Source: Ensifer sp. LC163
GTDB taxonomy: Bacteria > Pseudomonadota > Alphaproteobacteria > Rhizobiales > Rhizobiaceae
Assembly: GCF_001695855.1 (NCBI RefSeq)
Contig: NZ_MBSS01000017.1
Span: 1 to 64,000 of the forward strand
DNA: 64,000 nucleotides
Direction: 5' to 3'
A program made the position numbers and the translations under genes. This document shows, one piece after another, positions 1 through 64,000 of this stretch. Below the pieces are notes generated by a model that was given only the letters and a program-made list of their open reading frames with translations, was not told the origin of the DNA and searched no databases. Numbering within the stretch: position 1 is the stretch's first letter; every line of letters begins with the position of its first letter.

Positions 1-575
<575 letters not shown>

Positions 576-692
576 GCGCGGGTTCAAAACCGCATCACGA
601 ATGCAATCCGTTCATCGCATCGCCAAGCGTCCGCCTAGCGATGCCAGTGATCGGCCGGGCATAGCGCGCCGGCCATGAAGGAGGAGAAGCCC

Positions 693-1274
693 ATGCCAAG
701 CATTGCGATACATCCATCCCTCGATTCCGGTTTCAAGGCGACCGACGCGGCCTTCTCGGGCGGCACACTTGTGTGCAACTGCACGAGCAACGCTGTGAAG
801 GTCCGGATCAAGGGCGACATTGCCCATAACCATGCCTGCGGCTGCACCAAGTGCTGGAAGCCCGATGGTGCTGTCTTCTCGATCGTCGCCGTCGCGCCGA
901 CGGACAATGTCGAGATACTCGAAAACGGCGACAAGCTCGCTGTCGTGGATCCGGCCGCTCTTATTCAGCGCCACGCCTGCAAGGACTGCGGCGTGCACAT
1001 GTACGGCCCCGTCGAACGCGACCATGCGTTCAAGGGGCTTTCCTTCCTGCATCCTGAGCGGTTCCAGGAAACGGGCTGGGCAAAGCCCGGGTTTGCGGCC
1101 TTCGTGTCTTCGATCATCGAAAGCGGATACGATCCGGCAAAGATGGATAGCGTGCGTGCCCGCCTGCGAGACCTTGGTATCGAGCCCTATGACTGCCTCA
1201 ACCCCGGCCTGATGGACTACATCGCCACCTGGACGGCGAAAAAGAGTGGCGCGCTTAGGACGGACACCGCCTGA
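693..1274 (+). CDS. gfa: S-(hydroxymethyl)glutathione synthase (glutathione-dependent formaldehyde-activating enzyme)
   Basis: This 193-residue protein has the zinc cysteine pattern of the Gfa family: C28-x-C30, C49-x-C51-x2-C54 and C95-x2-C98. The family speeds addition of formaldehyde to glutathione, giving the substrate of the dehydrogenase encoded just upstream. An in-frame ATG at 675 would add six residues, but the strong ribosome binding site AAGGAGGAG (678-686) sits inside that extension with good spacing to the ATG at 693, so 693 is chosen. The pair with the upstream dehydrogenase is the common glutathione-dependent formaldehyde pathway. No formylglutathione hydrolase gene is visible here. 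Confidence 0.92.
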
Positions 1275-1329
1275 GCGACTTGCCGCAAGCACCTCATCGT
1301 TCTCGATATCCACCAACAGGTAACATCGA

Positions 1330-2760
1330 ATGCATAGCCTGCCCCCCGAATTCAAAGCCGAAGTCCGTAAAATTGTCGGTGAAGGAAACCTCAAGGACGG
1401 AGAGGCTATTTCCACGATCGACCACGGAGTTGCGCCTGAAAACCTGGGGGCAGGCGCTGTCGTCCTCCCGAGAACCACCGGGGAGGTTGCCGCCATCGTC
1501 AAATGTTGCCTCACCAACGGGGTCTCGCTCGTCACCCATGGAGGACGAACCGGGCTCGTAGGCGGGGCGATGTCTCGGCCGGGCGAACTGGTGCTTTCGA
1601 CCGCCCACCTCAATCGGATCCTGCATATTTCACCGATCGAGCGCGTTGCAGTCGTGGAGGCTGGCGTGACACTACAGGCGCTGCAAGTGGCGGCCGCGGA
1701 GCATCGACTTGAAACAGGGATCGATTTGCCGTCGCGCGGTTCGGCAACTATCGGAGGCATGGCCTCGACGAATGCCGGGGGTATTGCAGCCTTTCGGTTC
1801 GGGGTTATGCGGCATCGCATTCTTGGTCTGGAGGCCGTGCTCGCGGATGGCTCGATCTATTCCGACCTTACACGCGTCGTGAAAAACGCCGCCGGCTATG
1901 ATCTAAAGCATCTTTTCGTGGGGGCCGAAGGTACGCTCGGCATCATAACGCGCATTGCCGTCAAACTCGAACCCCAGCCCCCTGCCACAGCAACAGCCCT
2001 CTTTGGCTTACCATCGGTGGATGCCGTGCTCGAGACGGTTCGTCGAGGGCTCGACGCAGAATATGGTCATCTACGCGCGGCGGAGGCGATCTGGAATACC
2101 TATTTCCGCCTGACATCCGGCCACCATCGCTGGTCGGCGACGGACTACAATGCCGACCATCCAGTCAACCTGTTGGTCTCGCTCGGCGGGACCGAAGAGG
2201 CAGCGTTGCAATCGGAACTCGGCCGTATCTATGAAGACCTCATCGAAGCTCACCCCGACGTCTCGGCCGTGATTGCGTCCTCGGGCACGCAGGAGGCGGA
2301 TCTCTGGCGGCTACGCGAAGACACGGACCTCATCTACCGAAAGCATCCGAGCGCGCCATCCTACGACGTCTCGGTCCCTCTTTCGGAAGTCGGGAGCTAT
2401 CTCGATCGCTGCCTTGCGGATCTGAGCGAAGTGGATGCCGCGCTCGATCCCTACGTGTTCGGCCATCTTGCCGACGGAAATCTCCATATCGTCCTCAACG
2501 CGGCCGGCCGTGACATTCCGGGCGAAAAGGCGAAAGCCATTGAGAAGGTGGTGTACAGGGACATAGTTACGATCGGCGGGTCGTTCTCTGCCGAGCATGG
2601 GATCGGCACCAAGAGAGCGGGGTCACTGTCAGCCACATCGAATCCGGTCAAGCTGGCGCTGATGTATCGGGTCAAGGACGCGCTCGATGCGTCGGCGATC
2701 CTCAATCCCGGAAAGGTGTTGTGCGCGGACGCGCTTTACAGCGCCGCGCGTCAAATATGA
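1330..2760 (+). CDS. FAD-binding oxidase, GlcD / D-2-hydroxyacid dehydrogenase family
   Basis: The 476-residue protein has an N-terminal FAD-binding PCMH-type domain (THGGRTGLVGGA near residue 70) and a C-terminal FAD-linked oxidase domain with DGNLHIVLN near residue 380 and SAEHGIGTKRAG near residue 420. This is the fold of glycolate oxidase GlcD, D-lactate dehydrogenase and D-2-hydroxyglutarate dehydrogenase; the substrate cannot be told from sequence. It lacks the iron-sulfur partner genes of glcDEF. The last seven codons (YSAARQI) and the TGA stop lie inside an intergenic palindromic repeat (2737-2843), so the native C-terminus appears to have been replaced by repeat sequence. It follows gfa by 55 bases and may be cotranscribed. 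Confidence 0.85.
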   Translation: MHSLPPEFKAEVRKIVGEGNLKDGEAISTIDHGVAPENLGAGAVVLPRTTGEVAAIVKCCLTNGVSLVTHGGRTGLVGGAMSRPGELVLSTAHLNRILHISPIERVAVVEAGVTLQALQVAAAEHRLETGIDLPSRGSATIGGMASTNAGGIAAFRFGVMRHRILGLEAVLADGSIYSDLTRVVKNAAGYDLKHLFVGAEGTLGIITRIAVKLEPQPPATATALFGLPSVDAVLETVRRGLDAEYGHLRAAEAIWNTYFRLTSGHHRWSATDYNADHPVNLLVSLGGTEEAALQSELGRIYEDLIEAHPDVSAVIASSGTQEADLWRLREDTDLIYRKHPSAPSYDVSVPLSEVGSYLDRCLADLSEVDAALDPYVFGHLADGNLHIVLNAAGRDIPGEKAKAIEKVVYRDIVTIGGSFSAEHGIGTKRAGSLSATSNPVKLALMYRVKDALDASAILNPGKVLCADALYSAARQI

Positions 2761-2843
2761 CGCGCAAAGGACGCTGTAGCGCTTTAAACCTGCTGCATAA
2801 TCTTATCCTTAAATCGGATCCGATTTAAGGAATTATGCAGTAG
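2737..2843 (-). repeat. RIME1-like intergenic repeat, copy 1
   Basis: Two palindromes lie side by side: one starting TACAGCGCCGCGCGTCA and ending CGCTGTA (2737-2778), and one with a perfect core TAAATCGGATCCGATTTA flanked by CTGCATAA and TTATGCAG (ending about 2843). The same double palindrome recurs at 21507, 32118, 38700, 44004 and 55320, with a half copy at 14761. Orientation is assigned relative to those copies: this one and 44004 read palindrome II then I, the other full copies the reverse. It resembles from memory the RIME1 element of Sinorhizobium. This copy overlaps the end of the FAD oxidase gene. Confidence 0.85.
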
Positions 2844-3028
2844 AGGCTGACCTCCCTTAAAATGTGGCAAGGCGGCCGCTATGTGCAAAGCCAATCTCTG
2901 CGACGATTTCAAATGCTCCTGCGTTAAGATTGCCATTCATAACGGAAATATATGATTTTATCTTATTCTTTCATGATTTCGTCCTCTCGACGGCCTTGAC
3001 TCCAGAATGCGAGCACTGACACATTCAG

Positions 3029-3039
3029 TTGTCAGACAT
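3029..3039. promoter_or_regulatory. Putative GntR-type operator (TTGTCAGACAT)
   Basis: TTGTCAGACAT matches 10 of 11 positions of the palindromic motif TTGTCAGACAA found upstream of the GntR gene at 9269, and is close to TTGTAAGACAA upstream of the SIS gene at 9051. It lies 48 bases before the GTG start of the binding-protein gene, at a distance similar to the other two sites. The match suggests that the GntR regulator also controls this operon. No binding data; inference from repeated motif and position. Confidence 0.5.
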
Positions 3040-3086
3040 CTTACATAAAAGGGGATCGTGGCTGACGGATCGAATAGGAGGATCAT

Positions 3087-3914
3087 GTGAGGAAGCTCTT
3101 TGTACGATTGGCCGTAGGCGCCGCATTCGTCGCCGCGGCCGCCTCTGCCCATGCCGGGCAGACGCTTGACCGCGTCATCGAAAAGAAGGCGATGGTCGTC
3201 GCCACCAACAGCGGCTGGCCGCCCCAGAGTTATCTGGACGACAGCAACGAGATGGTCGGCTTCGATATCGACGTCTCCCGCGAAATCGCCAAGCGCCTGG
3301 GCGTCGAGGTGAGCTTCGAGACGCCGGACTGGGCAACGTTGACCGGCGGCCGCTGGCAGGGACGCTACGATCTCGGCGTCGGTTCCGTAACGCCAACCAA
3401 AGCGCGCGCGCAGGTCATCGATTTCGTCGGCATCTACTACTACAGCCCCTATGTCTATGTCGTGCACAAGGACAGTGAGGCGAAGTCCGTGACCGACCTC
3501 AACGGCAAGGTCATCGGCGTCGAGACCGCGACAACGTCGGAAGACTTCATCAACCGCCGGCTGGAAATCGACGCGCCGGGCTTGCCGCCGATCGAATACA
3601 AACTAGAGCCGGGCGAAGTGCGAACCTTTGCCGATTCGATGCTGCCCTTCGACGATCTTCGTCTTGGCAGCGGCGTGCGCCTCGACGCGGTGATCGCGCC
3701 TGAGCAGACGGCCCTCAACGCCATCAAAAATGGCTATCCGCTCCGCAGCCTGGAAGGTGAATATGCCTTCCGCGAGCCGCTCGTCGTGATCGCCGAGAAA
3801 GTCGATCAGGACTGGACGGCAAAGGTCGGCAGCATCATCGAGGAGATGAAGAAGGACGGCACTCTCAGCACGCTGACCACCAAGTGGTACGGCAAGGACT
3901 ACAGCACGGACTGA
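3087..3914 (+). CDS. Amino-acid ABC transporter periplasmic substrate-binding protein (family 3)
   Basis: A 275-residue protein with a signal peptide ending near ASAHAG (about residue 24) and a type II periplasmic binding fold of the family 3 kind (GFDIDVSREIAKRLGVEV near residue 64, then YDLGVGSVTPTKAR). It should bind a polar amino acid or related compound and deliver it to the permease encoded at 5281. The start is the GTG at 3087: AGGAGG (3076-3081) is five bases upstream, while the overlapping ATG at 3085 is followed at once by a stop. It is the first gene of an operon with an FAD oxidoreductase, a permease and an EamA carrier; no ATPase gene is in the operon. Confidence 0.88.
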   Translation: MRKLFVRLAVGAAFVAAAASAHAGQTLDRVIEKKAMVVATNSGWPPQSYLDDSNEMVGFDIDVSREIAKRLGVEVSFETPDWATLTGGRWQGRYDLGVGSVTPTKARAQVIDFVGIYYYSPYVYVVHKDSEAKSVTDLNGKVIGVETATTSEDFINRRLEIDAPGLPPIEYKLEPGEVRTFADSMLPFDDLRLGSGVRLDAVIAPEQTALNAIKNGYPLRSLEGEYAFREPLVVIAEKVDQDWTAKVGSIIEEMKKDGTLSTLTTKWYGKDYSTD

Positions 3915-3978
3915 CGAGCATAGCGGCGTGGGTCGATCTGGCCCGCGCCGCAACACGCATCTGGGGGAGCCGCACATC

Positions 3979-5259
3979 ATGACCTATCCTGATACCTACT
4001 ATAAGCGCACCATGGTGGATCAGACAGCGCGCTCTGCTCTGTCTGGCTCGCACGATTGCGACGTCGTGATCGTCGGCGGCGGCCTCGCCGGGCTGTCGAC
4101 TGCCCTGCAACTGGCGCGTGCCGGCAAAAGCGTCACGGTTCTGGAAGCCGAAAGCGTGGGTTACGGCGCATCCGGCCGAAACGGCGGCTTCGTCAGCCCG
4201 GGCTACGCAACGGACGGCGACGAAATCGCACGCGTCACCGGCGAAGAAGCAGCCCGCAGCCTCCATCTGCTGTCGATCGAAGGCACGGAGTTCATCCGTG
4301 AAAACATCCGCGCCCTTCAGATCGATGACGCGCAGCCGCAACCCGGCCTGATGAGCGTGCTGCGCTACGACGATGCTGCAAGCCTCAAGGCCTATGCGGA
4401 AGACACCAGCCGGCGCTACGGCTACGAACTCGAATTCATGGATCGCGACGCGGTCCGCGCGGTCCTCAAGTCGGACCGCTATTTCCAGGCATTGCGCAAC
4501 CGCAATGCGTTCCACATGCACCCGCTGAACTATCTACGCGCCATCGCCCGCGAGATCGAACGTCTTGGCGGCCGCATCTGCGAAAGGTCCGCGGTAAAAT
4601 CCGTGGACCTGGCAGGCGCACAGAAGCGGGTGAAAACGGCTGGTGGAGGCGTGACGGCCCGCGATGTCGTCTTCACGACAGGTGGTTATACCGGATCGCT
4701 CAACGGAAAGCTGAAGCGCTCCTTCCTGCCGATCGCAACCTACGTCATGGTCAGCGAGGATGCGCCGGATCTTATCGCATCGGCGATCGCAACGAAGGAC
4801 GCCGTCGGCGACAACCGCCGCGCGGGCGACTACTACCGCGTGATCGATGGCGGCCGGCGCCTCTTGTGGGGCGGTCGCATAACCACTCGCGCAGCCTCGA
4901 CGGACGCGCTCGTGCGCGAACTGCGCGCCGAAATGGTCGGCACCTATCCGCAACTCGCCGGGTTGAAGACCGAAATCGCCTGGTCGGGCCTCATGTCCTA
5001 CGCCCGCCATCTGATGCCCCAGATCGGGCGCATGAGCCCCGGCGTGTGGTATTGCACGGCCTTCGGCGGACATGGCCTCAACACGACGGCGATCGGCGGC
5101 AAGGTCATCGCCGAAGGCATTCTCGGTGAGACCGAACGCTACAAGCTCTATGAACCGTTCGGCCTCGTCTGGGCGGGCGGGCTTGCCGGGCTTGCCGTCG
5201 CCCAGCTCACTTATTGGAAGCTCCAGGCACAGGATTGGTGGCGCGAGCGCGCCGCCTGA
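3979..5259 (+). CDS. FAD-dependent oxidoreductase, DAO (D-amino-acid oxidase/GlcD-like amine oxidase) family
   Basis: A 426-residue DAO-fold flavoprotein. DVVIVGGGLAGLSTALQLA near residues 25-43 is the ADP-binding motif, followed by GASGRNGGFVSPGY, a stretch seen in PuuB/OrdL-like amine oxidases, and a C-terminal FGGHGLNTTAIGGKVIAE flavin motif. Such enzymes oxidise secondary amines or amino acids to an imine with release of peroxide or electron transfer. A longer frame opens at 3928, but GGGGGAG (3963-3969 region) precedes the ATG at 3979. It sits between the binding protein and the permease genes of one operon, so its substrate is probably the transported compound. Given the Amadori-type genes downstream, a glycated amino acid is one possibility. 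Confidence 0.85.
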   Translation: MTYPDTYYKRTMVDQTARSALSGSHDCDVVIVGGGLAGLSTALQLARAGKSVTVLEAESVGYGASGRNGGFVSPGYATDGDEIARVTGEEAARSLHLLSIEGTEFIRENIRALQIDDAQPQPGLMSVLRYDDAASLKAYAEDTSRRYGYELEFMDRDAVRAVLKSDRYFQALRNRNAFHMHPLNYLRAIAREIERLGGRICERSAVKSVDLAGAQKRVKTAGGGVTARDVVFTTGGYTGSLNGKLKRSFLPIATYVMVSEDAPDLIASAIATKDAVGDNRRAGDYYRVIDGGRRLLWGGRITTRAASTDALVRELRAEMVGTYPQLAGLKTEIAWSGLMSYARHLMPQIGRMSPGVWYCTAFGGHGLNTTAIGGKVIAEGILGETERYKLYEPFGLVWAGGLAGLAVAQLTYWKLQAQDWWRERAA

Positions 5260-5280
5260 GAAACGGGAAAGGTCTGAACC

Positions 5281-6252
5281 ATGATCGGTCGATTGATACT
5301 CATCTATCCCGAAGCCTCGCGCCGTGCCGGCGCGCTGCTGATCCTCACCCTGGTGGTCCTTGCGCTCTACATGCTCGGTGTCAGCTCTGCCTGGATCGGC
5401 CATGTCCTGCCCGCCACGGCAGGTTGGCTTGGCGAAAACCCGACCATGGGGCGGCTGGTTTCGTCTCTCCTGATCGCGCTCATCGTTGCCGCCAACTGGA
5501 AAGCGTTGCGCCAGCTCTCACAGCGCCAGCAGGTGGTCGGCGTCTGGCTTGAGCTCTTCGTGCTTCTGATGCTCTTCTTCTACTCGTTCGACCTGTCCTT
5601 CGCCTTCATCGCCAAGAAGATCGGCTTTCTCGTCTCACAGGGCGTGGTGACGACGCTCTACATTTCCGCGATCTCCATCGTGATCGCGACGGTCATCGCG
5701 TTGGCCGGCGCAATCGCCAAATTGTCCAGCAACGGTGTCGTCTACGGCCTCGCCACCTTCTACACCTCGCTGTTTCGCGGCCTGCCGCTCCTGATGCAGA
5801 TCTACATCATCTATCTCGGCCTGCCGCAGGTCGGCTATGTGATCGGCGCGGTGCCTGCCGGCATCCTGGCGCTTTCGCTGTGCTACGGCGCCTATATGAC
5901 GGAAATCTTCCGCGCCGGCATCCAGAGCATTTCACGCGGCCAGACGGAAGGCGCCACCGCACTCGGGCTCAGCCCCAACCAGACCCTGGCGCTCGTGATC
6001 CTGCCGCAGGCGATGCGGGTCATCATTCCGCCGACCGGAAACCAGTTCATCGCCATGCTGAAGGACTCCTCCCTCGTCTCCGTCGTCGGCGTCTGGGAAA
6101 TCATGTATCTCGCCCGCACCCAGGGCCAGACCGAGTTCCGCCACATCGAGATGCTGATCACCGCATCGATGATCTACTGGATCCTGTCGATCGGGCTGGA
6201 ATACGCCCAGTCTCGCATCGAGGAGCGCTTCGGCCGCTTCAATGCCCGTTGA
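5281..6252 (+). CDS. Amino-acid ABC transporter permease (His/Glu/Gln/Arg type)
   Basis: A 323-residue inner-membrane protein. The C-terminal two thirds is the usual HisM/HisQ-type permease domain, with the conserved EAA-loop region SISRGQTEGATALGLSPNQT near residues 218-236 and FRGLPLLMQIYIIYLGLPQ. The first 100 residues add extra hydrophobic segments not found in the usual 220-240-residue permeases of this family. Only one permease gene is present, so it would work as a homodimer, and no ATP-binding gene accompanies it; an ATPase must be borrowed from elsewhere. It begins 21 bases after the oxidoreductase and its end overlaps the next gene by 11 bases. Confidence 0.87.
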   Translation: MIGRLILIYPEASRRAGALLILTLVVLALYMLGVSSAWIGHVLPATAGWLGENPTMGRLVSSLLIALIVAANWKALRQLSQRQQVVGVWLELFVLLMLFFYSFDLSFAFIAKKIGFLVSQGVVTTLYISAISIVIATVIALAGAIAKLSSNGVVYGLATFYTSLFRGLPLLMQIYIIYLGLPQVGYVIGAVPAGILALSLCYGAYMTEIFRAGIQSISRGQTEGATALGLSPNQTLALVILPQAMRVIIPPTGNQFIAMLKDSSLVSVVGVWEIMYLARTQGQTEFRHIEMLITASMIYWILSIGLEYAQSRIEERFGRFNAR

Positions 6253-7129
6253 CGCGCCCGCCACGGCCCGCGGCGGCGCGTCGATCGTGCCGTCGAACGG
6301 CCGTGGCGCCCTTCTCGTTGTTGTCGCCTTCGCGATCTTCTCGGCCACCGATGCCATCGTGAAGGTCATGGCATCGGGCCTGCCGGCGCCACAGGTGACG
6401 TTCCTTGTCACCGCTGCCGCCCTCGTTGCACTGTTGATCCAGTCTTTCGCAACCGGCCGAAGCGGGCGGCTGATACCGCGCCAGCCCGGCCTCGCCCTCT
6501 GGCGTGCGCTGTTGCTGGCGATCGATACGATGCTGATCCACTACGCCTTCGCCAAGCTGCCGTTGGCGGAGGCCTACCTGATCGCCTTTCTCACGCCGAT
6601 CCTCGTTGCAGTTCTCGGTTTCGTGTTTCTCCGCGAACGGCTTTCGGCGGTCGGCTGGGTGGGCGTATTGATCGGCTTCGCTGGCGTTACCGTCGCCCTG
6701 AAGCCGGGTGTGGCGCCCCTCAATCTCGGCCATGCCGCGGCGCTCGGCTCTGCGGTGTTGTTCGCGCTTTCCCTGATCTTGCTGCGCCGGGCGAAAGTGG
6801 CGGAAACGGATGAAGCACTCGTCGGAAGCCTTCTCGTCGTAATGACGCCTGTTGCGCTTGGTGTCGCTGCCGCGTCCGGTGGATTGCTGCCGATCGACCT
6901 TGCCGACCTCGGTCTTGCGATTGCCGGCGGCCTCTTGCTTCTCGGCGGCCATGCGCTGCTGGTGCGCGCATTCCGGATCGGCGAGGCCTCGGTGGTCGCA
7001 CCGTTCCAGTACAGCCAGATCATCTGGGGATGCATCTACGGGGTTCTTCTCTTCTCGACCCCGGTGGAACTGCACATGATCGCCGGGGCTGGAATCATCA
7101 TGCTTTCGGGCTTGCTCGTTCTGAAATAG
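6242..7129 (+). CDS. EamA-family (DMT superfamily) transporter
   Basis: A 295-residue protein with about ten hydrophobic segments in two EamA repeats. Typical motifs are YAFAKLPLAEAYLIAFLTPI near residues 103-121 and the matching second-repeat region RIGEASVVAPFQYSQIIWGC. EamA carriers are inner-membrane permeases, often exporters of amino acids or metabolites. The gene overlaps the 3' end of the ABC permease gene by 11 bases, has no separate ribosome binding site, and so is probably translationally coupled. A likely role is removal of an excess product of the uptake operon; the substrate is unknown. It ends 12 bases from the convergent kinase gene. Confidence 0.85.
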   Translation: MPVDAPATARGGASIVPSNGRGALLVVVAFAIFSATDAIVKVMASGLPAPQVTFLVTAAALVALLIQSFATGRSGRLIPRQPGLALWRALLLAIDTMLIHYAFAKLPLAEAYLIAFLTPILVAVLGFVFLRERLSAVGWVGVLIGFAGVTVALKPGVAPLNLGHAAALGSAVLFALSLILLRRAKVAETDEALVGSLLVVMTPVALGVAAASGGLLPIDLADLGLAIAGGLLLLGGHALLVRAFRIGEASVVAPFQYSQIIWGCIYGVLLFSTPVELHMIAGAGIIMLSGLLVLK

Positions 7130-7141
7130 TCCCCGGCCCCG

Positions 7142-8002
7142 TCAGAGCGGCTGCGGCAGCTGCGGAAAACCGCCGACATGCATGCAGGTCAGGGCAGCCC
7201 GGTCGCGCCCGGCCGCAAGGCAATCAGGTAGTGGCAGACCCGCAATTCGGGCTGCGAGAAAGCCGGCAATGAAGCTGTCGCCGGCACCGGTCGTGTCGAC
7301 CACCTCGACCGGCCGGATGCCGATCGAAGCAGTTTGTCTTCCATCGCCGACCATGGCCCCCTTGCTGCCCCGCGTGACGACGGCGAGCGGCACGCCGCAT
7401 TCCAGCAGGCGGCGCAGCAAGGCTTCCGCCGTCGCGTCGTCGTCGCCGGCGGAAGCGAAGGCGATCGCCAGGCCCTCGGTTCCGAGATTGACCGGATCGG
7501 CATTGACGGACACATCCTGCGACACACTGATACCGGCATCGGCGAGCGTGCGGCGCAGAACGCCCCCATCGTCCATCCAGCCGATATGCACATGATCCAT
7601 GGTCTTCAGGACGGCAATCTCGTCCGCGTCCGGCTCGTAGCCGGCGCAGACGCCGAAATCCTCGAAGGTGAAGACGCGGTCGCCGGAGGCAAGCACGTCG
7701 ATCTCGGTATAGGCGGTGACGCCGACACGTTCCCGCATATACGTGACGTCGACACCGTTGTCAGCCAGGAGATGCCGCGTTCGCCAGCCGGCCGGATCCG
7801 AACCGACGGCGCCGAAATAGTGCGAGACGTGGCCGAGCCGGGCGAGTTGTACCGCAACGTTGACAGCGTTGCCGCCAACAAGCGATTGCGAAAGCGGAGG
7901 CTGGAAGCGGTCTATGCAATTGTCGCCGACGGCGGCGAAGCGGAAGGTTTTCATGCGCATCTCGGGATAGGACGCCAAAGCCGCGAACGCGATGATGCGC
8001 AT
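7142..8002 (-). CDS. PfkB-family sugar kinase, fructoselysine-6-kinase-like
   Basis: A 286-residue ribokinase-fold kinase. GGNAVNVAVQLARLG near residue 42 is the substrate-binding PfkB signature 1 region, and VDTTGAGDSFIAGFLAAR near residue 236 is signature 2 with the catalytic aspartate. The family phosphorylates a sugar hydroxyl with ATP. The gene lies 35 bases downstream of a SIS-domain gene on the same strand with a GntR gene divergent to it, which is the arrangement of frlD-frlB-frlR, where fructoselysine is phosphorylated and then split. GGAG six bases before the ATG at 8002 supports this start, although an ATG at 7960 also gives a good protein. Confidence 0.83.
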   Translation of the reverse strand: MRIIAFAALASYPEMRMKTFRFAAVGDNCIDRFQPPLSQSLVGGNAVNVAVQLARLGHVSHYFGAVGSDPAGWRTRHLLADNGVDVTYMRERVGVTAYTEIDVLASGDRVFTFEDFGVCAGYEPDADEIAVLKTMDHVHIGWMDDGGVLRRTLADAGISVSQDVSVNADPVNLGTEGLAIAFASAGDDDATAEALLRRLLECGVPLAVVTRGSKGAMVGDGRQTASIGIRPVEVVDTTGAGDSFIAGFLAARIAGLPLPDCLAAGRDRAALTCMHVGGFPQLPQPL

Positions 8003-8037
8003 TCGCAGCTCCGGATTATCGCGTCAAGCAGCAAATA

Positions 8038-9051
8038 TCAGTAGGCGACGCGCTTGTAGTAGCGCCTTGTCGTGAGCGGGTGGTTGCGCAGGACTTCGAG
8101 ATGGGCGCTGATGCGCTCCAGCACAGTCGCCAGCAGCACGGGCGACACCAGCGCCCGCACATCGGCCGAAACGCCGGGCAGTGCGAACTCGGCGGTGTCG
8201 AGAACGGTCAGCTTGTCTGTGTAGACCGGCGCAAAGTTCTGGACGCGGTCGGCAAGCGGGCGCGCCGCATCCTCGCCCTTGAAGAGAATGACGCTGACGC
8301 CCTTTTCGACGAGTTCGAGCGTGCCATGGAAAAAATCGGACGCGTGTACGGGACGGGTGCGGATCCACTGCATCTCCTCGAGGATGCACATGCCGTAGTA
8401 GAACGCTTCCGGCCAGACGTTCCCGGCACCGGTAATGATGTGATAATCCGAGCCGGCGAGGATCTTGGCAAAGGCCTCCGCCTTCGGCTCATAGGCCCGC
8501 TTCACCTCCAGCAGCAGCGCCGGCATGCGGGAGAGCTGGCTGACGATCTCGGCGTGGTTTTCGATCTCGCCACGATGGTTCAGGATCGCGAGCGCGATGA
8601 ACAGCGACTGCAGATAGAAGGATTCGCAGGACGTATCGTCCTCGGCAAAATTGACGAAGACGTGGTCTCCCCCCTTGCCGAGCGGCGTCTCCTCGTGGCC
8701 GACCAGGGTCACAACTGTCGCGCCGATTTCCTTCAGCCTGGCGAGAAGGGCCACACTTTCCTTCGTCGTGCCGGAAAGCGACGGCATGACGACGATCGAC
8801 TTGTCCGTCAGGTGGGTCGAGCCGGTGAGCACCAGTTCCGCCGGCATGTCGATGAAGGCAGGAAAGCGCGAGCGCCGCTGCAGCAACTGAGCCGCGGGCT
8901 GCATCAGGATCGCCGCGCCGCCGGTGCCGAGGAAGAAGATGTTGTCTGCGCCCGCCGAAAGACAGGAGACGATCACTGTTTCCAGGCGGTTCTGCAGCGC
9001 GACTGCGCCGGACTGGATACGGAGGAATCTCTGTTCGTCAAAATTCAGCAT
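8038..9051 (-). CDS. SIS-domain sugar isomerase/deglycase, FrlB-like
   Basis: A 337-residue protein with two SIS domains. The first contains NIFFLGTGGAAILMQPAAQLL and SLSGTTKESVALL (phosphosugar-binding serines), and the second GAGNVWPEAFYYGMCILEEM, ending in a lysine-rich tail RRYYKRVAY. This resembles fructoselysine-6-phosphate deglycase FrlB and the isomerase half of GlmS, without the glutaminase domain. The expected reaction is release of the amine (often an amino acid) and glucose 6-phosphate from a phosphorylated Amadori product. The ATG at 9051 (MLNFDEQ) matches the length of the family better than the upstream in-frame start at 9129, whose extra residues are not conserved-looking and would cover the operator at 9091. 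Confidence 0.83.
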   Translation of the reverse strand: MLNFDEQRFLRIQSGAVALQNRLETVIVSCLSAGADNIFFLGTGGAAILMQPAAQLLQRRSRFPAFIDMPAELVLTGSTHLTDKSIVVMPSLSGTTKESVALLARLKEIGATVVTLVGHEETPLGKGGDHVFVNFAEDDTSCESFYLQSLFIALAILNHRGEIENHAEIVSQLSRMPALLLEVKRAYEPKAEAFAKILAGSDYHIITGAGNVWPEAFYYGMCILEEMQWIRTRPVHASDFFHGTLELVEKGVSVILFKGEDAARPLADRVQNFAPVYTDKLTVLDTAEFALPGVSADVRALVSPVLLATVLERISAHLEVLRNHPLTTRRYYKRVAY

Positions 9052-9090
9052 GGTTCTGCTCTCGATGTTTGCAGGAAGCGATGACGCTTT

Positions 9091-9105
9091 AGTTGTAAGA
9101 CAACT
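9091..9105. promoter_or_regulatory. Putative operator of the deglycase-kinase operon
   Basis: AGTTGT-AAG-ACAACT is a perfect inverted repeat with six-base arms, 40 bases upstream of the SIS gene start. Its core TTGTAAGACAA differs by one base from the palindrome at 9220-9230 next to the divergent GntR gene. The layout is that expected for a repressor that controls itself and the divergent operon. Confidence 0.6.
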
Positions 9106-9219
9106 GACATCGTTGGAAATACCTGTCAAGACGGCTTTCCGCTATTTGTGGAAATGCGCACGTGAAGCGAAGCGGACGCGCCCACAAGCCGGGCTTTCGT
9201 ACACTTGACCGGCAAGGAT

Positions 9220-9230
9220 TTGTCAGACAA
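9220..9230. promoter_or_regulatory. Putative operator of the GntR regulator gene
   Basis: TTGTC-A-GACAA is a perfect palindrome 39 bases upstream of the GTG start of the GntR gene at 9269. The inner GTC-GAC matches the general GntR/HutC preference for GT and AC half sites. Similar motifs at 9093-9103 and 3029-3039 suggest autoregulation together with control of the two other operons. Confidence 0.6.
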
Positions 9231-9268
9231 GAACGATTAGACGATCAACGACAACACGAGGCATAGAA

Positions 9269-10000
9269 GTGCAGGAGCCCCTTCGCGACTCGCGCACCCT
9301 GGCCATTCAGCTTCGGGACCGGATTGCCGATCTCATCCGGTTGGAGGGGCTGAAACCGGGGGAAAAGCTGCCCACAGAAGCGCAGCTCACGCAGCGCTTC
9401 AAGATTTCCCGCCCGGCGCTGCGCGAAGCCCTGAAGCTGCTCGAACAGGACGACGTGATCTATGTCGAGCACGGCCGCGGCCGCTTCGTTTCGGCGCTCT
9501 CGGCCGTGCAGGTCGATCGCCCGATCACCGTCTTCGAGAGCGTCACCGACATGGCGCGCCACTACGGTTACACCACCGTCAACAAGGTGCTGTCGATTTC
9601 CGAGGAAACACCCGACACGCGCGTCGCCGACAGCTTGCATCTCTCGCCCGCCGGCCGCGTGATCCGCATCGAGCGCATCCGTCTGCATGATGACGAGCCG
9701 ATCCTCTACTGCATCGACTACGTTCCGCGCAGCATCATCCCGGCGAAGCTCTACGACCTCGACTGGAGCGGATCGTTGATGGACCTGCTCGAGGAATACG
9801 GCAGCCGCCCGCGCATGTCCGCCGCCAGCGTATCCTCCGTCATGCTTCCCGATGACGTCATCGAGCGCCATGACCTCAGGGATTTCGGGCCAGCCCTGCT
9901 CATCACCGAAACCTGCTTCACCGCAGCCGGCGTCCCGGTGAACTACGCGATTGACTATCACCGCGGCAGCCATTTCTCCTTTAGCCTGACGCGCAAGTAG
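9269..10000 (+). CDS. GntR-family (HutC subfamily) transcriptional regulator, FrlR-like
   Basis: A 243-residue regulator. Residues 10-75 form the winged helix typical of GntR proteins (GEKLPTEAQLTQRFKISRPA, then LREALKLLEQDDVIYVEHG), and residues 95-240 form a UTRA effector domain (RIERIRLHDDEPILYCIDYV). UTRA domains bind sugars, amino acids or phosphosugars, so a phosphorylated Amadori compound is a plausible inducer. The start is a GTG with weak Shine-Dalgarno support. The gene is divergent from the deglycase-kinase operon, and palindromes TTGT(C/A)AGACAA precede both; a close match also precedes the ABC operon at 3087. Confidence 0.9.
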   Translation: MQEPLRDSRTLAIQLRDRIADLIRLEGLKPGEKLPTEAQLTQRFKISRPALREALKLLEQDDVIYVEHGRGRFVSALSAVQVDRPITVFESVTDMARHYGYTTVNKVLSISEETPDTRVADSLHLSPAGRVIRIERIRLHDDEPILYCIDYVPRSIIPAKLYDLDWSGSLMDLLEEYGSRPRMSAASVSSVMLPDDVIERHDLRDFGPALLITETCFTAAGVPVNYAIDYHRGSHFSFSLTRK

Positions 10001-10048
10001 GCGATTTCCGAAGAACAGGCGTGCTGGACGCGATGTGGGAGCGTCGGC

Positions 10049-11578
10049 TTAATTTTTCGGGTTTCTGTATAAGTGGGCATGATATTCGAGCGCCTGCGCG
10101 TCACGGCCGATGGCCGCGACCGCGACGAGCTTGCCACCTTTCTTGTAGCTGACCAGGCAATCGCGCGCGGCGATGTCGCCATCAACCTCCAGTCTGTCCC
10201 AGCCCTCGGCATGGCCGACATAGCGGACCGTGACATCGTAATGCGGGCTCCAGAAGAAGGGCACGTCCCGGAAGGGCTTCCCTGCGCCGAGCATGTTTTC
10301 CGCGGCGATCTGTCCCTGGCGTTCGGCGACCACCCAATGCTCGACCCGGCGGGTTTGACCGATCTGGCCGTCGCGCCAGCGCGCCACGTCGCCCGCCGCG
10401 AAGATGCCCGGTGCAGCTGTTTCGAGATAATCATCGACGAGGATGCCATGGTCGGTAGCGATACCCGCCGCTTCGGCGAGCGCGGTATTCGGCCGGACGC
10501 CCACGCCGATGATCACGAGATCGGCAGGCAGTTCGGCACCACTGCTCAGCGTGACCGCGTCTGCTCCGATCGAAGCAAGCGAAGTGCCCATGTGGAGCCT
10601 GACACCATGATTTTCGTGAAGTTCCCGGATGAAGTCGCCGAGTTCGGGGCCGAGCACCTTTTCCAGCGGCCTTGCATCGAGCGAGACCACCTGCACATCC
10701 AGCCCGCGTGCTCGTAGCGCGGCCGCTGTTTCCAGGCCGATGAAGCCCGATCCCAGCACCACCGCCGATTTGGCCGATTTCGCCCGTTCGACGATGGCAC
10801 GACTGTCGGCAAATGAGCGCAGGGTAAAGACATTGGGCTGGTCCGCGCCGGGGATCGGCAACCGCACCGGTTCGGCCCCCGTCGCAATGAGAAGGCGGTC
10901 GAAGGGGAAGGTGCGGCCGCCCGTAATCGTGACGACGCGCGCCGACACGTCGATCCCGCTCACTTCAGTCCCAAGCTGGAGATCGATGTTGCTCTTGCCG
11001 TAAAAGCCTTCGGACTTGAGCGGCATCCATTCATCCGGCGCGTTGCCTGCCAGGTAGTCCTTCGACAAGTTCGGGCGATCATAGGGCGCATCGGCATCCT
11101 GGCTCAGCATGGTGAGCCGCCCCTGGTAGCCGCGCCGACGCAGCATCTCGGCGCAGGAAAATCCCGCCGCGCCGCCACCGATGATGACGATGTCCTGCGG
11201 CTGGCCCATTGCCGATCCAGCGCGCTGCGGCTCGGATGTTTTGCGCTCGCGGACCACGATCCGGTCGCCCTCGCGCTCGACCTGCCAGCAAGGCAGCGGA
11301 TCGAAGGCAGGGGCGCCAAGCGCCTCGCCGGTGCGCAGTGAAAAACAGGCATGGTGCAAGGGACAGCGCACCGTGTCACCGACGACGATACCCTTTTCCA
11401 GCGGCCCGCTGTAGTGGGTGCAATTGGCGCCCACCGCCAGGATCTCATCGCCGACACGGACGAGCAGGACCGCCTTCTTGCCCACATGGCCGCGCAGCAT
11501 CGGCGTGTCGTCGAAATTGGCAAGGGTGACGCCCTCGGTCAGATCGGGGCCGGCATCCTCGTTTGCATGTGAGGCCAT
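10049..11578 (-). CDS. Rieske [2Fe-2S]-FAD/NAD(P)-dependent oxidoreductase (AIFL-type fusion)
   Basis: A 509-residue fusion. Residues 1-110 form a Rieske domain with CTH and CPLHH cluster motifs. Residues 125-410 form a pyridine nucleotide-disulfide oxidoreductase with two dinucleotide folds (DIVIIGGGAAGFSCAEML for FAD and AVVLGSGFIGLETAAALRAR for NAD). The remainder is a reductase C-terminal dimerisation domain with FFWSPHYDVTVRYVGHA. The layout matches apoptosis-inducing-factor-like reductases and ferredoxin reductases of oxygenase systems, but no oxygenase is nearby. GGAAGGAG just before the ATG at 11578 decides the start; a longer frame to 11626 lacks such support. Electron acceptor unknown. 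Confidence 0.88.
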   Translation of the reverse strand: MASHANEDAGPDLTEGVTLANFDDTPMLRGHVGKKAVLLVRVGDEILAVGANCTHYSGPLEKGIVVGDTVRCPLHHACFSLRTGEALGAPAFDPLPCWQVEREGDRIVVRERKTSEPQRAGSAMGQPQDIVIIGGGAAGFSCAEMLRRRGYQGRLTMLSQDADAPYDRPNLSKDYLAGNAPDEWMPLKSEGFYGKSNIDLQLGTEVSGIDVSARVVTITGGRTFPFDRLLIATGAEPVRLPIPGADQPNVFTLRSFADSRAIVERAKSAKSAVVLGSGFIGLETAAALRARGLDVQVVSLDARPLEKVLGPELGDFIRELHENHGVRLHMGTSLASIGADAVTLSSGAELPADLVIIGVGVRPNTALAEAAGIATDHGILVDDYLETAAPGIFAAGDVARWRDGQIGQTRRVEHWVVAERQGQIAAENMLGAGKPFRDVPFFWSPHYDVTVRYVGHAEGWDRLEVDGDIAARDCLVSYKKGGKLVAVAAIGRDAQALEYHAHLYRNPKN

Positions 11579-11641
11579 GGCATTTCTCCTTCCACGCAAC
11601 TCATCGTGACGGGGCGCGGCAAGCATTCCCCTGTTGAATGT

Positions 11642-12355
11642 TCACTCCTCGTCGGAAAGCCCCTCCGCCCTGCCCTTCGCCAGCACGGCGGTGACAATCC
11701 GGTCGCAACGGGCGCCATCGAAGCAGAAGGCGTCACCAAGGGCGGAATCCATTTCCTGAGCCAGGCTTTCGCGCAGCAGGCTTCGGGCGCGGAAGAAGCG
11801 GGTGCGCACGGTGGCCGCCGGAATTTCCAGCGCCAGCGCCACCTCCTCCACGCTCATCTCCTCGATCGCACGCAGCATGAAGACCGTCCGGAACACCTCG
11901 GGAAGCAGGTCGATGCGCGCCTCCATCAGCTTGCGCATCTGTACGCGCATCACCGATTGCTCTGGGCCCCGGCCAGGCTCATCGGTCAGTGCCGCCTGGG
12001 TTTCGGGTTCGGAAGAAATCATGGCAACCTCTAATGGGATCACCTGCGCGCTCTTGCGCCGCAACCGCCCAAGCGCCTCATTGGTTGTGATGCGCACCAG
12101 CCAGGTCGAGAGTTTGCTCTCGGAACGGTAGCTGGGCAGGGCGCGCCAGGCGCGCAGATAGGCTTCCTGGACGACATCTTCCGCCTCGGCGTCGTTTCCG
12201 ACAATGCTGCGCGCCGTGCGGAATAGAAGCTGATTGTGGCGGCGCATGATAGCCGCGAAGGCTGCTCCATCGCCGTTGGCGGCGCGCGAGATCAGCTGAG
12301 CCTCCGTGGCGTCTTCCGAAGGCCGAGGCGTCACCCGGCGAGATGGGACTTGCAT
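11642..12355 (-). CDS. ECF-family RNA polymerase sigma factor
   Basis: A 237-residue sigma-70 family protein. Region 2 is present (FRTARSIVGNDAEAEDVVQE with following YLRAWRALPSYR, near residues 45-80), with THSTWL-like SKLSTWLVRITTNEALGRLR, and region 4 near residues 160-205 (LPEVFRTVFMLRAIEEMSVE, then IPAATVRTRFFRARSLLRE). The C-terminal 30 residues add two cysteines (CFDGARC), seen in some ECF groups and possibly redox- or metal-sensing. No anti-sigma gene adjoins it. A GTG at 12364 would add three residues; the ATG at 12355 is preferred. It lies between the Rieske-FAD gene and folE, all on the minus strand. Confidence 0.9.
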   Translation of the reverse strand: MQVPSRRVTPRPSEDATEAQLISRAANGDGAAFAAIMRRHNQLLFRTARSIVGNDAEAEDVVQEAYLRAWRALPSYRSESKLSTWLVRITTNEALGRLRRKSAQVIPLEVAMISSEPETQAALTDEPGRGPEQSVMRVQMRKLMEARIDLLPEVFRTVFMLRAIEEMSVEEVALALEIPAATVRTRFFRARSLLRESLAQEMDSALGDAFCFDGARCDRIVTAVLAKGRAEGLSDEE

Positions 12356-12482
12356 ATGTGCCACCGTTCGTTGAATGGACGAAGAGACCGGTGCCGTGTT
12401 CTGTCACCGCCCCGATTGTCGGCGTCATGATCGTGAACTGCAATAGTATTGAGGTACATGACAGGCACACCAGTTCATGAGA

Positions 12483-13208
12483 TTAATCTTTGCCTCGGTT
12501 CCGCAGGCTCAGAAACTCGCCGCGTAAGGCCGCATCTTCAAGGAAAGCGCCTCGCATGATCGAGTTGGTCAATACGGACCGTTCGTCCTTGACGCCGCGC
12601 CAATGCATGCAGGAATGATCCGCTTCCATGATGATCGCCAGCCCGTCGGGCTTGATGCGATGCTCGAGCTCATCCGCAAGCATGACCACAGCCTCCTCCT
12701 GGATTTGCGGTCGGCTCATGATCCAGTCGCATAGGCGGGCGTATTTGGACAGCCCGATCAGGTCGGACGCGGCATTCGGCAGGACGCCGATCCAGACCTT
12801 TCCCATGATCGGGCACAGGTGGTGCGAGCAGGCGCTCCGCACCTTGACCGGGCCGACGATCATCAGTTCATTGAGCCGCGACACGTTCGAAAACGCCGTG
12901 ACCGAAGGCGCGGCCTGGTAGCGGCCGGAAAACACCTCACTGATGAACATCTTGGCCACGCGGCGCGCGGTGTCGGCTGTATTATGGTCGTTCTCGATAT
13001 CGATGACGAGGGCGCGGAGCACCTCCTTCATCCGCTCTTCCACCTCAAGACGCAGCTCATCCAACTCGCCGTCTTCCACGAATCCCCAGGTGTTGTCATT
13101 GGCGCGAAAGGTCTGCCCAGCCTTGAGCAGCCTCAGCCGAACCCGGTCGGACGCCTTCATTGCAGCGATCTCATTTTCCAAGGCAGGAGCAAGTGCAGTC
13201 TTGAGCAA
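12483..13208 (-). CDS. folE: GTP cyclohydrolase I
   Basis: A 241-residue enzyme of the FolE family, which converts GTP to dihydroneopterin triphosphate, the first step of folate and pterin synthesis. Zinc ligand motifs are seen as CSHHLCPIMGKVWIGVLP near residue 128 and HSCMHWRGV near residue 200. The core region NTADTARRVAKMFISEVFSG is conserved. The sequence around the first zinc motif differs from the usual CEHHFLP form, so this may be a specialised paralogue and not the housekeeping copy. It is followed on the same strand by the ECF sigma gene after 118 bases; no other pterin gene is near. Confidence 0.88.
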   Translation of the reverse strand: MLKTALAPALENEIAAMKASDRVRLRLLKAGQTFRANDNTWGFVEDGELDELRLEVEERMKEVLRALVIDIENDHNTADTARRVAKMFISEVFSGRYQAAPSVTAFSNVSRLNELMIVGPVKVRSACSHHLCPIMGKVWIGVLPNAASDLIGLSKYARLCDWIMSRPQIQEEAVVMLADELEHRIKPDGLAIIMEADHSCMHWRGVKDERSVLTNSIMRGAFLEDAALRGEFLSLRNRGKD

Positions 13209-13294
13209 CGATAATCTCCGGTCACTTGCGCCCGGCTTCGGAGGCCGGCGCGGCAGTTGGTTGAGCCCGCCCCATCAACGGCTGCTGACGAGCA

Positions 13295-13612
13295 TTACTT
13301 GTGCTCATGCCTGGTCACTTCCGACGCCATGGCGATAGACGAGCCGGCCACCGAACCACCCGCCAACGGCAAGAGCGAGAAAGCCGCCCTTATCGAGCAG
13401 CACGAGACGATATGCCCCTTCAGCATCTCCCGCACGGTATCCTGCGGCCAGTTCGAATTGGCCTTGGCAAGGAAATCGGCCCGTTCATGCGACGCCGTGT
13501 GAGCGTAGGCGGACACAGGGGCGAAAGCGGGCGACGCCGTCAATGCAGCCACGGCCGCAGTGAGAGCGAGGTGATGGCTGATGGCCGGGCGGGAAAACCT
13601 AGAAAACGGCAT
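13295..13612 (-). CDS. Small putative exported protein of unknown function
   Basis: A 105-residue reading frame starting at ATG 13612 with GGAG seven bases upstream. Residues 12-38 form a hydrophobic, alanine-rich stretch ending near AYAHTAS that looks like a signal peptide. The rest contains a cysteine pair (IVSCC) and a second hydrophobic stretch, ending EVTRHEHK. I do not recognise the family. It lies upstream of folE on the same strand with an 86-base gap. Codon use is ordinary for the region, but the protein could also be non-coding. Confidence 0.4.
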   Translation of the reverse strand: MPFSRFSRPAISHHLALTAAVAALTASPAFAPVSAYAHTASHERADFLAKANSNWPQDTVREMLKGHIVSCCSIRAAFSLLPLAGGSVAGSSIAMASEVTRHEHK

Positions 13613-13957
13613 GACAGTCTCCGCGGTCGCACAAATCGCAGGATCGGACATACGTCCGGCCATTTGCCGGCATCTGCCACATCCCTTCCTGCACATTGGA
13701 TGAGGTGATCGCCCGCCGTGTTCCCAAGTTCAGATGAAATTTTTTTGGATATGGCAAAAGGTAAGAGCTAGGCGACGACAACAAAGCCGGTCAAGGCAGG
13801 ACTGCCAACAGTCGGCCACCGTGCCGGGATCATCAAGAAGAGGTCTTAAGTCATAGACGACTCGGGCGCGACGGCGCTCTGTCCGAGATAGACGATAGCC
13901 CGGCACTGTCGTAAACTGAGGGCCGGCTGGGGCGACCGTCCCTTCGGGAGCGAACGA

Positions 13958-14791
13958 ATGCCTATCTTCATGGACCGGCATGATCTTGCAGGCGTTTCCG
14001 CCGCTGATGTCGCCGAAGCACATCTTAAAGATCTCAGCATACAGGACCGGTACGGCGTCAAGTTCCTGACCTACTGGTTTGACCACCGGCGGGGAACGAC
14101 CTTCTGTCTGATAGATGCGCCGGACGCCGAAACCGCGCAATGCGTTCATCGCGAGGCCCACGGGTTCATTGCCGGCGAAGTCGTGGAGGTGGCGCTCTCA
14201 GCTGTCGAGGCATTTCTCGGGCGAATACAAGATCCTGAGGCGGCTGAATCGATCTCGAAAGACATGGACGCCGGTCACCGGGCGATCCTTTTCACCGACA
14301 TGGTCGGATCTACCGAGATGACATCGCGCCTTGGCGATCGTATGGCCATTGAACTCATCAGAGCTCATGATGCCCTCGTTCGCGGTTGCCTGGGACGATC
14401 ATCCGGCCGTGAGGTCAAGCACACTGGCGACGGAATAATGGCGGCGTTCGCCTCCACGGTATCTGCAGTCGACTGTGCAATTGAGATCCAACGCGAGTTC
14501 CATCACTACAACGCAGGCAATGCCGAGCCAATTCACATCCGCATCGGACTGGATTGTGGCGAACCTGTCGAGGACAGCAATGATCTCTTCGGCACCACGG
14601 TGCAGCTGGCAGCAAGGCTTTGCGCTGCCGCCCATAGCGATCAAATCCTGATATCCGAAAACATATACCAAGAGTACGGCAAGGCTGATGTTTTCACCCA
14701 TGGTGGCCGCCACCGGCTAAAGGGATTTGCAAAGCCAATCCGGGCCTACCGGTGCGAGTGGCTGAATTACAGCGCCGCGCATCAAATATGA
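13958..14791 (+). CDS. DUF4242 domain-class III adenylate/guanylate cyclase fusion
   Basis: A 277-residue protein. Residues 1-85 resemble the DUF4242 (ferredoxin-like, reported nickel-binding) domain with MPIFMDRHDLAGVSAADVAE. Residues 105-270 form a class III nucleotide cyclase domain: ILFTDMVGSTEMTSRLGD supplies the first metal aspartate, KHTGDGIMAAF the second, and VQLAARLCAAAHSDQI the transition-state region. The expected product is a cyclic nucleotide signal, perhaps tuned by a metal or small ligand. The final YSAAHQI codons and the TGA stop belong to a half copy of the palindromic repeat at 14761-14812, so the C-terminal end is repeat-derived. The arsenic operon follows in the same direction after 145 bases. 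Confidence 0.85.
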   Translation: MPIFMDRHDLAGVSAADVAEAHLKDLSIQDRYGVKFLTYWFDHRRGTTFCLIDAPDAETAQCVHREAHGFIAGEVVEVALSAVEAFLGRIQDPEAAESISKDMDAGHRAILFTDMVGSTEMTSRLGDRMAIELIRAHDALVRGCLGRSSGREVKHTGDGIMAAFASTVSAVDCAIEIQREFHHYNAGNAEPIHIRIGLDCGEPVEDSNDLFGTTVQLAARLCAAAHSDQILISENIYQEYGKADVFTHGGRHRLKGFAKPIRAYRCEWLNYSAAHQI

Positions 14792-14812
14792 CGCGCGGCG
14801 CTGTAATTCAGC
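14761..14812. repeat. Half copy of the RIME1-like repeat (palindrome II only)
   Basis: Arms 14761-14784 and 14789-14812 are complementary over 24 bases with one mismatch and an AATA loop. The inner part (ACAGCGCCGCGC...GCGCGGCGCTGT) is palindrome II of the repeat family, while the outer GCTGAATT/AATTCAGC extends the stem beyond what the other copies have. It contains the stop codon of the cyclase gene and could also act as a hairpin terminator, though no T-run follows. Confidence 0.75.
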
Positions 14813-14901
14813 CCCTGCGCCGGCTGCAACGCTGCCAGAACCGGTTCGCACGCCGCTTGACCGGTTAAAAGCGCCGCCTCAGAGGGTTACAGGCTTTACG
14901 G

Positions 14902-14942
14902 TTGACGAACATCCATATATCCAGTAATGCAGATATATGGAT
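14902..14942 (+). promoter_or_regulatory. arsR promoter with overlapping ArsR operator
   Basis: A perfect inverted repeat ATCCATATATC (14911-14921) and GATATATGGAT (14932-14942) has a 10-base spacer. TTGACG at 14902-14907 can serve as -35 with TAATGC (14925-14930) as -10, 17 bases apart. The arsR ATG (14937) is inside the right arm, six bases after the -10 element, and no Shine-Dalgarno sequence exists, so the transcript would be leaderless or nearly so. Repressor on this site would block both elements. Confidence 0.65.
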
Positions 14943-15275
14943 AACTCAGAAGCTATCACCGCACTCGGCGCTCTTGCACAGAGCACCCGTCTCGACACGT
15001 TCCGCCTGCTCGTCAAGCATGAGCCGGCGGGCCTGCCTGTCGGCGAGTTGGCGAGGATTATCGGCGTGCCGCAAAATACGATGTCGGCACATCTGAAGAC
15101 GCTGGCTCAGGCTGGGCTAATATCCGGAGAGCGTCAAAGCCGTTCAATCATCTACCGCGCAAACCTCGACGTGTTCCGCGAACTGACGCTGTTCCTGATC
15201 AAGGACTGCTGTGGGGGCAACGCGGAGATTTGCATGCCGCTCGTCGCCGAACTCACGCCCTGCTGCCCGCGATGA
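14937..15275 (+). CDS. arsR: ArsR-family arsenite-responsive repressor
   Basis: A 112-residue winged-helix repressor (LARIIGVPQNTMSAHLKTLA near residues 38-57 is the recognition region). The C-terminus carries the cysteines KDCCGGNAEIC and TPCCPR, a C-terminal arsenite-binding arrangement seen in some rhizobial and acidithiobacillus ArsR proteins, in place of the classical ELCVCDL motif in helix 3. Binding of As(III) should release it from the operator at 14911-14942, which overlaps its own start codon. It heads the operon arsR-arsC-acr3-arsC-arsH. Confidence 0.92.
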   Translation: MDNSEAITALGALAQSTRLDTFRLLVKHEPAGLPVGELARIIGVPQNTMSAHLKTLAQAGLISGERQSRSIIYRANLDVFRELTLFLIKDCCGGNAEICMPLVAELTPCCPR

Positions 15276-15338
15276 AGGCGAGTGCATGAGCTTGCGTATT
15301 TCTCAAAAGCCGGATCAACACCACTAGGGACAAGGACA

Positions 15339-15866
15339 ATGTCTGACCGTGTTTATAACGTGCTCTTCCTGTGCACGGGCAATTCCGCTCGCTCTATTCT
15401 TGGCGAATCCATCCTCAACGGCGAGGGCAAGGGCCGCTTCCGCGCCTATTCCGCTGGCAGCAATCCAAAGGGCGAGGTCAATCCTCACGCCATTAAGGAG
15501 CTTGAGGCACTCGGTTATCCATCCACGGGGTTTTCCTCGAAAAGCTGGGACGTCTTCGCTGAGCCAGGCGCACCGCAGATGGACTTCATCTTCACCGTCT
15601 GCGACAGCGCGGCGGGCGAAGCATGCCCGGTTTGGATCGGCCATCCCATGACCGCACATTGGGGTATCGAAGACCCGGCGGCCGTCGAAGGGACAGAAGT
15701 CGAGGTGCAACAGGCCTTCGCTCAAGCAGCGAGGTTCCTCAAGAACCGTATATCGGCGTTTCTCAGTCTTCCGCATTCCTCTATCGACAAGCTCGCCCTT
15801 GAGCAGCATCTGCGCCAGATCGGCAAGATGGAAGGCTCCACGCAGCCCCGGGAGAAGGTAAGCTGA
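15339..15866 (+). CDS. arsC: Arsenate reductase, low-molecular-weight phosphatase fold (thioredoxin type)
   Basis: A 175-residue protein with the P-loop CTGNSARSI at about residue 12, the LMW protein tyrosine phosphatase signature used by thioredoxin-linked ArsC, then SAGSNPKGEVNPHAIKEL and a later CDSAAGEACPVW segment carrying the extra redox cysteines. It reduces arsenate to arsenite for export. An in-frame ATG at 15282 would add 19 residues without similarity to the fold; AAGGA just before 15339 supports the shorter form. Its stop overlaps the acr3 start by one base. The operon has a second arsenate reductase of the unrelated glutaredoxin type. Confidence 0.9.
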   Translation: MSDRVYNVLFLCTGNSARSILGESILNGEGKGRFRAYSAGSNPKGEVNPHAIKELEALGYPSTGFSSKSWDVFAEPGAPQMDFIFTVCDSAAGEACPVWIGHPMTAHWGIEDPAAVEGTEVEVQQAFAQAARFLKNRISAFLSLPHSSIDKLALEQHLRQIGKMEGSTQPREKVS

Positions 15867-16939
15867 TGTCCGCGTTTGAACGATACCTTACCGTCTGGGT
15901 GTTTCTCTGCATTCTTGTTGGCATTGCGCTTGGTCATTTCATGCCAGGCGTCTTCCAGGCCATCGGTGCAGCGGAAGTCGCCAAGGTCAATATTCCCGTG
16001 GCCATCCTCATCTGGCTGATGGTCATTCCCATGCTGCTGAAGATCGACTTCGGATCCTTGTCCAAGGTCGGTAGCTACTGGCGCGGAATCGGTGTCACCC
16101 TGTTCATCAACTGGGCGGTCAAGCCTTTCTCCATGGCACTGCTCGGCTGGCTATTCGTGGGCTACCTGTTTCGCTCGTGGCTGCCCGAAGATCAGATCGA
16201 CTCCTACATAGCCGGGCTGATCATTCTTGCCGCAGCCCCGTGCACCGCCATGGTCTTTGTCTGGTCCAACCTGACAAAGGGGGAGCCGCATTTCACGCTT
16301 TCACAGGTCGCGCTCAATGACGCAATCATGATTGTCGCGTTTGCTCCCATCGTCGGCCTGCTTCTCGGCCTTTCGGCGATCACCGTGCCGTGGGACACGC
16401 TGATGATCTCGGTCGCGCTGTACATCCTGATCCCGGTGGCGATCGCGCAGGTCCTTCGGAAAATGTTGATGGCCGATGGCACGACGAAGGCTCTCGATGC
16501 GCTGTTGACCAAGCTGCAGCCCCTATCGCTCGTGGCGCTGCTGGCAACGCTGGTCCTATTGTTTGGTTTCCAGGGCGAACAGATCATAGCCCAGCCGACC
16601 ATCATCGCGCTGCTTGCCGTCCCGATCCTGATCCAGGTCTATTTCAATTCTGGCCTGGCGTATCTGCTGAACCGGATGACTGGCGAACAGCATTGTGTTG
16701 CGGGACCGTCCGCACTCATCGGAGCATCAAACTTCTTCGAACTCGCGGTCGCGGCTGCCATCAGTCTGTTCGGCTTCCAATCGGGTGCTGCGCTCGCAAC
16801 CGTCGTTGGGGTCCTCATCGAGGTGCCGGTGATGCTGTCCGTCGTCTGGATCGTGAACCGCTCCAAGGGCTGGTACGAAGCAAGCCCTTCCGTCGCCAAG
16901 AACACCGTCATCGAAAAAACCGTTGCCGAAAGGGCATGA
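15866..16939 (+). CDS. acr3: ACR3-family arsenite efflux permease
   Basis: A 357-residue inner-membrane carrier with about ten transmembrane segments. The hallmarks of ACR3 are visible: APCTAMVFVWSNLTKGEPHF near residues 128-147 holds the cysteine essential in the family, and GASNFFELAVAAAISLFG near residue 286 the conserved acidic residue. It extrudes As(III) from the cytoplasm by proton exchange. Its ATG overlaps the TGA of the preceding arsC, and its own stop overlaps a possible start of the next arsC, so the genes are tightly coupled. This is ACR3, not the ArsB family. Confidence 0.94.
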   Translation: MSAFERYLTVWVFLCILVGIALGHFMPGVFQAIGAAEVAKVNIPVAILIWLMVIPMLLKIDFGSLSKVGSYWRGIGVTLFINWAVKPFSMALLGWLFVGYLFRSWLPEDQIDSYIAGLIILAAAPCTAMVFVWSNLTKGEPHFTLSQVALNDAIMIVAFAPIVGLLLGLSAITVPWDTLMISVALYILIPVAIAQVLRKMLMADGTTKALDALLTKLQPLSLVALLATLVLLFGFQGEQIIAQPTIIALLAVPILIQVYFNSGLAYLLNRMTGEQHCVAGPSALIGASNFFELAVAAAISLFGFQSGAALATVVGVLIEVPVMLSVVWIVNRSKGWYEASPSVAKNTVIEKTVAERA

Positions 16940-16941
16940 TC

Positions 16942-17364
16942 ATGGACGTCACCATCTACCACAATCCCGAATGCGGAACGTCGCGCAACACGCTGGAGAT
17001 GATCCGCAATGCGGGTATTGAGCCAACTGTCATTGAATACGTGGACACGCCTCCGACGCGCGACCGGCTTGTGCAGATGATTGCCGATGCCGGGCTCACA
17101 GTTCGTGAGGCAATTCGCGAAAAAGGCACCCCGTACGCGGAACTCGGCCTCGACAACCCGGAACTGACAGATGAACAGTTGCTCGACGCCATGCTGAAGG
17201 ACCCGATCCTCATCAATCGGCCGTTCGTCATCACGCCGATGGGGACGCGTCTTTCCCGTCCCTCCGAAGTCGTCCTTGAAATCCTTCCCGACACCCACAA
17301 GGGCGCTTTCACCAAGGAAGACGGCGAAAGGGTCCTCGACGAGAAGGGGCAGCGCATTGTCTGA
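16942..17364 (+). CDS. arsC: Arsenate reductase, glutaredoxin type
   Basis: A 140-residue protein with [15 protein letters not shown] at the N-terminus, where the single catalytic cysteine sits as in E. coli plasmid ArsC, followed by the cis-proline and arginine regions ([17 protein letters not shown] near residue 93). It reduces arsenate with glutathione and glutaredoxin. An ATG at 16936 overlaps the acr3 stop and would add two residues; the ATG at 16942 is chosen because GAAAGG lies at a more usual distance. It is the second, non-homologous arsenate reductase in this operon. Confidence 0.93.
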
Positions 17365-18067
17365 AGCATTGCCTGCCGCCGCCACCGAACACTTCCGCAT
17401 GCCTGATCTCGATGCGCTGCGTCCTCAGTTCTCGATGCACAAACCACGCATCCTGGTCCTTTACGGTTCGCTTCGGGAAATCTCCTACAGCCGCCTTCTC
17501 GCTCACGAAGCTCGTCGTCTCCTGGAGCACTTCGGCTGCGAGGTACGGGTCTTCGATCCGAAGGGCCTGCCGTTGCCCGATGAAGCGCCGGTCAGCCATC
17601 CCAAGGTGAAGGAACTGCGCGATCTTTCGGAGTGGTCGGAAGGCCAGGTCTGGGTCAGCCCAGAACGGCATGGCGCGATGACTGGCATCATGAAGGCCCA
17701 GATCGACTGGATACCGCTTTCCCTCGGCTCCATCAGGCCGACGCAAGGCAAGACGCTGGCCGTCATGGAAGTCTCCGGCGGCAGCCAGTCCTTCAATGCC
17801 GTCAACCAGATGCGCATTCTCGGGCGCTGGATGCGGATGATCACGATCCCGAACCAGTCTTCGGTTGCCAAGGCATGGCAGGAATTCGATGCCGACGGCC
17901 GAATGAAACCATCGTCCTTTTACGACCGCGTCGTCGATGTCTGCGAGGAGCTGGTGAAGTTTACCTGGCTGACCCGAGATGCTTCGCCGTACCTCACCGA
18001 CCGCTACAGCGAGCGGAAAGAGGATGCGGAGAAGCTGGAAAAGCGGGTCCAGCTCAAAGCCATCTGA
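17357..18067 (+). CDS. arsH: ArsH, NADPH-dependent FMN reductase / organoarsenical oxidase
   Basis: A 236-residue flavodoxin-like protein with [20 protein letters not shown] near residue 33 (FMN phosphate site) and [20 protein letters not shown] near residue 97, typical of ArsH. The family is known to oxidise trivalent methylarsenicals and to reduce flavins or quinones. The likely start is TTG at 17357: AAGGGG stands seven bases before it and the N-terminus [20 protein letters not shown] is family-like. It therefore overlaps the arsC stop by eight bases in another frame. A longer frame begins at 17276 but would lie within arsC. Confidence 0.9.
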
Positions 18068-18114
18068 CATGCAGCACCAATTGCGAGACGATCAGGTCGC
18101 TCGCCTCGTCGATA

Positions 18115-18187
18115 TTTCGATAATCGTGGAAATAACACTTGACGAGAATGTGGACGGGGCCGTAGCCTATTTCCATGATTATCGAAA
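18115..18187 (+). promoter_or_regulatory. Second arsR promoter with long inverted-repeat operator
   Basis: Arms TTTCGATAATCGTGGAAATA (18115-18134) and its complement at 18168-18187 match at 19 of 20 positions across a 33-base spacer. Between them, TTGACG (18139-18144) and TAGCCT (18163-18168) can serve as -35 and -10. The arsR ATG at 18175 is inside the right arm, six bases past the -10 element, with no Shine-Dalgarno sequence. The plan copies that of the first arsR at 14937 although the operator sequence is different. Confidence 0.6.
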
Positions 18188-18495
18188 AAGCAGCATCCCA
18201 ACTCGAAGCCCTCGGCAACGTCACACGCCTCCAGATATACCGGGCGCTCGTGCGTGCAGGTGACGATGGCCTGCCGGTCGGGAGGCTCCAAGAAAAGCTG
18301 GAAATTCCAGCTTCCACGCTTTCACACCATCTGAAGCGGCTCATCGACACTGGCCTTGTTATCCAGGACCGTCAGGCGACGACGCTGATCTGTACCGCGA
18401 ACTACAAGCACATGAATGCCCTGATCGGTTACCTCGCGGACGAGTGCTGCGCCGACGCGGGATGCTCGAAGCAAACCCGCGAAACCGTGGCCTGA
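18175..18495 (+). CDS. arsR: ArsR-family repressor, second copy
   Basis: A 106-residue winged-helix regulator with LQEKLEIPASTLSHHLKRLI as DNA-recognition region (near residues 38-57) and a C-terminal cysteine cluster DECCADAGCSK that should bind As(III) or Sb(III). It shares little sequence with the ArsR at 14937 outside the fold. It heads an operon with an FAD monooxygenase and an MFS carrier, 107 bases after arsH. The start codon overlaps the right arm of a 20-base inverted repeat, so the gene is probably autoregulated and leaderless. Confidence 0.9.
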   Translation: MIIEKAASQLEALGNVTRLQIYRALVRAGDDGLPVGRLQEKLEIPASTLSHHLKRLIDTGLVIQDRQATTLICTANYKHMNALIGYLADECCADAGCSKQTRETVA

Positions 18496-18551
18496 AGGCG
18501 TTTTTTTGCATTCAAATTTCGAAATTTCCAGAAATACGAAAGGAGAAGCAC

Positions 18552-19946
18552 GTGATATTCCCTGAAAGGCTTCCGGTCGCTGTCATTGGCGCTGGTCCCG
18601 TTGGACTCGCCTCTGCAGCAAGATTGGTGGAGGCAGGCATCACGCCCCTTATCTTGGAGCGGGGAGCTTCCGTAGGCTCGTCCCTGATCGACTGGGGCCA
18701 TGTGCGGGTTTTCTCCCCCTGGAAATACAACATCGACGATGCCGCGCGACGATTGCTCGATGATCTCGGCTGGAACGCCCCGCAGCCTGATGGTGTGCCG
18801 ACGGGCCGGGAAATCGTTGAAAACTATCTTCTGCCGTTGGCGGGTGTCCCCAAGATTGCGGCCAACCTGAAGCTCGGCACAACGGTCACGGCGATTACCC
18901 GTCAGGGATTTGACAAGGTCGCATCAAACGGTCGCCAGGATGCGCCTTTCGTAGTCCGATACGACGATATCTGGGGCGAGCACGAAGTTCTGGCACGAGC
19001 TGTGATCGATGCCTCCGGCACATGGACGCATCCGAACCCGATGGGGATCAACGGTCTGCCCGTCTTTGGCGAACGCAGTTCCAGCAGGGTTTCCTATGGC
19101 ATACCTGACGTTGCCGGAATCAGGCGGTCTGACTTCGTCGGCAAGCGAACACTGGTTGTCGGAAGCGGTCATTCAGCAATCAATGTCGCCTTGGCCCTGC
19201 TGGAACTTCAGGAAAGTGATCCTGCGACCGAAATCTTCTGGGCGCTCCGCCATCATGGAGTGGCTCGCCTGCTCGGCGGCGGTCTCAATGACCAGCTTCC
19301 CGAGCGCCGTGCCCTCGGATTGGCTGCGAAGAGGGCCATGGACGAGGGTCGCCTCAGAATGCTGACGTCCTTCGCCGCCAAGAGCGTGAAATCCGAAGAC
19401 GAAGGGCTCGTCGTCAAGGCCATGGCAAATGGAGAGCCAGTGACACTGGCGCTAGACCGGGTGGTGGTCACGACTGGCTTCCGGCCCGACCTATCGTTTC
19501 TCCGAGAACTCCGCATTGATCTCGATCCTGCCGTCGAGGCCCCGCCAGCCCTGGCGCCTCTCATCGATCCGAACCTTCATTCCTGCGGTACCGTCCCGCC
19601 CCACGGCGTCGACGAATTGGCTCATCCGGAAAAGGATTTCTACATTGTCGGCTCGAAGTCATATGGCCGCGCTCCAACATTCCTGATGAAGACCGGCTAC
19701 GAACAGGTCCGTTCCGTGGTCGCCGAGCTTGCAGGAGATCATGTCACCGCGCGGCGGGTGGAACTGGTTCTTCCTGAAACAGGTGTGTGCTCCGTCGATC
19801 TCGCAGTAAACGCCACATCGGGATGCTGCGGCGGACCCGCGCCCGTGGAGGCGGACGCCTGCTGTGCCGCTGATGCGACCGCGAAGGCCGCTGGAAAATC
19901 CGGATGCGGCTGTGCCGCACCAGTTGTCGAAAAAGCGCGAGCGTGA
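18552..19946 (+). CDS. FAD/NAD(P)-binding monooxygenase-like protein of ars operons, with Cys-rich tail
   Basis: A 464-residue flavoprotein with VAVIGAGPVGLASAARLVEA near the N-terminus and a second dinucleotide motif LVVGSGHSAINVALALLEL near residue 200, the layout of flavin-containing monooxygenases (ArsO-like). The last 60 residues carry nine cysteines, including GCCGG, ACCAAD and CGCA, in an alanine-rich linker; this looks like an arsenic-binding tail. The start is GTG at 18552, behind AGGAGA; the frame extends back to 18444 but that part overlaps arsR. The stop overlaps the start of the MFS gene. The reaction is not established; oxidation of As(III) or an organoarsenical is a guess from context. 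Confidence 0.8.
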   Translation: MIFPERLPVAVIGAGPVGLASAARLVEAGITPLILERGASVGSSLIDWGHVRVFSPWKYNIDDAARRLLDDLGWNAPQPDGVPTGREIVENYLLPLAGVPKIAANLKLGTTVTAITRQGFDKVASNGRQDAPFVVRYDDIWGEHEVLARAVIDASGTWTHPNPMGINGLPVFGERSSSRVSYGIPDVAGIRRSDFVGKRTLVVGSGHSAINVALALLELQESDPATEIFWALRHHGVARLLGGGLNDQLPERRALGLAAKRAMDEGRLRMLTSFAAKSVKSEDEGLVVKAMANGEPVTLALDRVVVTTGFRPDLSFLRELRIDLDPAVEAPPALAPLIDPNLHSCGTVPPHGVDELAHPEKDFYIVGSKSYGRAPTFLMKTGYEQVRSVVAELAGDHVTARRVELVLPETGVCSVDLAVNATSGCCGGPAPVEADACCAADATAKAAGKSGCGCAAPVVEKARA

Positions 19947-21175
19947 TGATGGGAGAACGAAAGCTACCCGCATGGGCGCTTGCGGGGCTCGGCGCAACGC
20001 AAATCATCGGATACGGCACGCTCTACTATGCCTTCAGTATCCTTGTGCCCGAAATCGCGGAAGATATCGGCAAATCGCAGCAATGGGTGTTTGGAGCCTT
20101 CTCGGTGGCTCTGCTCGTTGGCAGCCTTGCTGCACCCCTGTCAGGCTACCTTGCCGACAGGATTGGCGCGGGGCGGTTGATGGCGGCAGGATCGCTGCTG
20201 GCGTCCGCAACACTCGCCTTGATGGCCGTGTCCACCGGACCGATCACCTTCGCTGTCGCACTGGCGCTGACCGAGATCGTTTCGGTCGCCGTTCTCTATG
20301 CCACCGCGTTCACTGCAATCGTTCAGACCGGGGGACAAAATGCGCAGAAATCCATTGTTCACCTGACGCTGATCGCCGGTTTCGCCTCCTCGGTGTTCTG
20401 GCCGCTGACGTCCTGGCTGCATGGTTTTCTGTCCTGGCGGGAAGTCTATCTGCTGTTCGCAGCGTTGAACCTCCTCGTTTGCCTTCCAGTGCACTTGGCG
20501 CTTGCCCGGCTGACGACCACAGCAGTGTCAGCCTCCAAGACCAGCACTGTCCCTATTAGCGAACACCGGCCTGTTGCGAACGGAACACTGCTGTTCTCGC
20601 TGATGCTGCTCGGCTTTGCCATCGAGGGCTATGCCCTGTCGGCGATCCTGGTTCACATGGTACCGCTGACACAGGCGCTCGGGTTTGGTGCAGCAGGTCT
20701 ATTGGTTGCTTCCCTGTTCGGTCCAGCCCAGGTTGCAAGCCGCCTGATCAACCTGCTCTTCGGCCGCGAGCTGTCGCAGAAATGGCTGGCCGTCATCGCA
20801 ACTGGACTTCTACCAATCGGTCTGACGATCCTGCTGATGACGACACCGTGGGTGCCCGGAGCTGTAATGTTCGCAATCTGCTTTGGACTGGGCTCCGGTC
20901 TCACAAGCATTGTCGGGGGGACATTGCCGCTCGAATTGTTTGGATCAAAGGGGTACGGCAGCCGCCTCGGCTGGGCCACGTCTGCGAAACAGATGATGTC
21001 GGCAATTGCGCCACTCGCCATGTCCATGTCTATGGCGGGGATCGGCGTCGTCGTCTCGATCTGGGTGACGATAGCTATCGGTGTAGCCGGGGCTTTGGCA
21101 TTCCTTGCGATCGTGTCAGTCGAGCGGCGCCCTGTGGCCCTTCGACAAACGGTGAACGTCAGACGCATGCAGTGA
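19946..21175 (+). CDS. MFS transporter of the arsenic operon (ArsK-like)
   Basis: A 409-residue major facilitator with twelve predicted membrane segments; loop 2-3 has GYLADRIGAGRLMAAGS and the second half VASLFGPAQVASRLINLLFG. MFS carriers in the same place in Agrobacterium ars clusters (ArsK) export arsenite, antimonite and trivalent organoarsenicals. The ATG at 19946 shares a base with the stop of the monooxygenase gene; a second ATG follows at 19949. Coupling with ArsR2 and the monooxygenase suggests export of the monooxygenase product or substrate. Assignment as ArsK rests on context and length. Confidence 0.78.
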   Translation: MMGERKLPAWALAGLGATQIIGYGTLYYAFSILVPEIAEDIGKSQQWVFGAFSVALLVGSLAAPLSGYLADRIGAGRLMAAGSLLASATLALMAVSTGPITFAVALALTEIVSVAVLYATAFTAIVQTGGQNAQKSIVHLTLIAGFASSVFWPLTSWLHGFLSWREVYLLFAALNLLVCLPVHLALARLTTTAVSASKTSTVPISEHRPVANGTLLFSLMLLGFAIEGYALSAILVHMVPLTQALGFGAAGLLVASLFGPAQVASRLINLLFGRELSQKWLAVIATGLLPIGLTILLMTTPWVPGAVMFAICFGLGSGLTSIVGGTLPLELFGSKGYGSRLGWATSAKQMMSAIAPLAMSMSMAGIGVVVSIWVTIAIGVAGALAFLAIVSVERRPVALRQTVNVRRMQ

Positions 21176-21311
21176 TCTCAGAACGCGCTGAGATTCGGAT
21201 AGCGCCTTGACCTTCCAGGAAGCTGGAGCCGGATATTCTCCTCCTTCTGTTCGCTTGACCTTGCCATCGTTGGAAGCGTTAAGATTCCGTCCAGCATGGA
21301 GGTCATCAGGA

Positions 21312-21524
21312 ATGGACCGTCGCGCCGACAAACTAGAAGAGAACATCCTCACTCTGTTCAAACAAGCTTGCCGACAGGGTCGGCTGGACGTCGCCGAGCA
21401 CCTGCTGCAAGCACTCGAAGCGTCGAGCGAAAAAGGCAGCCGCGCCGGGCTGCCCCGTGGTCGTGAAGCATTGATCAATGCGTATCGCACTGTGGCCAAA
21501 CTTCGTTACTGCATAACTCCTTAA
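21312..21524 (+). CDS. Small helical hypothetical protein with repeat-derived C-terminus
   Basis: A 70-residue protein starting at ATG 21312 with GGAGG (21298-21302) upstream. It is mostly helical (LEENILTLFKQACRQGRLDV, then AEHLLQALEA) and resembles small conserved proteins I associate with rhizobia, but no function is known to me. The last codons RYCITP and the TAA stop come from a RIME1-like repeat that begins at 21507, so the native end of the gene has probably been replaced. An upstream in-frame ATG at 21207 lacks support. Confidence 0.55.
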   Translation: MDRRADKLEENILTLFKQACRQGRLDVAEHLLQALEASSEKGSRAGLPRGREALINAYRTVAKLRYCITP

Positions 21525-21612
21525 ATCGGATCCGATTTAAGGATGAAATTATGCGGCAAATTTAAAGTGTTACAGCGTCCTTAGCGCGTCATATTTGACG
21601 CGCGGGGCTGTA
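21507..21612 (+). repeat. RIME1-like intergenic repeat, copy 3
   Basis: TACTGCATAACTCC opens palindrome I (core TAAATCGGATCCGATTTA), followed by AAAGTGTTACAGCG and palindrome II with GCGCGTCATATTTGACGCGC, closing in GCTGTA. The second stem has one change (GGGGCTGTA for GGCGCTGTA), so it is slightly decayed. It supplies the stop of the small gene at 21312. The copper block begins 68 bases further on. Confidence 0.85.
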
Positions 21613-21679
21613 GGAGCGCAGGCGCCGCCCTGAACCGGTCGATAAACCGGGAAATCGCCTCGGAAATCGGAGCCGAGCC

Positions 21680-21907
21680 CTACCCGCAGGACCCGTGCTG
21701 CTGGATCGGCGGGCACTTCACTGAACCGAACGAGCAACACACGCAGCAGTCACCGGGATTTGGGCGTAGCAGGGTTTTGCAATTGAGGCATTCATAGAAG
21801 ACCTGACAGGCATCCAAGGGCATGGTCTCGCGTTTGGCAAAGCCGCAATGTGGGCAGGTCAGCACGGATTCGAGAATGGACGGGCTGCGGGACTCGCCGG
21901 TCGTCAT
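21680..21907 (-). CDS. Small zinc-ribbon-like protein, GDCCVCCSFG type
   Basis: A 75-residue protein with cysteine pairs CPHCGF, CLNC and GDCCVCCSFGSVKCPP. The last motif marks a small conserved family often encoded beside mercury and copper resistance genes; its role is unknown to me, but two rubredoxin-like CxxC knuckles suggest metal binding. Its ATG at 21907 overlaps the TGA of the upstream SCO gene (ATGA), so it is the last gene of the copper operon that runs leftward from 25557. An upstream in-frame ATG at 21934 lies within the SCO gene. Confidence 0.75.
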   Translation of the reverse strand: MTTGESRSPSILESVLTCPHCGFAKRETMPLDACQVFYECLNCKTLLRPNPGDCCVCCSFGSVKCPPIQQHGSCG

Positions 21908-22596
21908 CGTATCAACCCCTTCAATCGTTCCCACAATCCCGGTACCGGATGTCCGTGGGGTTTCTGGGTCTGATTGGTGAGCGCGTTGACGAAGACGACG
22001 AGATTGACAGGCTCGAACTTCAGGCCGTGGAAACGGGCGCGCAGGCGGCCGTCCTGATCGATGACGTGGGTGACGATCCCGTGCATCTGCATGCCCTCCT
22101 CGCTTTCGGTGAACTTGAGGCCGTAAGCTTCGGCGATCTTGCGGGTACTGTCTTCCGGCTGGCCCGGCACTGCGGTCAGAAACATCCAGTTCACCGGGTC
22201 GAGGCCGTGCGCCTGTCCGTACTCGCTGAGCACCGTTCCTTTATCGCGCTTCGGGTCCGTGGTGATGGTGACGAACTCGACCATCGCCTTCATCGGCGTC
22301 CGGTTGATCATCGTCTGGAGTTCCGCGATTCGCTCGGCATGCAGGGGACAGACGTCCGGGCAGTTGGTGTAGACGAAGTTTAACACTACGACCTTGCCTC
22401 GAAGGTCGGACAGGCTGACGGTGCGGCCCGCCGAATCCTGCAATGTGAATGCGGGCCCTTCGTTGTCGACCGCCTGGAAGTATGTCTCCGTGGCGCGGAG
22501 GTCCTGATCGACCTCCTCGAGCGAATGTGCCAGCACCGGGGCGACGCAAGCCACCGTCATTGCGATGACAATCAGGGCTGAATGCAATGCGCGCAT
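21904..22596 (-). CDS. SCO1/SenC family copper chaperone
   Basis: A 230-residue protein with an N-terminal signal or membrane anchor (residues 5-23) and a thioredoxin fold. The copper ligands are present: TNCPDVCP near residue 77 gives the CxxxC pair and the partner histidine is in MHGIVTHVID near residue 168. SCO proteins pass copper to the CuA site of cytochrome oxidase or act as periplasmic thiol-redox proteins. Here it is embedded in a copper-handling operon and not beside oxidase genes, so a role in copper trafficking to the multicopper oxidase is likely. It is coupled to the small zinc-ribbon gene downstream. Confidence 0.9.
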   Translation of the reverse strand: MRALHSALIVIAMTVACVAPVLAHSLEEVDQDLRATETYFQAVDNEGPAFTLQDSAGRTVSLSDLRGKVVVLNFVYTNCPDVCPLHAERIAELQTMINRTPMKAMVEFVTITTDPKRDKGTVLSEYGQAHGLDPVNWMFLTAVPGQPEDSTRKIAEAYGLKFTESEEGMQMHGIVTHVIDQDGRLRARFHGLKFEPVNLVVFVNALTNQTQKPHGHPVPGLWERLKGLIR

Positions 22597-22599
22597 GGG

Positions 22600-22965
22600 T
22601 CACCTCTCGACAGCGGTGGCATCGCCGTGCCTGGACGACGAGTACGACCGCGGAACCGCGAGTGAAGCGGAGGCATCGTCGGTTTCCGCCGAAATGGCCG
22701 ACGACGCCCCATCCGGTGAGCCAACCACGCGGCTCATGCAGAATCCAAGCGCGCACATGGCGACGCAGGGCAGCACGCTCACCAGCAGTGGTGCAACGCC
22801 GACGGCGACCAGCCAACTCCAGTTGAGGGCCGCGCCAAGGCCAAGCATGAGGGTGCCCAGCAGAACAAGCCGTCCCCGCCCGCCTCGCAGCGAGCACGGA
22901 AGCCTGTGACCAAGCGGCTGCGATTGGGTACGAGATCGAACTTCGGCTGAAATAGGCGCTCTCAT
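22600..22965 (-). CDS. Small membrane protein of copper loci (unknown function)
   Basis: A 121-residue protein with two hydrophobic segments (LVLLGTLMLGLGAALNWSWL and VGVAPLLVSVLPCVAMCALG) and a C-terminal polar tail. The second segment, with cysteines and methionine (PCVAMCALGFCM), resembles small membrane proteins found next to copper and silver resistance genes. GGGGAG seven bases upstream of the ATG at 22965 supports this start. However the frame is open for a further 62 codons upstream, which encode a CcmG-like anchor (see 22966-23151), so a longer fusion product from 23151 is possible. It ends three bases before the SCO start. Confidence 0.6.
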   Translation of the reverse strand: MRAPISAEVRSRTQSQPLGHRLPCSLRGGRGRLVLLGTLMLGLGAALNWSWLVAVGVAPLLVSVLPCVAMCALGFCMSRVVGSPDGASSAISAETDDASASLAVPRSYSSSRHGDATAVER

Positions 22966-23151
22966 AAGATTTCTCCCCTTGCCGAACAGCGCCGACGGAA
23001 GCCGCCGCGGATCGCGACTGACGCCCCAGGCAAACACGGCGGCCAGTCGCGCGAATGCGACAGCCGGCAACGCCAGGAGCAACCGACGACTCAAGGCGGA
23101 TGTCGGCCCGCCCACCGCCTTCGATGTTGCCTCCATGATGATTTCGGTCAT
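22966..23151 (-). pseudogene. Fragment resembling the CcmG/DsbE N-terminal membrane anchor
   Basis: In the same frame as the downstream small membrane protein, this stretch encodes LSRRLLLALPAVAFARLAAV followed by FAWGVSRDPRRLPSALFGKG. The pattern of an arginine pair, one membrane helix and SRDPxxLPSALxGK matches the start of cytochrome c biogenesis thioredoxin CcmG (DsbE), but the thioredoxin domain is absent. A good Shine-Dalgarno (GGGAGG) precedes the ATG at 23151. Either it is a truncated ccmG fused in frame to the neighbour, or a leader remnant. Similarity was judged by eye. Confidence 0.45.
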
Positions 23152-23173
23152 GGCGATGACCTCCCGTCCGACC

Positions 23174-23614
23174 TCACTCCTCCGCATAGACGGAAGGGGC
23201 CTTGCCGTCCTTGGGCACGGTGTAGATCACGAACTTCTCGGTCTTGGTGCCGGCCATGCCGGGCGACCCCATCGGCATTCCTGGCAGGGTAATGCCGGCG
23301 ATCGCCGGCCTCTCGGTGAGAAGCTTGCGGACGACCTTCACCGGCACGTGCCCGTCGACCACATAGCCGTCGATGAACATGGTGTGACAGCCCTGCATTC
23401 CCTCAGCCACGCCCGCCTTGCGGCTGATTTCAGCGAGGTCGTTGGTAGGCTTCACGTCGACGTTAAAGCCGTTTTCGCGAAGATAGGCGGCATAGCCCTC
23501 GCAGCAGCCGCATTGCGGGTTCTTGTAGAGCGTCGCCTGGAGGGGGTCGGCCAGTGCCGGGGTGGCGAAGACAACGAGAGCGGTGAGACTGGCGAAGCGG
23601 ATGGTGCGGTTCAT
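23174..23614 (-). CDS. DUF411 periplasmic metal-binding protein
   Basis: A 146-residue exported protein with a signal peptide ending at PALADP (about residue 23). The DUF411 core is clear: LYKNPQCGCCEGYAAYLREN near residues 29-48, GCHTMFIDGYVVDGHVP near residue 75, and a methionine-rich LPGMPMGSPGMAG loop near residue 112. DUF411 proteins are associated with copper and silver resistance and are thought to bind copper through the CGCC and methionine residues. It lies between the multicopper oxidase and the small membrane protein genes on the minus strand. Confidence 0.88.
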   Translation of the reverse strand: MNRTIRFASLTALVVFATPALADPLQATLYKNPQCGCCEGYAAYLRENGFNVDVKPTNDLAEISRKAGVAEGMQGCHTMFIDGYVVDGHVPVKVVRKLLTERPAIAGITLPGMPMGSPGMAGTKTEKFVIYTVPKDGKAPSVYAEE

Positions 23615-23644
23615 TTCGGTTCTCCTTGAGTAGCTCTGTTTGTT

Positions 23645-25099
23645 TCAGGCGACACGAAGCACGGTCATCAGCCCGGCCATCTGGTGGTCGATCACATGGC
23701 AGTGCAGCATCCAGTCGCCGGGATTGTCGGCAACGAAGGCGACTTCGACGACGTCCTTCGGTGCGATCAACACGGTGTCCTGCCATTGGCGATGCAGTAC
23801 CGGCGTGCCGTTGCGGCTCAGCACCCTCAGGCTATGGCCATGGAAATGCATCGGGTGCCACCAGGCCGTATCGTTGCGCAACACCAGCATGATGCTGCGT
23901 CCACGCTGGAACGTGAGGGCAGGTTCCATGCCCGCATGGCCGTCGCCCGTCATCGACATGCCGTTGATCGCCCATGACGGGCCACCGCCCATACCCTTCA
24001 TCGTGCCGTGCATCATCCCGCCACCCATTATGCCGCCGGTTCCGGTCATCATACCGCTCATCATGCCGCCCTGGATGGTCAGATCCTGTCGCAGTGCTGC
24101 AGCAAGGTCTGGCACCGGCAAAGGGTTGCGCGGCAGGCCAAGCGGAGCATCGAGCGGATGCTCGCGGACGGGACGTCTCTCCTCATAGGCGAGCTGCGTC
24201 AGTTGGTACGACAGCCCCTCGTAGAAATCGTCGATGACGCCGTAGCGCCGTCCCGGCTCTGCCTGCATGTCCATCATAACGTCGACACGCATGGCCGGGC
24301 CGAGCAGGATGCGGCCGCGCTCCGGCTCGTGCGCGTCGCACGGCTGTCCGTCGATCGCCACGATCACAGGCCGGTGCCCTTCGAAACGCAGCGCCATGAT
24401 CCGCGCGAGGGATCCGTTGACGAGACGCAGGCGGACGCGTTCGCCGGCGCGGACCGCTTCTGCCTCAGAAACCCGGCCATTGAGCGTGACGGTATTGCCG
24501 ACCCGCCCGGACATCCCCGCCTCCATGCGATTGCCGAAGCCGGAGGCTATCCCACCTTCCTCGTTCAGCCGCCAATCGGTTACGAACCAGAGAAGATCGC
24601 GATCGACAGCGGCGGCTTCGCGTTCCTCGACGATCACGGCCCCGGCAAGACCGCGCCCGAGCTGCTCCAGGCTGTTCGCATGCGGGTGGTACCAGAAGGT
24701 CCCGGCGTCGGGCGGGGTGAACGTGTAAACGAAGGTCTCGCCAGGCTTGATGGGCGGCTGTGTGAGGCCGGGCACACCGTCCATGGCGTTGGGCAGCCTT
24801 ATGCCGTGCCAATGGACGGTCGTGTCCTGGTCGAGGCGGTTCTCGACCAGCAGGCGAGCGGGCTCGCCCTGGCGGAGCCGCACGAGCGAGCCGGGCACAG
24901 TGCCATTGTAGGCCCAGACATCCGTCTCGGGCTGATTTGCACCGACAAGCCGTGCGCGGGCTGGTGCTGCGACAATCCGGTAACCGTCGGACGATGCAGC
25001 CCGTGCCGGGAACGGCGGCAACGCCGTCGCGAACAGAAGGCCCGCTCCGGTCTGGAGCAGGCTCCGACGCGATACGAGGCCGTTGGACTCTCTATTCAC
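23645..25099 (-). CDS. Multicopper oxidase, CueO/CopA type, Tat-exported
   Basis: A 484-residue three-domain cuproprotein. The N-terminus has a twin-arginine signal (SRRSLLQTGAGLLFA). Copper motifs are HWHGIR and WYHPHANS in domain 1 and HPMHFHGHSLRVL plus LHCHVIDHQMAGLM in domain 3, giving the trinuclear and type 1 sites. A methionine/glycine-rich insert near residues 345-375 (GGMMSGMMTGTGGIMGGG) is the CueO-like copper-sensing loop. It likely oxidises Cu(I) in the periplasm. The GTG at 25099 is chosen because GGAAGGA is six bases upstream; TTG at 25114 would add five residues. It is followed by DUF411 and SCO genes. Confidence 0.93.
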   Translation of the reverse strand: MNRESNGLVSRRSLLQTGAGLLFATALPPFPARAASSDGYRIVAAPARARLVGANQPETDVWAYNGTVPGSLVRLRQGEPARLLVENRLDQDTTVHWHGIRLPNAMDGVPGLTQPPIKPGETFVYTFTPPDAGTFWYHPHANSLEQLGRGLAGAVIVEEREAAAVDRDLLWFVTDWRLNEEGGIASGFGNRMEAGMSGRVGNTVTLNGRVSEAEAVRAGERVRLRLVNGSLARIMALRFEGHRPVIVAIDGQPCDAHEPERGRILLGPAMRVDVMMDMQAEPGRRYGVIDDFYEGLSYQLTQLAYEERRPVREHPLDAPLGLPRNPLPVPDLAAALRQDLTIQGGMMSGMMTGTGGIMGGGMMHGTMKGMGGGPSWAINGMSMTGDGHAGMEPALTFQRGRSIMLVLRNDTAWWHPMHFHGHSLRVLSRNGTPVLHRQWQDTVLIAPKDVVEVAFVADNPGDWMLHCHVIDHQMAGLMTVLRVA

Positions 25100-25200
25100 G
25101 TTCGATCCTTCCAATCATCGAGGATGATGGAACGCGTGGACCTTCAATGCGCACGCGTTCGCTTGTCCGGCTCGGTCGCTTGGGTCGCGATAGCCGGAAA

Positions 25201-25557
25201 TCAGCCGATGTCGGAGGTTCGTGGTGGATCGGGATCGGGCAGCAACGCCCTGCCACTGAGGAGCAGACCGCCGGCCGCGAAGGAAGCCACCGTCTCCCCG
25301 ATCGGCAGGAGCACCGCGATTGGCAGCGGCGCGACTGCGGGAGCGGCGCAAACATTGCCGCAAGCCATCGTCTTCACGCTGTCGGGGGGCGGCTCAGGAC
25401 AATCCTGGCAGTCGCCGTGGTCGGGCATGGCCATGTCGGATATCGTCGCCATCCTGGCGGCCATGCCGCTCGCATGGGCGACCGACAGGCTCATCCCCGC
25501 GGCGACGAAGACCGCGAGGAGCGAGGTGACAAGCTGTCGGACCGACCAAAGTTTCAT
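25201..25557 (-). CDS. Small exported Cys/Met-rich protein heading the copper oxidase operon
   Basis: A 118-residue protein with a signal-like helix (LVTSLLAVFVAAGMSLSVAH), then a short soluble part with methionine, histidine and cysteine (ISDMAMPDHGDCQDCPEP, MACGNVCAAP), then a second hydrophobic stretch. The layout matches the small protein at 31470-31841, which heads the CusBA operon. Proteins of this sort (DUF2946/CopL-like) are linked to copper loci. It starts at ATG 25557 or at 25593 (12 residues longer); neither has a clear ribosome site. The oxidase gene begins 101 bases downstream on the same strand. Confidence 0.65.
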   Translation of the reverse strand: MKLWSVRQLVTSLLAVFVAAGMSLSVAHASGMAARMATISDMAMPDHGDCQDCPEPPPDSVKTMACGNVCAAPAVAPLPIAVLLPIGETVASFAAGGLLLSGRALLPDPDPPRTSDIG

Positions 25558-25699
25558 CAAGAAAAGAATTACGCCGAACTGCGCCAAAAACAAGCCGCGT
25601 CAGCCTCTGTCCGCATTCGGTCGCTCGCTGGGGTGATGGTAGATTACGTCTCGAAATGCTACTCTCACGTGTTCATTTTCCGAAAGACAGGAGGAGAAC

Positions 25700-26134
25700 A
25701 TGGAACATGTTCAAACGCGGACTGAAATCGATCGGCGGTCAGTACTGATCTTCGGTGCGGCGGGCGTTGCCGCGATCTTCGGAGGAGTTTCGCCCACACT
25801 GTCGGACGAGGTGAAAGTGGAGGAACTTGCTCCGGGGGTAACGTTGAAAACGTTCAAAGAGGCCGCACCTGTAGCGCCGATTCCCGGTTTCTCGAAAGCG
25901 CTGCTGATGGAAATCACCTTCCAGCCCGGATCAAAATTCGGCCCTGACACATCGAAGACCGTCGATATCTGCGAAATACAGGGTGCGCCCCTCTATGTGG
26001 AAATTGAAGGGAAGGAACCTTTCACGTTACAGCCCGGCGACATTTACTTCTGCCCGGTCGGAAACGTAGAAACCGACACGAACAAGAGCGACAAACCCAG
26101 TACCATGCGGATTATTGAACTGGTACCCGCCTGA
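25700..26134 (+). CDS. Exported cupin-fold protein
   Basis: A 144-residue protein with a twin-arginine-like start (DRRSVLIFGAAGVAAIFGG) and a single cupin domain: LLMEITFQPGSKFGPDTSKT and the later FTLQPGDIYFCPVGNVE form the two cupin motifs, though most usual metal histidines are missing. AGGAGG stands eight bases before the ATG. It is the only plus-strand gene in the copper block and has its own promoter region, divergent from the operon starting at 25557. Function unknown; binding of a small organic ligand or metal in the periplasm is possible. Confidence 0.78.
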   Translation: MEHVQTRTEIDRRSVLIFGAAGVAAIFGGVSPTLSDEVKVEELAPGVTLKTFKEAAPVAPIPGFSKALLMEITFQPGSKFGPDTSKTVDICEIQGAPLYVEIEGKEPFTLQPGDIYFCPVGNVETDTNKSDKPSTMRIIELVPA

Positions 26135-26223
26135 TCAAATCGCCCCGACGGGGCCGCAGCTCTATGATCGCCACGGCCCCGGTTGGAACCAGCATGGCGT
26201 CCAATGGTCATCCCGCTTTAGTT

Positions 26224-26343
26224 TCAGCGGAAGAACAGATACTTGATCAGGGCCGAAATCACGAGCGCGATCACAAGCAGCGCGAGGATTCCGACGCCGC
26301 CCATACCCCACATCATGCCGCCGCCCATCATATCGTTCATCAT
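26224..26343 (-). CDS. 39-residue methionine-rich single-span membrane protein
   Basis: A very short gene starting at ATG 26343 behind GGGAG (spacing six). The protein reads MMNDMMGGGMMWGMGGVGIL and then a leucine/valine helix ending in ALIKYLFFR. It has seven methionines in the first 14 residues and one membrane helix. It lies 13 bases after the cusA stop and is surely the last gene of the cus operon. The methionine-rich face could bind Cu(I) or Ag(I), or the peptide could be a regulatory subunit of the RND pump, as small membrane proteins are for other pumps. I do not know a named family. Confidence 0.75.
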   Translation of the reverse strand: MMNDMMGGGMMWGMGGVGILALLVIALVISALIKYLFFR

Positions 26344-26355
26344 GGCATTCTCCCT

Positions 26356-29300
26356 TCATTCGGCAGCCTCCTTCAGGGCGGCCTGCTCGACCTCAGTTGC
26401 GACCGACGGGACGGCTGCTGCAGCCGGCAGCCGCCATCCCTTGACCAGCCCGTAGATCGCCGGGATCACCGCCAGCGTCAGGATCGTCGACGAGATCATG
26501 CCGCCGATCATCGGCACGGCGATGCGCTGCATGATTTCCGAGCCGGCGCCCGTGCTCCACAAGATCGGCACAAGGCCCGCCATGATCGCGACGACGGTCA
26601 TCATCTTCGGCCGTACGCGTTCGACCGCCCCGACCATGATCGCCTGGTGAAGATCGGTTCTCGTCAGGTCCCGATTTTCGGCTTGGCAGGCAGACCGCCG
26701 CTCTTTCCAGGCCTGGTCGAGGTAGATGAGCATGATCACCCCGGTCTCGGCCGCGACTCCGGCGAGCGCGATGAAGCCGACGACGACCGCCACGGAGGCG
26801 TTGAAGCCGAGCCACCACATCAGCCAGATGCCGCCGACGAGCGCGAACGGCAGCGACAGCATGACGATCAGTGTCTCGGCGAGCGCCTTGAAGTTCAGGT
26901 AGAGCAGCAGGAAGATCAACGCGAGCGTCAGCGGAACGACGATCGCCAGCCGCGCTTTCGCCCGTTCGAGATATTCGTACTGGCCGCTCCAGGCGACCGA
27001 ATATCCGGGCGGCAGCTTGACGCTATCGGCAACCGCCTGCTGTGCTTGCCCGACATAGCCGCCCAGATCGCGTCCGGCGATGTCGACGAAGACGTAGACC
27101 GCCAGTTGCCCATTCTCGGTTCGGATCGTCGTCGCGCCCCGCGTCAGCTTCACCTCGGCGACCTCGCCGAGAGGGACTGTTCCACCGCCCGGCAGCGCCA
27201 CTTGGACGTCGCGGGCGATCGACTGCGGATCGCTTCGCAAGGCGCGCGGATAACGCACCGCTACCCCGTAGCGTTCGCGGCCTTCCACGGTCGACGTGAC
27301 CACCTCGGAGCCGAGCGCCGTGCCGATGACCTCCTGGACGTCGTCGATGCTCAGGCCGTAACGCCCGAGCGCGATGCGGTCCGCAACGATGTCGAGATAG
27401 TATCCGCCGATCACCCGCTCGGCATAGGCGCTCGATGTGCCGGGGATCGTCTTCAGGACGGTTTCGACATCGCGGGCGATCCGCTCCATCTCCTTGAGGT
27501 CGGTGCCGTAGACCTTGACGCCGACCGGCGTCCTGATCCCGGTCGAGAGCATGTCGATGCGCGCGCGGATCGGCATCGTCCATGCATTCGAGACCCCTGG
27601 GAACTGCAGCGCCTTGTCCATCTCCTGCTTGAGGCTGTCGATCGTCACGCCCGGCCGCCATTCGGACTTCGGCTTCAGGGTGATGATGGTCTCGAACATC
27701 TCCGTCGGTGCCGGATCGGTCGCGGTCAGCGCCCTGCCCGCCTTGCCGAATACCGTCTCCACTTCCGGGAAGGATTTGATGATCCGGTCCTGCGTCTGCA
27801 TCAACTCGGCCGCCTTGGTCACCGACAGACCCGGCAACGTCGTTGGCATGTACATCAGCGTGCCTTCGTTCAGGCTCGGCATGAACTCGCTGCCGATCTG
27901 CCGCGCCGGCCATACCGTCACGGCCAGGGCGACCATGGCCAAAAGGATCGTGACCATCTTCGCCCGAAGAACGCCGGATATGACCGGGCGGTAAATCCAG
28001 ATCAGAAACCGGTTGAGCGGGTTTCTGTGCTCCGGGACGATGTGGCCGCGGACGAAGACAACCATAAGCGCCGGGACCAGCGTGATCGACAGCAGCGCGG
28101 CCGCCGCCATGGCAAAAGTCTTGGTGAAGGCGAGCGGCCCGAACAGGCGGCCCTCCTGCGATTCCAGTGTGAAGATCGGCAGGAACGAAACGGTGATGAT
28201 CAGCAGGCTGAAGAACAGCGCAGGCCCGACCTCGCTCGCGGCCTTGATCAGGACCTCGGTGCGGGACTTGTCGGGCGGCGCGCGTTCGAGGTGCTTGTGG
28301 GCGTTCTCGATCATGACGATCGCGGCGTCAATCATCGCGCCGATCGCGATGGCGATGCCGCCGAGACTCATGATGTTCGCCCCGATTCCCAATGCGCGCA
28401 TCGCGATGAACGATATCAGGATGCCGATCGGCAACATGATGATCGCGACAAGAGCGCTGCGGACATGGAGAAGGAAGGCGATGGTCACCAGCGCAACGAC
28501 GATCGACTCCTCGACCAGCGTTCCCTTCAGCGTCTCAATCGCGGCATTGATCAGTTCGGAGCGGTCATAGACGGGGAGGATTTCCGTTCCGGCGGGCAGG
28601 CTATGCTTGATCGCAGCGAGGCTCTTCTTGGCATTGTCGATGACGGTCAGGGCGTTCGCGCCGAAGCGCTGCAGCACGATGCCGCTCGCGACCTCGCCCT
28701 CGCCGTTCAGTTCGGTGATGCCGCGCCGCTCGTCGGGTACGATCTCCACCCGGGCGACATCACCGAGGCGGAGCGGCGTGCCGCCCTCGGTCATCAACAC
28801 GATGTTCTCGATGTCCTTGATGCCCCGGAGGTATCCTCTACCGCGGACCATGAACTCGAACTCGGAGATTTCGACGGTCCGCCCGCCCACGTCGCGGTTG
28901 CTGGCACGCACCGCGTCGGCGATCTGCCTGAGCGTGACGTTCTGGGCCTTCAGCCGCACGGGATCGACGACGACGGAATACTGCTTCACGAAGCCGCCGA
29001 CGCTTGCGACCTCGGCGACGCCTTCGGATTTGGAAGCCGCGAAGCGGACCACCCAATCCTGAAGCGACCGCAGCTCCGCGAGCGACAGTTCCTTGGCGAC
29101 GAGCGCATACTGGTAGACCCAGCCGACGCCGGTCGCATCCGGCCCGAGGCTCGGCGAAACGCCGTCGGGGAGACGACTCGAGGCGGCGTTCAGGTATTCG
29201 AGCACGCGGCTGCGCGCCCAGTAGGGATCGGTGCCGTCCTCGAAGATCACGTAGACGAAGGAAACGCCGAAGAACGAAAAACCACGAACGACCCTCGAGC

Positions 29301-29532
29301 GCGGCACCGTCAGCATCGACGTCGTCAACGGATAGGTGACCTGATCCTCGACGACCTGCGGGGCTTGCCCCGGATAGTCGGTGAAGACGATCACTTGCAC
29401 ATCCGAAAGGTCGGGGATCGCATCGAGGGGTAGCGTGCGCAGGGAATAGACGCCCGCCGCGATGGCCAGCGCCGCCGCAATGACGACAAGAACGAGGTTG
29501 CGAGCCGACCAGGCGATGACGTTGGCGATCAT
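26356..29532 (-). CDS. cusA: Heavy-metal efflux RND transporter, CusA type
   Basis: A 1058-residue inner-membrane pump of the HME-RND family with twelve predicted membrane segments and two large periplasmic loops. DAIPDLSDVQVIVFTDYPGQ near residue 37 is the family signature; TM4 carries GIAIAIGAMIDAAIVMIEN with proton-relay acids, and the second half has FIALAGVAAETGVIMLIYLD. The RND pump drives Cu(I)/Ag(I) from periplasm or inner membrane outward. The ATG overlaps the stop of cusB (ATGA). No outer-membrane CusC or CusF gene is present, so a channel from elsewhere must be used. Specificity for monovalent metals is inferred from the Met-rich and copper context. Confidence 0.92.
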   Translation of the reverse strand: MIANVIAWSARNLVLVVIAAALAIAAGVYSLRTLPLDAIPDLSDVQVIVFTDYPGQAPQVVEDQVTYPLTTSMLTVPRSRVVRGFSFFGVSFVYVIFEDGTDPYWARSRVLEYLNAASSRLPDGVSPSLGPDATGVGWVYQYALVAKELSLAELRSLQDWVVRFAASKSEGVAEVASVGGFVKQYSVVVDPVRLKAQNVTLRQIADAVRASNRDVGGRTVEISEFEFMVRGRGYLRGIKDIENIVLMTEGGTPLRLGDVARVEIVPDERRGITELNGEGEVASGIVLQRFGANALTVIDNAKKSLAAIKHSLPAGTEILPVYDRSELINAAIETLKGTLVEESIVVALVTIAFLLHVRSALVAIIMLPIGILISFIAMRALGIGANIMSLGGIAIAIGAMIDAAIVMIENAHKHLERAPPDKSRTEVLIKAASEVGPALFFSLLIITVSFLPIFTLESQEGRLFGPLAFTKTFAMAAAALLSITLVPALMVVFVRGHIVPEHRNPLNRFLIWIYRPVISGVLRAKMVTILLAMVALAVTVWPARQIGSEFMPSLNEGTLMYMPTTLPGLSVTKAAELMQTQDRIIKSFPEVETVFGKAGRALTATDPAPTEMFETIITLKPKSEWRPGVTIDSLKQEMDKALQFPGVSNAWTMPIRARIDMLSTGIRTPVGVKVYGTDLKEMERIARDVETVLKTIPGTSSAYAERVIGGYYLDIVADRIALGRYGLSIDDVQEVIGTALGSEVVTSTVEGRERYGVAVRYPRALRSDPQSIARDVQVALPGGGTVPLGEVAEVKLTRGATTIRTENGQLAVYVFVDIAGRDLGGYVGQAQQAVADSVKLPPGYSVAWSGQYEYLERAKARLAIVVPLTLALIFLLLYLNFKALAETLIVMLSLPFALVGGIWLMWWLGFNASVAVVVGFIALAGVAAETGVIMLIYLDQAWKERRSACQAENRDLTRTDLHQAIMVGAVERVRPKMMTVVAIMAGLVPILWSTGAGSEIMQRIAVPMIGGMISSTILTLAVIPAIYGLVKGWRLPAAAAVPSVATEVEQAALKEAAE

Positions 29533-30956
29533 GGCTTTGCCTCGCTGGTGGCGAGCGCATTCAGCGCCGCGTTGAGGTTGCTTTCGGCGTCGAGCAGGAA
29601 GTTCGCCGAAACCACGATCCTGTCACCCGCATCGATCCCGCTGCGAATTTCGGTCTGTTCTTCGCCCCGGATGCCCAGCGACACGTTCCTCGGCTCGAAC
29701 CGCCCCTCGCCCTTGTCGACGAACACCAACTGGCGGTCGCCCGTGTCGATTATGGCGCTGTTGGGAATGGCAACGACCGCCTCGGCCCCATCCGTGGCGA
29801 TGTCGACCTCGGCATAGGTGTTGGCGAGCAGCAGGCCTTCGGCGTTCGCAAGCTCGATGCGAACCTTGGCGGTCCGGGTTTGCATCTGCACTTCCGGATA
29901 GATCAGGTCGACGATGCCCTTGAAGGTCCTGCCAGGCAGGTTCCGGAGCGTCACCGTCGCCGCCGCGCCCTGCCGGATGGACGCTGCATCGTACTCCGGG
30001 ACATCCGCGATCACCCAGATCCGCGACGTGTCGGCGATGCGGAACAGGACATCGCCTGCCTCGGCCATCATTCCGGTCGTCGCGCTGCGCTCCAGCACCA
30101 CTCCGTCGCTCGGCGACAGATAGGCAATGCTCCGTGGCACCGCCCCGGTCCTGGCAATAGCGCTGATCGTTTCGTCCGCGACGCCGAGGTTGCGCAGTTG
30201 CAGCGCCGCTCCAACGTTGGCGTTCGCCTTGCCGCCGCTCAGGAGTTCGGTGGCGTACTCGGCTCCGGCTCTCGCTATGTCCTTCGAGTAGAAATGGAAG
30301 AGATCGTCACCCTTCCGTACGCGGTCGCCGGTCGTGACATTCGCGACGTCGTCGATGAAGGCGTCCGCCCGCATCGAGACGATCCGGATCAGGCGCTCGT
30401 CGAAGGCGATTGTCCCCGGCACGCGCACCTCGCGGGCGATCACGCTGCGCTCCGCGGTGGCGGTCTTCACGCCCGTGCGCTGCAGCTTGCCCAGCGAGAC
30501 CTTGACGATCGAACTGTCTTCCTCGTCACCGTCGTAGACGGGAATGTAGTCCATGCCCATGGAATCCTTCTTCGGCACCTTCGAGGTGTCCGGCAGGCCC
30601 ATCGGGTTCCGGTAGTACTGTATCTTCCGGCCGTCGCCGGACGAACCCGCATCCGCGTGGGTCGCGAACGCCTTTGTCGGCTCGAAGCTCACGTCTTCGC
30701 TTTGCCGCACGGCCCGGAAGGCCCGCCCGTCCGATGTCGATTTCGCTGTGGCGGAATAGTCCGGCGTTCCGTCCGGGTGCTGGTAGTAGATGATCTTGCC
30801 CGTCGCAACAGGCCCGTGACTGACGGTCTCCCCGAGCGCGGACCCGGAGAGAAATGCGTTGAGTTCCGGGGCAAGGCCACGCGTGCCAGCCACGTACCCT
30901 CCCCCGCCTGATATGGCGAGGGAGCTGACGAGGAGCAGGAATTTGGACGTATTCAC
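29529..30956 (-). CDS. cusB: RND efflux periplasmic adaptor, CusB type
   Basis: A 475-residue adaptor with an N-terminal signal (FLLLVSSLAISGGGGYVAGT), a heavy-metal-binding motif KIQYYRNPMGLPDTSKVPKK followed by SMGMDYIPVYDGD, and the usual barrel-sandwich-hairpin domains (GTIAFDERLIRIVSMRADAF; YLSPSDGVVLE). An upstream segment IIYYQHPDGTPDYSATAKST looks like a decayed second copy of the metal-binding motif, which is unusual. The start is GTG at 30956, overlapping the TGA of the preceding gene (GTGA); a frame extending to 31382 lies within other genes and is not used. It pairs with CusA. Confidence 0.9.
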   Translation of the reverse strand: MNTSKFLLLVSSLAISGGGGYVAGTRGLAPELNAFLSGSALGETVSHGPVATGKIIYYQHPDGTPDYSATAKSTSDGRAFRAVRQSEDVSFEPTKAFATHADAGSSGDGRKIQYYRNPMGLPDTSKVPKKDSMGMDYIPVYDGDEEDSSIVKVSLGKLQRTGVKTATAERSVIAREVRVPGTIAFDERLIRIVSMRADAFIDDVANVTTGDRVRKGDDLFHFYSKDIARAGAEYATELLSGGKANANVGAALQLRNLGVADETISAIARTGAVPRSIAYLSPSDGVVLERSATTGMMAEAGDVLFRIADTSRIWVIADVPEYDAASIRQGAAATVTLRNLPGRTFKGIVDLIYPEVQMQTRTAKVRIELANAEGLLLANTYAEVDIATDGAEAVVAIPNSAIIDTGDRQLVFVDKGEGRFEPRNVSLGIRGEEQTEIRSGIDAGDRIVVSANFLLDAESNLNAALNALATSEAKP

Positions 30957-31357
30957 GGCGTCGCCTGCAAAACGAGTTCGCCCTGGACGGTGTCGGTCTC
31001 GCCCTGGACCTTGGCCGCCAGCTTGAAGCGCCAGCCACCTTCCATGCTCAGGTTCGTCTTGAACGTGTATACCCCTGGTTCGGGCGACGGCAGCGGCTCG
31101 ACGGGCGTGGTCATGGCCTCCATGCCTTCCGGAGCCATGTCCATCCGCGTCGTGAAGATGACGGCGTCGGGCACGGGTCTTTCCGTCCTCTTGTCGATGA
31201 GGCGGACTGCGACAGTCGCTTCGGGACCTTGGGAGACTTGCGTCTCCACGAGCTGGAACTCGTAATCCGTTGCGGCGGCGAAGGATGTGGTCGTTGCGGC
31301 CAGCACAATGGCCAGGGAGCCGAGGATTGCTCTCGGCGAAAGATAATTTGTGGTCAT
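30953..31357 (-). CDS. Exported FixH-like protein of the cus operon
   Basis: A 134-residue protein with a signal peptide (residues 8-27, ending SFAAA) and a beta-rich domain: VSQGPEATVAVRLIDKRTER, MDMAPEGMEAMTTPV, and GVYTFKTNLSMEGGWRFKLA. This is the FixH/YtkA-like fold often encoded next to CusB, with methionines that may contact copper. GGTGAG lies nine bases before the ATG at 31357; a frame open to 31594 overlaps the upstream gene. It ends in the GTGA overlap with cusB. Confidence 0.78.
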   Translation of the reverse strand: MTTNYLSPRAILGSLAIVLAATTTSFAAATDYEFQLVETQVSQGPEATVAVRLIDKRTERPVPDAVIFTTRMDMAPEGMEAMTTPVEPLPSPEPGVYTFKTNLSMEGGWRFKLAAKVQGETDTVQGELVLQATP

Positions 31358-31469
31358 GGAAAATCTCACCCAGGACGGGCACGTCGGGCCCCGCCCTTCA
31401 AAAACAGCGATGATCGAACGGACGCGTCCCCGCATAAGGGAAGCGCCGATCCGGTTACTCGGAGGGAGA

Positions 31470-31841
31470 TCAGGCTTTGGGAGGTCGCGCCGGCGGTTCG
31501 ACGAGGGCCGAGGGCAGATGGCCTTCCTGAAGGAGATCATGCGACAGGCCGCGCCATGCAAGATTGACCTGCCAGCCGTCGGTTTTCGGCTCATGCACCA
31601 GGATGCTTGAGGAGCAGATCAACGCTAATGGGCATGCGCTCGCGCAGTCGCTCTTCTGAACGGGTTTCTCTTCTGGACAGCAAGACATGTCGTCGGGATT
31701 GTCCATGCCGGGCATGGCCGCCATCTGCATTTCGCTGGAACGCGCCATTGCACTGGCGGCCACGCCGACGCTCACCGGACCGAACACGATCCCGAGCAAT
31801 GCGAGCGAAAGCAGCAAACGCCGGAGGGCAACGAACAACAT
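31470..31841 (-). CDS. Small exported Cys/Met-rich protein heading the cus operon
   Basis: A 123-residue protein with a signal-like helix (LLLSLALLGIVFGPVSVGVA), a Met-rich segment EMQMAAMPGMDNPDD, a cysteine cluster SCCPEE and SDCASACPLALIC, and a polar tail ending PPARPPKA. It parallels the protein at 25201-25557 in architecture. No Shine-Dalgarno is obvious; a 12-base palindrome TATGCTTGCATA (31847-31858) sits just upstream of the ATG. It is the first gene of the operon with FixH-like, cusB, cusA and the 39-residue protein. A copper-binding or copper-sensing leader role is inferred. Confidence 0.7.
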   Translation of the reverse strand: MLFVALRRLLLSLALLGIVFGPVSVGVAASAMARSSEMQMAAMPGMDNPDDMSCCPEEKPVQKSDCASACPLALICSSSILVHEPKTDGWQVNLAWRGLSHDLLQEGHLPSALVEPPARPPKA

Positions 31842-31973
31842 GCGTATATGCTTGCATAGGCAAAGTCCGATTGGAAGTCGGTCACGGAAAGTTGCGACGG
31901 ACGGACGCAGTGGGTCAACAGGTTGTCCAATGAAGATCCTTCTCGAAAAGGACCAATTCTGGTCACGAGAGAA

Positions 31974-32108
31974 CTACGATGAGCCTTGCCTCGTCTTGAA
32001 CGCTTCGATGAACTCGGCAATGATCGCCTTTATCAATCGTCCGGTAATCCTGTCCTTCTGCCAGAGCGCGGTCATCTCGACCAGCGACGGCGTTTTGTGG
32101 TTCCGGAG
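31974..32108 (-). pseudogene. 3' remnant of an unidentified gene cut by a repeat
   Basis: On the minus strand this stretch is open for 44 codons, encoding SLVEMTALWQKDRITGRLIK followed by AIIAEFIEAFKTRQGSS and a stop. It looks like the C-terminal helix region of a real protein, but has no start: a stop codon precedes it and the RIME1-like repeat begins ten bases away. The parent gene cannot be named. It is listed because it suggests a deletion or recombination at the repeat. Confidence 0.3.
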
Positions 32109-32117
32109 CTAGCGGAC

Positions 32118-32222
32118 TACTGCATAATTCCTTAAATCGGAATCGATTTAAGGGCAAAATTATGCAGCAACTCAAAGTGTTACAGCGACCTTTGCGCGTC
32201 TAAATAGACGCGCGGCGCTGTA
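32118..32222 (+). repeat. RIME1-like intergenic repeat, copy 4
   Basis: Palindrome I (CTGCATAATTCC, core TAAATCGGAATCGATTTA) and palindrome II (GCGCGTCTAAATAGACGCGC). Compared with other copies, palindrome II shows paired changes on both arms (CTA/TAG for CA/TG), so the hairpin is kept by compensating substitutions. It separates two broken genes: the remnant at 31974 and the MerR fragment at 32229. Confidence 0.85.
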
Positions 32223-32228
32223 AAAGGA

Positions 32229-32522
32229 GTCGCGGGAGCGCGAGCGCCTGTCCTTCATCAAGCACGCGCGGGAACGAAGTCTGACCATCGAGGCCATCCG
32301 GGAACTCATTGACCTCAGCCGCCATCCGGAGAAGCCGTGTGCCGAGGCCGACCGCATCGCCGCCGAACAGCTACAGGCGGTGCGTGGCAAGATCGCCGGC
32401 TGAAGAAGCTGGAAACGGAACTGGAGCGCATCGCCACACATTGCCATGGTAGCCAGGTTCGCGACTGCTATGTCATCCAGGCGCTTGCAAACCACGACCT
32501 CTGCGAGGCCGATCACGCCTGA
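32229..32522 (+). pseudogene. MerR-family (CueR/HmrR-like) regulator, truncated and frameshifted
   Basis: The first frame encodes RLSFIKHARERSLTIEAIRE, LIDLSRHPEKPCAEADRIAA and stops at 32401 after VRGKIAG; the next frame continues with [39 protein letters not shown]. Joined, this is the coiled coil and metal-binding loop (C-H-G-x4-D-C) of a copper-type MerR regulator. One missing base near 32395-32400 breaks it, and the whole DNA-binding head is absent, ending at the repeat at 32118-32222. It would have been divergent to the cus operon, so it may have been that operon's activator. It overlaps the convergent mntR end by ten bases. Confidence 0.8.
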
Positions 32523-32998
32523 CCTGCGACACGGCGCGGTGGCGTGGCGCGGGCTAGAAAGGCCTTGAACGCCTCGAGCGTCTCCGCGCTGGCATGATGC
32601 TCCATTCCTTCGGCGTCAATGCGCGCCGTCTCGGGCGACACCCCGATGGAGCATAGGAACGATTCAACGATATGGTGCCGCTCGCGGCAAAGCTCCGCGA
32701 GCTTGCGCCCGGCCTCCGTTAGGAAAATGCCCCGATAGCGACGCTGCTGGATATAGCCCTCGGTTATCAGCCTTTTCAGCATTTTGGCGACTGTCGGCTG
32801 AGCAACCCCCAGGCGCTGGGCGATGTCGACCTGGCGGGCTTCCCCACCATCCTCGATGAGGTCGGCGATGAGTTCGACATAGTCTTCGACGAGTTCGGTA
32901 CGGCGATTGTTCCGCGTCTGGCGGAAGCTCTCGACCTGCGCGTCGGCATTGATCAGGCTCGATTCCACCTCGGGCCCGATTTTCTCATGCTTCGACAA
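32513..32998 (-). CDS. mntR: Manganese-responsive regulator MntR (DtxR family)
   Basis: A 161-residue protein with an N-terminal winged helix ([20 protein letters not shown] near residue 58, [14 protein letters not shown]) and a dimerisation/metal domain with [12 protein letters not shown] and [13 protein letters not shown] carrying histidine, glutamate and cysteine ligands. MntR represses uptake genes when Mn(II) is plentiful and in some bacteria activates efflux. The start appears to be TTG at 32998, with GAGGA eight bases upstream. The divergent gene is a multicopper oxidase; TAGC-N4-GCTA boxes lie in front of both genes. Most Rhizobiaceae control Mn uptake mainly by Mur, so an MntR here is notable. 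Confidence 0.9.
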
Positions 32999-33039
32999 TC
33001 CAGTGTTCCTCGTATGAAATTGACGTCTATGAGATAGTA

Positions 33040-33051
33040 TAGCCGTGGCTA
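33040..33051. promoter_or_regulatory. Putative MntR box at the mntR promoter
   Basis: TAGC-CGTG-GCTA (within ATAGCCGTGGCTAT) is a perfect inverted repeat 42 bases upstream of the mntR start. It matches the core TAGC-N4-GCTA known for enterobacterial MntR sites. A minus-strand -10-like TATACT (33036-33041) overlaps it. The same core occurs at 33123-33134. Confidence 0.6.
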
Positions 33052-33120
33052 TTTTTCAATCCGGAACCGAACATTCATTGCGCGCGAGAACGACAGCGGC
33101 GCTTAGCATATCCATCGATT

Positions 33121-33138
33121 TATAGCACTTGCTATAAT
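33121..33138 (+). promoter_or_regulatory. Putative MntR box overlapping the -10 of the oxidase-ZIP operon
   Basis: TATAGC-ACTT-GCTATA (33121-33136) is a perfect inverted repeat with the core TAGC-N4-GCTA, and its right arm overlaps TATAAT (33133-33138), a consensus -10 element. The oxidase ATG follows at 33191. A repressor bound here would block polymerase, so the operon should be shut when MntR is metal-loaded. Confidence 0.65.
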
Positions 33139-33190
33139 CCACCTCCTATGCTCTATTTCTTGTCAATCGCTAATTGGGAGCGGAGCCGAC

Positions 33191-34318
33191 ATGTTGAGAT
33201 GGGCGCAGGCGGCATTGAGCAGACGGAGCCTGCTGTTGGGCGGCGGCGCGGCGACCATCGGAGCGACCGCGATCTGCTCGACCAACACGATGGCTCAGGA
33301 AAACCACGGCAACCACGCAACGGCAGCCACGGCACAGAGCTCCGCCGCGGCGCCCTCCCATCAGTCCGGGCACGGGGCGATGATTACCGTCGGGACGGTG
33401 GACAGCGAACGCAACGGCTTCCATCCTTCAAGCATCCTGACGGACTGGTACACCGGCACGTTGACCGATCTTCCAGACGGGCGAAAGCTCCGGACCTTCG
33501 AGATCACCGCCGAGGACAGGGAGATCGAGATTGCGCCCGGCGTGATGTTTCCCGCCTGGACCTACAATGGCCGCGTGCCGGGCCCGGCGCTCCGCGCCAC
33601 CGAGGGCGAGCGGCTGAGGATAGTCTTCAGGAACTACGCGTCGCATCCCCATTCGATGCACTTCCACGGGATCCACTCGGCGCGCATGGACGGTGTGCCT
33701 GGAGCGGGCTTGATCGGACCCGGTGAGGAATTCGTCTACGAGTTCGATGCCAAGCCGTTCGGCTGCCACCTCTATCACTGTCACGCCCTTCCGCTCGCGC
33801 GCCACATTCACAAGGGCATGTACGGCCTCTTCGTCATCGACCCCGACCCGGCTCGCCACCCTGACAATGCCGAGGTAGCGAAGTCCCGCCTCTTCGGCTC
33901 GCCGGAAAACGCCGAATGGCAGGAACTGGCGATGATCATGAATGCGTTCGACACCAATTTCGATGGCGAGAACGAGTTCTATGCCTGCAACACGATCGCG
34001 CACTGCTACGCCAAGGAGCCGATCAGGATCGAAAAACACCGTAAGGTTCGCATCTACCTGGTGAATGTCACCGAGTTCGATCCGATCAACTCGTTCCATC
34101 TCCATGGCAACTTCTTCAACTATTTCGACCAGGGAACGACACTCACGCCGACGCTGCGCATGGTCGATCTCGTCATGCAGTGCCAGGCGCAGCGCGGCAT
34201 CCTCGAGTTTTCCTACGGCGAGCACGAAGCCGGGCTTTACATGTTCCACGCCCACCAGTCCGAATTCACCGAACTCGGCTGGATGGGCATGTTCGATGTT
34301 GTGGAGACGCTGTCATGA
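33191..34318 (+). CDS. Two-domain multicopper oxidase
   Basis: A 375-residue Tat-exported cuproprotein (LSRRSLLLGGGAATIGATAI near residue 10), then a His/Ala-rich linker and two cupredoxin domains. Copper motifs are HSMHFHGIHSARMDG and FGCHLYHCHALPLARHIHKG in domain 1 and SFHLHGNFFNYF and YMFHAHQSEFTELGWMG in domain 2, giving type 1, 2 and 3 sites in a trimeric two-domain form. The substrate may be Mn(II), Fe(II) or Cu(I). It is translationally coupled (ATGA) to a ZIP transporter gene and has an MntR-type box over its -10, pointing to manganese or iron homeostasis instead of copper tolerance. Confidence 0.88.
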   Translation: MLRWAQAALSRRSLLLGGGAATIGATAICSTNTMAQENHGNHATAATAQSSAAAPSHQSGHGAMITVGTVDSERNGFHPSSILTDWYTGTLTDLPDGRKLRTFEITAEDREIEIAPGVMFPAWTYNGRVPGPALRATEGERLRIVFRNYASHPHSMHFHGIHSARMDGVPGAGLIGPGEEFVYEFDAKPFGCHLYHCHALPLARHIHKGMYGLFVIDPDPARHPDNAEVAKSRLFGSPENAEWQELAMIMNAFDTNFDGENEFYACNTIAHCYAKEPIRIEKHRKVRIYLVNVTEFDPINSFHLHGNFFNYFDQGTTLTPTLRMVDLVMQCQAQRGILEFSYGEHEAGLYMFHAHQSEFTELGWMGMFDVVETLS

Positions 34319-35523
34319 ACGAAAATCCCCGCAACCTCCGCCCGGTCTCTACCGTCGCTTCGAGTGGGGCACAACATCTCCTGTGGCTCGCCTTACCGCT
34401 GATCGTGCTGGTCGCCGCGGCGGCTTGGCTGCTGCAGAGCAATCTTCTGAACGGCTTCAACAACGGCGCTCCGCCTGTCGAAAACCTGACGATCGAGCGA
34501 ACCGTGCTTGACGAGAACGGCCTGAGGCTCAAGGTGCGCGGCGGCGGATCGGAACCGATGACGATCGCGCAGGTGCAGGTCGACGCCGCCTACTGGCAGT
34601 TCACTCAGGAACCCGCCGGAACGATCCCGCGCGGCGACACTGCCTGGGTTGCGATCCCATTCCCGTGGGTTCTCGGTGAGGCGCACAATGTCACATTCGT
34701 CACCAACACCGGTGCGACTTTCGAACATGAAATTCCGGTGGCCGTCCCTACGCCGAAGGTCAGCGGAAAAGCCCTTGTTTCCCAAGCACTGCTCGGAGCC
34801 TTCGTCGGAATCCTGCCAGTGGCGGTCGGTCTGCTGTGCTATCCGGCGCTGCGCGGCGCGGGGCGCAACACCATGACGTTCCTGCTGGCGATGACCGTCG
34901 GTCTGCTCGCCTTCCTGTTCGTCGACACCATCCAGGAAGCGTTGGAATTCGCGGCTGAGTCGGCGGCGATTTTCCAGGGCAGCGTGATGGTGATCCTGAC
35001 AGCAGTGGGCAGCTTCCTGATGCTCGTCGCGATCGGCCGCCGCCAGGGTTCACCGACTGGTCTTGCGCTTGCGACCTATATCGCCCTCGGCATCGGACTG
35101 CACAATTTCGGCGAAGGTCTGGCCATCGGTGCGGCGTTTGCGGCGGGCGCGGCGGGGCTCGGGACGTTCCTGGTGCTCGGCTTCACGCTTCACAACATCA
35201 CCGAGGGGATCGGCATCGCCGCCCCCATCCTGAAAGTCGGCCCGAAGCTCGTTCATTTTCTCGGCCTGACGTTGCTCGCCGGCGGCCCCGCGGTCTTCGG
35301 GATCTGGCTCGGAAGCCTCGCCGTCGCGCCGCACTGGACCGCAATTGCTCTGGCGATCGGCGCTGGTGCTATCGCGCAGGTCATACTGGAAGTTACGGGC
35401 CTGCTTGCCCGGAGCGACAGCGACCGGGCCAGCTACACTCAGGTTCTGACACCTGCAGCGTTGAGCGGCATGGCGGCCGGGCTGGCGTTCATGTACGCGA
35501 CCGCCATGCTCGTCAAGATCTGA
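34315..35523 (+). CDS. ZIP-family divalent metal transporter with extracytoplasmic N-terminal domain
   Basis: A 402-residue protein. After one N-terminal helix (LLWLALPLIVLVAAAAWLLQ) comes a soluble, beta-rich domain of about 110 residues (residues 50-150), and then eight hydrophobic segments of a ZIP carrier. The metal site is in GIGLHNFGEGLAIGAAFAAG and FTLHNITEGIGIAAP, the HN-x2-E-G motifs of TM4 and TM5. ZIP proteins import Mn, Fe or Zn. The extra N-terminal periplasmic domain may dock the oxidase encoded by the overlapping upstream gene. Control by MntR is inferred from the box at 33121. Confidence 0.88.
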   Translation: MNENPRNLRPVSTVASSGAQHLLWLALPLIVLVAAAAWLLQSNLLNGFNNGAPPVENLTIERTVLDENGLRLKVRGGGSEPMTIAQVQVDAAYWQFTQEPAGTIPRGDTAWVAIPFPWVLGEAHNVTFVTNTGATFEHEIPVAVPTPKVSGKALVSQALLGAFVGILPVAVGLLCYPALRGAGRNTMTFLLAMTVGLLAFLFVDTIQEALEFAAESAAIFQGSVMVILTAVGSFLMLVAIGRRQGSPTGLALATYIALGIGLHNFGEGLAIGAAFAAGAAGLGTFLVLGFTLHNITEGIGIAAPILKVGPKLVHFLGLTLLAGGPAVFGIWLGSLAVAPHWTAIALAIGAGAIAQVILEVTGLLARSDSDRASYTQVLTPAALSGMAAGLAFMYATAMLVKI

Positions 35524-35701
35524 CGTCATCGCCAACAGATGTACCTGCGAGAGCGCCGCGCTGCAGGACATGAGCGACATTCCGGACGTCTTCTCCTCGA
35601 TCGATCTGCTCTGGTCGGAAGGCGCTGCCTACGACATCGGCTTCACCGACGCGCTTTCATTGCGGAAGGCGGCGCTGCGGACCGGCGGCTTTGCCGTCGT
35701 C
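35524..35701 (+). pseudogene. Class I SAM methyltransferase, left fragment
   Basis: Open in frame from just after the ZIP stop, this piece encodes IPDVFSSIDLLWSEGAAYDI, GFTDALSLRKAALRTGGFAV, ending at the left end of the Tn3-type element. The SxDLLWSEGAAYxIGF...LRxGGFxxVSEL layout is that of a methyltransferase; the SAM-binding N-terminal part is missing. Removing the element and one TCGTC copy joins it in frame with 38461 onward (FAVV-SELAW), which gives the expected family sequence. Confidence 0.7.
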
Positions 35702-35739
35702 GGGGTCGTTTGCGGGAGGGGGCGAAATACTACCTTAAG
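35702..35739 (+). repeat. Left 38-bp terminal inverted repeat of the Tn3-type element
   Basis: Starts GGGGTCGTTTGCGGGAGGGG and ends ATACTACCTTAAG. It is complementary to 38418-38455 with about three differences. The outer bases directly abut the TCGTC duplication. Confidence 0.85.
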
Positions 35740-36240
35740 CGATCGGGCGGTTTACACTAGCGACCATGACAACTTTCACACGATAGGGATTTTTGGCGGG
35801 TTTCGCCACACAACAGCCGTTGGATAGTCTCCCTGTAGACGGCAAAGTGCGACCCCGAGCGGAAGTTCGTTCGTCGAGGGCGAATTCACGCCGATGACCC
35901 GAAGCGGTCGTTGCCGCTGCACAGCGGCAACGACGCGAAAGGCGTGGAGAAGGGTCGTTCGTTGCGGGCAATAATTGAACCGTAGTCGCGCTGCCTGCCG
36001 CCGCCCGCCCGCGCGATGTCATCTACCTATGCCTGGGCACATCCGTGCGGGATCAGCGACACTCCGCCATACATTTGTGCTGACAGTCCGCGCGTGCGAA
36101 GGTGCTTGCTTCCGCCGGCCTTCCAGTGCCGTCGACGCAACGGCCAGAGCTGGATCGGGAAATTTGGACAGGGTTATAAGTGGAATTTCTGCCTGAACAC
36201 GGCATAGAAGCCGGGAACAGGAGTCTTCTAAGTGGCGCGA
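35740..36240. other. Left internal non-coding arm of the Tn3-type element
   Basis: About 500 bases between the left inverted repeat and the cyclase gene stop. Short open frames exist on both strands but none has a convincing start and ribosome site. A GC-rich inverted stretch GTTGCCGCTGCACAGCGGCAAC lies near 35907-35930 and could fold into a hairpin. A resolution (res) site would be expected in a Tn3 element, but none was recognised. Confidence 0.4.
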
Positions 36241-38016
36241 TTATTCTTCGATCAGACGCTTCTCTCCCGGGGGAAGCCCCTGCTCGATCAACCTGTCGAG
36301 GTAGTCGCAGTAAGGACTGCCTTCATAGAATGGGTGGGCCGCCTCTCGGACGTATTCCGCATTCAGGTTTGGAAACTTCTTCAAAGCATCAGAGATCCAG
36401 ATCCTCACTTCATCGGTATTGCCCGCCCTGAGGGCGAGCAACGCTGCCCCAATGAATGGATAATAGGTTGTGCGTTCGAAGGACGCGCCTTCCCGTAGAT
36501 GCATCCGGGCCGTTGAGAGGTCATCGGGCTCGCCTCTCAGCATCAAGCCAATACCGAGTAGTGTCTTGAACGCAAACATAGACGGATCGTGAGGACTGAG
36601 ATCGATGGCATTTTGTGCGGCTCTAATCGTCGTATCGGCGTCCCTGAGCCGCACGGCTGCCATTCCATGTGCGAAGTGAAGAAACGCGTAGTTGGGATTT
36701 AATGCAAGGCCCTGTTCAGCGACAGGCATGGCCTCAGCCGCTCGCCCGTCCACCGTAAGAAGGAGCGACATCATCGCGTACGCGATATCGCTCCGCCTGT
36801 CGATTTCTAAGGCCTTCGTGGCGAACGATAGTCCTTCCTTGACAGCGACAGGCACGTCTGCGGCACGCCCCCAAAGGACGAGTGCGTATCGGTGACGAGC
36901 TAAATAGGCGTAGGGAAGTGCGAAATTCGGATCGTGTTCGAGCGCTTGTCGAAGCAACTTCTCGGCAGTGGCTTGAGAACCTGCTTCGAAGGAAAGCAAT
37001 TCAGCAAAGCCGCGGTGACAAAGTTCCCAAGCAGTAAGGTTGTCCGTCGATTTGGCGAGGGCGAGGCCCCGTTCGTGCGCTCCCAGTTCTGGTTCGATGC
37101 CCGCGATAATCCGGCGCGTTATCTCGTCCTGCACATCAAAAAAATCGGCGATCGGACGATCCCACCGCTCGGCCCAGATGTGTGCTCCGGACAGCGCGTC
37201 GATTAGCTGCACAGTGATCCTCAACCGATCACCGGACCGCCGAACCGATCCTTCCACGACATAGCGCACACCAAGTTCCCGGGCGATCTTGCGTACGTCC
37301 TTGGCTGTTCCCTTGTAGGCGAAAGTCGAGTTGCGAGCGATCACGAACAACCATCGAAAGCGACCTAGTTCCGTGATGACGTCTTCGACCAGTCCGTCGA
37401 CAAAGAAGTCCTGATCGGGCGTGGCAGAAAAATTCTGGAATGGGAGAACCGCGATCGAAGCACGTTCCTGTCCAGAGAGCCGAACCGGGCTGGGCGCCGT
37501 GCCGTCCACCTCGACCTGCCACACGTCAATTGGTTCGGGGATGTTCTTAACGGACTGTGGCCCGAGCCACGTCATCCCAGCCTCTATCTTGCCTTGCACA
37601 TGATCGTAGATTGCACGAGATATGCAGATGCCTCCGGCGGGTGCGATGGTTTCCAAACGCGCAGTGATGTTGACGCAGTCGCCGAGGATGTCGTCCCCAT
37701 CGATCACCACGTCTCCCATATGAATACCGATCCGAAAACGCAGACGTCGGTCTTCCCCTTGGGGAGACTCGCGCGAGATCAAGTTGCGCTGCATTAGAAG
37801 AGCCGCTCTTACCGCCAACACTGGCGATGGGAAATCGACTAGGAGCCCGTCACCCATGGTTTTGACGATGCGGCCACCGCCTTCCATAATCGCCGGGTCA
37901 ATCACGTAGGTTCGCGCATCGCGCAGCCGCGAAATGGTGCCTTCCTCGTCCGCCGCCATGAGACGAGAATAGCCGACCAAATCGGCAGCCATTATTGTGG
38001 TAAGGCGACGTTCCAC
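36241..38016 (-). CDS. Class III adenylate/guanylate cyclase with TolB-like and TPR domains
   Basis: A 591-residue protein. Residues 1-165 form a class III cyclase: TTIMAADLVGYSRLMAADEE and KTMGDGLLVDFPSP carry the two metal aspartates, and DCVNITARLETIAPAGGICI the end of the site. Residues 185-300 form a FlgO/TolB-like domain (ASIAVLPFQNFSATPDQDFF, VDGLVEDVITELGRFRWLFV), and the remainder TPR repeats (LEIDRRSDIAYAMMSLLLTV; LALNPNYAFLHFAHGMAAVR). Such cyclases are abundant in Rhizobiales. The start is GTG at 38016 behind GGAGGGG. It is the cargo gene of the Tn3-type element, transcribed leftward, and appears intact. Confidence 0.9.
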   Translation of the reverse strand: MERRLTTIMAADLVGYSRLMAADEEGTISRLRDARTYVIDPAIMEGGGRIVKTMGDGLLVDFPSPVLAVRAALLMQRNLISRESPQGEDRRLRFRIGIHMGDVVIDGDDILGDCVNITARLETIAPAGGICISRAIYDHVQGKIEAGMTWLGPQSVKNIPEPIDVWQVEVDGTAPSPVRLSGQERASIAVLPFQNFSATPDQDFFVDGLVEDVITELGRFRWLFVIARNSTFAYKGTAKDVRKIARELGVRYVVEGSVRRSGDRLRITVQLIDALSGAHIWAERWDRPIADFFDVQDEITRRIIAGIEPELGAHERGLALAKSTDNLTAWELCHRGFAELLSFEAGSQATAEKLLRQALEHDPNFALPYAYLARHRYALVLWGRAADVPVAVKEGLSFATKALEIDRRSDIAYAMMSLLLTVDGRAAEAMPVAEQGLALNPNYAFLHFAHGMAAVRLRDADTTIRAAQNAIDLSPHDPSMFAFKTLLGIGLMLRGEPDDLSTARMHLREGASFERTTYYPFIGAALLALRAGNTDEVRIWISDALKKFPNLNAEYVREAAHPFYEGSPYCDYLDRLIEQGLPPGEKRLIEE

Positions 38017-38214
38017 GCTTGCCCCTCCGCCAAGAAAATACAGTACCGCCTGATAAGCAAATGCGAAAGCGCTCTGGAACCGGGCGAATCAGGATAGGAA
38101 CGAAAAATCCAGAGCGAATGCGCTGATTCGCACCCGATGGGATCCGCTTCTCTCTTCGGCTTGCCGATGCCGAGCGGGAATGGTGGCAGCTTAGAAAGAG
38201 CAGCGACTGTGGCG

Positions 38215-38427
38215 CGTCCACGTTCATTTAGGAATGTCTGCATTGCCGGTCTCGACCTCCTCACCGCCATCATCATCTATTGGAACACATGGAAGCTCGG
38301 CGAAATCGTCGCCGAGCAAATCGCAAGCGGCGAACAGATCGACCTCGGGCTGCTTCCTCACGTCTCACCGCTCGGATGGGAGCATATAACGCTCACCGGG
38401 GAATATCGGTGGCCGCCGTTAAGGTAG
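38215..38427 (+). pseudogene. C-terminal remnant of a Tn3-family transposase (TnpA)
   Basis: Open in frame up to the right inverted repeat, the translation RSFRNVCIAGLDLLTAIIIY, WNTWKLGEIVAEQ and HVSPLGWEHITLTGEYRWP matches the conserved end of Tn3-family DDE transposases (LLxxxIxxWNT...HxSPLGWEHIxLTGxYxW). Only about 70 residues remain; the catalytic core is gone, its place taken by the cyclase gene. Its position, reading into the terminal repeat, is that of tnpA in Tn3 elements, which identifies the family of the element independently of the repeats. Confidence 0.82.
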
Positions 38428-38455
38428 TATATCGCCCCCTTCCGCAAACGACCCC
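38418..38455 (-). repeat. Right 38-bp terminal inverted repeat of the Tn3-type element
   Basis: On the minus strand it starts GGGGTCGTTTGCGGAAGGGG and ends TATACTACCTTAAC. It overlaps the last codons of the transposase remnant and abuts the second TCGTC copy. Confidence 0.85.
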
Positions 38456-38622
38456 TCGTCAGCGAGCTCGCTTGGAGAAGCGAGGCTGCGCCAGCCATCG
38501 CGCGTGACTTCTTCCGCACCGCATATCCCGACATCAAGCCGACCGCCGACAACATCAAGCTCGCTGACGCGATCGGCTACCGCGTCCTGGGCACGCACAC
38601 CCTGCCGCCAGTTTGCCTGTGA
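38456..38622 (+). pseudogene. Class I SAM methyltransferase, right fragment
   Basis: After the TCGTC duplication, the frame encodes SELAWRSEAAPAIARDFFRT, AYPDIKPTADNIKLADAIGY, RVLGTHTLPPVCL and a stop. It continues the fragment at 35524-35701 in frame when the element is removed. The stop falls earlier than in the family, so the 3' end is also damaged or was already shortened. A RIME1-like repeat follows at 38700. Confidence 0.7.
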
Positions 38623-38699
38623 GGCGCCGGATCGCTGGGGCCACTGTTCGCTTTTTGATCTTGCGCTCGTATACCCATGGCCCTTTAATGTCAGAAGCC

Positions 38700-38805
38700 T
38701 ACTGCATAATTCCTTAAATCGGATCCGGTTTAAGGTTCAAATTATGCAGCAAGTTTAAAGTGTTACAGCGTCGTTAGCGCGTCATATTTGACGCGCGGCG
38801 CTGTA
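38700..38805 (+). repeat. RIME1-like intergenic repeat, copy 5
   Basis: TACTGCATAATTCC opens palindrome I (core TAAATCGGATCCGGTTTA, one arm change), then AAAGTGTTACAGCG and palindrome II GCGCGTCATATTTGACGCGC to GCTGTA. It lies between the interrupted methyltransferase remnant and pcm, 35 bases before the pcm start, and so inside the pcm upstream region. Confidence 0.85.
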
Positions 38806-38840
38806 GCTGGCAGCCAACTGGCTGAGGAGAGCCCGCGCTC

Positions 38841-39512
38841 ATGAAGCCAATGAACGAAAAGCACCTCGCGGTTCTGCGCAGGCACATGGTCGAGGTGATA
38901 GCAATCTATGCCGACCTTGAAAGCGAAGAGCTGGGCAAGGCGGCGTTCGATGAAAGGGTGATGGCAGCGATGCTGCGGGTGCCCCGGCATCTCTTCGTGC
39001 CCGCACCGGCTGCGCCCTTTGCCTACCAGGACACGCCGCTGCCGATCGGCTTCGATAAAACCGTGTCGCAGCCCTTCATGGTCGCTCTCATGACTGATCT
39101 CCTTGCTCCCCAACCGCATGAGGCAGTGCTCGAGATCGGCACCGGCTTGGGCTACCAAACCGCAATCCTCGCGGAACTCGCCGGGCGAGTTTGGAGCGTC
39201 GAAATCATCGAGGAATTTGCAAACCATGCCGAGGCTCTGCTGCGGGGCCTCGGCATTTCAAATGTCGGAATTCGTATCGGCGACGGGGCTCGCGGTTGGC
39301 CTGAGCGCGCCCCATTCGACAAGATCCTGGTCACGGCGGCGGCCGAGGAGGCGCCGCCGGCTTTGCTTGAGCAGCTCAAGCCAATGGGCCGTCTGGTTCT
39401 TCCTGTGGGCTCTGAACAACAGTTGCTGACTGTCATCGATAAGGATTCGGCGGGACAGCTCGAGGTGCGGCAACTCATCCCGGTTCGGTTCAGCCGGCTC
39501 GAGACGGTCTGA
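38841..39512 (+). CDS. pcm: Protein-L-isoaspartate O-methyltransferase
   Basis: A 223-residue enzyme with the PCMT motifs: PRHLFVPAPAAPFAYQDTPL near residue 48, IGFDKTVSQPFMVALMTDLL (substrate loop), and VLEIGTGLGYQTAILAELAG near residue 95 as the SAM-binding motif I. It methylates isoaspartyl residues in aged proteins, starting their repair. GAGGAG precedes the ATG by about twelve bases. Rhizobia often carry extra pcm copies on plasmids, so this need not be the housekeeping copy. It is isolated from other genes of related role, between a RIME1-like repeat and a decayed spacer. Confidence 0.9.
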   Translation: MKPMNEKHLAVLRRHMVEVIAIYADLESEELGKAAFDERVMAAMLRVPRHLFVPAPAAPFAYQDTPLPIGFDKTVSQPFMVALMTDLLAPQPHEAVLEIGTGLGYQTAILAELAGRVWSVEIIEEFANHAEALLRGLGISNVGIRIGDGARGWPERAPFDKILVTAAAEEAPPALLEQLKPMGRLVLPVGSEQQLLTVIDKDSAGQLEVRQLIPVRFSRLETV

Positions 39513-39761
39513 TCAGCGTGTGGACATCTGGCGCAATAGACCCATCACAGACTATTCCGGAGGACCGTTTGCCACGCCCATGCAGACGCTCGGCTGATTG
39601 GCAAAATAGACTGCCTCGGACCGAAGTGCTTGTTCATCCCTCGCCTTGAAAGGATTTGAACCGTCGACCTCACAATTGGCGACGCATCTATTTGGCGGGG
39701 TCCCACCATATAAACGGATTCGAACCCTAGACCCGCTGAGGGATGCCCCCCGACGGCCCGG
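39513..39761. other. Decayed spacer with tRNA-3'-end-like fragments
   Basis: No gene is supported here. Two stretches, GGATTTGAACCGTCGACCTC (about 39646) and CGGATTCGAACCCTAGACCC (about 39715), look like complements of tRNA T-arms (minus strand TTCAAATCC and TTCGAATCC), but flanking stems and acceptor ends do not pair, so these are at best remnants. Such fragments mark places where integrative elements have come and gone. Confidence 0.35.
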
Positions 39762-40541
39762 TCAACGCGCTGCCTGCTCGGCCGTGAGTGCCCGTTCGCG
39801 GGTGCCGGAAACAATGATCTCCAGAATCTCGTGTTCGTCAGTGTGCTTGATATAGCGGTCGCCGACATACTCGCCGCGCTTCAGCACCATCACGCGATCG
39901 CCGACGGCAAAGATATCGACCAGCCGATGAGAGATGATAATCTGGGCTACACCCTGTCTCTTCAATTCCAGCATCGTTTCAAGCAGGCGTTCGGTCGCCA
40001 TCACTGAAAGATTGGCGGTCGGCTCATCGAGGATTACGACCTGCGGCTCGAACGAGATGGCGCGGGCAATCGCCACGGATTGCTGGCGGCCGCCCGACAG
40101 GCTTTCGACCTTCTGATAGACGGAGTTGACGTCGACCTTGAGCCGTTTCAGCACTTTGTCGGCTTCCGCATACATCTTCCGCCGATTGACGAACGGGCCT
40201 GTGAGCGGCCAGCGGCCCAGAAAGATGTTCTGCCCGACGTCCATGTTCCCGCACAGCGCGAAATCCTGGTAGATCATCTCGATACCGACGTCGCGGCTCT
40301 CATGCGGGCTCCTGAAATGCACCGGCTGTCCGGCGACGAAAATCTCGCCAGCATCGCGCTGGTAGGCGCCGGTCAGGATTTTCATCAGCGTCGATTTGCC
40401 GGCGGAATTGTCGCCGACGAGACCGAGGATCTCGCCGGGATAGAGTACCAGGTCGACCGAGCGTAGCGCCTGGACGGCACCGAATGCCTTTTCGATGCCC
40501 CGCATTTCCACGATCGGTGTGCCTTGGGTATCAGCCGGCAT
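39762..40541 (-). CDS. Sugar-type ABC transporter ATP-binding protein (single NBD)
   Basis: A 259-residue ATPase with Walker A GDNSAGKST near residue 43, signature SLSGGRQQSVAIARAI near residue 145, Walker B VVILDEPTANLS and the H-loop IIISHR. It belongs to the ribose/fructose uptake group, but has one nucleotide-binding domain where most members have two (about 500 residues); FrcA of S. meliloti is also single. The Walker A asparagine (GDN-S-AGKS) is typical of that group. The ATG at 40541 overlaps the end of the permease gene by 11 bases. It is the last gene of the operon binding protein-permease-ATPase. Confidence 0.9.
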   Translation of the reverse strand: MPADTQGTPIVEMRGIEKAFGAVQALRSVDLVLYPGEILGLVGDNSAGKSTLMKILTGAYQRDAGEIFVAGQPVHFRSPHESRDVGIEMIYQDFALCGNMDVGQNIFLGRWPLTGPFVNRRKMYAEADKVLKRLKVDVNSVYQKVESLSGGRQQSVAIARAISFEPQVVILDEPTANLSVMATERLLETMLELKRQGVAQIIISHRLVDIFAVGDRVMVLKRGEYVGDRYIKHTDEHEILEIIVSGTRERALTAEQAAR

Positions 40542-42789
40542 GAGTGGTCTCCGATGCTTGTCCGCGTCGCGCCAGATAGGACCGCATGCGTCCGAAGATG
40601 TTGGCCTGGCGCACCCAAATATCGACGAGCACGGCCACGATAAGGATGACGCCGATGAAGACATTGATCCAGTGCTGCGGCATGGTGAACCCCTGGACGT
40701 TCAATTGCAGCAGCGCCCGCACGAGCGTGATCGCCGCGGCGCCGGCAAGCGAGCCGATAATGGTGCCGTAACCGCCGAAGATCGATCCGCCGCCGATGAT
40801 GACCGAGGCGATGGCGTCCAGTTCGCGGAACTGGCCGGCGACGGGGTTGAAACTGCGGAAGTAGGCGACGTTGATGATCCCGGCCATGGAGGCGCAGAGC
40901 GCCGACAACAGGAGCGCGACGAAGCGCACGCGGTTCGTGTTGATTCCCGCGTAAGCCGCAGCGCGGAGGTTGCCGCCGGTGGACAGGACCTTCAGTCCGA
41001 ACGGCGAGTAGGCGAGCACGAGGCCAGCCACCAGGGCGACAAAGAACATCCAGATCGTCTGCACGCTGACGACTTCTGCGACGGTCCGAAGAAAGCCAGG
41101 CGGCAGCGAAAAGCCGAAATGCAGGAGGACGTCGTTCGCCTTGCGGCCGAGCAGGTTGTAGCTTTCGGGCCAGCCCGTCAGTTGTTGGCCGGCGACGAAC
41201 CAGGCGGCAAGACCGCGGGCGATGTAGAACATGCCCAGCGTAGCGATGAAGGCCGGCAGCTTGAAGCCGACCGTGACGGTGGCGTTGACGAGGCCGGCTG
41301 CCATTCCGACCAGCAGGCCCATCGCCACGGCGGTCATCGGGTCGGCGCCCAGCACCTTCAGGAAATAGGCCGCGGTGCTGCCGGAAAGCGCAAGCACCGC
41401 CCCGACGGAGAGATCGATATCGCCGGCAGCGATGACATAGGTGAGCCCGACCGCGATGAGGGCAAGTTCCGTGTAGTTGAGCAGGATCGCGAACGTATTG
41501 GAGAGGTTCCACCAGTAGTCGGGCCTGAGGGCGAGCCCCGTCAACCACAACAGGACGGTCAGGATGATGGCAAGCGCGTCGCGGCGGGAGAGAAACTTGC
41601 CGAACCCGGTAGCCGTCAGCGCCAGATCGCCCGCCATCGCTCCCTTGGTCTGGACGCCCTCGAGGGCCACGCCGCCCATCTCATAGGCGGGTGGCGGCGG
41701 GCGGCCGCGCAGCCACGCCCAGAACCGGCCCGCGACCTGGCGGCGGATGAGGTAGGGCTCTATCAGCACGGCAGTGACGAGAAGGAGGCCGAGGAAAACC
41801 AGCACCGCGCCCGCGGGCAGGGTGAACCTGGCGTTGACCGCAATATTCTCGCCGTCGATGACGACGATGCGCGTGATCGGCCATCCTTCGCGCAAGACCT
41901 TGTCGACCAGCACGACGACCGCGGCCCCGAGGCAAGAGCCTAACACGCGACCGCGACCGCCGAGGATCGACGCGCCGCCGATGACCACGGACGCGATGAC
42001 GGTGAGTTCCCAGCTGACGCCATAAAGGGGGGTTACGCCCTTATCCTGTGCCGCCGACAGGAGAGCCGCAAGGGTCGCGCAGAGCGACGAGATCAGGTAG
42101 GCGCGGATGCGCACCCAGCGCGCGGGAATACCGGCGTAGACTGCCGCCTGTTCGTTGCCACCGGTGGCGAGGGTCTCGTAGCCCCAGCGGGTCTTGGCAA
42201 GCACAAAGGCTCCGAGCGCGACAACGGAGGCGAAGACGAGGATCTGGTTGTTGAAGCCGAGGACATTGGTTTCGCCCAGGTGGAAGACGCGCGGAAATTC
42301 ATCCGCCTTGCCGGAATAGTAGATCGCCTGGCCGTGCGTCAGCGCCAGCACGAAACCGCGGCCGATGAAGAGGATCGTCAGCGTCGCGATGAATGCCGGC
42401 GCCTTCAGGATGGTCACGAGCACGCCGTTGAGCAACCCGATCGCCGTCCCCAGCAGCAGGCAAAGAATGACCGAGGCCGTGATGTCGAGATCGAGAAAGC
42501 TCGGGGAAAAAAGCCGGGCGAACACCACCGCGACGAGACCGTAGGTGGAACCTACCGACAGATCGAGGTCCTTGTTGACGATGACGAATGTCATCCCCAC
42601 CGCGATGATCCCCACGCGGGAGGTGTCGCGAAGCAGGGCGTGAAGCGCGTCCGTCGAGGCGAAGAAGGTCGGATTGGCGAACACGCCGCCGACATAGAGC
42701 AGGACAAGGAACACTAGGAGACCGGCCTCCCAGCCGCCGGCGAGCTGCGGAGGCGCGCGGCCGAGCGATGTCGTCTCCACAGGCGCCAT
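40531..42789 (-). CDS. Fused double ABC permease, ribose/branched-chain superfamily
   Basis: At 752 residues this is about twice the usual length. Two complete BPD_transp_2 domains follow each other: residues 20-330 (GMTFVIVNKDLDLSVGSTYG; ASVVIGGASILGGRGRVLGS) and residues 400-735 (GLTYVIAAGDIDLSVGAVLA; ASVIIGGGSIFGGYGTIIGS), joined by a loop with RRQVAGRFWAWLRGRPPPPA. The natural dimer of permeases has become one chain, while the ATPase is a single-domain form. The two halves are related but clearly diverged, so the fusion is not a recent duplication. Cognate binding protein lies upstream at 42875. Confidence 0.9.
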   Translation of the reverse strand: MAPVETTSLGRAPPQLAGGWEAGLLVFLVLLYVGGVFANPTFFASTDALHALLRDTSRVGIIAVGMTFVIVNKDLDLSVGSTYGLVAVVFARLFSPSFLDLDITASVILCLLLGTAIGLLNGVLVTILKAPAFIATLTILFIGRGFVLALTHGQAIYYSGKADEFPRVFHLGETNVLGFNNQILVFASVVALGAFVLAKTRWGYETLATGGNEQAAVYAGIPARWVRIRAYLISSLCATLAALLSAAQDKGVTPLYGVSWELTVIASVVIGGASILGGRGRVLGSCLGAAVVVLVDKVLREGWPITRIVVIDGENIAVNARFTLPAGAVLVFLGLLLVTAVLIEPYLIRRQVAGRFWAWLRGRPPPPAYEMGGVALEGVQTKGAMAGDLALTATGFGKFLSRRDALAIILTVLLWLTGLALRPDYWWNLSNTFAILLNYTELALIAVGLTYVIAAGDIDLSVGAVLALSGSTAAYFLKVLGADPMTAVAMGLLVGMAAGLVNATVTVGFKLPAFIATLGMFYIARGLAAWFVAGQQLTGWPESYNLLGRKANDVLLHFGFSLPPGFLRTVAEVVSVQTIWMFFVALVAGLVLAYSPFGLKVLSTGGNLRAAAYAGINTNRVRFVALLLSALCASMAGIINVAYFRSFNPVAGQFRELDAIASVIIGGGSIFGGYGTIIGSLAGAAAITLVRALLQLNVQGFTMPQHWINVFIGVILIVAVLVDIWVRQANIFGRMRSYLARRGQASETTHAG

Positions 42790-42874
42790 GGGTTTGTCCG
42801 GTCGATCTTTGCACTTGTGCGGGCGGCAGGACCGTTCAGCCCTCCCGCCCGCATGTCAGGCGGCTCGAGCGAAA

Positions 42875-43960
42875 TCAGTTCTCGAAGCGCTTGCCGACAT
42901 TGGCGACGGTCGCCTTCGTCACCAGCTGGGCCCGCGTGTCGAGATTGGCGGCCGAGATGCCGCGGTCGATCTGCAGGTAGAGCTGCATGACCGGCCAAAA
43001 ACCTTGCAGGAACGGCTGTTGTCCCAGCGAGCCCGTAAGGTTCCCCGCAGCGATGCCCTCTTGCTGCGCCGGCCCCAGGTCGAAGCCAAAGGCGCAGAAT
43101 TTGCCGGTCCATCCCATTTGCGCGACTGCCTTGACGAGGGGCGGCGTGAACACGTTGTTTGCGGTGAAGGCCCCGACGACGTCACCACGCGACTCGAAGA
43201 GCGACACGAGCGCGTTCACGGGATCGTTCGGGTTCGTGTCGATGCCGACATTCTCCGGCCCGGCGTCCACCTTGAAGTTTTCAAGCTTTCCGGCGTCTTT
43301 CAGTGTCTTGACGATGGCATTAAAGGCCGAGGTCACCCGATTGTTCACTTCGATATTGCCCATCGCGGTCGAGGACGGCAGCAGGATCGAGCCGCTGGTC
43401 TTGCCGCTGTCGAGCACGCATTTGGCAAGTGCTTCGCCGCCGATCGCGGCCGCGGATGCGTCCTGGCCGGTATGACTGATGCTGCTGCGGCTGAGCAGCG
43501 TCCCGTCAAAGGAGTTCGTCGTGGCGACCGGAATGCCCTTTGCCTCGGCGGCCTTTACGATGTCGTTGTAGGCGCCGACCTGCGGCGTCGTCATGATGAT
43601 GCCGTCGATCGTCGGATCCTGAACGATCTGATTAAGGATTTCGATCTCGCGAGCCGGATCGTCCACCGGCGACTCCGAGCCAAGCAGCAGGATCTTGGCG
43701 CCGATCATGTTGCCGGCTACCGTGGCGCCAACATAGACGGGATCGAAAAAGCCGTTCCCGGCCGTGTGCGTCACGATACCAAAGGTGAGGTGGCCGTCGG
43801 CCGAATGGAAGTCCTTGGTACCGGGCGCCTCTTTTGCGGCGTCCTCGAAACTGTAGCCGCCGACCGCCTTCTCTACACTGCCTGATTGCGCGGATGCATA
43901 CGAGACGCCAAGCGAGAGCGCCGCGACCGATGCTGCCGCGTGCAACAAAATACGCCTCAT
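42875..43960 (-). CDS. Sugar ABC transporter periplasmic binding protein
   Basis: A 361-residue type I periplasmic binding protein with a signal peptide (LLHAAASVAALSLGVSYASA, cleavage near residue 25). The fold motifs GIVTHTAGNGFFDPVYVGAT, DPTIDGIIMTTPQVGAYNDI and AVAQMGWTGKFCAFGFDLGP place it with the ribose/rhizopine/inositol-type group; the sugar cannot be told. It is the first gene of the operon with the fused permease and ATPase. A RIME1-like repeat (44004-44109) ends 43 bases upstream of its ATG, in what should be the promoter region. Confidence 0.9.
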   Translation of the reverse strand: MRRILLHAAASVAALSLGVSYASAQSGSVEKAVGGYSFEDAAKEAPGTKDFHSADGHLTFGIVTHTAGNGFFDPVYVGATVAGNMIGAKILLLGSESPVDDPAREIEILNQIVQDPTIDGIIMTTPQVGAYNDIVKAAEAKGIPVATTNSFDGTLLSRSSISHTGQDASAAAIGGEALAKCVLDSGKTSGSILLPSSTAMGNIEVNNRVTSAFNAIVKTLKDAGKLENFKVDAGPENVGIDTNPNDPVNALVSLFESRGDVVGAFTANNVFTPPLVKAVAQMGWTGKFCAFGFDLGPAQQEGIAAGNLTGSLGQQPFLQGFWPVMQLYLQIDRGISAANLDTRAQLVTKATVANVGKRFEN

Positions 43961-44003
43961 GACTGGTCCTCCCTTGAAAGGGGCAGAAGCCGTTCGGGCG
44001 CGC

Positions 44004-44109
44004 TACAGCGCCGCGCGTCAAACATGACGCGCAAAGGACGCTGTAACGCTTGAAATCTGCTGCATAATTTTCTCCTTAAATCGATTCCGATTTAAGGAAT
44101 TATGCAGTA
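44004..44109 (-). repeat. RIME1-like intergenic repeat, copy 6
   Basis: TACAGCGCCGCGCGTCA AACA TGACGCGC (palindrome II) followed by CTGCATAATT and the core TAAATCGATTCCGATTTA with TTATGCAGTA (palindrome I). The core equals the reverse complement of copy 4, while palindrome II differs at the loop. It lies directly upstream of the sugar binding-protein gene. Confidence 0.85.
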
Positions 44110-44424
44110 GTCGAGAGGGCCGAATGCCTTCCTCCCACGACGCAATTTTCCGCGTAATTCCATCGTAAGTAAATGGTTAACGCGTGGTACTGGCGAATTT
44201 GTTTGCCGGCGTCGTTAAGTTGTTATCCACCGAAGATGAACCTGGGATGCGAAGGTGCAAAGACGCGGACTCGGCGCGCATTCGACCGCTTGGACTGCTT
44301 TGAGGCGTAGGTACTTACGACGACGGCGGCCGGCAATGCCGCCGCCGTCGGTGTTGTCATGCGCATTCAGTCGGTGCAAGAACGTTGGCGTAAACCAACA
44401 TCGTCAAGCAACGGTGTGCCATCA
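44110..44424. other. Intergenic region with a GC-rich hairpin
   Basis: No gene is supported. A strong stem, CGACGGCGGC (44321-44330) with GCCGCCGTCG (44341-44350), lies about 75 bases past the stop of the amidohydrolase gene (minus strand) and could end its transcript, but no U-run follows on either strand. The remainder shows nothing that I recognise. Confidence 0.4.
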
Positions 44425-45819
44425 TCAGGCTTTGCCGATGCTGCCGGACACCAGACGTCCCTTGTGGAAGGTGGCGCTACGTGCTGGCACACGGGCCACC
44501 GCCTCTGCCGAGCAGCTTGCTCCGACAAGCGTGAATGCGGCATCGTCCCCGACGTTGGGCCAAGACCGTTTGCCCTCATTGTCCAGAGGTAGAATGCCGC
44601 CGGTGGCGATGGACATGGCCCGCGACAGATGGAATTCGTCCGAGCCTCGATAAAGCTGCGCGTAGAGGTAGGCCTTTTCCAACATATCTCCGCTGCCAAA
44701 GGGCGACCAGTGATCGATGACGCTGTCGGTTCCGGTCATTACAAACACACCCTTCTTGCTCAACTGCGGCAAGGGCATCATCAGACTGCCGATCGGCACC
44801 GTCGAAGCGATCGTTATCTGGCGTTCCGCCAGGCGCGAGGCCGTCTCCTCCAGTACCTCCGGAGTGAGTGTGGTCAGGGCGAAGGCGTGACTGATCGTTA
44901 CCTTGCCTAGCAGGGCAGGATTCTTCTCCACGGTATCGATGATGTAATTCACCGCCGCGACCCCGGCCGGACTGGTTTCATGCAGATGGATGTCCACGCC
45001 TTTGCCGGTGTCAAGGGCAATCTGGAACATGGCGTCAAGCGACTTTTCCATGGCACCGTCAACGTTCGTCGGGTCCAACCCGCCCACATACTGTACGCCC
45101 ATTTGCATCGCTTCACGCATCAGGCCGTCAACCTTGGAGTGCAGCAAACCATGCTGCGGGAAAGCGACGATTTCGCAGACGAATTCGTCCCGATGATTTT
45201 CCAACGCGCGTTGCAGATGCTCGAGGCTTTTCAGGCCGCTGACTGGATCGATGTTGCAATGGCTGCGTGCAACGGTGCTTCCCTTGGATTGCAGCAGAGC
45301 AATCAGGCCCTCGGCGCGCTGCTGTGAGGTCGGCAGCAATTGGGGAAGCAACTTTTCCTCCAGCGCGATCATATCCATGATGGTTTTTCCCTGGCGCGGT
45401 CGCGGAGCTTGCCAGGGGCCGCCATAGAACGTCTTGTCCAGGTGGATGTGCATATCGCGCATCGCTGGCAACAGCAGTTGCCCATGCGCCTGATAACGTG
45501 GCACGCCGCCAGGCAGTGTCGAATTCTCCGGATGCAGGGCGGCAATCGTGCCATCCTTGATCTCCAGCGAATACAGCGCGGTGCGGGTGGCGATGACGGT
45601 TTCTCCGTCATACTCAAACCCCTCCTCCAGCCGCACGTCGGTCAGTAGGTAGTGGCGATCCGCCAGAACGTTTGTGGTTGTCTCGACGATGCTGTCCCCC
45701 GTGTTAGCTGCTGCCTCGTGAACCAGTCCGCCGGACAACCCGGCCACTGTGCAGGCGGTGGTCAGTTTTCCCGCATGGCTGAGAAATGTCCTGCGGCTTT
45801 GCGGTAGTGTCTGTTCCAA
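44425..45819 (-). CDS. Tat-exported amidohydrolase, cytosine-deaminase-like
   Basis: A 464-residue protein with a twin-arginine signal (QSRRTFLSHAGKLTTACTVA) and an amidohydrolase barrel: MRDMHIHLDKTFYGGPW (metal HxH), SHCNIDPVSGLKSLE, VDIHLHETSPAG, TISHAFAL and MTGTDSVIDHWSPFG supply the metal ligands in the order of the cytosine deaminase group. It is clearly paralogous to the cytoplasmic enzyme at 60647 (shared EIVAFPQxGxL and VGGLDPxxVD), but exported. Substrate is unknown; a cyclic amide or amidine in the periplasm is likely. It is followed by no gene on its strand and preceded by the flavin reductase cluster after 115 bases. Confidence 0.82.
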   Translation of the reverse strand: MEQTLPQSRRTFLSHAGKLTTACTVAGLSGGLVHEAAANTGDSIVETTTNVLADRHYLLTDVRLEEGFEYDGETVIATRTALYSLEIKDGTIAALHPENSTLPGGVPRYQAHGQLLLPAMRDMHIHLDKTFYGGPWQAPRPRQGKTIMDMIALEEKLLPQLLPTSQQRAEGLIALLQSKGSTVARSHCNIDPVSGLKSLEHLQRALENHRDEFVCEIVAFPQHGLLHSKVDGLMREAMQMGVQYVGGLDPTNVDGAMEKSLDAMFQIALDTGKGVDIHLHETSPAGVAAVNYIIDTVEKNPALLGKVTISHAFALTTLTPEVLEETASRLAERQITIASTVPIGSLMMPLPQLSKKGVFVMTGTDSVIDHWSPFGSGDMLEKAYLYAQLYRGSDEFHLSRAMSIATGGILPLDNEGKRSWPNVGDDAAFTLVGASCSAEAVARVPARSATFHKGRLVSGSIGKA

Positions 45820-45934
45820 GATCGTTACCTTATCGTGGATTGGAGTTGCGCTTCGACATTGATCAGCGGCTCCTGCTCCGCCTCGACAAAACCGATGTCG
45901 CGGTCAGAACAACCCTGTTCTGCCACAAGTCGTC

Positions 45935-46567
45935 TCACGCCAGTTTTGGCGTAAGCATCTCAAATCGGTCCCGGATGGTGGAGCAGGTGTCACCGCCGAG
46001 CCGTGCGACTGAATCTATGACGTTCGGATCGACATGCAACCCATCATCCACGGCTCCATCGTGATAATGCGCGAAGACAATCTCGCCCATGATGATCTGG
46101 CGTGACTTGCCGAGTTCCAGAGTGATGTGCCTGCGGCACTCGAACGCCGCGGGCGCTTCCTTGATCCAGGGCGATGCGATCCTTTCGCCGGGCATGGCCG
46201 TCAGGCCCGCCTCCTTGAGCTCATCCGTTCCCCTCGGGTATTTCGCGCCGCAGACATGCATGGCCTCGGCAATCGCGCGGGAAACAATGTTGACCGTGAA
46301 GACCTCCGTCATGCGGATATTGTGGCCAGTGTCCTTGAAGGACATGTCGGGCTGGTTCTCGACGCCGATCGCCAGGATCGGCGGATCGGCGGAGAGGCAG
46401 TTGAAGAAGCTGAACGGCGCGGCATTGAAACGTCCGTGCTCGTCGACCGTCGTGACGAGCGCGATCGGTCGCGGGATAATCGTGCCGATCATCAGCTTGT
46501 AGCGTTCGCGCGCGGTAAGTCGCGTGAAGTCGAAAGCCGTTCTGTTGTCCGTGATACTGTCGTGCAT
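45935..46567 (-). CDS. Flavin reductase-like (FMN-binding split barrel) protein
   Basis: A 210-residue protein of the flavin reductase domain family: PRPIALVTTVDEHGRFNAAP and FSFFNCLSADPPILAIGVEN are the FMN-binding strands, with the later TVNIVSRAIAEAMHVCGAKY and FECRRHITLELGKSRQIIMG. Members reduce flavin for a partner monooxygenase or act on FMN-bound substrates. GGGGGA eight bases before the ATG at 46567 favours this start over 46576. It lies 24 bases downstream of the M24 peptidase gene and is probably the last gene of the peptide-type ABC operon starting at 52851. No monooxygenase is nearby. Confidence 0.87.
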   Translation of the reverse strand: MHDSITDNRTAFDFTRLTARERYKLMIGTIIPRPIALVTTVDEHGRFNAAPFSFFNCLSADPPILAIGVENQPDMSFKDTGHNIRMTEVFTVNIVSRAIAEAMHVCGAKYPRGTDELKEAGLTAMPGERIASPWIKEAPAAFECRRHITLELGKSRQIIMGEIVFAHYHDGAVDDGLHVDPNVIDSVARLGGDTCSTIRDRFEMLTPKLA

Positions 46568-46590
46568 GCGTTTCATCCCCCTGCGTCCAC

Positions 46591-47745
46591 TCACTTGATG
46601 CCAAACACGACTTCGTCTCCGCTCAAGGATTCGAACCCCCTCGACGTCAGCACCGATGGCATGCTCGCCCCGACACAGCCGACCCCATCCTCGTAGAGGC
46701 ACGGGGTGACATGGAAGCACATGCCCTCTTCCAGGATGACGTCGTGGCTGCGGCGGATCGCCATGACACTGTCCTCGCCCCAGCCGGGAGGGAAGGAGCC
46801 GCCGATGCTGTAGGCCGGGCGCGTGACCATCCATTCAGCAAAGCCGCGGCGTTCGATTACGCCTTCGAAAATCCGTGCGGCCTCGTGCGAGGTCATGCCG
46901 GGGCGAACACGGGCAAAGCCTTCGTCGAGTGCCTCCTTGCAGACGTCGAACAGTCGCAGCACCCGGTCGGAGGGCGGGCCGATCGAATAGAAGCGGAAGA
47001 TCGGCGTATGATAATCGAAGACGGACGCGGCCGGCTCGATATTGACGAGTTCGCCGCGAGAGATCGGCGCGCCGCACCAGGTGACATGCGCGCGGGCCGT
47101 GCGCGGGCCGGCGCAGACATTCGGCATCTTCGCCGGGCGATGGCTCCCGTTGGCGAGCATGCTGTCGCTGACGACCATGGCAAGCTCGGTGTCGGTCATG
47201 CCTTCGCGGAGTGCTGCAAAGCCATCCCGGCAGGACCGCGCGGCGATATGGCCGGCCGCGCGCAGGAGGTCGATCTCGGTGGAGCTCTTGATGCGGCGCA
47301 GATGCTCGACGAGGCCCGACGCATCGAGGATCGCCTCGTCCTTAGGACGCAACAAACCGGAAAGCGCAGTCTGGACGGTGCCGTATTCGGCGGCGATGAC
47401 GGGGTTTCCGGGCACGAAATCGGCGATCGTGCGGGTGAGCACGGCGGCATAGTCCTGTCCGTCCGGCACGCCGACGCCATCGTCGGCCCAGATCTTGCCT
47501 TTCAGCGCCCGGATATTGCTGAGCTCCGTCAGGCGCATGACCCAGACGGCCATGCCGTCCGCCCGCACGATCAGCGACGTCGCGCCATAGGCAAGCGAGC
47601 CGAAGCCGGTGAGGTAATACATGTTCTCGGTCGAGTTCAGCACGCAGGCATCGATGCCGCGCTCGGCCATGAGTTTTCGCAGGGCATCGCGGCGCGCCAG
47701 GTATTCTTCCGGCTGGAAGGGCAAACGATCGAAGTCGGTCGACAT
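46591..47745 (-). CDS. M24-family metallopeptidase (Xaa-Pro dipeptidase / ectoine-hydrolase-like)
   Basis: A 384-residue protein with the creatinase N-terminal domain (residues 15-135, NSTENMYYLTGFGSLAYGAT) and a pita-bread catalytic domain. The second domain has the family features AKMPNVCAGPRTARAHVTWC and GEDSVMAIRRSHDVILEEGM CFHVTPCLY, but the dinuclear metal ligands are altered (FDYHTPIFR where DGxxxDxTR is usual), as in creatinase and DoeA-type hydrolases that do not need metal. A C-N hydrolase acting on a small imported compound is therefore likelier than a peptidase. It sits between the flavin reductase and the binding-protein genes. Confidence 0.83.
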   Translation of the reverse strand: MSTDFDRLPFQPEEYLARRDALRKLMAERGIDACVLNSTENMYYLTGFGSLAYGATSLIVRADGMAVWVMRLTELSNIRALKGKIWADDGVGVPDGQDYAAVLTRTIADFVPGNPVIAAEYGTVQTALSGLLRPKDEAILDASGLVEHLRRIKSSTEIDLLRAAGHIAARSCRDGFAALREGMTDTELAMVVSDSMLANGSHRPAKMPNVCAGPRTARAHVTWCGAPISRGELVNIEPAASVFDYHTPIFRFYSIGPPSDRVLRLFDVCKEALDEGFARVRPGMTSHEAARIFEGVIERRGFAEWMVTRPAYSIGGSFPPGWGEDSVMAIRRSHDVILEEGMCFHVTPCLYEDGVGCVGASMPSVLTSRGFESLSGDEVVFGIK

Positions 47746-47815
47746 GGTTTCTGCTCGCATTTTCGGGGAAATCCGGCGGACAACGGCGGTATGTCACCGC
47801 TCTCCGCCCTTCGCA

Positions 47816-49396
47816 TCAATTGCTCTTCTTGAGGTTCCAGAAGACCGGCACGTCCTGGGTCACCAGCACGTCGGAAACCTTGTCGGAGAAGGCGACGAAG
47901 GTGTTCCACTGGCCGAGCGGCACATGATGGCCCATCTCGAAGGCACGGGTGGAATACTCCGCCGCGACCGTCTTGCGGGCCTCCTGCCCGTCGGCAAGGG
48001 CAAACTTCAGGCGCAAGTCCTCAAGCGCCTGGTCGCAGGGCCAGCCGAAGATGCCCTTCTCGCAGGCCGCCGAGAAGGTGATGCTCCAGACCGGGTTGGA
48101 GACGACCTGGCCACCGACATAGGAGTGCAGCAGGTTCCAGCCGCCCTTGTCGGCCGGCTCCTTGGAATTGCGCCGCTTCAGCACCGTCGCCCAATCCATG
48201 GCCTGCACGTCGACATTCAGCCCGATGTCGCGCAGCGCCTGCACCGTCACCACTGTTTCCGGATGCACGATGCTCTCATCCGTCGGGTCGAGAATGACGA
48301 TCGGCTTGGAAAAATCCCAGCCGGCTTCCTCAAACAGCGCCTTGGCCTTTTGCGGATCGGGAGCCTTCAAGGCATCGAGCCCGACCTCGGTCTCCATCGG
48401 GCTGCCACAGATGAAGAAGGAGGCGCAGGTGCGGTAATAGTCCGGATTGCCGTTGACCGCCTGGAGGTAGGTTTGCTGGTTCGTCAGATAGAACATCGCC
48501 TGACGGGCCTTCGGATTGTCGAAGGGCGGCTGGGTGTGGTTGAAGAAGAGCGTACCCTGTGTGCCGGTCTCGTTGACGACCTTGGTCTTCAGGTTACCTG
48601 CCGCCTCGATGACGGGAAGCAGGTCGAGCGAGGGGCTCTGCCAGAAGTCGATCTCGCCGCTCATCAACGCCGAAAGCGCCGTCTGCTGGTCCTTGATGAT
48701 ATCCCATTCGACGGTATCGAACTGCGCCACCTTGCCGCCGGCAAAGGCACTCGCCGGCTCCGATCGCGGTACATAATCGGCGAATTTTTCGTAGACCACC
48801 TTGCTGCCGGGCACCCATTTGTCCTTGGCGAACTTGTAGGGGCCGGAGCCGATGTATTCGCTGATCTCCTTGAAGGGATCGGTCTCGGCGATGCGCTTCG
48901 GCATCATGAACGGGATGTTCGATGCCACCTTGCTCAGCGATTCCAGCACGATCCCGTAGGGTTCGCCGAACTCCAGCTCGAAGGTGCGGTCGTCGACGAC
49001 CCGCATCTCCTTGAGTTGGCGCGCCATCAATTGCCCGGCGGCGTCGCGCGCCTGCCAGCGCTTCAGCGAGGCCACGCAATCCTCCGCCTTGACGGACTGA
49101 CCGTCATGCCATTTCAGGCCGTCGCGCAGCGTGAAGCGGTAGGTCTTCTTGTCGTCCGACAGCGTCATGTCCTGAACCATCTGCGGTTGCGGCACGAAAT
49201 GCTCGTCGAGCGAATAAAGCGTATCGTAGATCATGAAGCCGTGCATCTTCACGATGTCGGCGGTCGAGCCCATCGGGTCGAGCACCTGGAGGTCGGCGCT
49301 CGGGACCAATTTGAGCGTGGATTCGGCTGATGCGGCGCCGATGCACGACAGCAGGAATGCCGAGGCAAGCAAGGAGGCTTTCATCTGTTTAAACAT
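47816..49396 (-). CDS. Oligopeptide/nickel-type ABC transporter substrate-binding protein (family 5)
   Basis: A 526-residue periplasmic protein with a signal peptide (ASLLASAFLLSCIGAASA) and the SBP_bac_5 fold: LDPMGSTADIVKMHGFMIYD near residue 38, TYRFTLRDGLKWHDGQSVKA (family signature), and NETGTQGTLFFNHTQPPFDN. Substrates in this family range from peptides to opines and glutathione. AAGGGGA six bases before the ATG at 49396 favours it over ATG 49402. Its partner permease and ATPase genes follow upstream on the same strand in the usual order reversed. Confidence 0.9.
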   Translation of the reverse strand: MFKQMKASLLASAFLLSCIGAASAESTLKLVPSADLQVLDPMGSTADIVKMHGFMIYDTLYSLDEHFVPQPQMVQDMTLSDDKKTYRFTLRDGLKWHDGQSVKAEDCVASLKRWQARDAAGQLMARQLKEMRVVDDRTFELEFGEPYGIVLESLSKVASNIPFMMPKRIAETDPFKEISEYIGSGPYKFAKDKWVPGSKVVYEKFADYVPRSEPASAFAGGKVAQFDTVEWDIIKDQQTALSALMSGEIDFWQSPSLDLLPVIEAAGNLKTKVVNETGTQGTLFFNHTQPPFDNPKARQAMFYLTNQQTYLQAVNGNPDYYRTCASFFICGSPMETEVGLDALKAPDPQKAKALFEEAGWDFSKPIVILDPTDESIVHPETVVTVQALRDIGLNVDVQAMDWATVLKRRNSKEPADKGGWNLLHSYVGGQVVSNPVWSITFSAACEKGIFGWPCDQALEDLRLKFALADGQEARKTVAAEYSTRAFEMGHHVPLGQWNTFVAFSDKVSDVLVTQDVPVFWNLKKSN

Positions 49397-49429
49397 TGCC
49401 ATTCCCCTTTTGATTTTTGGAGCTTTCCG

Positions 49430-51037
49430 TCAGGCCGGAACCATATGCTCGGCTCTGCCGGGTATCGATGCGAGAAGCTCGCGGGTGTATTGATGAACCG
49501 GGGCGGCGAAGATCGACGACACCGGCCCCTGCTCAACCACTTCGCCCCGATGCATAACGATCAGCCGGTCGCAAATCTGCGCGGCGACGCGCAGGTCGTG
49601 GGTGATGAAAAGGATTGCGAGGTCGAACCGCTTCTGGATATCGTCGATGAGGCGCAGCACCTGGGCCTGTACCGAAACGTCGAGCGCCGAAACCGCCTCG
49701 TCCGCCACCAGGATGTCCGGCTCCATCGCAAGCGCCCGCGCGATTGAGATGCGCTGCCGCTGGCCGCCGGAAAACTGGTGCGGAAAACGATCGACGGCAT
49801 GAGGCTCCAGACCGACGAGCTTCATCAGCTCGCGTGCCCGCTCCAAAGCCTCCGCCTTGCTCTGTCCGAAGTTCATCGGGCCCTCTATGATCGACTGGCC
49901 GACCGTGCGCCGCGGGTTGAGCGAGCGGTAGGGATCCTGGAAGACCATCTGGATGCGCTGGCGGAACGCCCGGCCGTTCTTGGCTGCCGCGAGCGTAACG
50001 CTGCCGGATGATGGCTCGATCAGCTGTGTAATACAGCGTGCAAGGGTCGATTTTCCGGAACCGGATTCGCCGATAATCCCGAGCGTCTCGCCGCGCCGTA
50101 CGGAAAGCGAAGCCCCCTGCAGGGCGTGTACTGTTCGGCGATCGCGGAAAATGCCACCGCTGTGATAGGTTTTTGTCAGCGTATCGACCTTGACGGCGAC
50201 ATCGCCATTGACGACATGGCCGCTTCTCTTCGGCTCCAGCGTCGGAACGGAGGCAATGAGCATGCGGGTATAGTCCGACGTCGGCGCGTCGAGCACCTGA
50301 ACGGTCGGGCCATGCTCCACTACTTTGCCGGCCTTCATAACGACAACCCGATCCGCGATCTCGCGCACCACGCCGATATCATGGGTTATGAAGAGCACGC
50401 CCATGCCGCGCTCGCGCTGCAGGTCACGGATTTGCGACAGGATTTGCGCCTGCGTCGTGACGTCTAGCGCCGTCGTTGGCTCGTCGGCAATGAGGAGCCG
50501 AGGCTGGAGAATGAGGGCGGCCGCGATAAGGACACGCTGCCGCTGACCGCCGGAGAGCTGATGAGGAAAGGCATGGTACATCCCTTCCGGATCCGGCAGA
50601 CGGACCTCGGTCATGGCAGCAATGACACGGGCGAAGCGCTCCGTACGCGACAGCGACAAATGGGTTCTGAGGACCTCGTCGATCTGCTTGCCGACAGCCT
50701 GGACAGGGTTCAGAGCCGTCATCGGCTCCTGGAAGATCATCCCGATGCCCCGACCGCGCAGATCCCGCATCTCAGATGGTGTCGCCGCGGTGATATCCTT
50801 ACCTTCGAACAGGATCCGGCCAGCCGGTTTCGGGAAGACCTTTGGCAACAACCCCATGATGGACTGGGCGGTCACGGATTTGCCGGACCCCGATTCGCCA
50901 ACAACACAGACGATTTCGCCCGCCGCGACCGAAAACGAAACGTGATCGACAGCAAAGCCGCGGTCGCCACCGCCTGGGAGAGAAATTGCGAGGTCCTGAA
51001 CTTCGATGACGGGTGGAGGCATCTTCATCAGCATCAC
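49430..51037 (-). CDS. Fused dual ATP-binding protein of an oligopeptide-type ABC transporter
   Basis: A 535-residue protein with two complete ABC domains: Walker A GESGSGKSVTAQ near residue 48 and LSGGQRQRVLIAAALI in the first, GESGSGKSTLARCI near residue 325 and FSGGQRQRISIARALAMEPD in the second, each with Walker B and H loop and an OppD/OppF-type C-terminal stretch. It combines DppD and DppF in one chain, as in GsiA. The start is uncertain among GTG 51037, ATG 51034 and ATG 51028, since the gene abuts the permease stop without spacing. Confidence 0.9.
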   Translation of the reverse strand: MMLMKMPPPVIEVQDLAISLPGGGDRGFAVDHVSFSVAAGEIVCVVGESGSGKSVTAQSIMGLLPKVFPKPAGRILFEGKDITAATPSEMRDLRGRGIGMIFQEPMTALNPVQAVGKQIDEVLRTHLSLSRTERFARVIAAMTEVRLPDPEGMYHAFPHQLSGGQRQRVLIAAALILQPRLLIADEPTTALDVTTQAQILSQIRDLQRERGMGVLFITHDIGVVREIADRVVVMKAGKVVEHGPTVQVLDAPTSDYTRMLIASVPTLEPKRSGHVVNGDVAVKVDTLTKTYHSGGIFRDRRTVHALQGASLSVRRGETLGIIGESGSGKSTLARCITQLIEPSSGSVTLAAAKNGRAFRQRIQMVFQDPYRSLNPRRTVGQSIIEGPMNFGQSKAEALERARELMKLVGLEPHAVDRFPHQFSGGQRQRISIARALAMEPDILVADEAVSALDVSVQAQVLRLIDDIQKRFDLAILFITHDLRVAAQICDRLIVMHRGEVVEQGPVSSIFAAPVHQYTRELLASIPGRAEHMVPA

Positions 51038-51910
51038 TCACATCCGTTTTGCAATTCGGGGGTCGAGCGTATCGCGCAGTCCGTCCCCGAGGAGGTTGAT
51101 GCCAAGTACGGTCAGCGCCAGGAAGAAGCTCGGCAGGAAAACCAGCCTCGGCGCGACCTGGAAGAAGGTACGCCCTTCCGAAATCATATTGCCCCAGCTT
51201 GGAATTTCCGGCGGAAGCCCCGTCCCAAGGAAACTGAGGCCAGCTTCGATCAATATGGCCGAAGCGCAGATATACGTTCCGAGCACCATGAGAGGCGCGT
51301 AGGTGCTGGGCAGGATGTGGCGCAGAAGGATCTTTGGTGTTGACGTACCAACGGAGATGGCCGCCTCGACGAACGGCTCCTCGCGCACGGTCAGCACCAC
51401 GCTTCGTACAAGCCGGACGACGCGCGGGATTTCGGGGATGGTCAGCGCGACGACGACGGTGGCAATGCTGGCGCGGGTCAGCGAAACGAGCGCGATGGCC
51501 AGCAGGAATGTCGGGATCGCCATGAGCCCGTCCATGATGCGCATGACGATCGCGTCGACCCAGCGGAAGTAGCCCGTCACGAGGCCGATGGTGATGCCGG
51601 TGAGAAGGGCAGTTGTCGCGACGCAAAGACCGATGAAGATGGAGCTGCGCGCACCGTAGACCGCGCGGCTGTAGACGTCGCGGCCGAACAAGTCGGTGCC
51701 GAACCAGGCAAGCTCCGACGGTGGCTTCAGCCGCATGGCGGGATCGATACGGGTCGGATCGACCGTGCCGACCAGCGGTGCCGCCGCCGCCATGAGAACG
51801 ATCGCCGCCACCAGCAGCCCACCTACGAGGACGGACGGGTTGAGGAGAAAGGCCGGGATGCGGGGTTTTGCCGAGACCGACGTGGCAGTGGGGGAAGCAA
51901 GGCCGTTCAT
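51038..51910 (-). CDS. Peptide-type ABC transporter permease, DppC-like
   Basis: A 290-residue permease with an N-terminal helix followed by the OppC N-terminal domain (PTRIDPAMRLKPPSELAWFG, TDLFGRDVYSRAVYGARSS) and the EAA region EEPFVEAAISVGTSTPKILL near residue 180. It forms the membrane channel with the DppB-like protein. Its ATG shares one base with the DppB stop, and its stop abuts the fused ATPase gene. Confidence 0.92.
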   Translation of the reverse strand: MNGLASPTATSVSAKPRIPAFLLNPSVLVGGLLVAAIVLMAAAAPLVGTVDPTRIDPAMRLKPPSELAWFGTDLFGRDVYSRAVYGARSSIFIGLCVATTALLTGITIGLVTGYFRWVDAIVMRIMDGLMAIPTFLLAIALVSLTRASIATVVVALTIPEIPRVVRLVRSVVLTVREEPFVEAAISVGTSTPKILLRHILPSTYAPLMVLGTYICASAILIEAGLSFLGTGLPPEIPSWGNMISEGRTFFQVAPRLVFLPSFFLALTVLGINLLGDGLRDTLDPRIAKRM

Positions 51911-52851
51911 CAGTAGCGCACCCTTGGATCGAGGAAGGCATAACCGATGTCGATCGCCAGATTGACGAGGACGTAGATGCCGGAGAACAGGAGGATGACG
52001 CCCTGAATGACGGGATAGTCGCGCTTCAGGATGGCATCCACGACAAGGCGCCCGACGCCGGGAATGTTGAACACGGTTTCGATCACCACGACGCCGCTGA
52101 TCAAAAGCGCGACTCCAATGCCGATAACCGTCAGGATCGGAATGGCGGAATTGCGCAACGCATGCCGGGTCACGACAACACGCTCCTTCACGCCCTTGGC
52201 GCGGGCAGTGCGAATGAAATCCTCGCCCATCATTTCCAAGACGCTTGCCCGGGTGATCCGCGCGATCAGCACCAGATAGGCAAGCCCAAGGGTCATCGTC
52301 GGCAGCGCTATGCTGGACAAAAACGGGCCGACGCCTTCGCGGATGCTTGAAAAGCCCTGAACCGGCAGGACGCGAAGCTGCAGCGAGAAGAAATAGATGA
52401 GGCAGTAACCCAGCACGAAAACAGGGATCGAGAAGCCGAGAACGGACACGAGCATCAATGATCGGTCGAGCCAGCTGCCGGCGGTGGCGCCGGCGATCGT
52501 TCCAAGGGGAACCGCAATCAGGATCGCGAACACGAGCGTTGTCAGAGCCAGGGACGCCGTTGGCTCGATGCGCTGTAGAATGAGATCCGTCACGGGGATG
52601 TTCGAGAAGATCGAAATCCCGAGATCTCCCTGGAGAAGCGATCCTGCCCAGATAAAGAACTGGGTCACCAATGGCTGGCCCAGGCCGAGCGCCGAGCGAA
52701 TACGCTCAATTGTCGCGGCGTCGGCATTATCGCCCGCGATGATCACGGCAGGGTCGCCCGGACTTAATCGCAACAGCAGAAACACCACGATCGAGACAAC
52801 GACGATCACGGGAATCACGCTGAGCGTTCTCTTTGCGATGAAGGCGAGCAT
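51910..52851 (-). CDS. Peptide-type ABC transporter permease, DppB-like
   Basis: A 313-residue permease with the OppB/DppB form: N-terminal RTLSVIPVIVVVSIVVFLLL, LSPGDPAVIIAGDNA and the EAA loop MGEDFIRTARAKGVKERVVV near residue 205. It is the first gene of the operon DppB-DppC-DppDF-binding protein-M24 enzyme-flavin reductase on the minus strand. The palindromic 12-mer TTGTATGCAATT lies 31 bases upstream of its ATG, and an identical one lies in front of the divergent GntR gene. Confidence 0.92.
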   Translation of the reverse strand: MLAFIAKRTLSVIPVIVVVSIVVFLLLRLSPGDPAVIIAGDNADAATIERIRSALGLGQPLVTQFFIWAGSLLQGDLGISIFSNIPVTDLILQRIEPTASLALTTLVFAILIAVPLGTIAGATAGSWLDRSLMLVSVLGFSIPVFVLGYCLIYFFSLQLRVLPVQGFSSIREGVGPFLSSIALPTMTLGLAYLVLIARITRASVLEMMGEDFIRTARAKGVKERVVVTRHALRNSAIPILTVIGIGVALLISGVVVIETVFNIPGVGRLVVDAILKRDYPVIQGVILLFSGIYVLVNLAIDIGYAFLDPRVRY

Positions 52852-52881
52852 GCAATTGATCCCGGTTTTATGGCTCGATTA

Positions 52882-52893
52882 TTGTATGCAATT
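52882..52893. promoter_or_regulatory. Putative GntR/FadR-type operator at the dppB-like promoter
   Basis: TTGTATGCAATT is identical to the site at 53044-53055. TTG-N4-CAA half-site symmetry is common for FCD-type GntR operators. It lies 31 bases upstream of the first permease gene. Confidence 0.6.
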
Positions 52894-53043
52894 TTGTTGG
52901 ATTTTCGCATGCATTTATCGTTTCGTAAAGCGCTTTCCTTCACCAGATGCAAACCTTCCTGACGGCCGGGCCGGGTCGACGAATCCCAAATTGCTGATTG
53001 CAAGATTGCTGGGACGCACCAAATGGCTGGACATGCAGCCGCT

Positions 53044-53055
53044 TTGTATGCAATT
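53044..53055. promoter_or_regulatory. Putative GntR/FadR-type operator at the GntR gene promoter
   Basis: TTGTATGCAATT, identical to 52882-52893, ends 36 bases before the GntR ATG at 53091. One site beside each divergent start suggests autoregulation plus control of the ABC operon. Confidence 0.6.
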
Positions 53056-53090
53056 CGAAGTGAAAATCGCGGAACATTGGAGAGGTCGAA

Positions 53091-53795
53091 ATGGCAAAGA
53101 AAGCGAGCGATGCGGGCGGTGGCCGCGCTCAGGCCGTTCATCGCGCCCTGAAGCGAGCAATCCTCGACCAGGCGCTATCGCCCGGGTCAAAATTACCGGA
53201 AGACTCGATCGGAGAGCGGCTGGGCGTAAGCAGAACCCTTGTCCACCAGGCCCTGGTTCGCTTGAGCGAGGAGGGATTGGTCGACCTGCGCCCGAACAGG
53301 GGCGCGACCGTCGCCCGGCCAACCCTCGAAGAGGGCAGGAATCTCTTTCTGACGCGCATGGCGCTGGAACGCCTCGTCGTGGAAACACTTTCCGGCAAAC
53401 TGACGCCAGAACAGATTGAGGCGCTTTCCGCTCATATTGCAGCCGAGGAGACCGCTAGAACGGCTCATGCAACATCAATCCGGCTGGCTGGCGAGTTCCA
53501 TACGATGCTCGCGCAGATGACAAACAACACCAGCCTTATTCGCTATGTGGATGAGCTGGTCGCCCGGAGCTCGCTGATCCTTGCCCTCTACGGCAGACCG
53601 CATTCTTCGGAATGCGCCGTATCGGAACATCGAGACCTACTCGACAAGCTGATCGCCGGGAAAACCGAGGAGGCAGCCGCCCTCATGGCACATCATCTCG
53701 ATTCGATAACGACGCGGGCGCTGCTTCCCAAGGAGGACAGCATGAACATCAAGGACGTGCTTGCCAGCTATGCCGCTGCCGAAGGCCTTGCATAG
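53091..53795 (+). CDS. GntR-family regulator with FCD domain
   Basis: A 234-residue regulator: residues 12-78 winged helix (GSKLPEDSIGERLGVSRTLV, HQALVRLSEEGLVDLRPNRG) and residues 90-215 FCD effector domain with metal-type histidines (EFHTMLAQMTNNT, SEHRDLLDKLIAG, MAHHLDSITTRAL). It is a close paralogue of the regulator at 62856-63566, sharing LKRAILDQAL, KLPEDSIGERLGVSRT, SSLILxLYGRPHS and AxSEHR over the whole length. It is divergent from the peptide-type ABC operon and probably represses it until its substrate is present. Confidence 0.92.
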   Translation: MAKKASDAGGGRAQAVHRALKRAILDQALSPGSKLPEDSIGERLGVSRTLVHQALVRLSEEGLVDLRPNRGATVARPTLEEGRNLFLTRMALERLVVETLSGKLTPEQIEALSAHIAAEETARTAHATSIRLAGEFHTMLAQMTNNTSLIRYVDELVARSSLILALYGRPHSSECAVSEHRDLLDKLIAGKTEEAAALMAHHLDSITTRALLPKEDSMNIKDVLASYAAAEGLA

Positions 53796-54001
53796 GATAC
53801 CGACGCCAAGGTCGGCATCAATCGTCGACTGCGGAATAGGCGAGCTATCCTTTGCCGATTGACGGCTGCACTTCATGCGGATCGCACGAAGCACTTTCCC
53901 GAATAACCCATAACGATCGAGCAAGTGCCGGTTCGGCGAGGATCGCGGACGGATCCTCAACTGCGACCGAAAACACAAGAACGAGTTTAAGGTACAAGCA
54001 T

Positions 54002-55210
54002 ATGCTGCGAAACCGGTCGTCATCAGCGTGTTTCCCGCTTATCGCTGGCGTGGCATTCGTTGGCCTAAACCTGCGACCATTCATCACGAGTGTGGGAACG
54101 TTGGCGACGTCAGTGCGCGCGGAAACCGGCCTCAGCTTGCAGGGCATGGCTCTCTTGACGCTCGTGCCGATGCTCTTGATGGGACTTGTCGGTTTCATCG
54201 GGCCGTCCCTGCAAGGCGCATTTGGCGCGCGCAGATCGGTGATCGGGGCGCTTGCTCTCCTGTGCGGCGGCTGTTTCCTCCGCCTGTTTGCCTCGACCGG
54301 TTGGGCGATGATCGCTACGGCGGCAATAATCGGCTTCGGCGTTGCGATTGTGCAGGCCGTTCTTCCGGGCACCATCAAGCGACAGTTTCCCAAACATGTT
54401 GGCGCTATGATGGGCCTCTACTCCTCGATGTTGATGGGCGGCGGCGCTCTCGGGGCGCAGCTATCTCCGATCATCGCCGCCAAAGCGGGAAACTGGCATG
54501 TCGGGCTTGCCTGGTTGGCTGCGCCCGCCTTGATCGCCGCCGTGTTGGCGCTTTGCTTCTTGCCTGCCGACATTCGCTCGCAATCTCGCAGGCCCCCAGC
54601 AGGGATCTTCCTGAAGCGACCGCGAACATGGCTGCTGATGACGTGCTTCGGTCTCGTCAACGGCGGCTATTCCTCAATCGTTGCTTGGCTGGCGCCCTCT
54701 TACCAGGAGCGAGGTTGGAGCGGGCCTGAAAGCGGCGGCTTGCTGGCCGTGCTGGCGGTATGCCAGGCCTTGGCTGCGCTCGTGCTGCCAATGCTTGCCA
54801 GCAAGGGCGAAGATCGGCGACCCTGGCTCTGGGCAACCCTGGTGATGCAGGCAGCGGGGTTTGTCGGCCTGGCGTTCGCCCCGGATGCAGTCCCGACGGT
54901 TTGGGCCGCGCTCCTTGGCGCAGGATTGGGTGGCTGCTTCGCGCTGTCGATGGTTGTGGCTCTCGATCATCTACCCGCTCCCGAGCAAGCGGGCACCTTG
55001 TCGGCGCTGATGCAGGGCGGTGGCTTCCTGATCGCGGCAATACCGCCATGGCTCGTTGCGGTGCTGCACGATGTGACAGGAGCCTACGCGGCCGGGTGGG
55101 GATGGCATCTGGTGAGCGTCGCAATCGTCATGGTGCTGACGACGCAGCTGTCACCAAAAGGCTACACGCGCGCCATGTCGTCTCCGGACGGCGAATTCAA
55201 TCTGGCCTGA
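54002..55210 (+). CDS. MFS transporter, CynX/NimT family
   Basis: A 402-residue major facilitator with twelve predicted membrane segments. The start region GVAFVGLNLRPFITSVGTLA and the motif GFGVAIVQAVLPGTIKRQFP are typical of the cyanate/2-nitroimidazole (CynX/NimT) group. A frame open back to 53852 gives non-hydrophobic residues unlike the family, so ATG 54002 is used, though only AAGG about nine bases upstream supports it. It stands alone, 206 bases after the GntR gene, followed by a repeat. Substrate is unknown; in this context import or export of a small nitrogen compound is possible. Confidence 0.83.
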   Translation: MLRNRSSSACFPLIAGVAFVGLNLRPFITSVGTLATSVRAETGLSLQGMALLTLVPMLLMGLVGFIGPSLQGAFGARRSVIGALALLCGGCFLRLFASTGWAMIATAAIIGFGVAIVQAVLPGTIKRQFPKHVGAMMGLYSSMLMGGGALGAQLSPIIAAKAGNWHVGLAWLAAPALIAAVLALCFLPADIRSQSRRPPAGIFLKRPRTWLLMTCFGLVNGGYSSIVAWLAPSYQERGWSGPESGGLLAVLAVCQALAALVLPMLASKGEDRRPWLWATLVMQAAGFVGLAFAPDAVPTVWAALLGAGLGGCFALSMVVALDHLPAPEQAGTLSALMQGGGFLIAAIPPWLVAVLHDVTGAYAAGWGWHLVSVAIVMVLTTQLSPKGYTRAMSSPDGEFNLA

Positions 55211-55319
55211 TGTCAAACTGTTCCGAGAAGAACACCAGGACCAAGGTCGCCGCGGTGATGACGTCCTGCGGCGGCGGCACGCGGCCGATCCCACGGATCA
55301 GTAGCCGCGGGCCGGAACC

Positions 55320-55425
55320 TACTGCATAATTCCTTAAACCGGAATCGATTTAAGGAGAAAATTATCCAGCAAGTTTAGGGTGTTACAGCGTCCTTAGCGC
55401 GTCATACTTGACGCGCGGCGCTGTA
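55320..55425 (+). repeat. RIME1-like intergenic repeat, copy 7
   Basis: TACTGCATAATTCC opens palindrome I (core TTAAACCGGAATCGATTTAA with arm changes), then AGGGTGTTACAGCG and palindrome II GCGCGTCATACTTGACGCGC, closing in GGCGCTGTA. It is the most decayed palindrome I in the window (TTATCCAGC for TTATGCAGC). It lies 109 bases after the MFS gene stop. Confidence 0.85.
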
Positions 55426-56051
55426 ATCGCCGATGGTGAAAGGTTGGCCCCGGCTTCTTGCGCGTGACAGCACCCGCCATGATGTATTGCATGCAAATAC
55501 ATCACATGATGGAATGCACCACACGCATACATTTTGGGCGAGAAATAATGCGTGGCACGACGAATTGGGGGAAGCGCATGACCTCCATGCCAGGCGAAAA
55601 GTCTCCGCGCCGTTGATGAGCCGGTTTCGAATACCGTCGCCCGCGTCCCCTGGAGCCCCGCACGTCGCGCCGATCATCACGGGCCAGATCCTCCGCTTCG
55701 CCGACTACCTAGAGGGCGGCAGACACGGCCCTCCATGCCGATGTGATCGACGCCGCGGCGCGCATCGACGGCGCTGTTCAGCGCCCGCGACCACTCCGGA
55801 ATGAGTGGACTCCCGCACATCTCTCCGTCCAGCACCGGTTCTCCGCTCTCGCGGCATCTTTCCGCTTGTCGCCAATTTTTGGCAACAATTGTCAGCTAAT
55901 TGACAGAAATATTGTATACGTTATAAAGCTGACATTGCATAAAATCGAGACCCGCTTTTGGCGCGGACCGAGGAGGAGCAGCAATGGCAGAAATACGGTG
56001 GCGATCCGTCCCCGGCGGTGGCAGCCTGTCTGCAATCAGGGGACAGGGCTG
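55426..56051. other. Decayed or regulatory spacer upstream of the polar amino-acid ABC operon
   Basis: No intact gene is supported. A palindrome GATGTATT-GCATGCA-AATACATC near 55481-55503 contains TTGCATGCAA, similar to the GntR sites at 52882 and 53044. A short stretch near 55732-55790 translates as DVIDAAARIDGAVQR, like the start of threonine-dehydratase-type enzymes, but breaks off. An AT-rich part at 55873-55935 has TGTCA-GCTAAT-TGACA symmetry and is the likely promoter region of the operon starting at 56052. Confidence 0.4.
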
Positions 56052-56771
56052 ATGCGGGACCCGTCCTTCGGTGAACTCGTCGGCTTCGGACCAGAGGGTT
56101 GGGGTGCGGCCCTCCTGACGGCGACCGGCATGACGCTCGCGGTCGCGATAGGTGGCTTTGCTGCCGGCTCTGTCATCGGCGCCGGCGTCACCAGCGCAAA
56201 GCTCTCACGCAACGGCGTGCTGCGCGCTTTCGGCGACGGCTATACAACCGTCCTGCGCGGCATTCCCGATCTTCTGGTCATATACCTGTTCTACTTCGGC
56301 GGCAGCGCCGCACTCGGCGCGGCGGGCCGGCTCTTCGGCGCGGAAGGCTTCATCGGCATGCCGGCCTTCATCACCGGCGTGCTCGCCATCGGCGTCGTGT
56401 CCGGCGCCTACCAGGCGGAAGTTTTTCGCGGGGCCTTCAACACGATCAGCCGCGGCGAGCTGGAGGCGGCCCGTTCGGTGGGCATGGGGACGTGGCTGCG
56501 CTTTCGCCGCATCATCGCGCCGCAGGTGCTGCGCTACGCCATTCCGGGCCTCGGCAACACCTGGCAGCTCGTGCTCAAGGAATCGGCACTGATTTCCGTC
56601 ACCGGCCTCGTCGAACTGCTGCGCCAGTCGCAGATCGCCGCCGGCTCCACCCACCGGCCCTTCGATTTCTATATCACGGCGGCGCTCCTCTACCTGGTGA
56701 TCACCGCCGCTTCCTCACACCTCTTTCGCCGGGCGGAAGCCCGGTCGCTGCGCGGCGTCAGGAGGACGTGA
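56052..56771 (+). CDS. Polar amino-acid ABC transporter permease (HisQ-like)
   Basis: A 239-residue permease with about five membrane segments and the EAA loop NTISRGELEAARSVGMGTWL near residue 132, preceded by TTVLRGIPDLLVIYLFYFGG. It is the histidine/octopine-type partner of the permease that follows with a one-base overlap (TGATG). A frame open further upstream lacks a start with a ribosome site. The operon has two permeases and an ATPase; the matching binding protein is probably the one at 61890. Confidence 0.9.
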   Translation: MRDPSFGELVGFGPEGWGAALLTATGMTLAVAIGGFAAGSVIGAGVTSAKLSRNGVLRAFGDGYTTVLRGIPDLLVIYLFYFGGSAALGAAGRLFGAEGFIGMPAFITGVLAIGVVSGAYQAEVFRGAFNTISRGELEAARSVGMGTWLRFRRIIAPQVLRYAIPGLGNTWQLVLKESALISVTGLVELLRQSQIAAGSTHRPFDFYITAALLYLVITAASSHLFRRAEARSLRGVRRT

Positions 56772-57496
56772 TGGACTTCACCTTTCTCTGGGAGACCTTC
56801 CTGCATCTCCTTTCCGGCGTTCCGCTCACGCTCAACCTGGCGCTCGTTTCCACGGCGCTGGGTGCGATGCTGGCAGTGCTCTTGACGGCGATGCGCATGT
56901 CCGCGCTGCCCCCGCTCGGCTGGGCCTCGCAGTTCTATGTCTTTGTCTTTCGCGGCACGCCGCTGCTCGTGCAGATGTTCGTCATTTATTACGGCCTCGG
57001 CCAGTTCCGCCCCGTCCTGCAATCCTGGGGGCTGTGGGCGTTCTTCCGCGAGCCCTACTGGTGCGCGATCTTCGCGCTCAGCCTCAATACGGCCGCCTAT
57101 GCCAGCGAAATCCTGCGCGGCGGCCTGCAGGCCGTCCCGCACCAACAAGTTGAGGCGGCGCGCGCCAGCGGCATGTGGGGCTTCCTGCTCTATCGCCGCA
57201 TCATCCTTCCCATCGCCATGCGCCAAGCGCTGCCCGCCTATGGCAGCGAGATCATCCTGATGGTCAAGGCGACCTCGCTTGCCTCCGTCATCACCATGCT
57301 GGAAGTGACGGGGCTTGCTGCCAAGCTGATCTCGCAATCGTACCGGGCCGTAGAGGTCTTCGTCGTCGCAGGGATCATCTATCTCGCGCTGAACTTCGCC
57401 ATCACCCGCCTCGTGGCGTTCATCGAATGGTGGATGTCGCCCCATCTGCGCCCCGTTCAAACCGCGTCTTCCGGAGCTGCGTTGCAACATGCTTGA
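56771..57496 (+). CDS. Polar amino-acid ABC transporter permease (HisM-like)
   Basis: A 241-residue permease with [20 protein letters not shown] near residue 60 and the EAA loop [20 protein letters not shown] near residue 118, and the characteristic [20 protein letters not shown]. It overlaps the preceding permease stop by one base and the following ATPase start by eight bases. Octopine and histidine transporters have this gene order. Confidence 0.9.
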
Positions 57497-58268
57497 GATC
57501 GCATCCACCACGCCAGTCGTTTCCGTCCGCAACCTGCGCAAGAGTTTTGGCGCGCTGGAAGTATTGAAGGGCATTTCCTTCGATGCGCAGGGGGGCGAGG
57601 TCATCTCCGTGCTCGGCTCCTCCGGTTCCGGCAAATCCACCATGCTCCGCTGCGTCAACATGCTGGAAGTGCCGACCGAGGGCGAGATCCGTATCGAGGG
57701 TGAGGCAATCCGGCTGAAGAGTGGTCGCTACGGCCGGCAGCCGGCCGATCCCAAGCAGTTGAGCCGGCTCTGCACCAAGGTCGCCATGGTGTTCCAGAGC
57801 TTCAATCTTTGGTCCCACATGACGATCCTCGAAAACGTCATGGAAGCGCCGGTCCATGTGCAGAAGCGGCCAAAGGCGGAATGCCGCGAAGAGGCGCTGG
57901 AGCTGCTTGCCAAGGTCGGCATCGCCGACAAGCGCGACTATTACCCGACGCATCTTTCCGGCGGGCAGCAGCAGCGCGCGGCGATCGCCCGGGCGCTCGC
58001 CATGCGGCCGAAGGTCATGCTGTTCGACGAGCCGACCTCGGCGCTCGATCCCGAACTCGTCGGCGAGGTGCTGCGCGTCATGCGCGCGTTGGCCGACGAG
58101 GGTCGCACCATGCTCGTCGTGACCCACGAAATGGGCTTTGCCCGCGACGTCTCGAACCGCGTCATCTTTTTGCACAAGGGCCAGATCGAGGAGGACGGCG
58201 ATCCGTCCGACGTCTTCACCGCGCCGCGCTCCGAGCGCTTCCGCAAGTTCATCTCGTCCCATGGCTAA
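57489..58268 (+). CDS. Polar amino-acid ABC transporter ATP-binding protein (HisP-like)
   Basis: A 259-residue ATPase with Walker [10 protein letters not shown] near residue 45, signature [20 protein letters not shown] near residue 157, Walker [21 protein letters not shown] and H loop [12 protein letters not shown]. The inserted stretch [18 protein letters not shown] before the Q-loop is like HisP and OccP. It could in principle also energise the ATPase-less transporter at 3087-6252, but that is only a guess. Confidence 0.92.
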
Positions 58269-58293
58269 TCCGCAAACACGGGCAAGGATGCCG

Positions 58294-59178
58294 CTATTTC
58301 GGGCCGCGGGTATAGCCGACGAAGCTCTCGTAGAGGCCCGCGACGTTGCCCATCCGCTGTTCGACCTCGGGGCCGATATTGGCAAACACGCTGTTGAGCA
58401 GGAGCTGCATCAGCGCCCACACCCCGGATGTCGCGTCCCAGAAGAGGTTGAGGTCCGTCGGCACGGCGAAGACCTCGCTGCCGTAGCTGGAGGCCCAGTC
58501 GCAATAAAGATCCGTGATGATGGTGATCGGGATGCCGCGCTCGGCAGCTTTGCTCGCGAGCAGGCGCGACTGGTGCGAATAGCGCCGGGCATCGACCAGG
58601 ACCAGCGTGCAGCCGGCCGGATCCGTCAGGAGCACCTCGGCGAAATTGCCGCCGGCGATATCGACCACCTGCACGCGGTCGCGCAGGTAGCGAAGCATGT
58701 GGGCGAAGGCATCCGCCAGCCCTCGTTCGGTCTGGAAGCCGGCGACGAAGACGCGGTCGGCTTCCGCAATACGTTTCGCCGCCTGTTTCCAGGCCTCCGT
58801 GTGGGCATATTCGTAGACGCGCACGACAGAGGCAACGGCAAGTTCCAGGCTGCGGGCGAGCGCGGCGTCGCTGGCGCTCTTCTGTTGCAGGTCCTTCAGC
58901 CGGTCGCCGAGCAGCCAGGGACTGTCGCTGATGTCGTCCTTCAACCGTTCCTTAAGGTCCTTGAACCCCTCGTAGCCGATCGACCGGCAGAAGCGGCCCA
59001 CGGTCAGCTCGCTGACGCCCACCTTGTCGGCAACGCTGCGCGAAGTCTCGAAGGGCAGGTCACCGATATTCGCCAGCATGAAATTCGCCAGCGCCTTGCC
59101 GGAGGCCGATGCTTCGTTCAGCGCAACCGCAAGCCGCTGCCGCACCGAACTGTTGTCCACCCAAGTCCCATTTCGCAT
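58294..59178 (-). CDS. RpiR/MurR-family transcriptional regulator with SIS domain
   Basis: A 294-residue protein with an N-terminal RpiR-type helix-turn-helix (ETSRSVADKVGVSELTVGRF, CRSIGYEGFKDLKERLKDD) and a C-terminal SIS domain (ADRVFVAGFQTERGLADAFA, VLVDARRYSHQSRLLASKAA). SIS domains bind phosphosugars, but RpiR members with this type of gene neighbour often sense amino-acid or amine compounds. It is divergent from the DadA-like oxidase gene; a perfect inverted repeat GGCGATGTTA-N6-TAACATCGCC (59280-59305) lies between and is the likely operator. Confidence 0.88.
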   Translation of the reverse strand: MRNGTWVDNSSVRQRLAVALNEASASGKALANFMLANIGDLPFETSRSVADKVGVSELTVGRFCRSIGYEGFKDLKERLKDDISDSPWLLGDRLKDLQQKSASDAALARSLELAVASVVRVYEYAHTEAWKQAAKRIAEADRVFVAGFQTERGLADAFAHMLRYLRDRVQVVDIAGGNFAEVLLTDPAGCTLVLVDARRYSHQSRLLASKAAERGIPITIITDLYCDWASSYGSEVFAVPTDLNLFWDATSGVWALMQLLLNSVFANIGPEVEQRMGNVAGLYESFVGYTRGPK

Positions 59179-59279
59179 GTCGCCCCGCCTATCGCCCTTC
59201 CTTATCCGCTTCCCAACCGATCAGCAGCGCGCGCACGACATTCCACCACAGCGCGGTCTCCTTGGATGGGGGCGGGATT

Positions 59280-59305
59280 GGCGATGTTATACCATTAACA
59301 TCGCC
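59280..59305. promoter_or_regulatory. Putative RpiR-family operator
   Basis: Perfect inverted repeat GGCGATGTTA, spacer TACCAT, TAACATCGCC, in the 181-base gap between the divergent RpiR gene (start 59178) and the FAD oxidase gene (start 59360). It is the only long symmetrical element in the gap. Confidence 0.6.
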
Positions 59306-59359
59306 ACGAAATGAAGTCAGAAAACTATCGTCCCGCGCCAGACCACCGGATTGTCCTTC

Positions 59360-60619
59360 ATGTCAAAAAGAGATTGCCCAGATGCCGACGTGCTGGTCCT
59401 CGGTGCCGGTATCATCGGCGTATCGGTAGCGCTGCATCTGCAAAGACGCGGGAAATCCGTGGTGCTCGTCGATCGCCGGGCGCCTGGCGAGGAGACGAGC
59501 TATGGCAATGCCGGGCTGATCGAGCGGGCCAGCGTGATCCCCTACGGATTTCCGCGTGAAATCTCAACCCTCCTGAAATATGCGACGAACCGGTCTGCGG
59601 ATGTGCGGTTCCGCTGGTCTTTCCTGCCGAGGATCTTTCCCTGGATCACCCGTTTCTGGCTCCAATCCTCCGGCCGCCGCCTCCGCCGGGCGGCCCTCGA
59701 CATGCTGCCGCTCATTGAGCGCTCGGTGGCCGAACACACGGACCTGATGGCCGAGGCCGGCATCCTGCACCGGGCGCGCCGGACCGGCTGGATGGAGGCC
59801 TATCGCAGCGAGAAGACCTTTGCAGCCGCCAAGCGGGCGGCCGGGGCACTGGACGAGTTCGGCCTGCGTTACGATTTTCTCGGGCCGAAGGAGCTGCAGC
59901 TGCGCGAGCCGCATCTGACCGGCACCTTCATCGGCGCCATCCATTGGCTCGATCCAGCCACCGTCGCCGATCCAGGCAAGCTGGTGAAGGACTATGCCGG
60001 GCATTTCGTGCGCAAGGGCGGCGAAGTCCTTCAGGCCGATGCGACCACCCTTTCCCAGAGGGAAGGCGGCTGGAGCCTCAGAACGGCCAGCTCCGTTCTG
60101 CGTGCCCACGAGGCCGTGGTGGCGCTCGGCCCTTGGTCGGACGTCGTCTATCGCCGGCTCGGCTACCGTATCCCGCTCGCCGTCAAGCGCGGCTACCACG
60201 TGCATATCGAGCCGGCTGGCGACGCCGTACTCCACCACCCCATCGTCGATGTCGAGCGCGGTTATCTGCTGGCGCCGATGGCAAAAGGCATCCGGCTCAC
60301 CACCGGCATCGAATTCGCCGATCGGGACGATGCGCCCTGCCCCGCGCAGGTCAATCAGACCGAGCCGCATGCCCGGGCGATCTTCCCGCTCGGCCGGCGC
60401 GTCGAGCCGGCGCCGTGGATGGGATCGCGGCCCTGCCTGCCGGACATGCGCCCCGTCATCGGTCCGGCGCCACGCCACAAAGGCCTCTGGTTCGCCTTCG
60501 GACACAACCACCACGGGCTGACGCTCGGCCCGGCCACCGGACGCCTTCTGGCGGAGATGATGACCGGAGAGACGCCCTTCGCCGACCCGGCGCCCTACAC
60601 CATGAGCCGTTTCGGCTGA
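59360..60619 (+). CDS. FAD-dependent oxidoreductase, DadA-like D-amino-acid dehydrogenase family
   Basis: A 419-residue DAO-fold enzyme: DVLVLGAGIIGVSVALHLQR near residue 10 (FAD dinucleotide fold), ETSYGNAGLIERASVIPYGF as in DadA, and a C-terminal GPAPRHKGLWFAFGHNHHGL, TLGPATG. It should oxidise a D-amino acid or secondary amine. TTG at 59351 would add three residues; ATG 59360 is used although no ribosome site is obvious. It starts a plus-strand operon with an amidohydrolase and a binding protein, divergent from the RpiR gene. Confidence 0.88.
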   Translation: MSKRDCPDADVLVLGAGIIGVSVALHLQRRGKSVVLVDRRAPGEETSYGNAGLIERASVIPYGFPREISTLLKYATNRSADVRFRWSFLPRIFPWITRFWLQSSGRRLRRAALDMLPLIERSVAEHTDLMAEAGILHRARRTGWMEAYRSEKTFAAAKRAAGALDEFGLRYDFLGPKELQLREPHLTGTFIGAIHWLDPATVADPGKLVKDYAGHFVRKGGEVLQADATTLSQREGGWSLRTASSVLRAHEAVVALGPWSDVVYRRLGYRIPLAVKRGYHVHIEPAGDAVLHHPIVDVERGYLLAPMAKGIRLTTGIEFADRDDAPCPAQVNQTEPHARAIFPLGRRVEPAPWMGSRPCLPDMRPVIGPAPRHKGLWFAFGHNHHGLTLGPATGRLLAEMMTGETPFADPAPYTMSRFG

Positions 60620-60646
60620 ATTTTCGATCCCCTGGAGAACATAGCA

Positions 60647-61846
60647 ATGCGGGAAGAGTTTGTTCTGATCAACGTGCGGCCTAACGGAGAGGCGGCGAAG
60701 GACATGGTGATCCGCGATGGGCGGATCGCCGAGATCGTCGCGCATGGCTCCCGGCCCCATGCCGAGGGAACACCGATCGTCGACGGCGAAGGTCTGCTCG
60801 TGCTGCCGGGCCTCGTCGACGCGCACACCCACCTCGACAAGACGCTGCTCGGCATGCCCTGGTATCGCAACGATGTCGGCACAGAGCTGACCGACCTCAT
60901 CGAGAATGAACGCGCGATGAAACGCGTGCTCGGCATCGATCCTGCGCGCCAGTCGGCCACACAGATCGAACTGTCCGTCGCCAATGGCACGAGCCACATC
61001 CGCACCCATGTCGACATCGACACGCAATACGGCCTGGCCGGCCTCGAAGGCGTGGTGGCTTCGCGCGAGCGCTACCGCGACATCGTCGACATCGAGATCG
61101 TCGCCTTTCCGCAGAGCGGCATGCTGATCCGCCCCGGCACGGAGGCGTTGATGGACCGGGCGATGCGGGAAGGCGCGGACGTGGTGGGCGGCCTCGACCC
61201 CTCGGGCGTTGACCGCGACCCCAAGGGGCACCTTGATACGATCTTCGCCATGGCCGAACGCCACGGCAAGCCGGTGGACATCCACCTGCACGAGCCGGAT
61301 GCGCTCGGCGTCTTCGCCATCGAACTCATCGTGGAACGCACGAAAGCGCTGGCAATGGCGGACCGGGTCACGGTCAGCCATGGCTTCTGCCTCGGCATGC
61401 TGGCCGACAAGCCGCTGGCAAGGCTGGGTGGCATGATGGCAGAGGCCGGCGTGCACCTGATGGCCAAGGGCGGGGCTGCAAGCGCCCGCCCGCCCGTACT
61501 CGACCTCATGGAAATGGGCATCAACATCTGCTCGGGCAGCGACGGCGTGCGCGACACCTGGCAGCCCTTCGGCAATGCCGACATGCTCGACCGCGCGGCC
61601 ATCGTCTCGCAGCGCAACGACTTCATCAACGACGTCCACATCGAACTCGCCCTCAGGATGTGCACCTACGGTGGCGCGCGCACCATGGCACTCGAAGGCT
61701 ACGGGCTTGAGCCCGGCTGCGACGCCACCTTCGTGCTCGTGCGGGCCGAGACGCCCGCGGACGCCGTGGCATCCCGCCCCGTGCGCCGGGCGGTCTACCG
61801 GAAAGGCATTGCGGTTGCGAAGGACGGGGCGCTTTTCGCCGCCTGA
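60647..61846 (+). CDS. Cytoplasmic amidohydrolase, cytosine-deaminase-like
   Basis: A 399-residue enzyme with VLPGLVDAHTHLDKTLLGMP near residue 54 (HxH metal pair), RTHVDIDTQYGLAGLE, VDIHLHEPDALG, VSHGFCLGM and SGSDGVRDTWQPFGNADML, the full ligand set of the cytosine deaminase group. It is a paralogue of the Tat-exported enzyme at 44425, without signal peptide. In the operon with a D-amino-acid-type oxidase and a binding protein, it may open a cyclic amide such as a hydantoin-, creatinine- or pyrimidine-like ring; this is inference. Confidence 0.88.
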   Translation: MREEFVLINVRPNGEAAKDMVIRDGRIAEIVAHGSRPHAEGTPIVDGEGLLVLPGLVDAHTHLDKTLLGMPWYRNDVGTELTDLIENERAMKRVLGIDPARQSATQIELSVANGTSHIRTHVDIDTQYGLAGLEGVVASRERYRDIVDIEIVAFPQSGMLIRPGTEALMDRAMREGADVVGGLDPSGVDRDPKGHLDTIFAMAERHGKPVDIHLHEPDALGVFAIELIVERTKALAMADRVTVSHGFCLGMLADKPLARLGGMMAEAGVHLMAKGGAASARPPVLDLMEMGINICSGSDGVRDTWQPFGNADMLDRAAIVSQRNDFINDVHIELALRMCTYGGARTMALEGYGLEPGCDATFVLVRAETPADAVASRPVRRAVYRKGIAVAKDGALFAA

Positions 61847-61889
61847 ACAGGCCAACACGTTTCAAACATGGCAAGGAGGAGTAGCCAAT

Positions 61890-62738
61890 ATGTTGAATAA
61901 AATGGGTAAAACGGTCGTCGCCACCCTCGGCATCCTGCTGGGGGCCTCTGTGGCGCTCGCTGACGAACCGACGCGCACGATCACTGTCGCGACGGAGGGC
62001 GCCTATGCCCCGTGGAACTTCACGGAGGCCGGCGGCAAGCTCGCCGGCTTCGAGATCGACATGCTGGAGGATATCTGCCCGCGCATGAAGGTGAAATGCG
62101 ATATCGTCGTGCAGGACTGGGACGGCCTGATCCCGGCGCTGAATGCCGGCAAGTTCGATGCCATCGTCGCCGGCATGCTGATCACGGAGGAACGCCAGAA
62201 GGTCATCACCTTCTCGCGCAACTACGGCACGGGTTCGGCCGCCTTCCTGGTGCGCAAGGATTCGCCGCTCGCAAATATGCCCGTCGGCAAGAAAATCGAC
62301 ATGGGAACGGAGAAGGAGGCGGCCAGGGCCGCGGCCGCCGCGATGCTGCCCTTCATGGAAAGCACGGTAATTGGCGGCCAAGGTTCGACGACGACCGCGC
62401 AGATCATGGCTGAGTTGTTCCCCGGCATCGAGTTCCGCGAATACAAGACGACCGAACAGCACGACCTCGACCTCGAAGCCGGCCGCCTCGACGGTGTGTT
62501 GGCCTCGCCGGTCGCGCTTGACCGCACGCTCGAAAAGATCGGCACGGATCAGGTGACCTTCGCTGGCACCGAATTCACCGGTGGCCCGCTCGGCGGCGGC
62601 CAGGCCGTCGGCCTGCGCCAGTCGGACACCGAACTGAAGAAGCTGTTCGACCACGCAATCAACGCGGCGATCACCGACGGGACGCTGTCGCGTCTCGCGA
62701 CAAAGTGGTTCAAGCGAGACATCTCGCCGAAGGAGTAA
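61890..62738 (+). CDS. Amino-acid ABC transporter periplasmic binding protein (family 3)
   Basis: A 282-residue protein with a signal peptide ending ASVALADE (about residue 25) and the family 3 fold: ITVATEGAYAPWNFTEAGGK, LAGFEIDMLEDICPRM, VQDWDGLIPALNAGKFDAIV and GMLITEERQKVITFS, like the octopine/histidine/nopaline binding proteins. AAGGAGG precedes the ATG at 61890. It is the third gene of the operon started at 59360 and the probable partner of permeases and ATPase at 56052-58268, which lack their own binding protein. Confidence 0.92.
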   Translation: MLNKMGKTVVATLGILLGASVALADEPTRTITVATEGAYAPWNFTEAGGKLAGFEIDMLEDICPRMKVKCDIVVQDWDGLIPALNAGKFDAIVAGMLITEERQKVITFSRNYGTGSAAFLVRKDSPLANMPVGKKIDMGTEKEAARAAAAAMLPFMESTVIGGQGSTTTAQIMAELFPGIEFREYKTTEQHDLDLEAGRLDGVLASPVALDRTLEKIGTDQVTFAGTEFTGGPLGGGQAVGLRQSDTELKKLFDHAINAAITDGTLSRLATKWFKRDISPKE

Positions 62739-62855
62739 ACGGGACACGCCCAGCATGCCCTACCCGTCCTGGACCCCGCTCGCCGCGCGGCCCGGGACGG
62801 GTGCCGGTTCGGCGATCAGCTGGCGCCCCCTGCAGCCGAACATCAGGCGAAGCCG

Positions 62856-63566
62856 TCACAGCCCCTCCTCCTTGGCGTAAGCAGCAAGAAGATCCGGAAA
62901 ATCCTTCTCCGAATCCTTCGTCAGCAATGCGCGCGTTGTGATGGCGTCGATGTGATGCTCCATCAGCGCGCAGGCTTTTTCCCGGTCGTTTTCAGCGAGA
63001 GCGGCGATCAGTTCACGGTGCTCCGACACGGCACAATCCGGTGAATGCGGCCGGCCATAAAGCGACAGGATGAGGGATGAACGCGAAACAAGCTCCGTGA
63101 CATAGCGCGACAGCACGTCGTTTTCGGTCAGCGTTGCGAGAAGGACATGAAACTCTCCCGCAAGCTGGATCGAAGTTGCCTTATTGTTGACTCTCGCGTT
63201 GTCTTCCGCTTCGACATGCGTCTTCAACTGCCGGATCTGCTGTGGCGTCAGTTTGCCGATCAAGCTGTCGACCACCAGTGATTCCAACGCCCGTCGCACG
63301 GCGAAAATATTGCGCCCGTCTTCCAAGCTCGGCTGTGCGACACAGGCGCCCTTGCGCGGGCGCAGTTCGATCAAGCCTTCGCCATTCAGTCGGGCCAGAG
63401 CCTGCCGGACGATGGTGCGGCTGACGCCGAGCCGTTCTCCGATCGAATCTTCCGGGAGCTTCGTTCCCGCGGCCAGCGCCTGGTCGAGGATGGCGCGCTT
63501 CAAGGTGCGATAGACAGCATCGGACTTGGATATCGCGGATTTCTGATTTTTGTCTTCGGGTGCCAT
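62856..63566 (-). CDS. GntR-family regulator with FCD domain, paralogue of the one at 53091
   Basis: A 236-residue regulator with winged helix (GTKLPEDSIGERLGVSRTIV, RQALARLNGEGLIELRPRKG) and FCD domain (SSLILSLYGRPHSPDCAVSE, MEHHIDAITTRAL). It is about half identical over its length to the protein at 53091. A frame open to 63719 gives non-family residues, so ATG 63566 is used. It is convergent with the binding-protein gene at 61890 and lies downstream of the amidohydrolase gene cut by the window edge. It likely governs one or both catabolic operons here; no TTGTATGCAA-type site was found just upstream. Confidence 0.9.
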   Translation of the reverse strand: MAPEDKNQKSAISKSDAVYRTLKRAILDQALAAGTKLPEDSIGERLGVSRTIVRQALARLNGEGLIELRPRKGACVAQPSLEDGRNIFAVRRALESLVVDSLIGKLTPQQIRQLKTHVEAEDNARVNNKATSIQLAGEFHVLLATLTENDVLSRYVTELVSRSSLILSLYGRPHSPDCAVSEHRELIAALAENDREKACALMEHHIDAITTRALLTKDSEKDFPDLLAAYAKEEGL

Positions 63567-63699
63567 GATCGTCCTGAACCAAATCCAAGCATACCGTAAA
63601 AAAGCGGCTGCCGAGCCACAAACAACTATCACCGCATCGGCAAGCCGGTAAAGTCGGGCCGCTTTGTCTCGATCTCCGCGGACAACGCTCGCGGCGTCT

Positions 63700-64000
63700 T
63701 CACGGCTTGAACGCCTCATAGCTCGGCGGGAAGATGTCCTCTACCGCAGGATGCCGCCAGGTTCTCTCCGGGTAGCGTCCGATAAGCCGCTCGAGTTGGG
63801 CCTGCGCACGCCGATGGGCCGCCTCGAAGTCGAAACCGGGAATCATGCGGTCGGCCATGACGGTTCGCCCGGCGATGATCACCGAGTGGACATCCCGGCC
63901 GCTCGCCGAGGTCATCAGACAGGCGATGGGATCGATCACCTGTCCAAGGCGATCGTGCGAAAGGTCGAATACGACGATATCCGCAGTCGCGCCAGGCTGC
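63700..64000 (-). CDS. Amidohydrolase (ATZ/TRZ or SsnA-like), 3' part
   Basis: The gene enters from the right edge on the minus strand; the last 99 residues are visible. GATADIVVFDLSHDRLGQ and VIIAGRTVMADRMIPGFDFE form the small beta-sandwich that closes the barrel of amidohydrolases of the chlorohydrolase/guanine-deaminase group, but no metal-binding part is in the window. A third amidohydrolase so near the others suggests a catabolic region for ring or amidine nitrogen compounds. Confidence 0.75.
   Translation of the reverse strand, partial: QPGATADIVVFDLSHDRLGQVIDPIACLMTSASGRDVHSVIIAGRTVMADRMIPGFDFEAAHRRAQAQLERLIGRYPERTWRHPAVEDIFPPSYEAFKP

Follow-up and report, generated by a model that had tools for sequence, protein, structure and literature searches.

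The closest described relatives of the element reported here are the TIMEs of Pseudomonas and the TIME-derived mosaics TIME-COMP and TIME-RES. As presented in PMC4133298, these carry Tn3-type 38-bp repeats and 5-bp target duplications, have no transposase and contain other DNA, and their transposition was inferred to require TnpA in trans. An element sharing all these features is located at 35702–38455 of the window, by which we mean the whole analysed stretch of 64 kb from Ensifer sp. LC163. While TIME-COMP is described as bordered by two TIME copies (PMC4133298), the window element has a 155-bp left-end unit on one side and the 3’ end of tnpA on the other. Apart from the repeats these two sequences are unlike, hence the borders are not two copies of one unit. 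The element is therefore of a known kind, a Tn3 mosaic without transposase; what is unusual is the cyclase cargo, which sets it apart from the TIME mosaics as described in PMC4133298. We found no paper on a Tn3-family or Tn3-like transposon with an adenylate cyclase cargo in the open-licence literature, which does not establish its absence from print. The features of the locus are listed in Table 1.

Table 1. Features of the element and its target in the window.
Feature	Position	Strand	Basis
Methyltransferase-like gene fragment, left part, with TCGTC copy (35697–35701)	35524–35701	+	joined flanks, plasmid alignments
Left 38-bp terminal inverted repeat	35702–35739	+	repeat search
Left-end unit, ~155 bp, common to other copies	35702–35855	+	copy alignments
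40 bp linking Tn left end to cargo	35856–35895	.	only first ~17 bp matched, one genome (G079)
Downstream flank of cyclase region	35896–36143	.	common to S. shofinae, R. bangladeshense
IS3-family (ISKpn11-like) left-end remnant	36144–36223	+	sequence match
Class III adenylate cyclase gene, intact, 591 aa	36241–38016	-	ORF list, Pfam, model
Cyclase upstream region	38017–38241	.	native flank runs past 38241 in relatives
tnpA 3’ remnant (final 61 codons + stop), ends inside right repeat	38242–38427	+	Pfam, TnpA comparison
Right 38-bp terminal inverted repeat	38418–38455	-	repeat search
TCGTC copy (38456–38460) with right part of gene fragment, stop 38620–38622	38456–38622	+	joined flanks, plasmid alignments

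The two terminal repeats begin with GGGG and are about 38 bp long, as in Tn3-family transposons, and agree at 35 of 38 positions (3 mismatches). A sequence-only reading had described them as GGGG...TAAG repeats. The inverted pair is present as described, but TAAG is true for the left repeat alone, since the left one closes with TTAAG and the right one with TTAAC. Scanning the whole genome (6.5 Mb, ≤3 mismatches) returned only two matches, both being the ends of the element; the reversed pattern gave none under the same conditions, and in shuffled sequence the repeat found no match at ≤12 mismatches. The element is flanked by a perfect 5-bp target duplication, and both claimed TCGTC copies were located and are identical. 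At the right end we recovered the predicted C-terminal transposase remnant: its 61 residues match Pfam DDE_Tnp_Tn3 (E 7.8e-13, profile positions 335–389 of 389), and the end corresponds to the final 214 bp of tnpA-bearing transposons. These 61 codons are all that the element retains of tnpA, in agreement with its earlier description as a non-autonomous Tn3 unit. Elsewhere in the genome assembly there is no further match to the Tn3 transposase (PF01526), so that the element should not be able to move before a helper arrives. The 206-aa recombinase of an Ensifer adhaerens relative had no match in the element or the window (E 0.01).

That relative is a transposon on E. adhaerens pCTYH.Ch1_3 (69982–98090; 28,109 bp, ACTGA on both sides) with an intact 967-aa TnpA, the recombinase and genes for sugar catabolism. 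It has the same repeats as the window element, and its tnpA 3’ end lies at the right repeat with 92% identity over 214 bp; it differs in its complete tnpA and recombinase, its length of 28 kb and the sequence beside the left repeat. It thus provides both the same ends around different cargo and the full-length relative with intact tnpA that the sequence-only reading had proposed to look for. Together with the repeats, the duplication and the TnpA remnant it bears out the assignment of the ends to the Tn3 family. An element of 5,030 bp in Rhizobium sp. CB3090 (ATATA on both sides) has the same ends and a tnpA split over two frames. A third element, on S. chiapasense pSchITTGS70a (105480–119487, 14.0 kb, ATTAT on both sides), resembles that of the window in having the same left-end unit, no TnpA match, a cyclase cargo and a 5-bp duplication. 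It differs in its length of 14 kb and in encoding a SAM-cyclase-AAA protein, Hsp20 and GroES/GroEL besides a tnpR remnant, its cyclase being of a different type from that of the window. Conservation of its right repeat is mostly confined to the outer part (2 mismatches in the outer 22 positions, 11/38 overall), and records align across its joined flanks.

The left-end unit was also found at other rhizobial loci. In 12 of 14 copies examined the match stops at unit position 152–157; an exception is a short match in G079 (unit positions 120–171), which crosses the inner limit of the unit. Eight of the ten copies tested for a right end, a set that includes the window and S. chiapasense, had no detectable one: in these eight (18.9–39.7 kb each) there was no good repeat with a matching duplication, while both positive controls were recovered. 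Matches to the unit include three further copies or sets (H32, H33, H35–H37). We did not retain the idea of a free-standing miniature element, as copies of the unit compared by eye were without flanking target duplications.

When the flanks of the element are joined with one TCGTC copy, a single open frame results (...GGFAVVSELAWRSEAAP...). The joined flanks (358 nt) match seven plasmid records, all from Sinorhizobium, at 81–82% query coverage and 76–79% identity. All seven alignments are unbroken, which speaks for an insertion. The S. fredii homologue is an ORF of 193 aa, which matches only 94 residues of the 112-aa joined frame (73%), and the frame stops soon afterwards; the target was thus already a gene fragment before the insertion. 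Pfam assigned the S. fredii ORF weakly to methyltransferase families and assigned no family to the window fragment. Of the proposed restored host gene, the rejoined frame therefore stands, but it belongs to a methyltransferase-like fragment and not to a whole gene.

The cargo (35896–38241), some 2.35 kb long, is rhizobial DNA of foreign origin. It had been proposed that the transposase core was replaced by a cyclase gene; the gene is there, but a simple gene swap did not take place, as what was inserted is a 2.3-kb stretch from a different genomic region, complete with native flanks and the remnant of an IS3 end. In four other loci, homology to the downstream flank begins at 35896. Sinorhizobium sp. 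CCBAU 05631 also has this flank, up to 36136, with no cyclase match within the 10-kb stretch compared. A nearby hairpin raised the idea of an IS91-like end at 35896, which was dropped because the preceding bases disagree between loci. At the other side, the native flank extends beyond 38241 in S. fredii, S. shofinae and Ensifer sp. LC11. The joint 38241/38242 shows no shared bases and is reached from both sides but crossed by none of six plasmid records; an exact match to it was not found in the viral contigs searched. From these alignments, cargo and Tn3 right end appear to have been brought together without homology between them.

Pfam searches with the 591-aa protein gave matches to TPR motifs and to the catalytic domain of cyclases. 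According to the secondary structure of the predicted model, from which the limits were taken, the catalytic domain (residues ~1–172) is followed by an alpha/beta domain (~186–288) and a TPR array (~289–578). D12, K52, D56, N116 and R120 are invariant across 19 aligned proteins and all present in the window protein; we take the Asp pair to bind metal, the Lys to specify the substrate and the Asn and Arg to act on the transition state, as in class III cyclases. The catalytic domain resembles that of the class III adenylate cyclase 3mr7 of Silicibacter pomeroyi (46% identity, TM-score 0.94 by target length), whereas the alpha/beta domain and the TPR array are additional. The catalytic residues are thus intact, and so is the fold of the model. 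If expressed, the cyclase should make cAMP, and the alpha/beta and TPR part should serve as input or scaffold. A median dN/dS of 0.14 over 104 pairs of cyclase genes argues that the gene is under purifying selection.

Among the 22 cyclase loci compared we distinguish 14 flanking contexts; the genes share 92–99% DNA identity with that of the window. Sinorhizobium and Rhizobium copies are 95–99% identical to it, whereas recA regions in the same between-genera comparison reach only 78–82%. At ≤12 mismatches the Tn3 repeat was found in none of the 21 other loci (311,912 bases in total, mostly about 6 or 15 kb per side, some less, two records counted twice). Within the DNA scanned, Tn3 ends were seen at the window copy only; among 14 contexts, the element is thus one carrier and not the general vehicle. 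These identities indicate that the cyclase gene has been exchanged horizontally among rhizobia, with one copy borne on a transposon. The proposal that the unit spreads the cyclase among replicons is hence supported for the spread of the gene but not for the unit as its means, given the 21 loci without repeat and the lack of a second composite.

We consider it likely that this mosaic, non-autonomous element, derived from a rhizobial Tn3-family transposon, was first assembled and then moved by a helper TnpA. Joining without homology would have placed the cyclase segment between a left-end unit that faces outward and a right end that had been truncated, and TnpA from another element would then have carried the composite into the decayed methyltransferase-like gene. 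Entry of a helper, for instance the 28-kb transposon of E. adhaerens, should restore mobility. No second copy of the whole composite was seen in the sequences compared, so that movement of the whole unit is something we infer. The frequent lack of a right end at other left-end units and the G079 match across the inner limit also count against this explanation.

A further point against a moved composite is that ends and duplication would look no different if the interior had been swapped once the element was in place. We regard such a replacement in place, in which a complete Tn3 element made the TCGTC duplication and later exchanged its interior for the cyclase segment without ever moving it, as unlikely. 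It needs no helper transposase and agrees with the single composite copy and the non-homologous right joint, but it requires two exchanges within one transposon that left both ends intact; moreover, the 14-kb relative without TnpA match has its own duplication and records spanning its joined flanks. That the cyclase unit is a separate mobile element inserted into a Tn3 remnant is very improbable. Its many contexts at high identity and the common start at 35896 would fit, but the right breakpoints differ between loci (38092, 38128, about 38150, 38180, 38241 and others further on), a check of 11 other copies reported no strong pair of inverted repeats, and the native flank of S. fredii continues past 38241. 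The varying breakpoints and the missing repeat pair likewise led us to reject a single mobile unit shared by every cyclase copy. Chance repeats or vertical inheritance at an undisturbed locus are refuted for the window locus by the repeat agreement and empty shuffled control, the uninterrupted target homologues and the between-genera identities far above recA, even though two congeners, with 92–93% for the cyclase and about 91% for recA regions, show no appreciable excess and would suit vertical descent within the genus.

Rhizobia possess many cyclases. Parts of the literature report that cAMP signalling sets the number of infection events of S. meliloti on its legume host (PMC4222275, PMC5498481). 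Both ends were found for two elements with the left-end unit, that of the window and that of S. chiapasense, and their cyclases are of different types. A rhizobial family of transposase-less Tn3 derivatives that shares the 155-bp left-end unit, repeatedly captures cyclic-nucleotide cyclases and moves them in trans is a speculative reading and quite unlikely to hold; if true, rhizobia would exchange second-messenger enzymes much as resistance genes are exchanged. The near-identical cyclase across genera, the signs of purifying selection and the one transposon copy show that part of the rhizobial cAMP repertoire is horizontally exchanged. With its sequenced, matching autonomous relative, the element offers a simple system in which the origin and movement of Tn3 mosaics lacking a transposase can be tested.

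The element is an insertion with Tn3-type ends and a target duplication, and its interior is a mosaic. The two 38-bp inverted repeats agree at all but 3 of their 38 positions. In the whole genome (6,521,514 bp in 68 contigs, 96.9% complete) they are the sole matches at ≤3 mismatches, and a reversed-pattern control gave zero matches. In a repeat search they appeared as an inverted arm pair of 37 nt with 95% complementarity. The 38-bp repeat may resemble Tn5393-type elements. TCGTC immediately adjoins the outer side of each repeat, and an open frame runs through the joint when the flanks are fused with a single TCGTC. Against 72,556 plasmid records the joined flanks gave 7 matches, all from Sinorhizobium and each a single piece spanning the joint (76–79%). 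In S. fredii the homologue of the target is an ORF of 193 aa that matches methyltransferase families weakly; homology of the window's target frame to it is limited to 94 residues, and the insertion site is therefore a gene fragment. A palindromic sequence directly downstream of this host fragment is found too in congeners (L025, L027).

Between the repeats we found a minus-strand ORF of 591 aa with cyclase domain and TPR matches, and the C-terminal 61 residues of a TnpA (PF01526, E 7.8e-13). The IS3-family end is overlapped by 39 of the best 40 of 913 matching records, and two annotated neighbours are IS3 transposases. There is a sharp joint at 38241/38242, where the native sequences of the cyclase flank and of tnpA each take a different course; none of 6 plasmid records crosses it, and no shared bases were found at it in an alignment judged by eye. 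The sequence of window 35896–36136 is also present at another locus (L152, NZ_CP023064.1), where the compared stretch gave no cyclase match; its first base there is the one with which it starts in the cyclase loci, so it could be a dispersed repeat in its own right.

Features of the element and its immediate surroundings (window positions)
Feature	Position	Description
Left 38-bp repeat	35702-35739	
Segment a	35702-35855	matches left ends at other loci
Segment b	35856-35895	match seen for first ~17 bp only, in one genome (G079)
Segment c	35896-38241	97.5% to S. shofinae cyclase locus; contains IS3-family end
IS3-family element end	36144-36223	inside segment c
Cyclase gene	36241-38016	minus strand
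Segment d	38242-38455	tnpA 3' end and right repeat; 90-94% identity to four other loci
tnpA remnant	38242-38427	plus strand
Right 38-bp repeat	38418-38455	
Palindromic sequence	38699-38755	~50 bp

Segment a constitutes a left-end unit, of which we obtained 14 distinct copies besides that of the window (from 26 loci, after removal of one duplicate record and of matches covering <61 query bases). Eleven of the 14 begin exactly where the repeat begins, and 12 end at unit position 152–157 with unrelated sequence past that. A strict inner limit is weakened because a short match in G079 (L108, unit positions 120–171, among the matches dropped) crosses it and a weak match in G298 (71%) extends to position 162. 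The unit recurs at unrelated sites (L009, L010, L101–L104, L109, L119–L123), its copies mostly ending near one base and usually without a right end or duplication in the DNA scanned. A partner right end with a 5/5 duplication was present for 2 of the 10 left-end copies tested, those of the window and of S. chiapasense pSchITTGS70a.

The latter belongs to an element of 14,008 bp with ATTAT on either side (105480–119487 within locus L153, NZ_CP133149.1 105300–119700), on a plasmid typed as conjugative. Its cargo comprises a SAM-cyclase-AAA protein, two Hsp20 genes and GroES/GroEL genes; a tnpR remnant is retained, and a search for a tnpA match in the element gave none. Its joined flanks align to other plasmids through the joint, matches running 38–94 bases beyond it in the best 12 of 83 records; Sinorhizobium sp. 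CCBAU 05631 matches 466 of 608 query bases in one piece at 94.0%. The sequence-only reading had named the same ends around different cargo as a finding that would support it, and such ends are present in the S. chiapasense element and in other Tn3-ended relatives. Ensifer adhaerens pCTYH.Ch1_3 carries a 28,109-bp relative (69982–98090) flanked on both sides by ACTGA, with a TnpA of 967 aa (NCBIfam Tn3 transposase, 1015.7 bits) that matches Tn4430 TnpA in the PDB (E 1.9e-177), a recombinase and genes for sugar catabolism and transport. Rhizobium sp. CB3090 pCB3090_3 holds a unit of 5,030 bp with ATATA at either side, containing a recombinase, a metallophosphoesterase and a split tnpA. A third genome (G009) encodes a TnpA of 969 aa. 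Two Tn3 ends of G009, both flanked by GTGAT, lie on separate contigs (L040 on C1, L043 on C5), as if a rearrangement between replicons had parted the ends of one transposon. The recombinase of the E. adhaerens relative had zero matches within the window, and a whole-genome profile search with PF01526 found nothing in the window genome beyond the tnpA remnant.

The cyclase gene itself occurs in varied surroundings. Its 22 loci, which include two records counted twice and one truncated gene, fall into 14 flanking contexts with the window included, one context being defined by homology >500 bp past the gene on either side. None of the 21 other loci has the Tn3 repeat at ≤12 mismatches in flanks of a few hundred bases to 15 kb. 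Among the flanking ORFs (50 scanned of 53 listed) we found IS transposases near the S. fredii copies, L049, L060 and L066, and an integrase near the S. shofinae copy; the remainder are metabolic, transport or regulatory, or belong to no family. Three Ensifer loci (L057, L064, L066) share a right boundary ~160 bp upstream of the cyclase start codon and diverge beyond it.

By the patterns used, 44 loci on the genome contigs encode cyclase relatives, 13 of them at 91–99% protein identity, the next best being a 62% segment match. Of 394 family genomes, 7 gave a DNA match at E 1e-200 or better, the window's own genome and one partial match among them; of the 16 genomes in the genus sample, 7, again counting its own, hold the gene at ≥92%. 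The window gene is 98.3–98.6% identical to the S. fredii and S. shofinae copies and 95.1–96.2% to five Rhizobium copies; recA regions compared with the window genome reach 80.7–81.5% for two Sinorhizobium-group genomes and 77.6–82.4%, in pieces, for one Rhizobium. Inside the genus this excess over recA does not hold throughout: for two congeners, E. adhaerens ST2 and AFS045263, cyclase identity is 92–93% and recA-region identity ~91% over the main piece. In the gene tree the window copy lies outside any strongly supported small clade, and its nearest row is S. shofinae.

Comparison of the coding sequences shows an intact cyclase under purifying selection. The median dN/dS is 0.14 (range 0.08–0.24, 104 pairs, all with dS >0.02 and none from a shifted or truncated row). 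The full frame without internal stop is kept in 14 of 18 other copies examined and truncated or shifted in 4, and the catalytic residues are unchanged across 19 aligned proteins, several being near-identical copies. In the structure model (mean pLDDT 83.9, pTM 0.64) the cyclase domain is accompanied by an alpha/beta domain and by a run of helical repeats that we read as TPRs; the closest solved structure is 3mr7. For the middle domain the NCBIfam match is a HilA-type model far under cut-off, and the TolB label comes from the sequence-only reading only.

We propose that a composite arose as the cyclase region became enclosed between a left-end unit facing outwards and a truncated right end, and that this composite was then mobilised by a transposase supplied from elsewhere. 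It is conceivable that the interior was instead swapped after insertion, rather than the composite moving as a whole. TIMEs and TIME-COMPs are known examples of Tn3 derivatives that lack a transposase and carry other DNA (PMC4133298; PMC13367494). Although it differs from TIME-COMPs in not being flanked by two copies of a single miniature element, an element mobilised as such a composite would work like TIMEs and TIME-COMPs.
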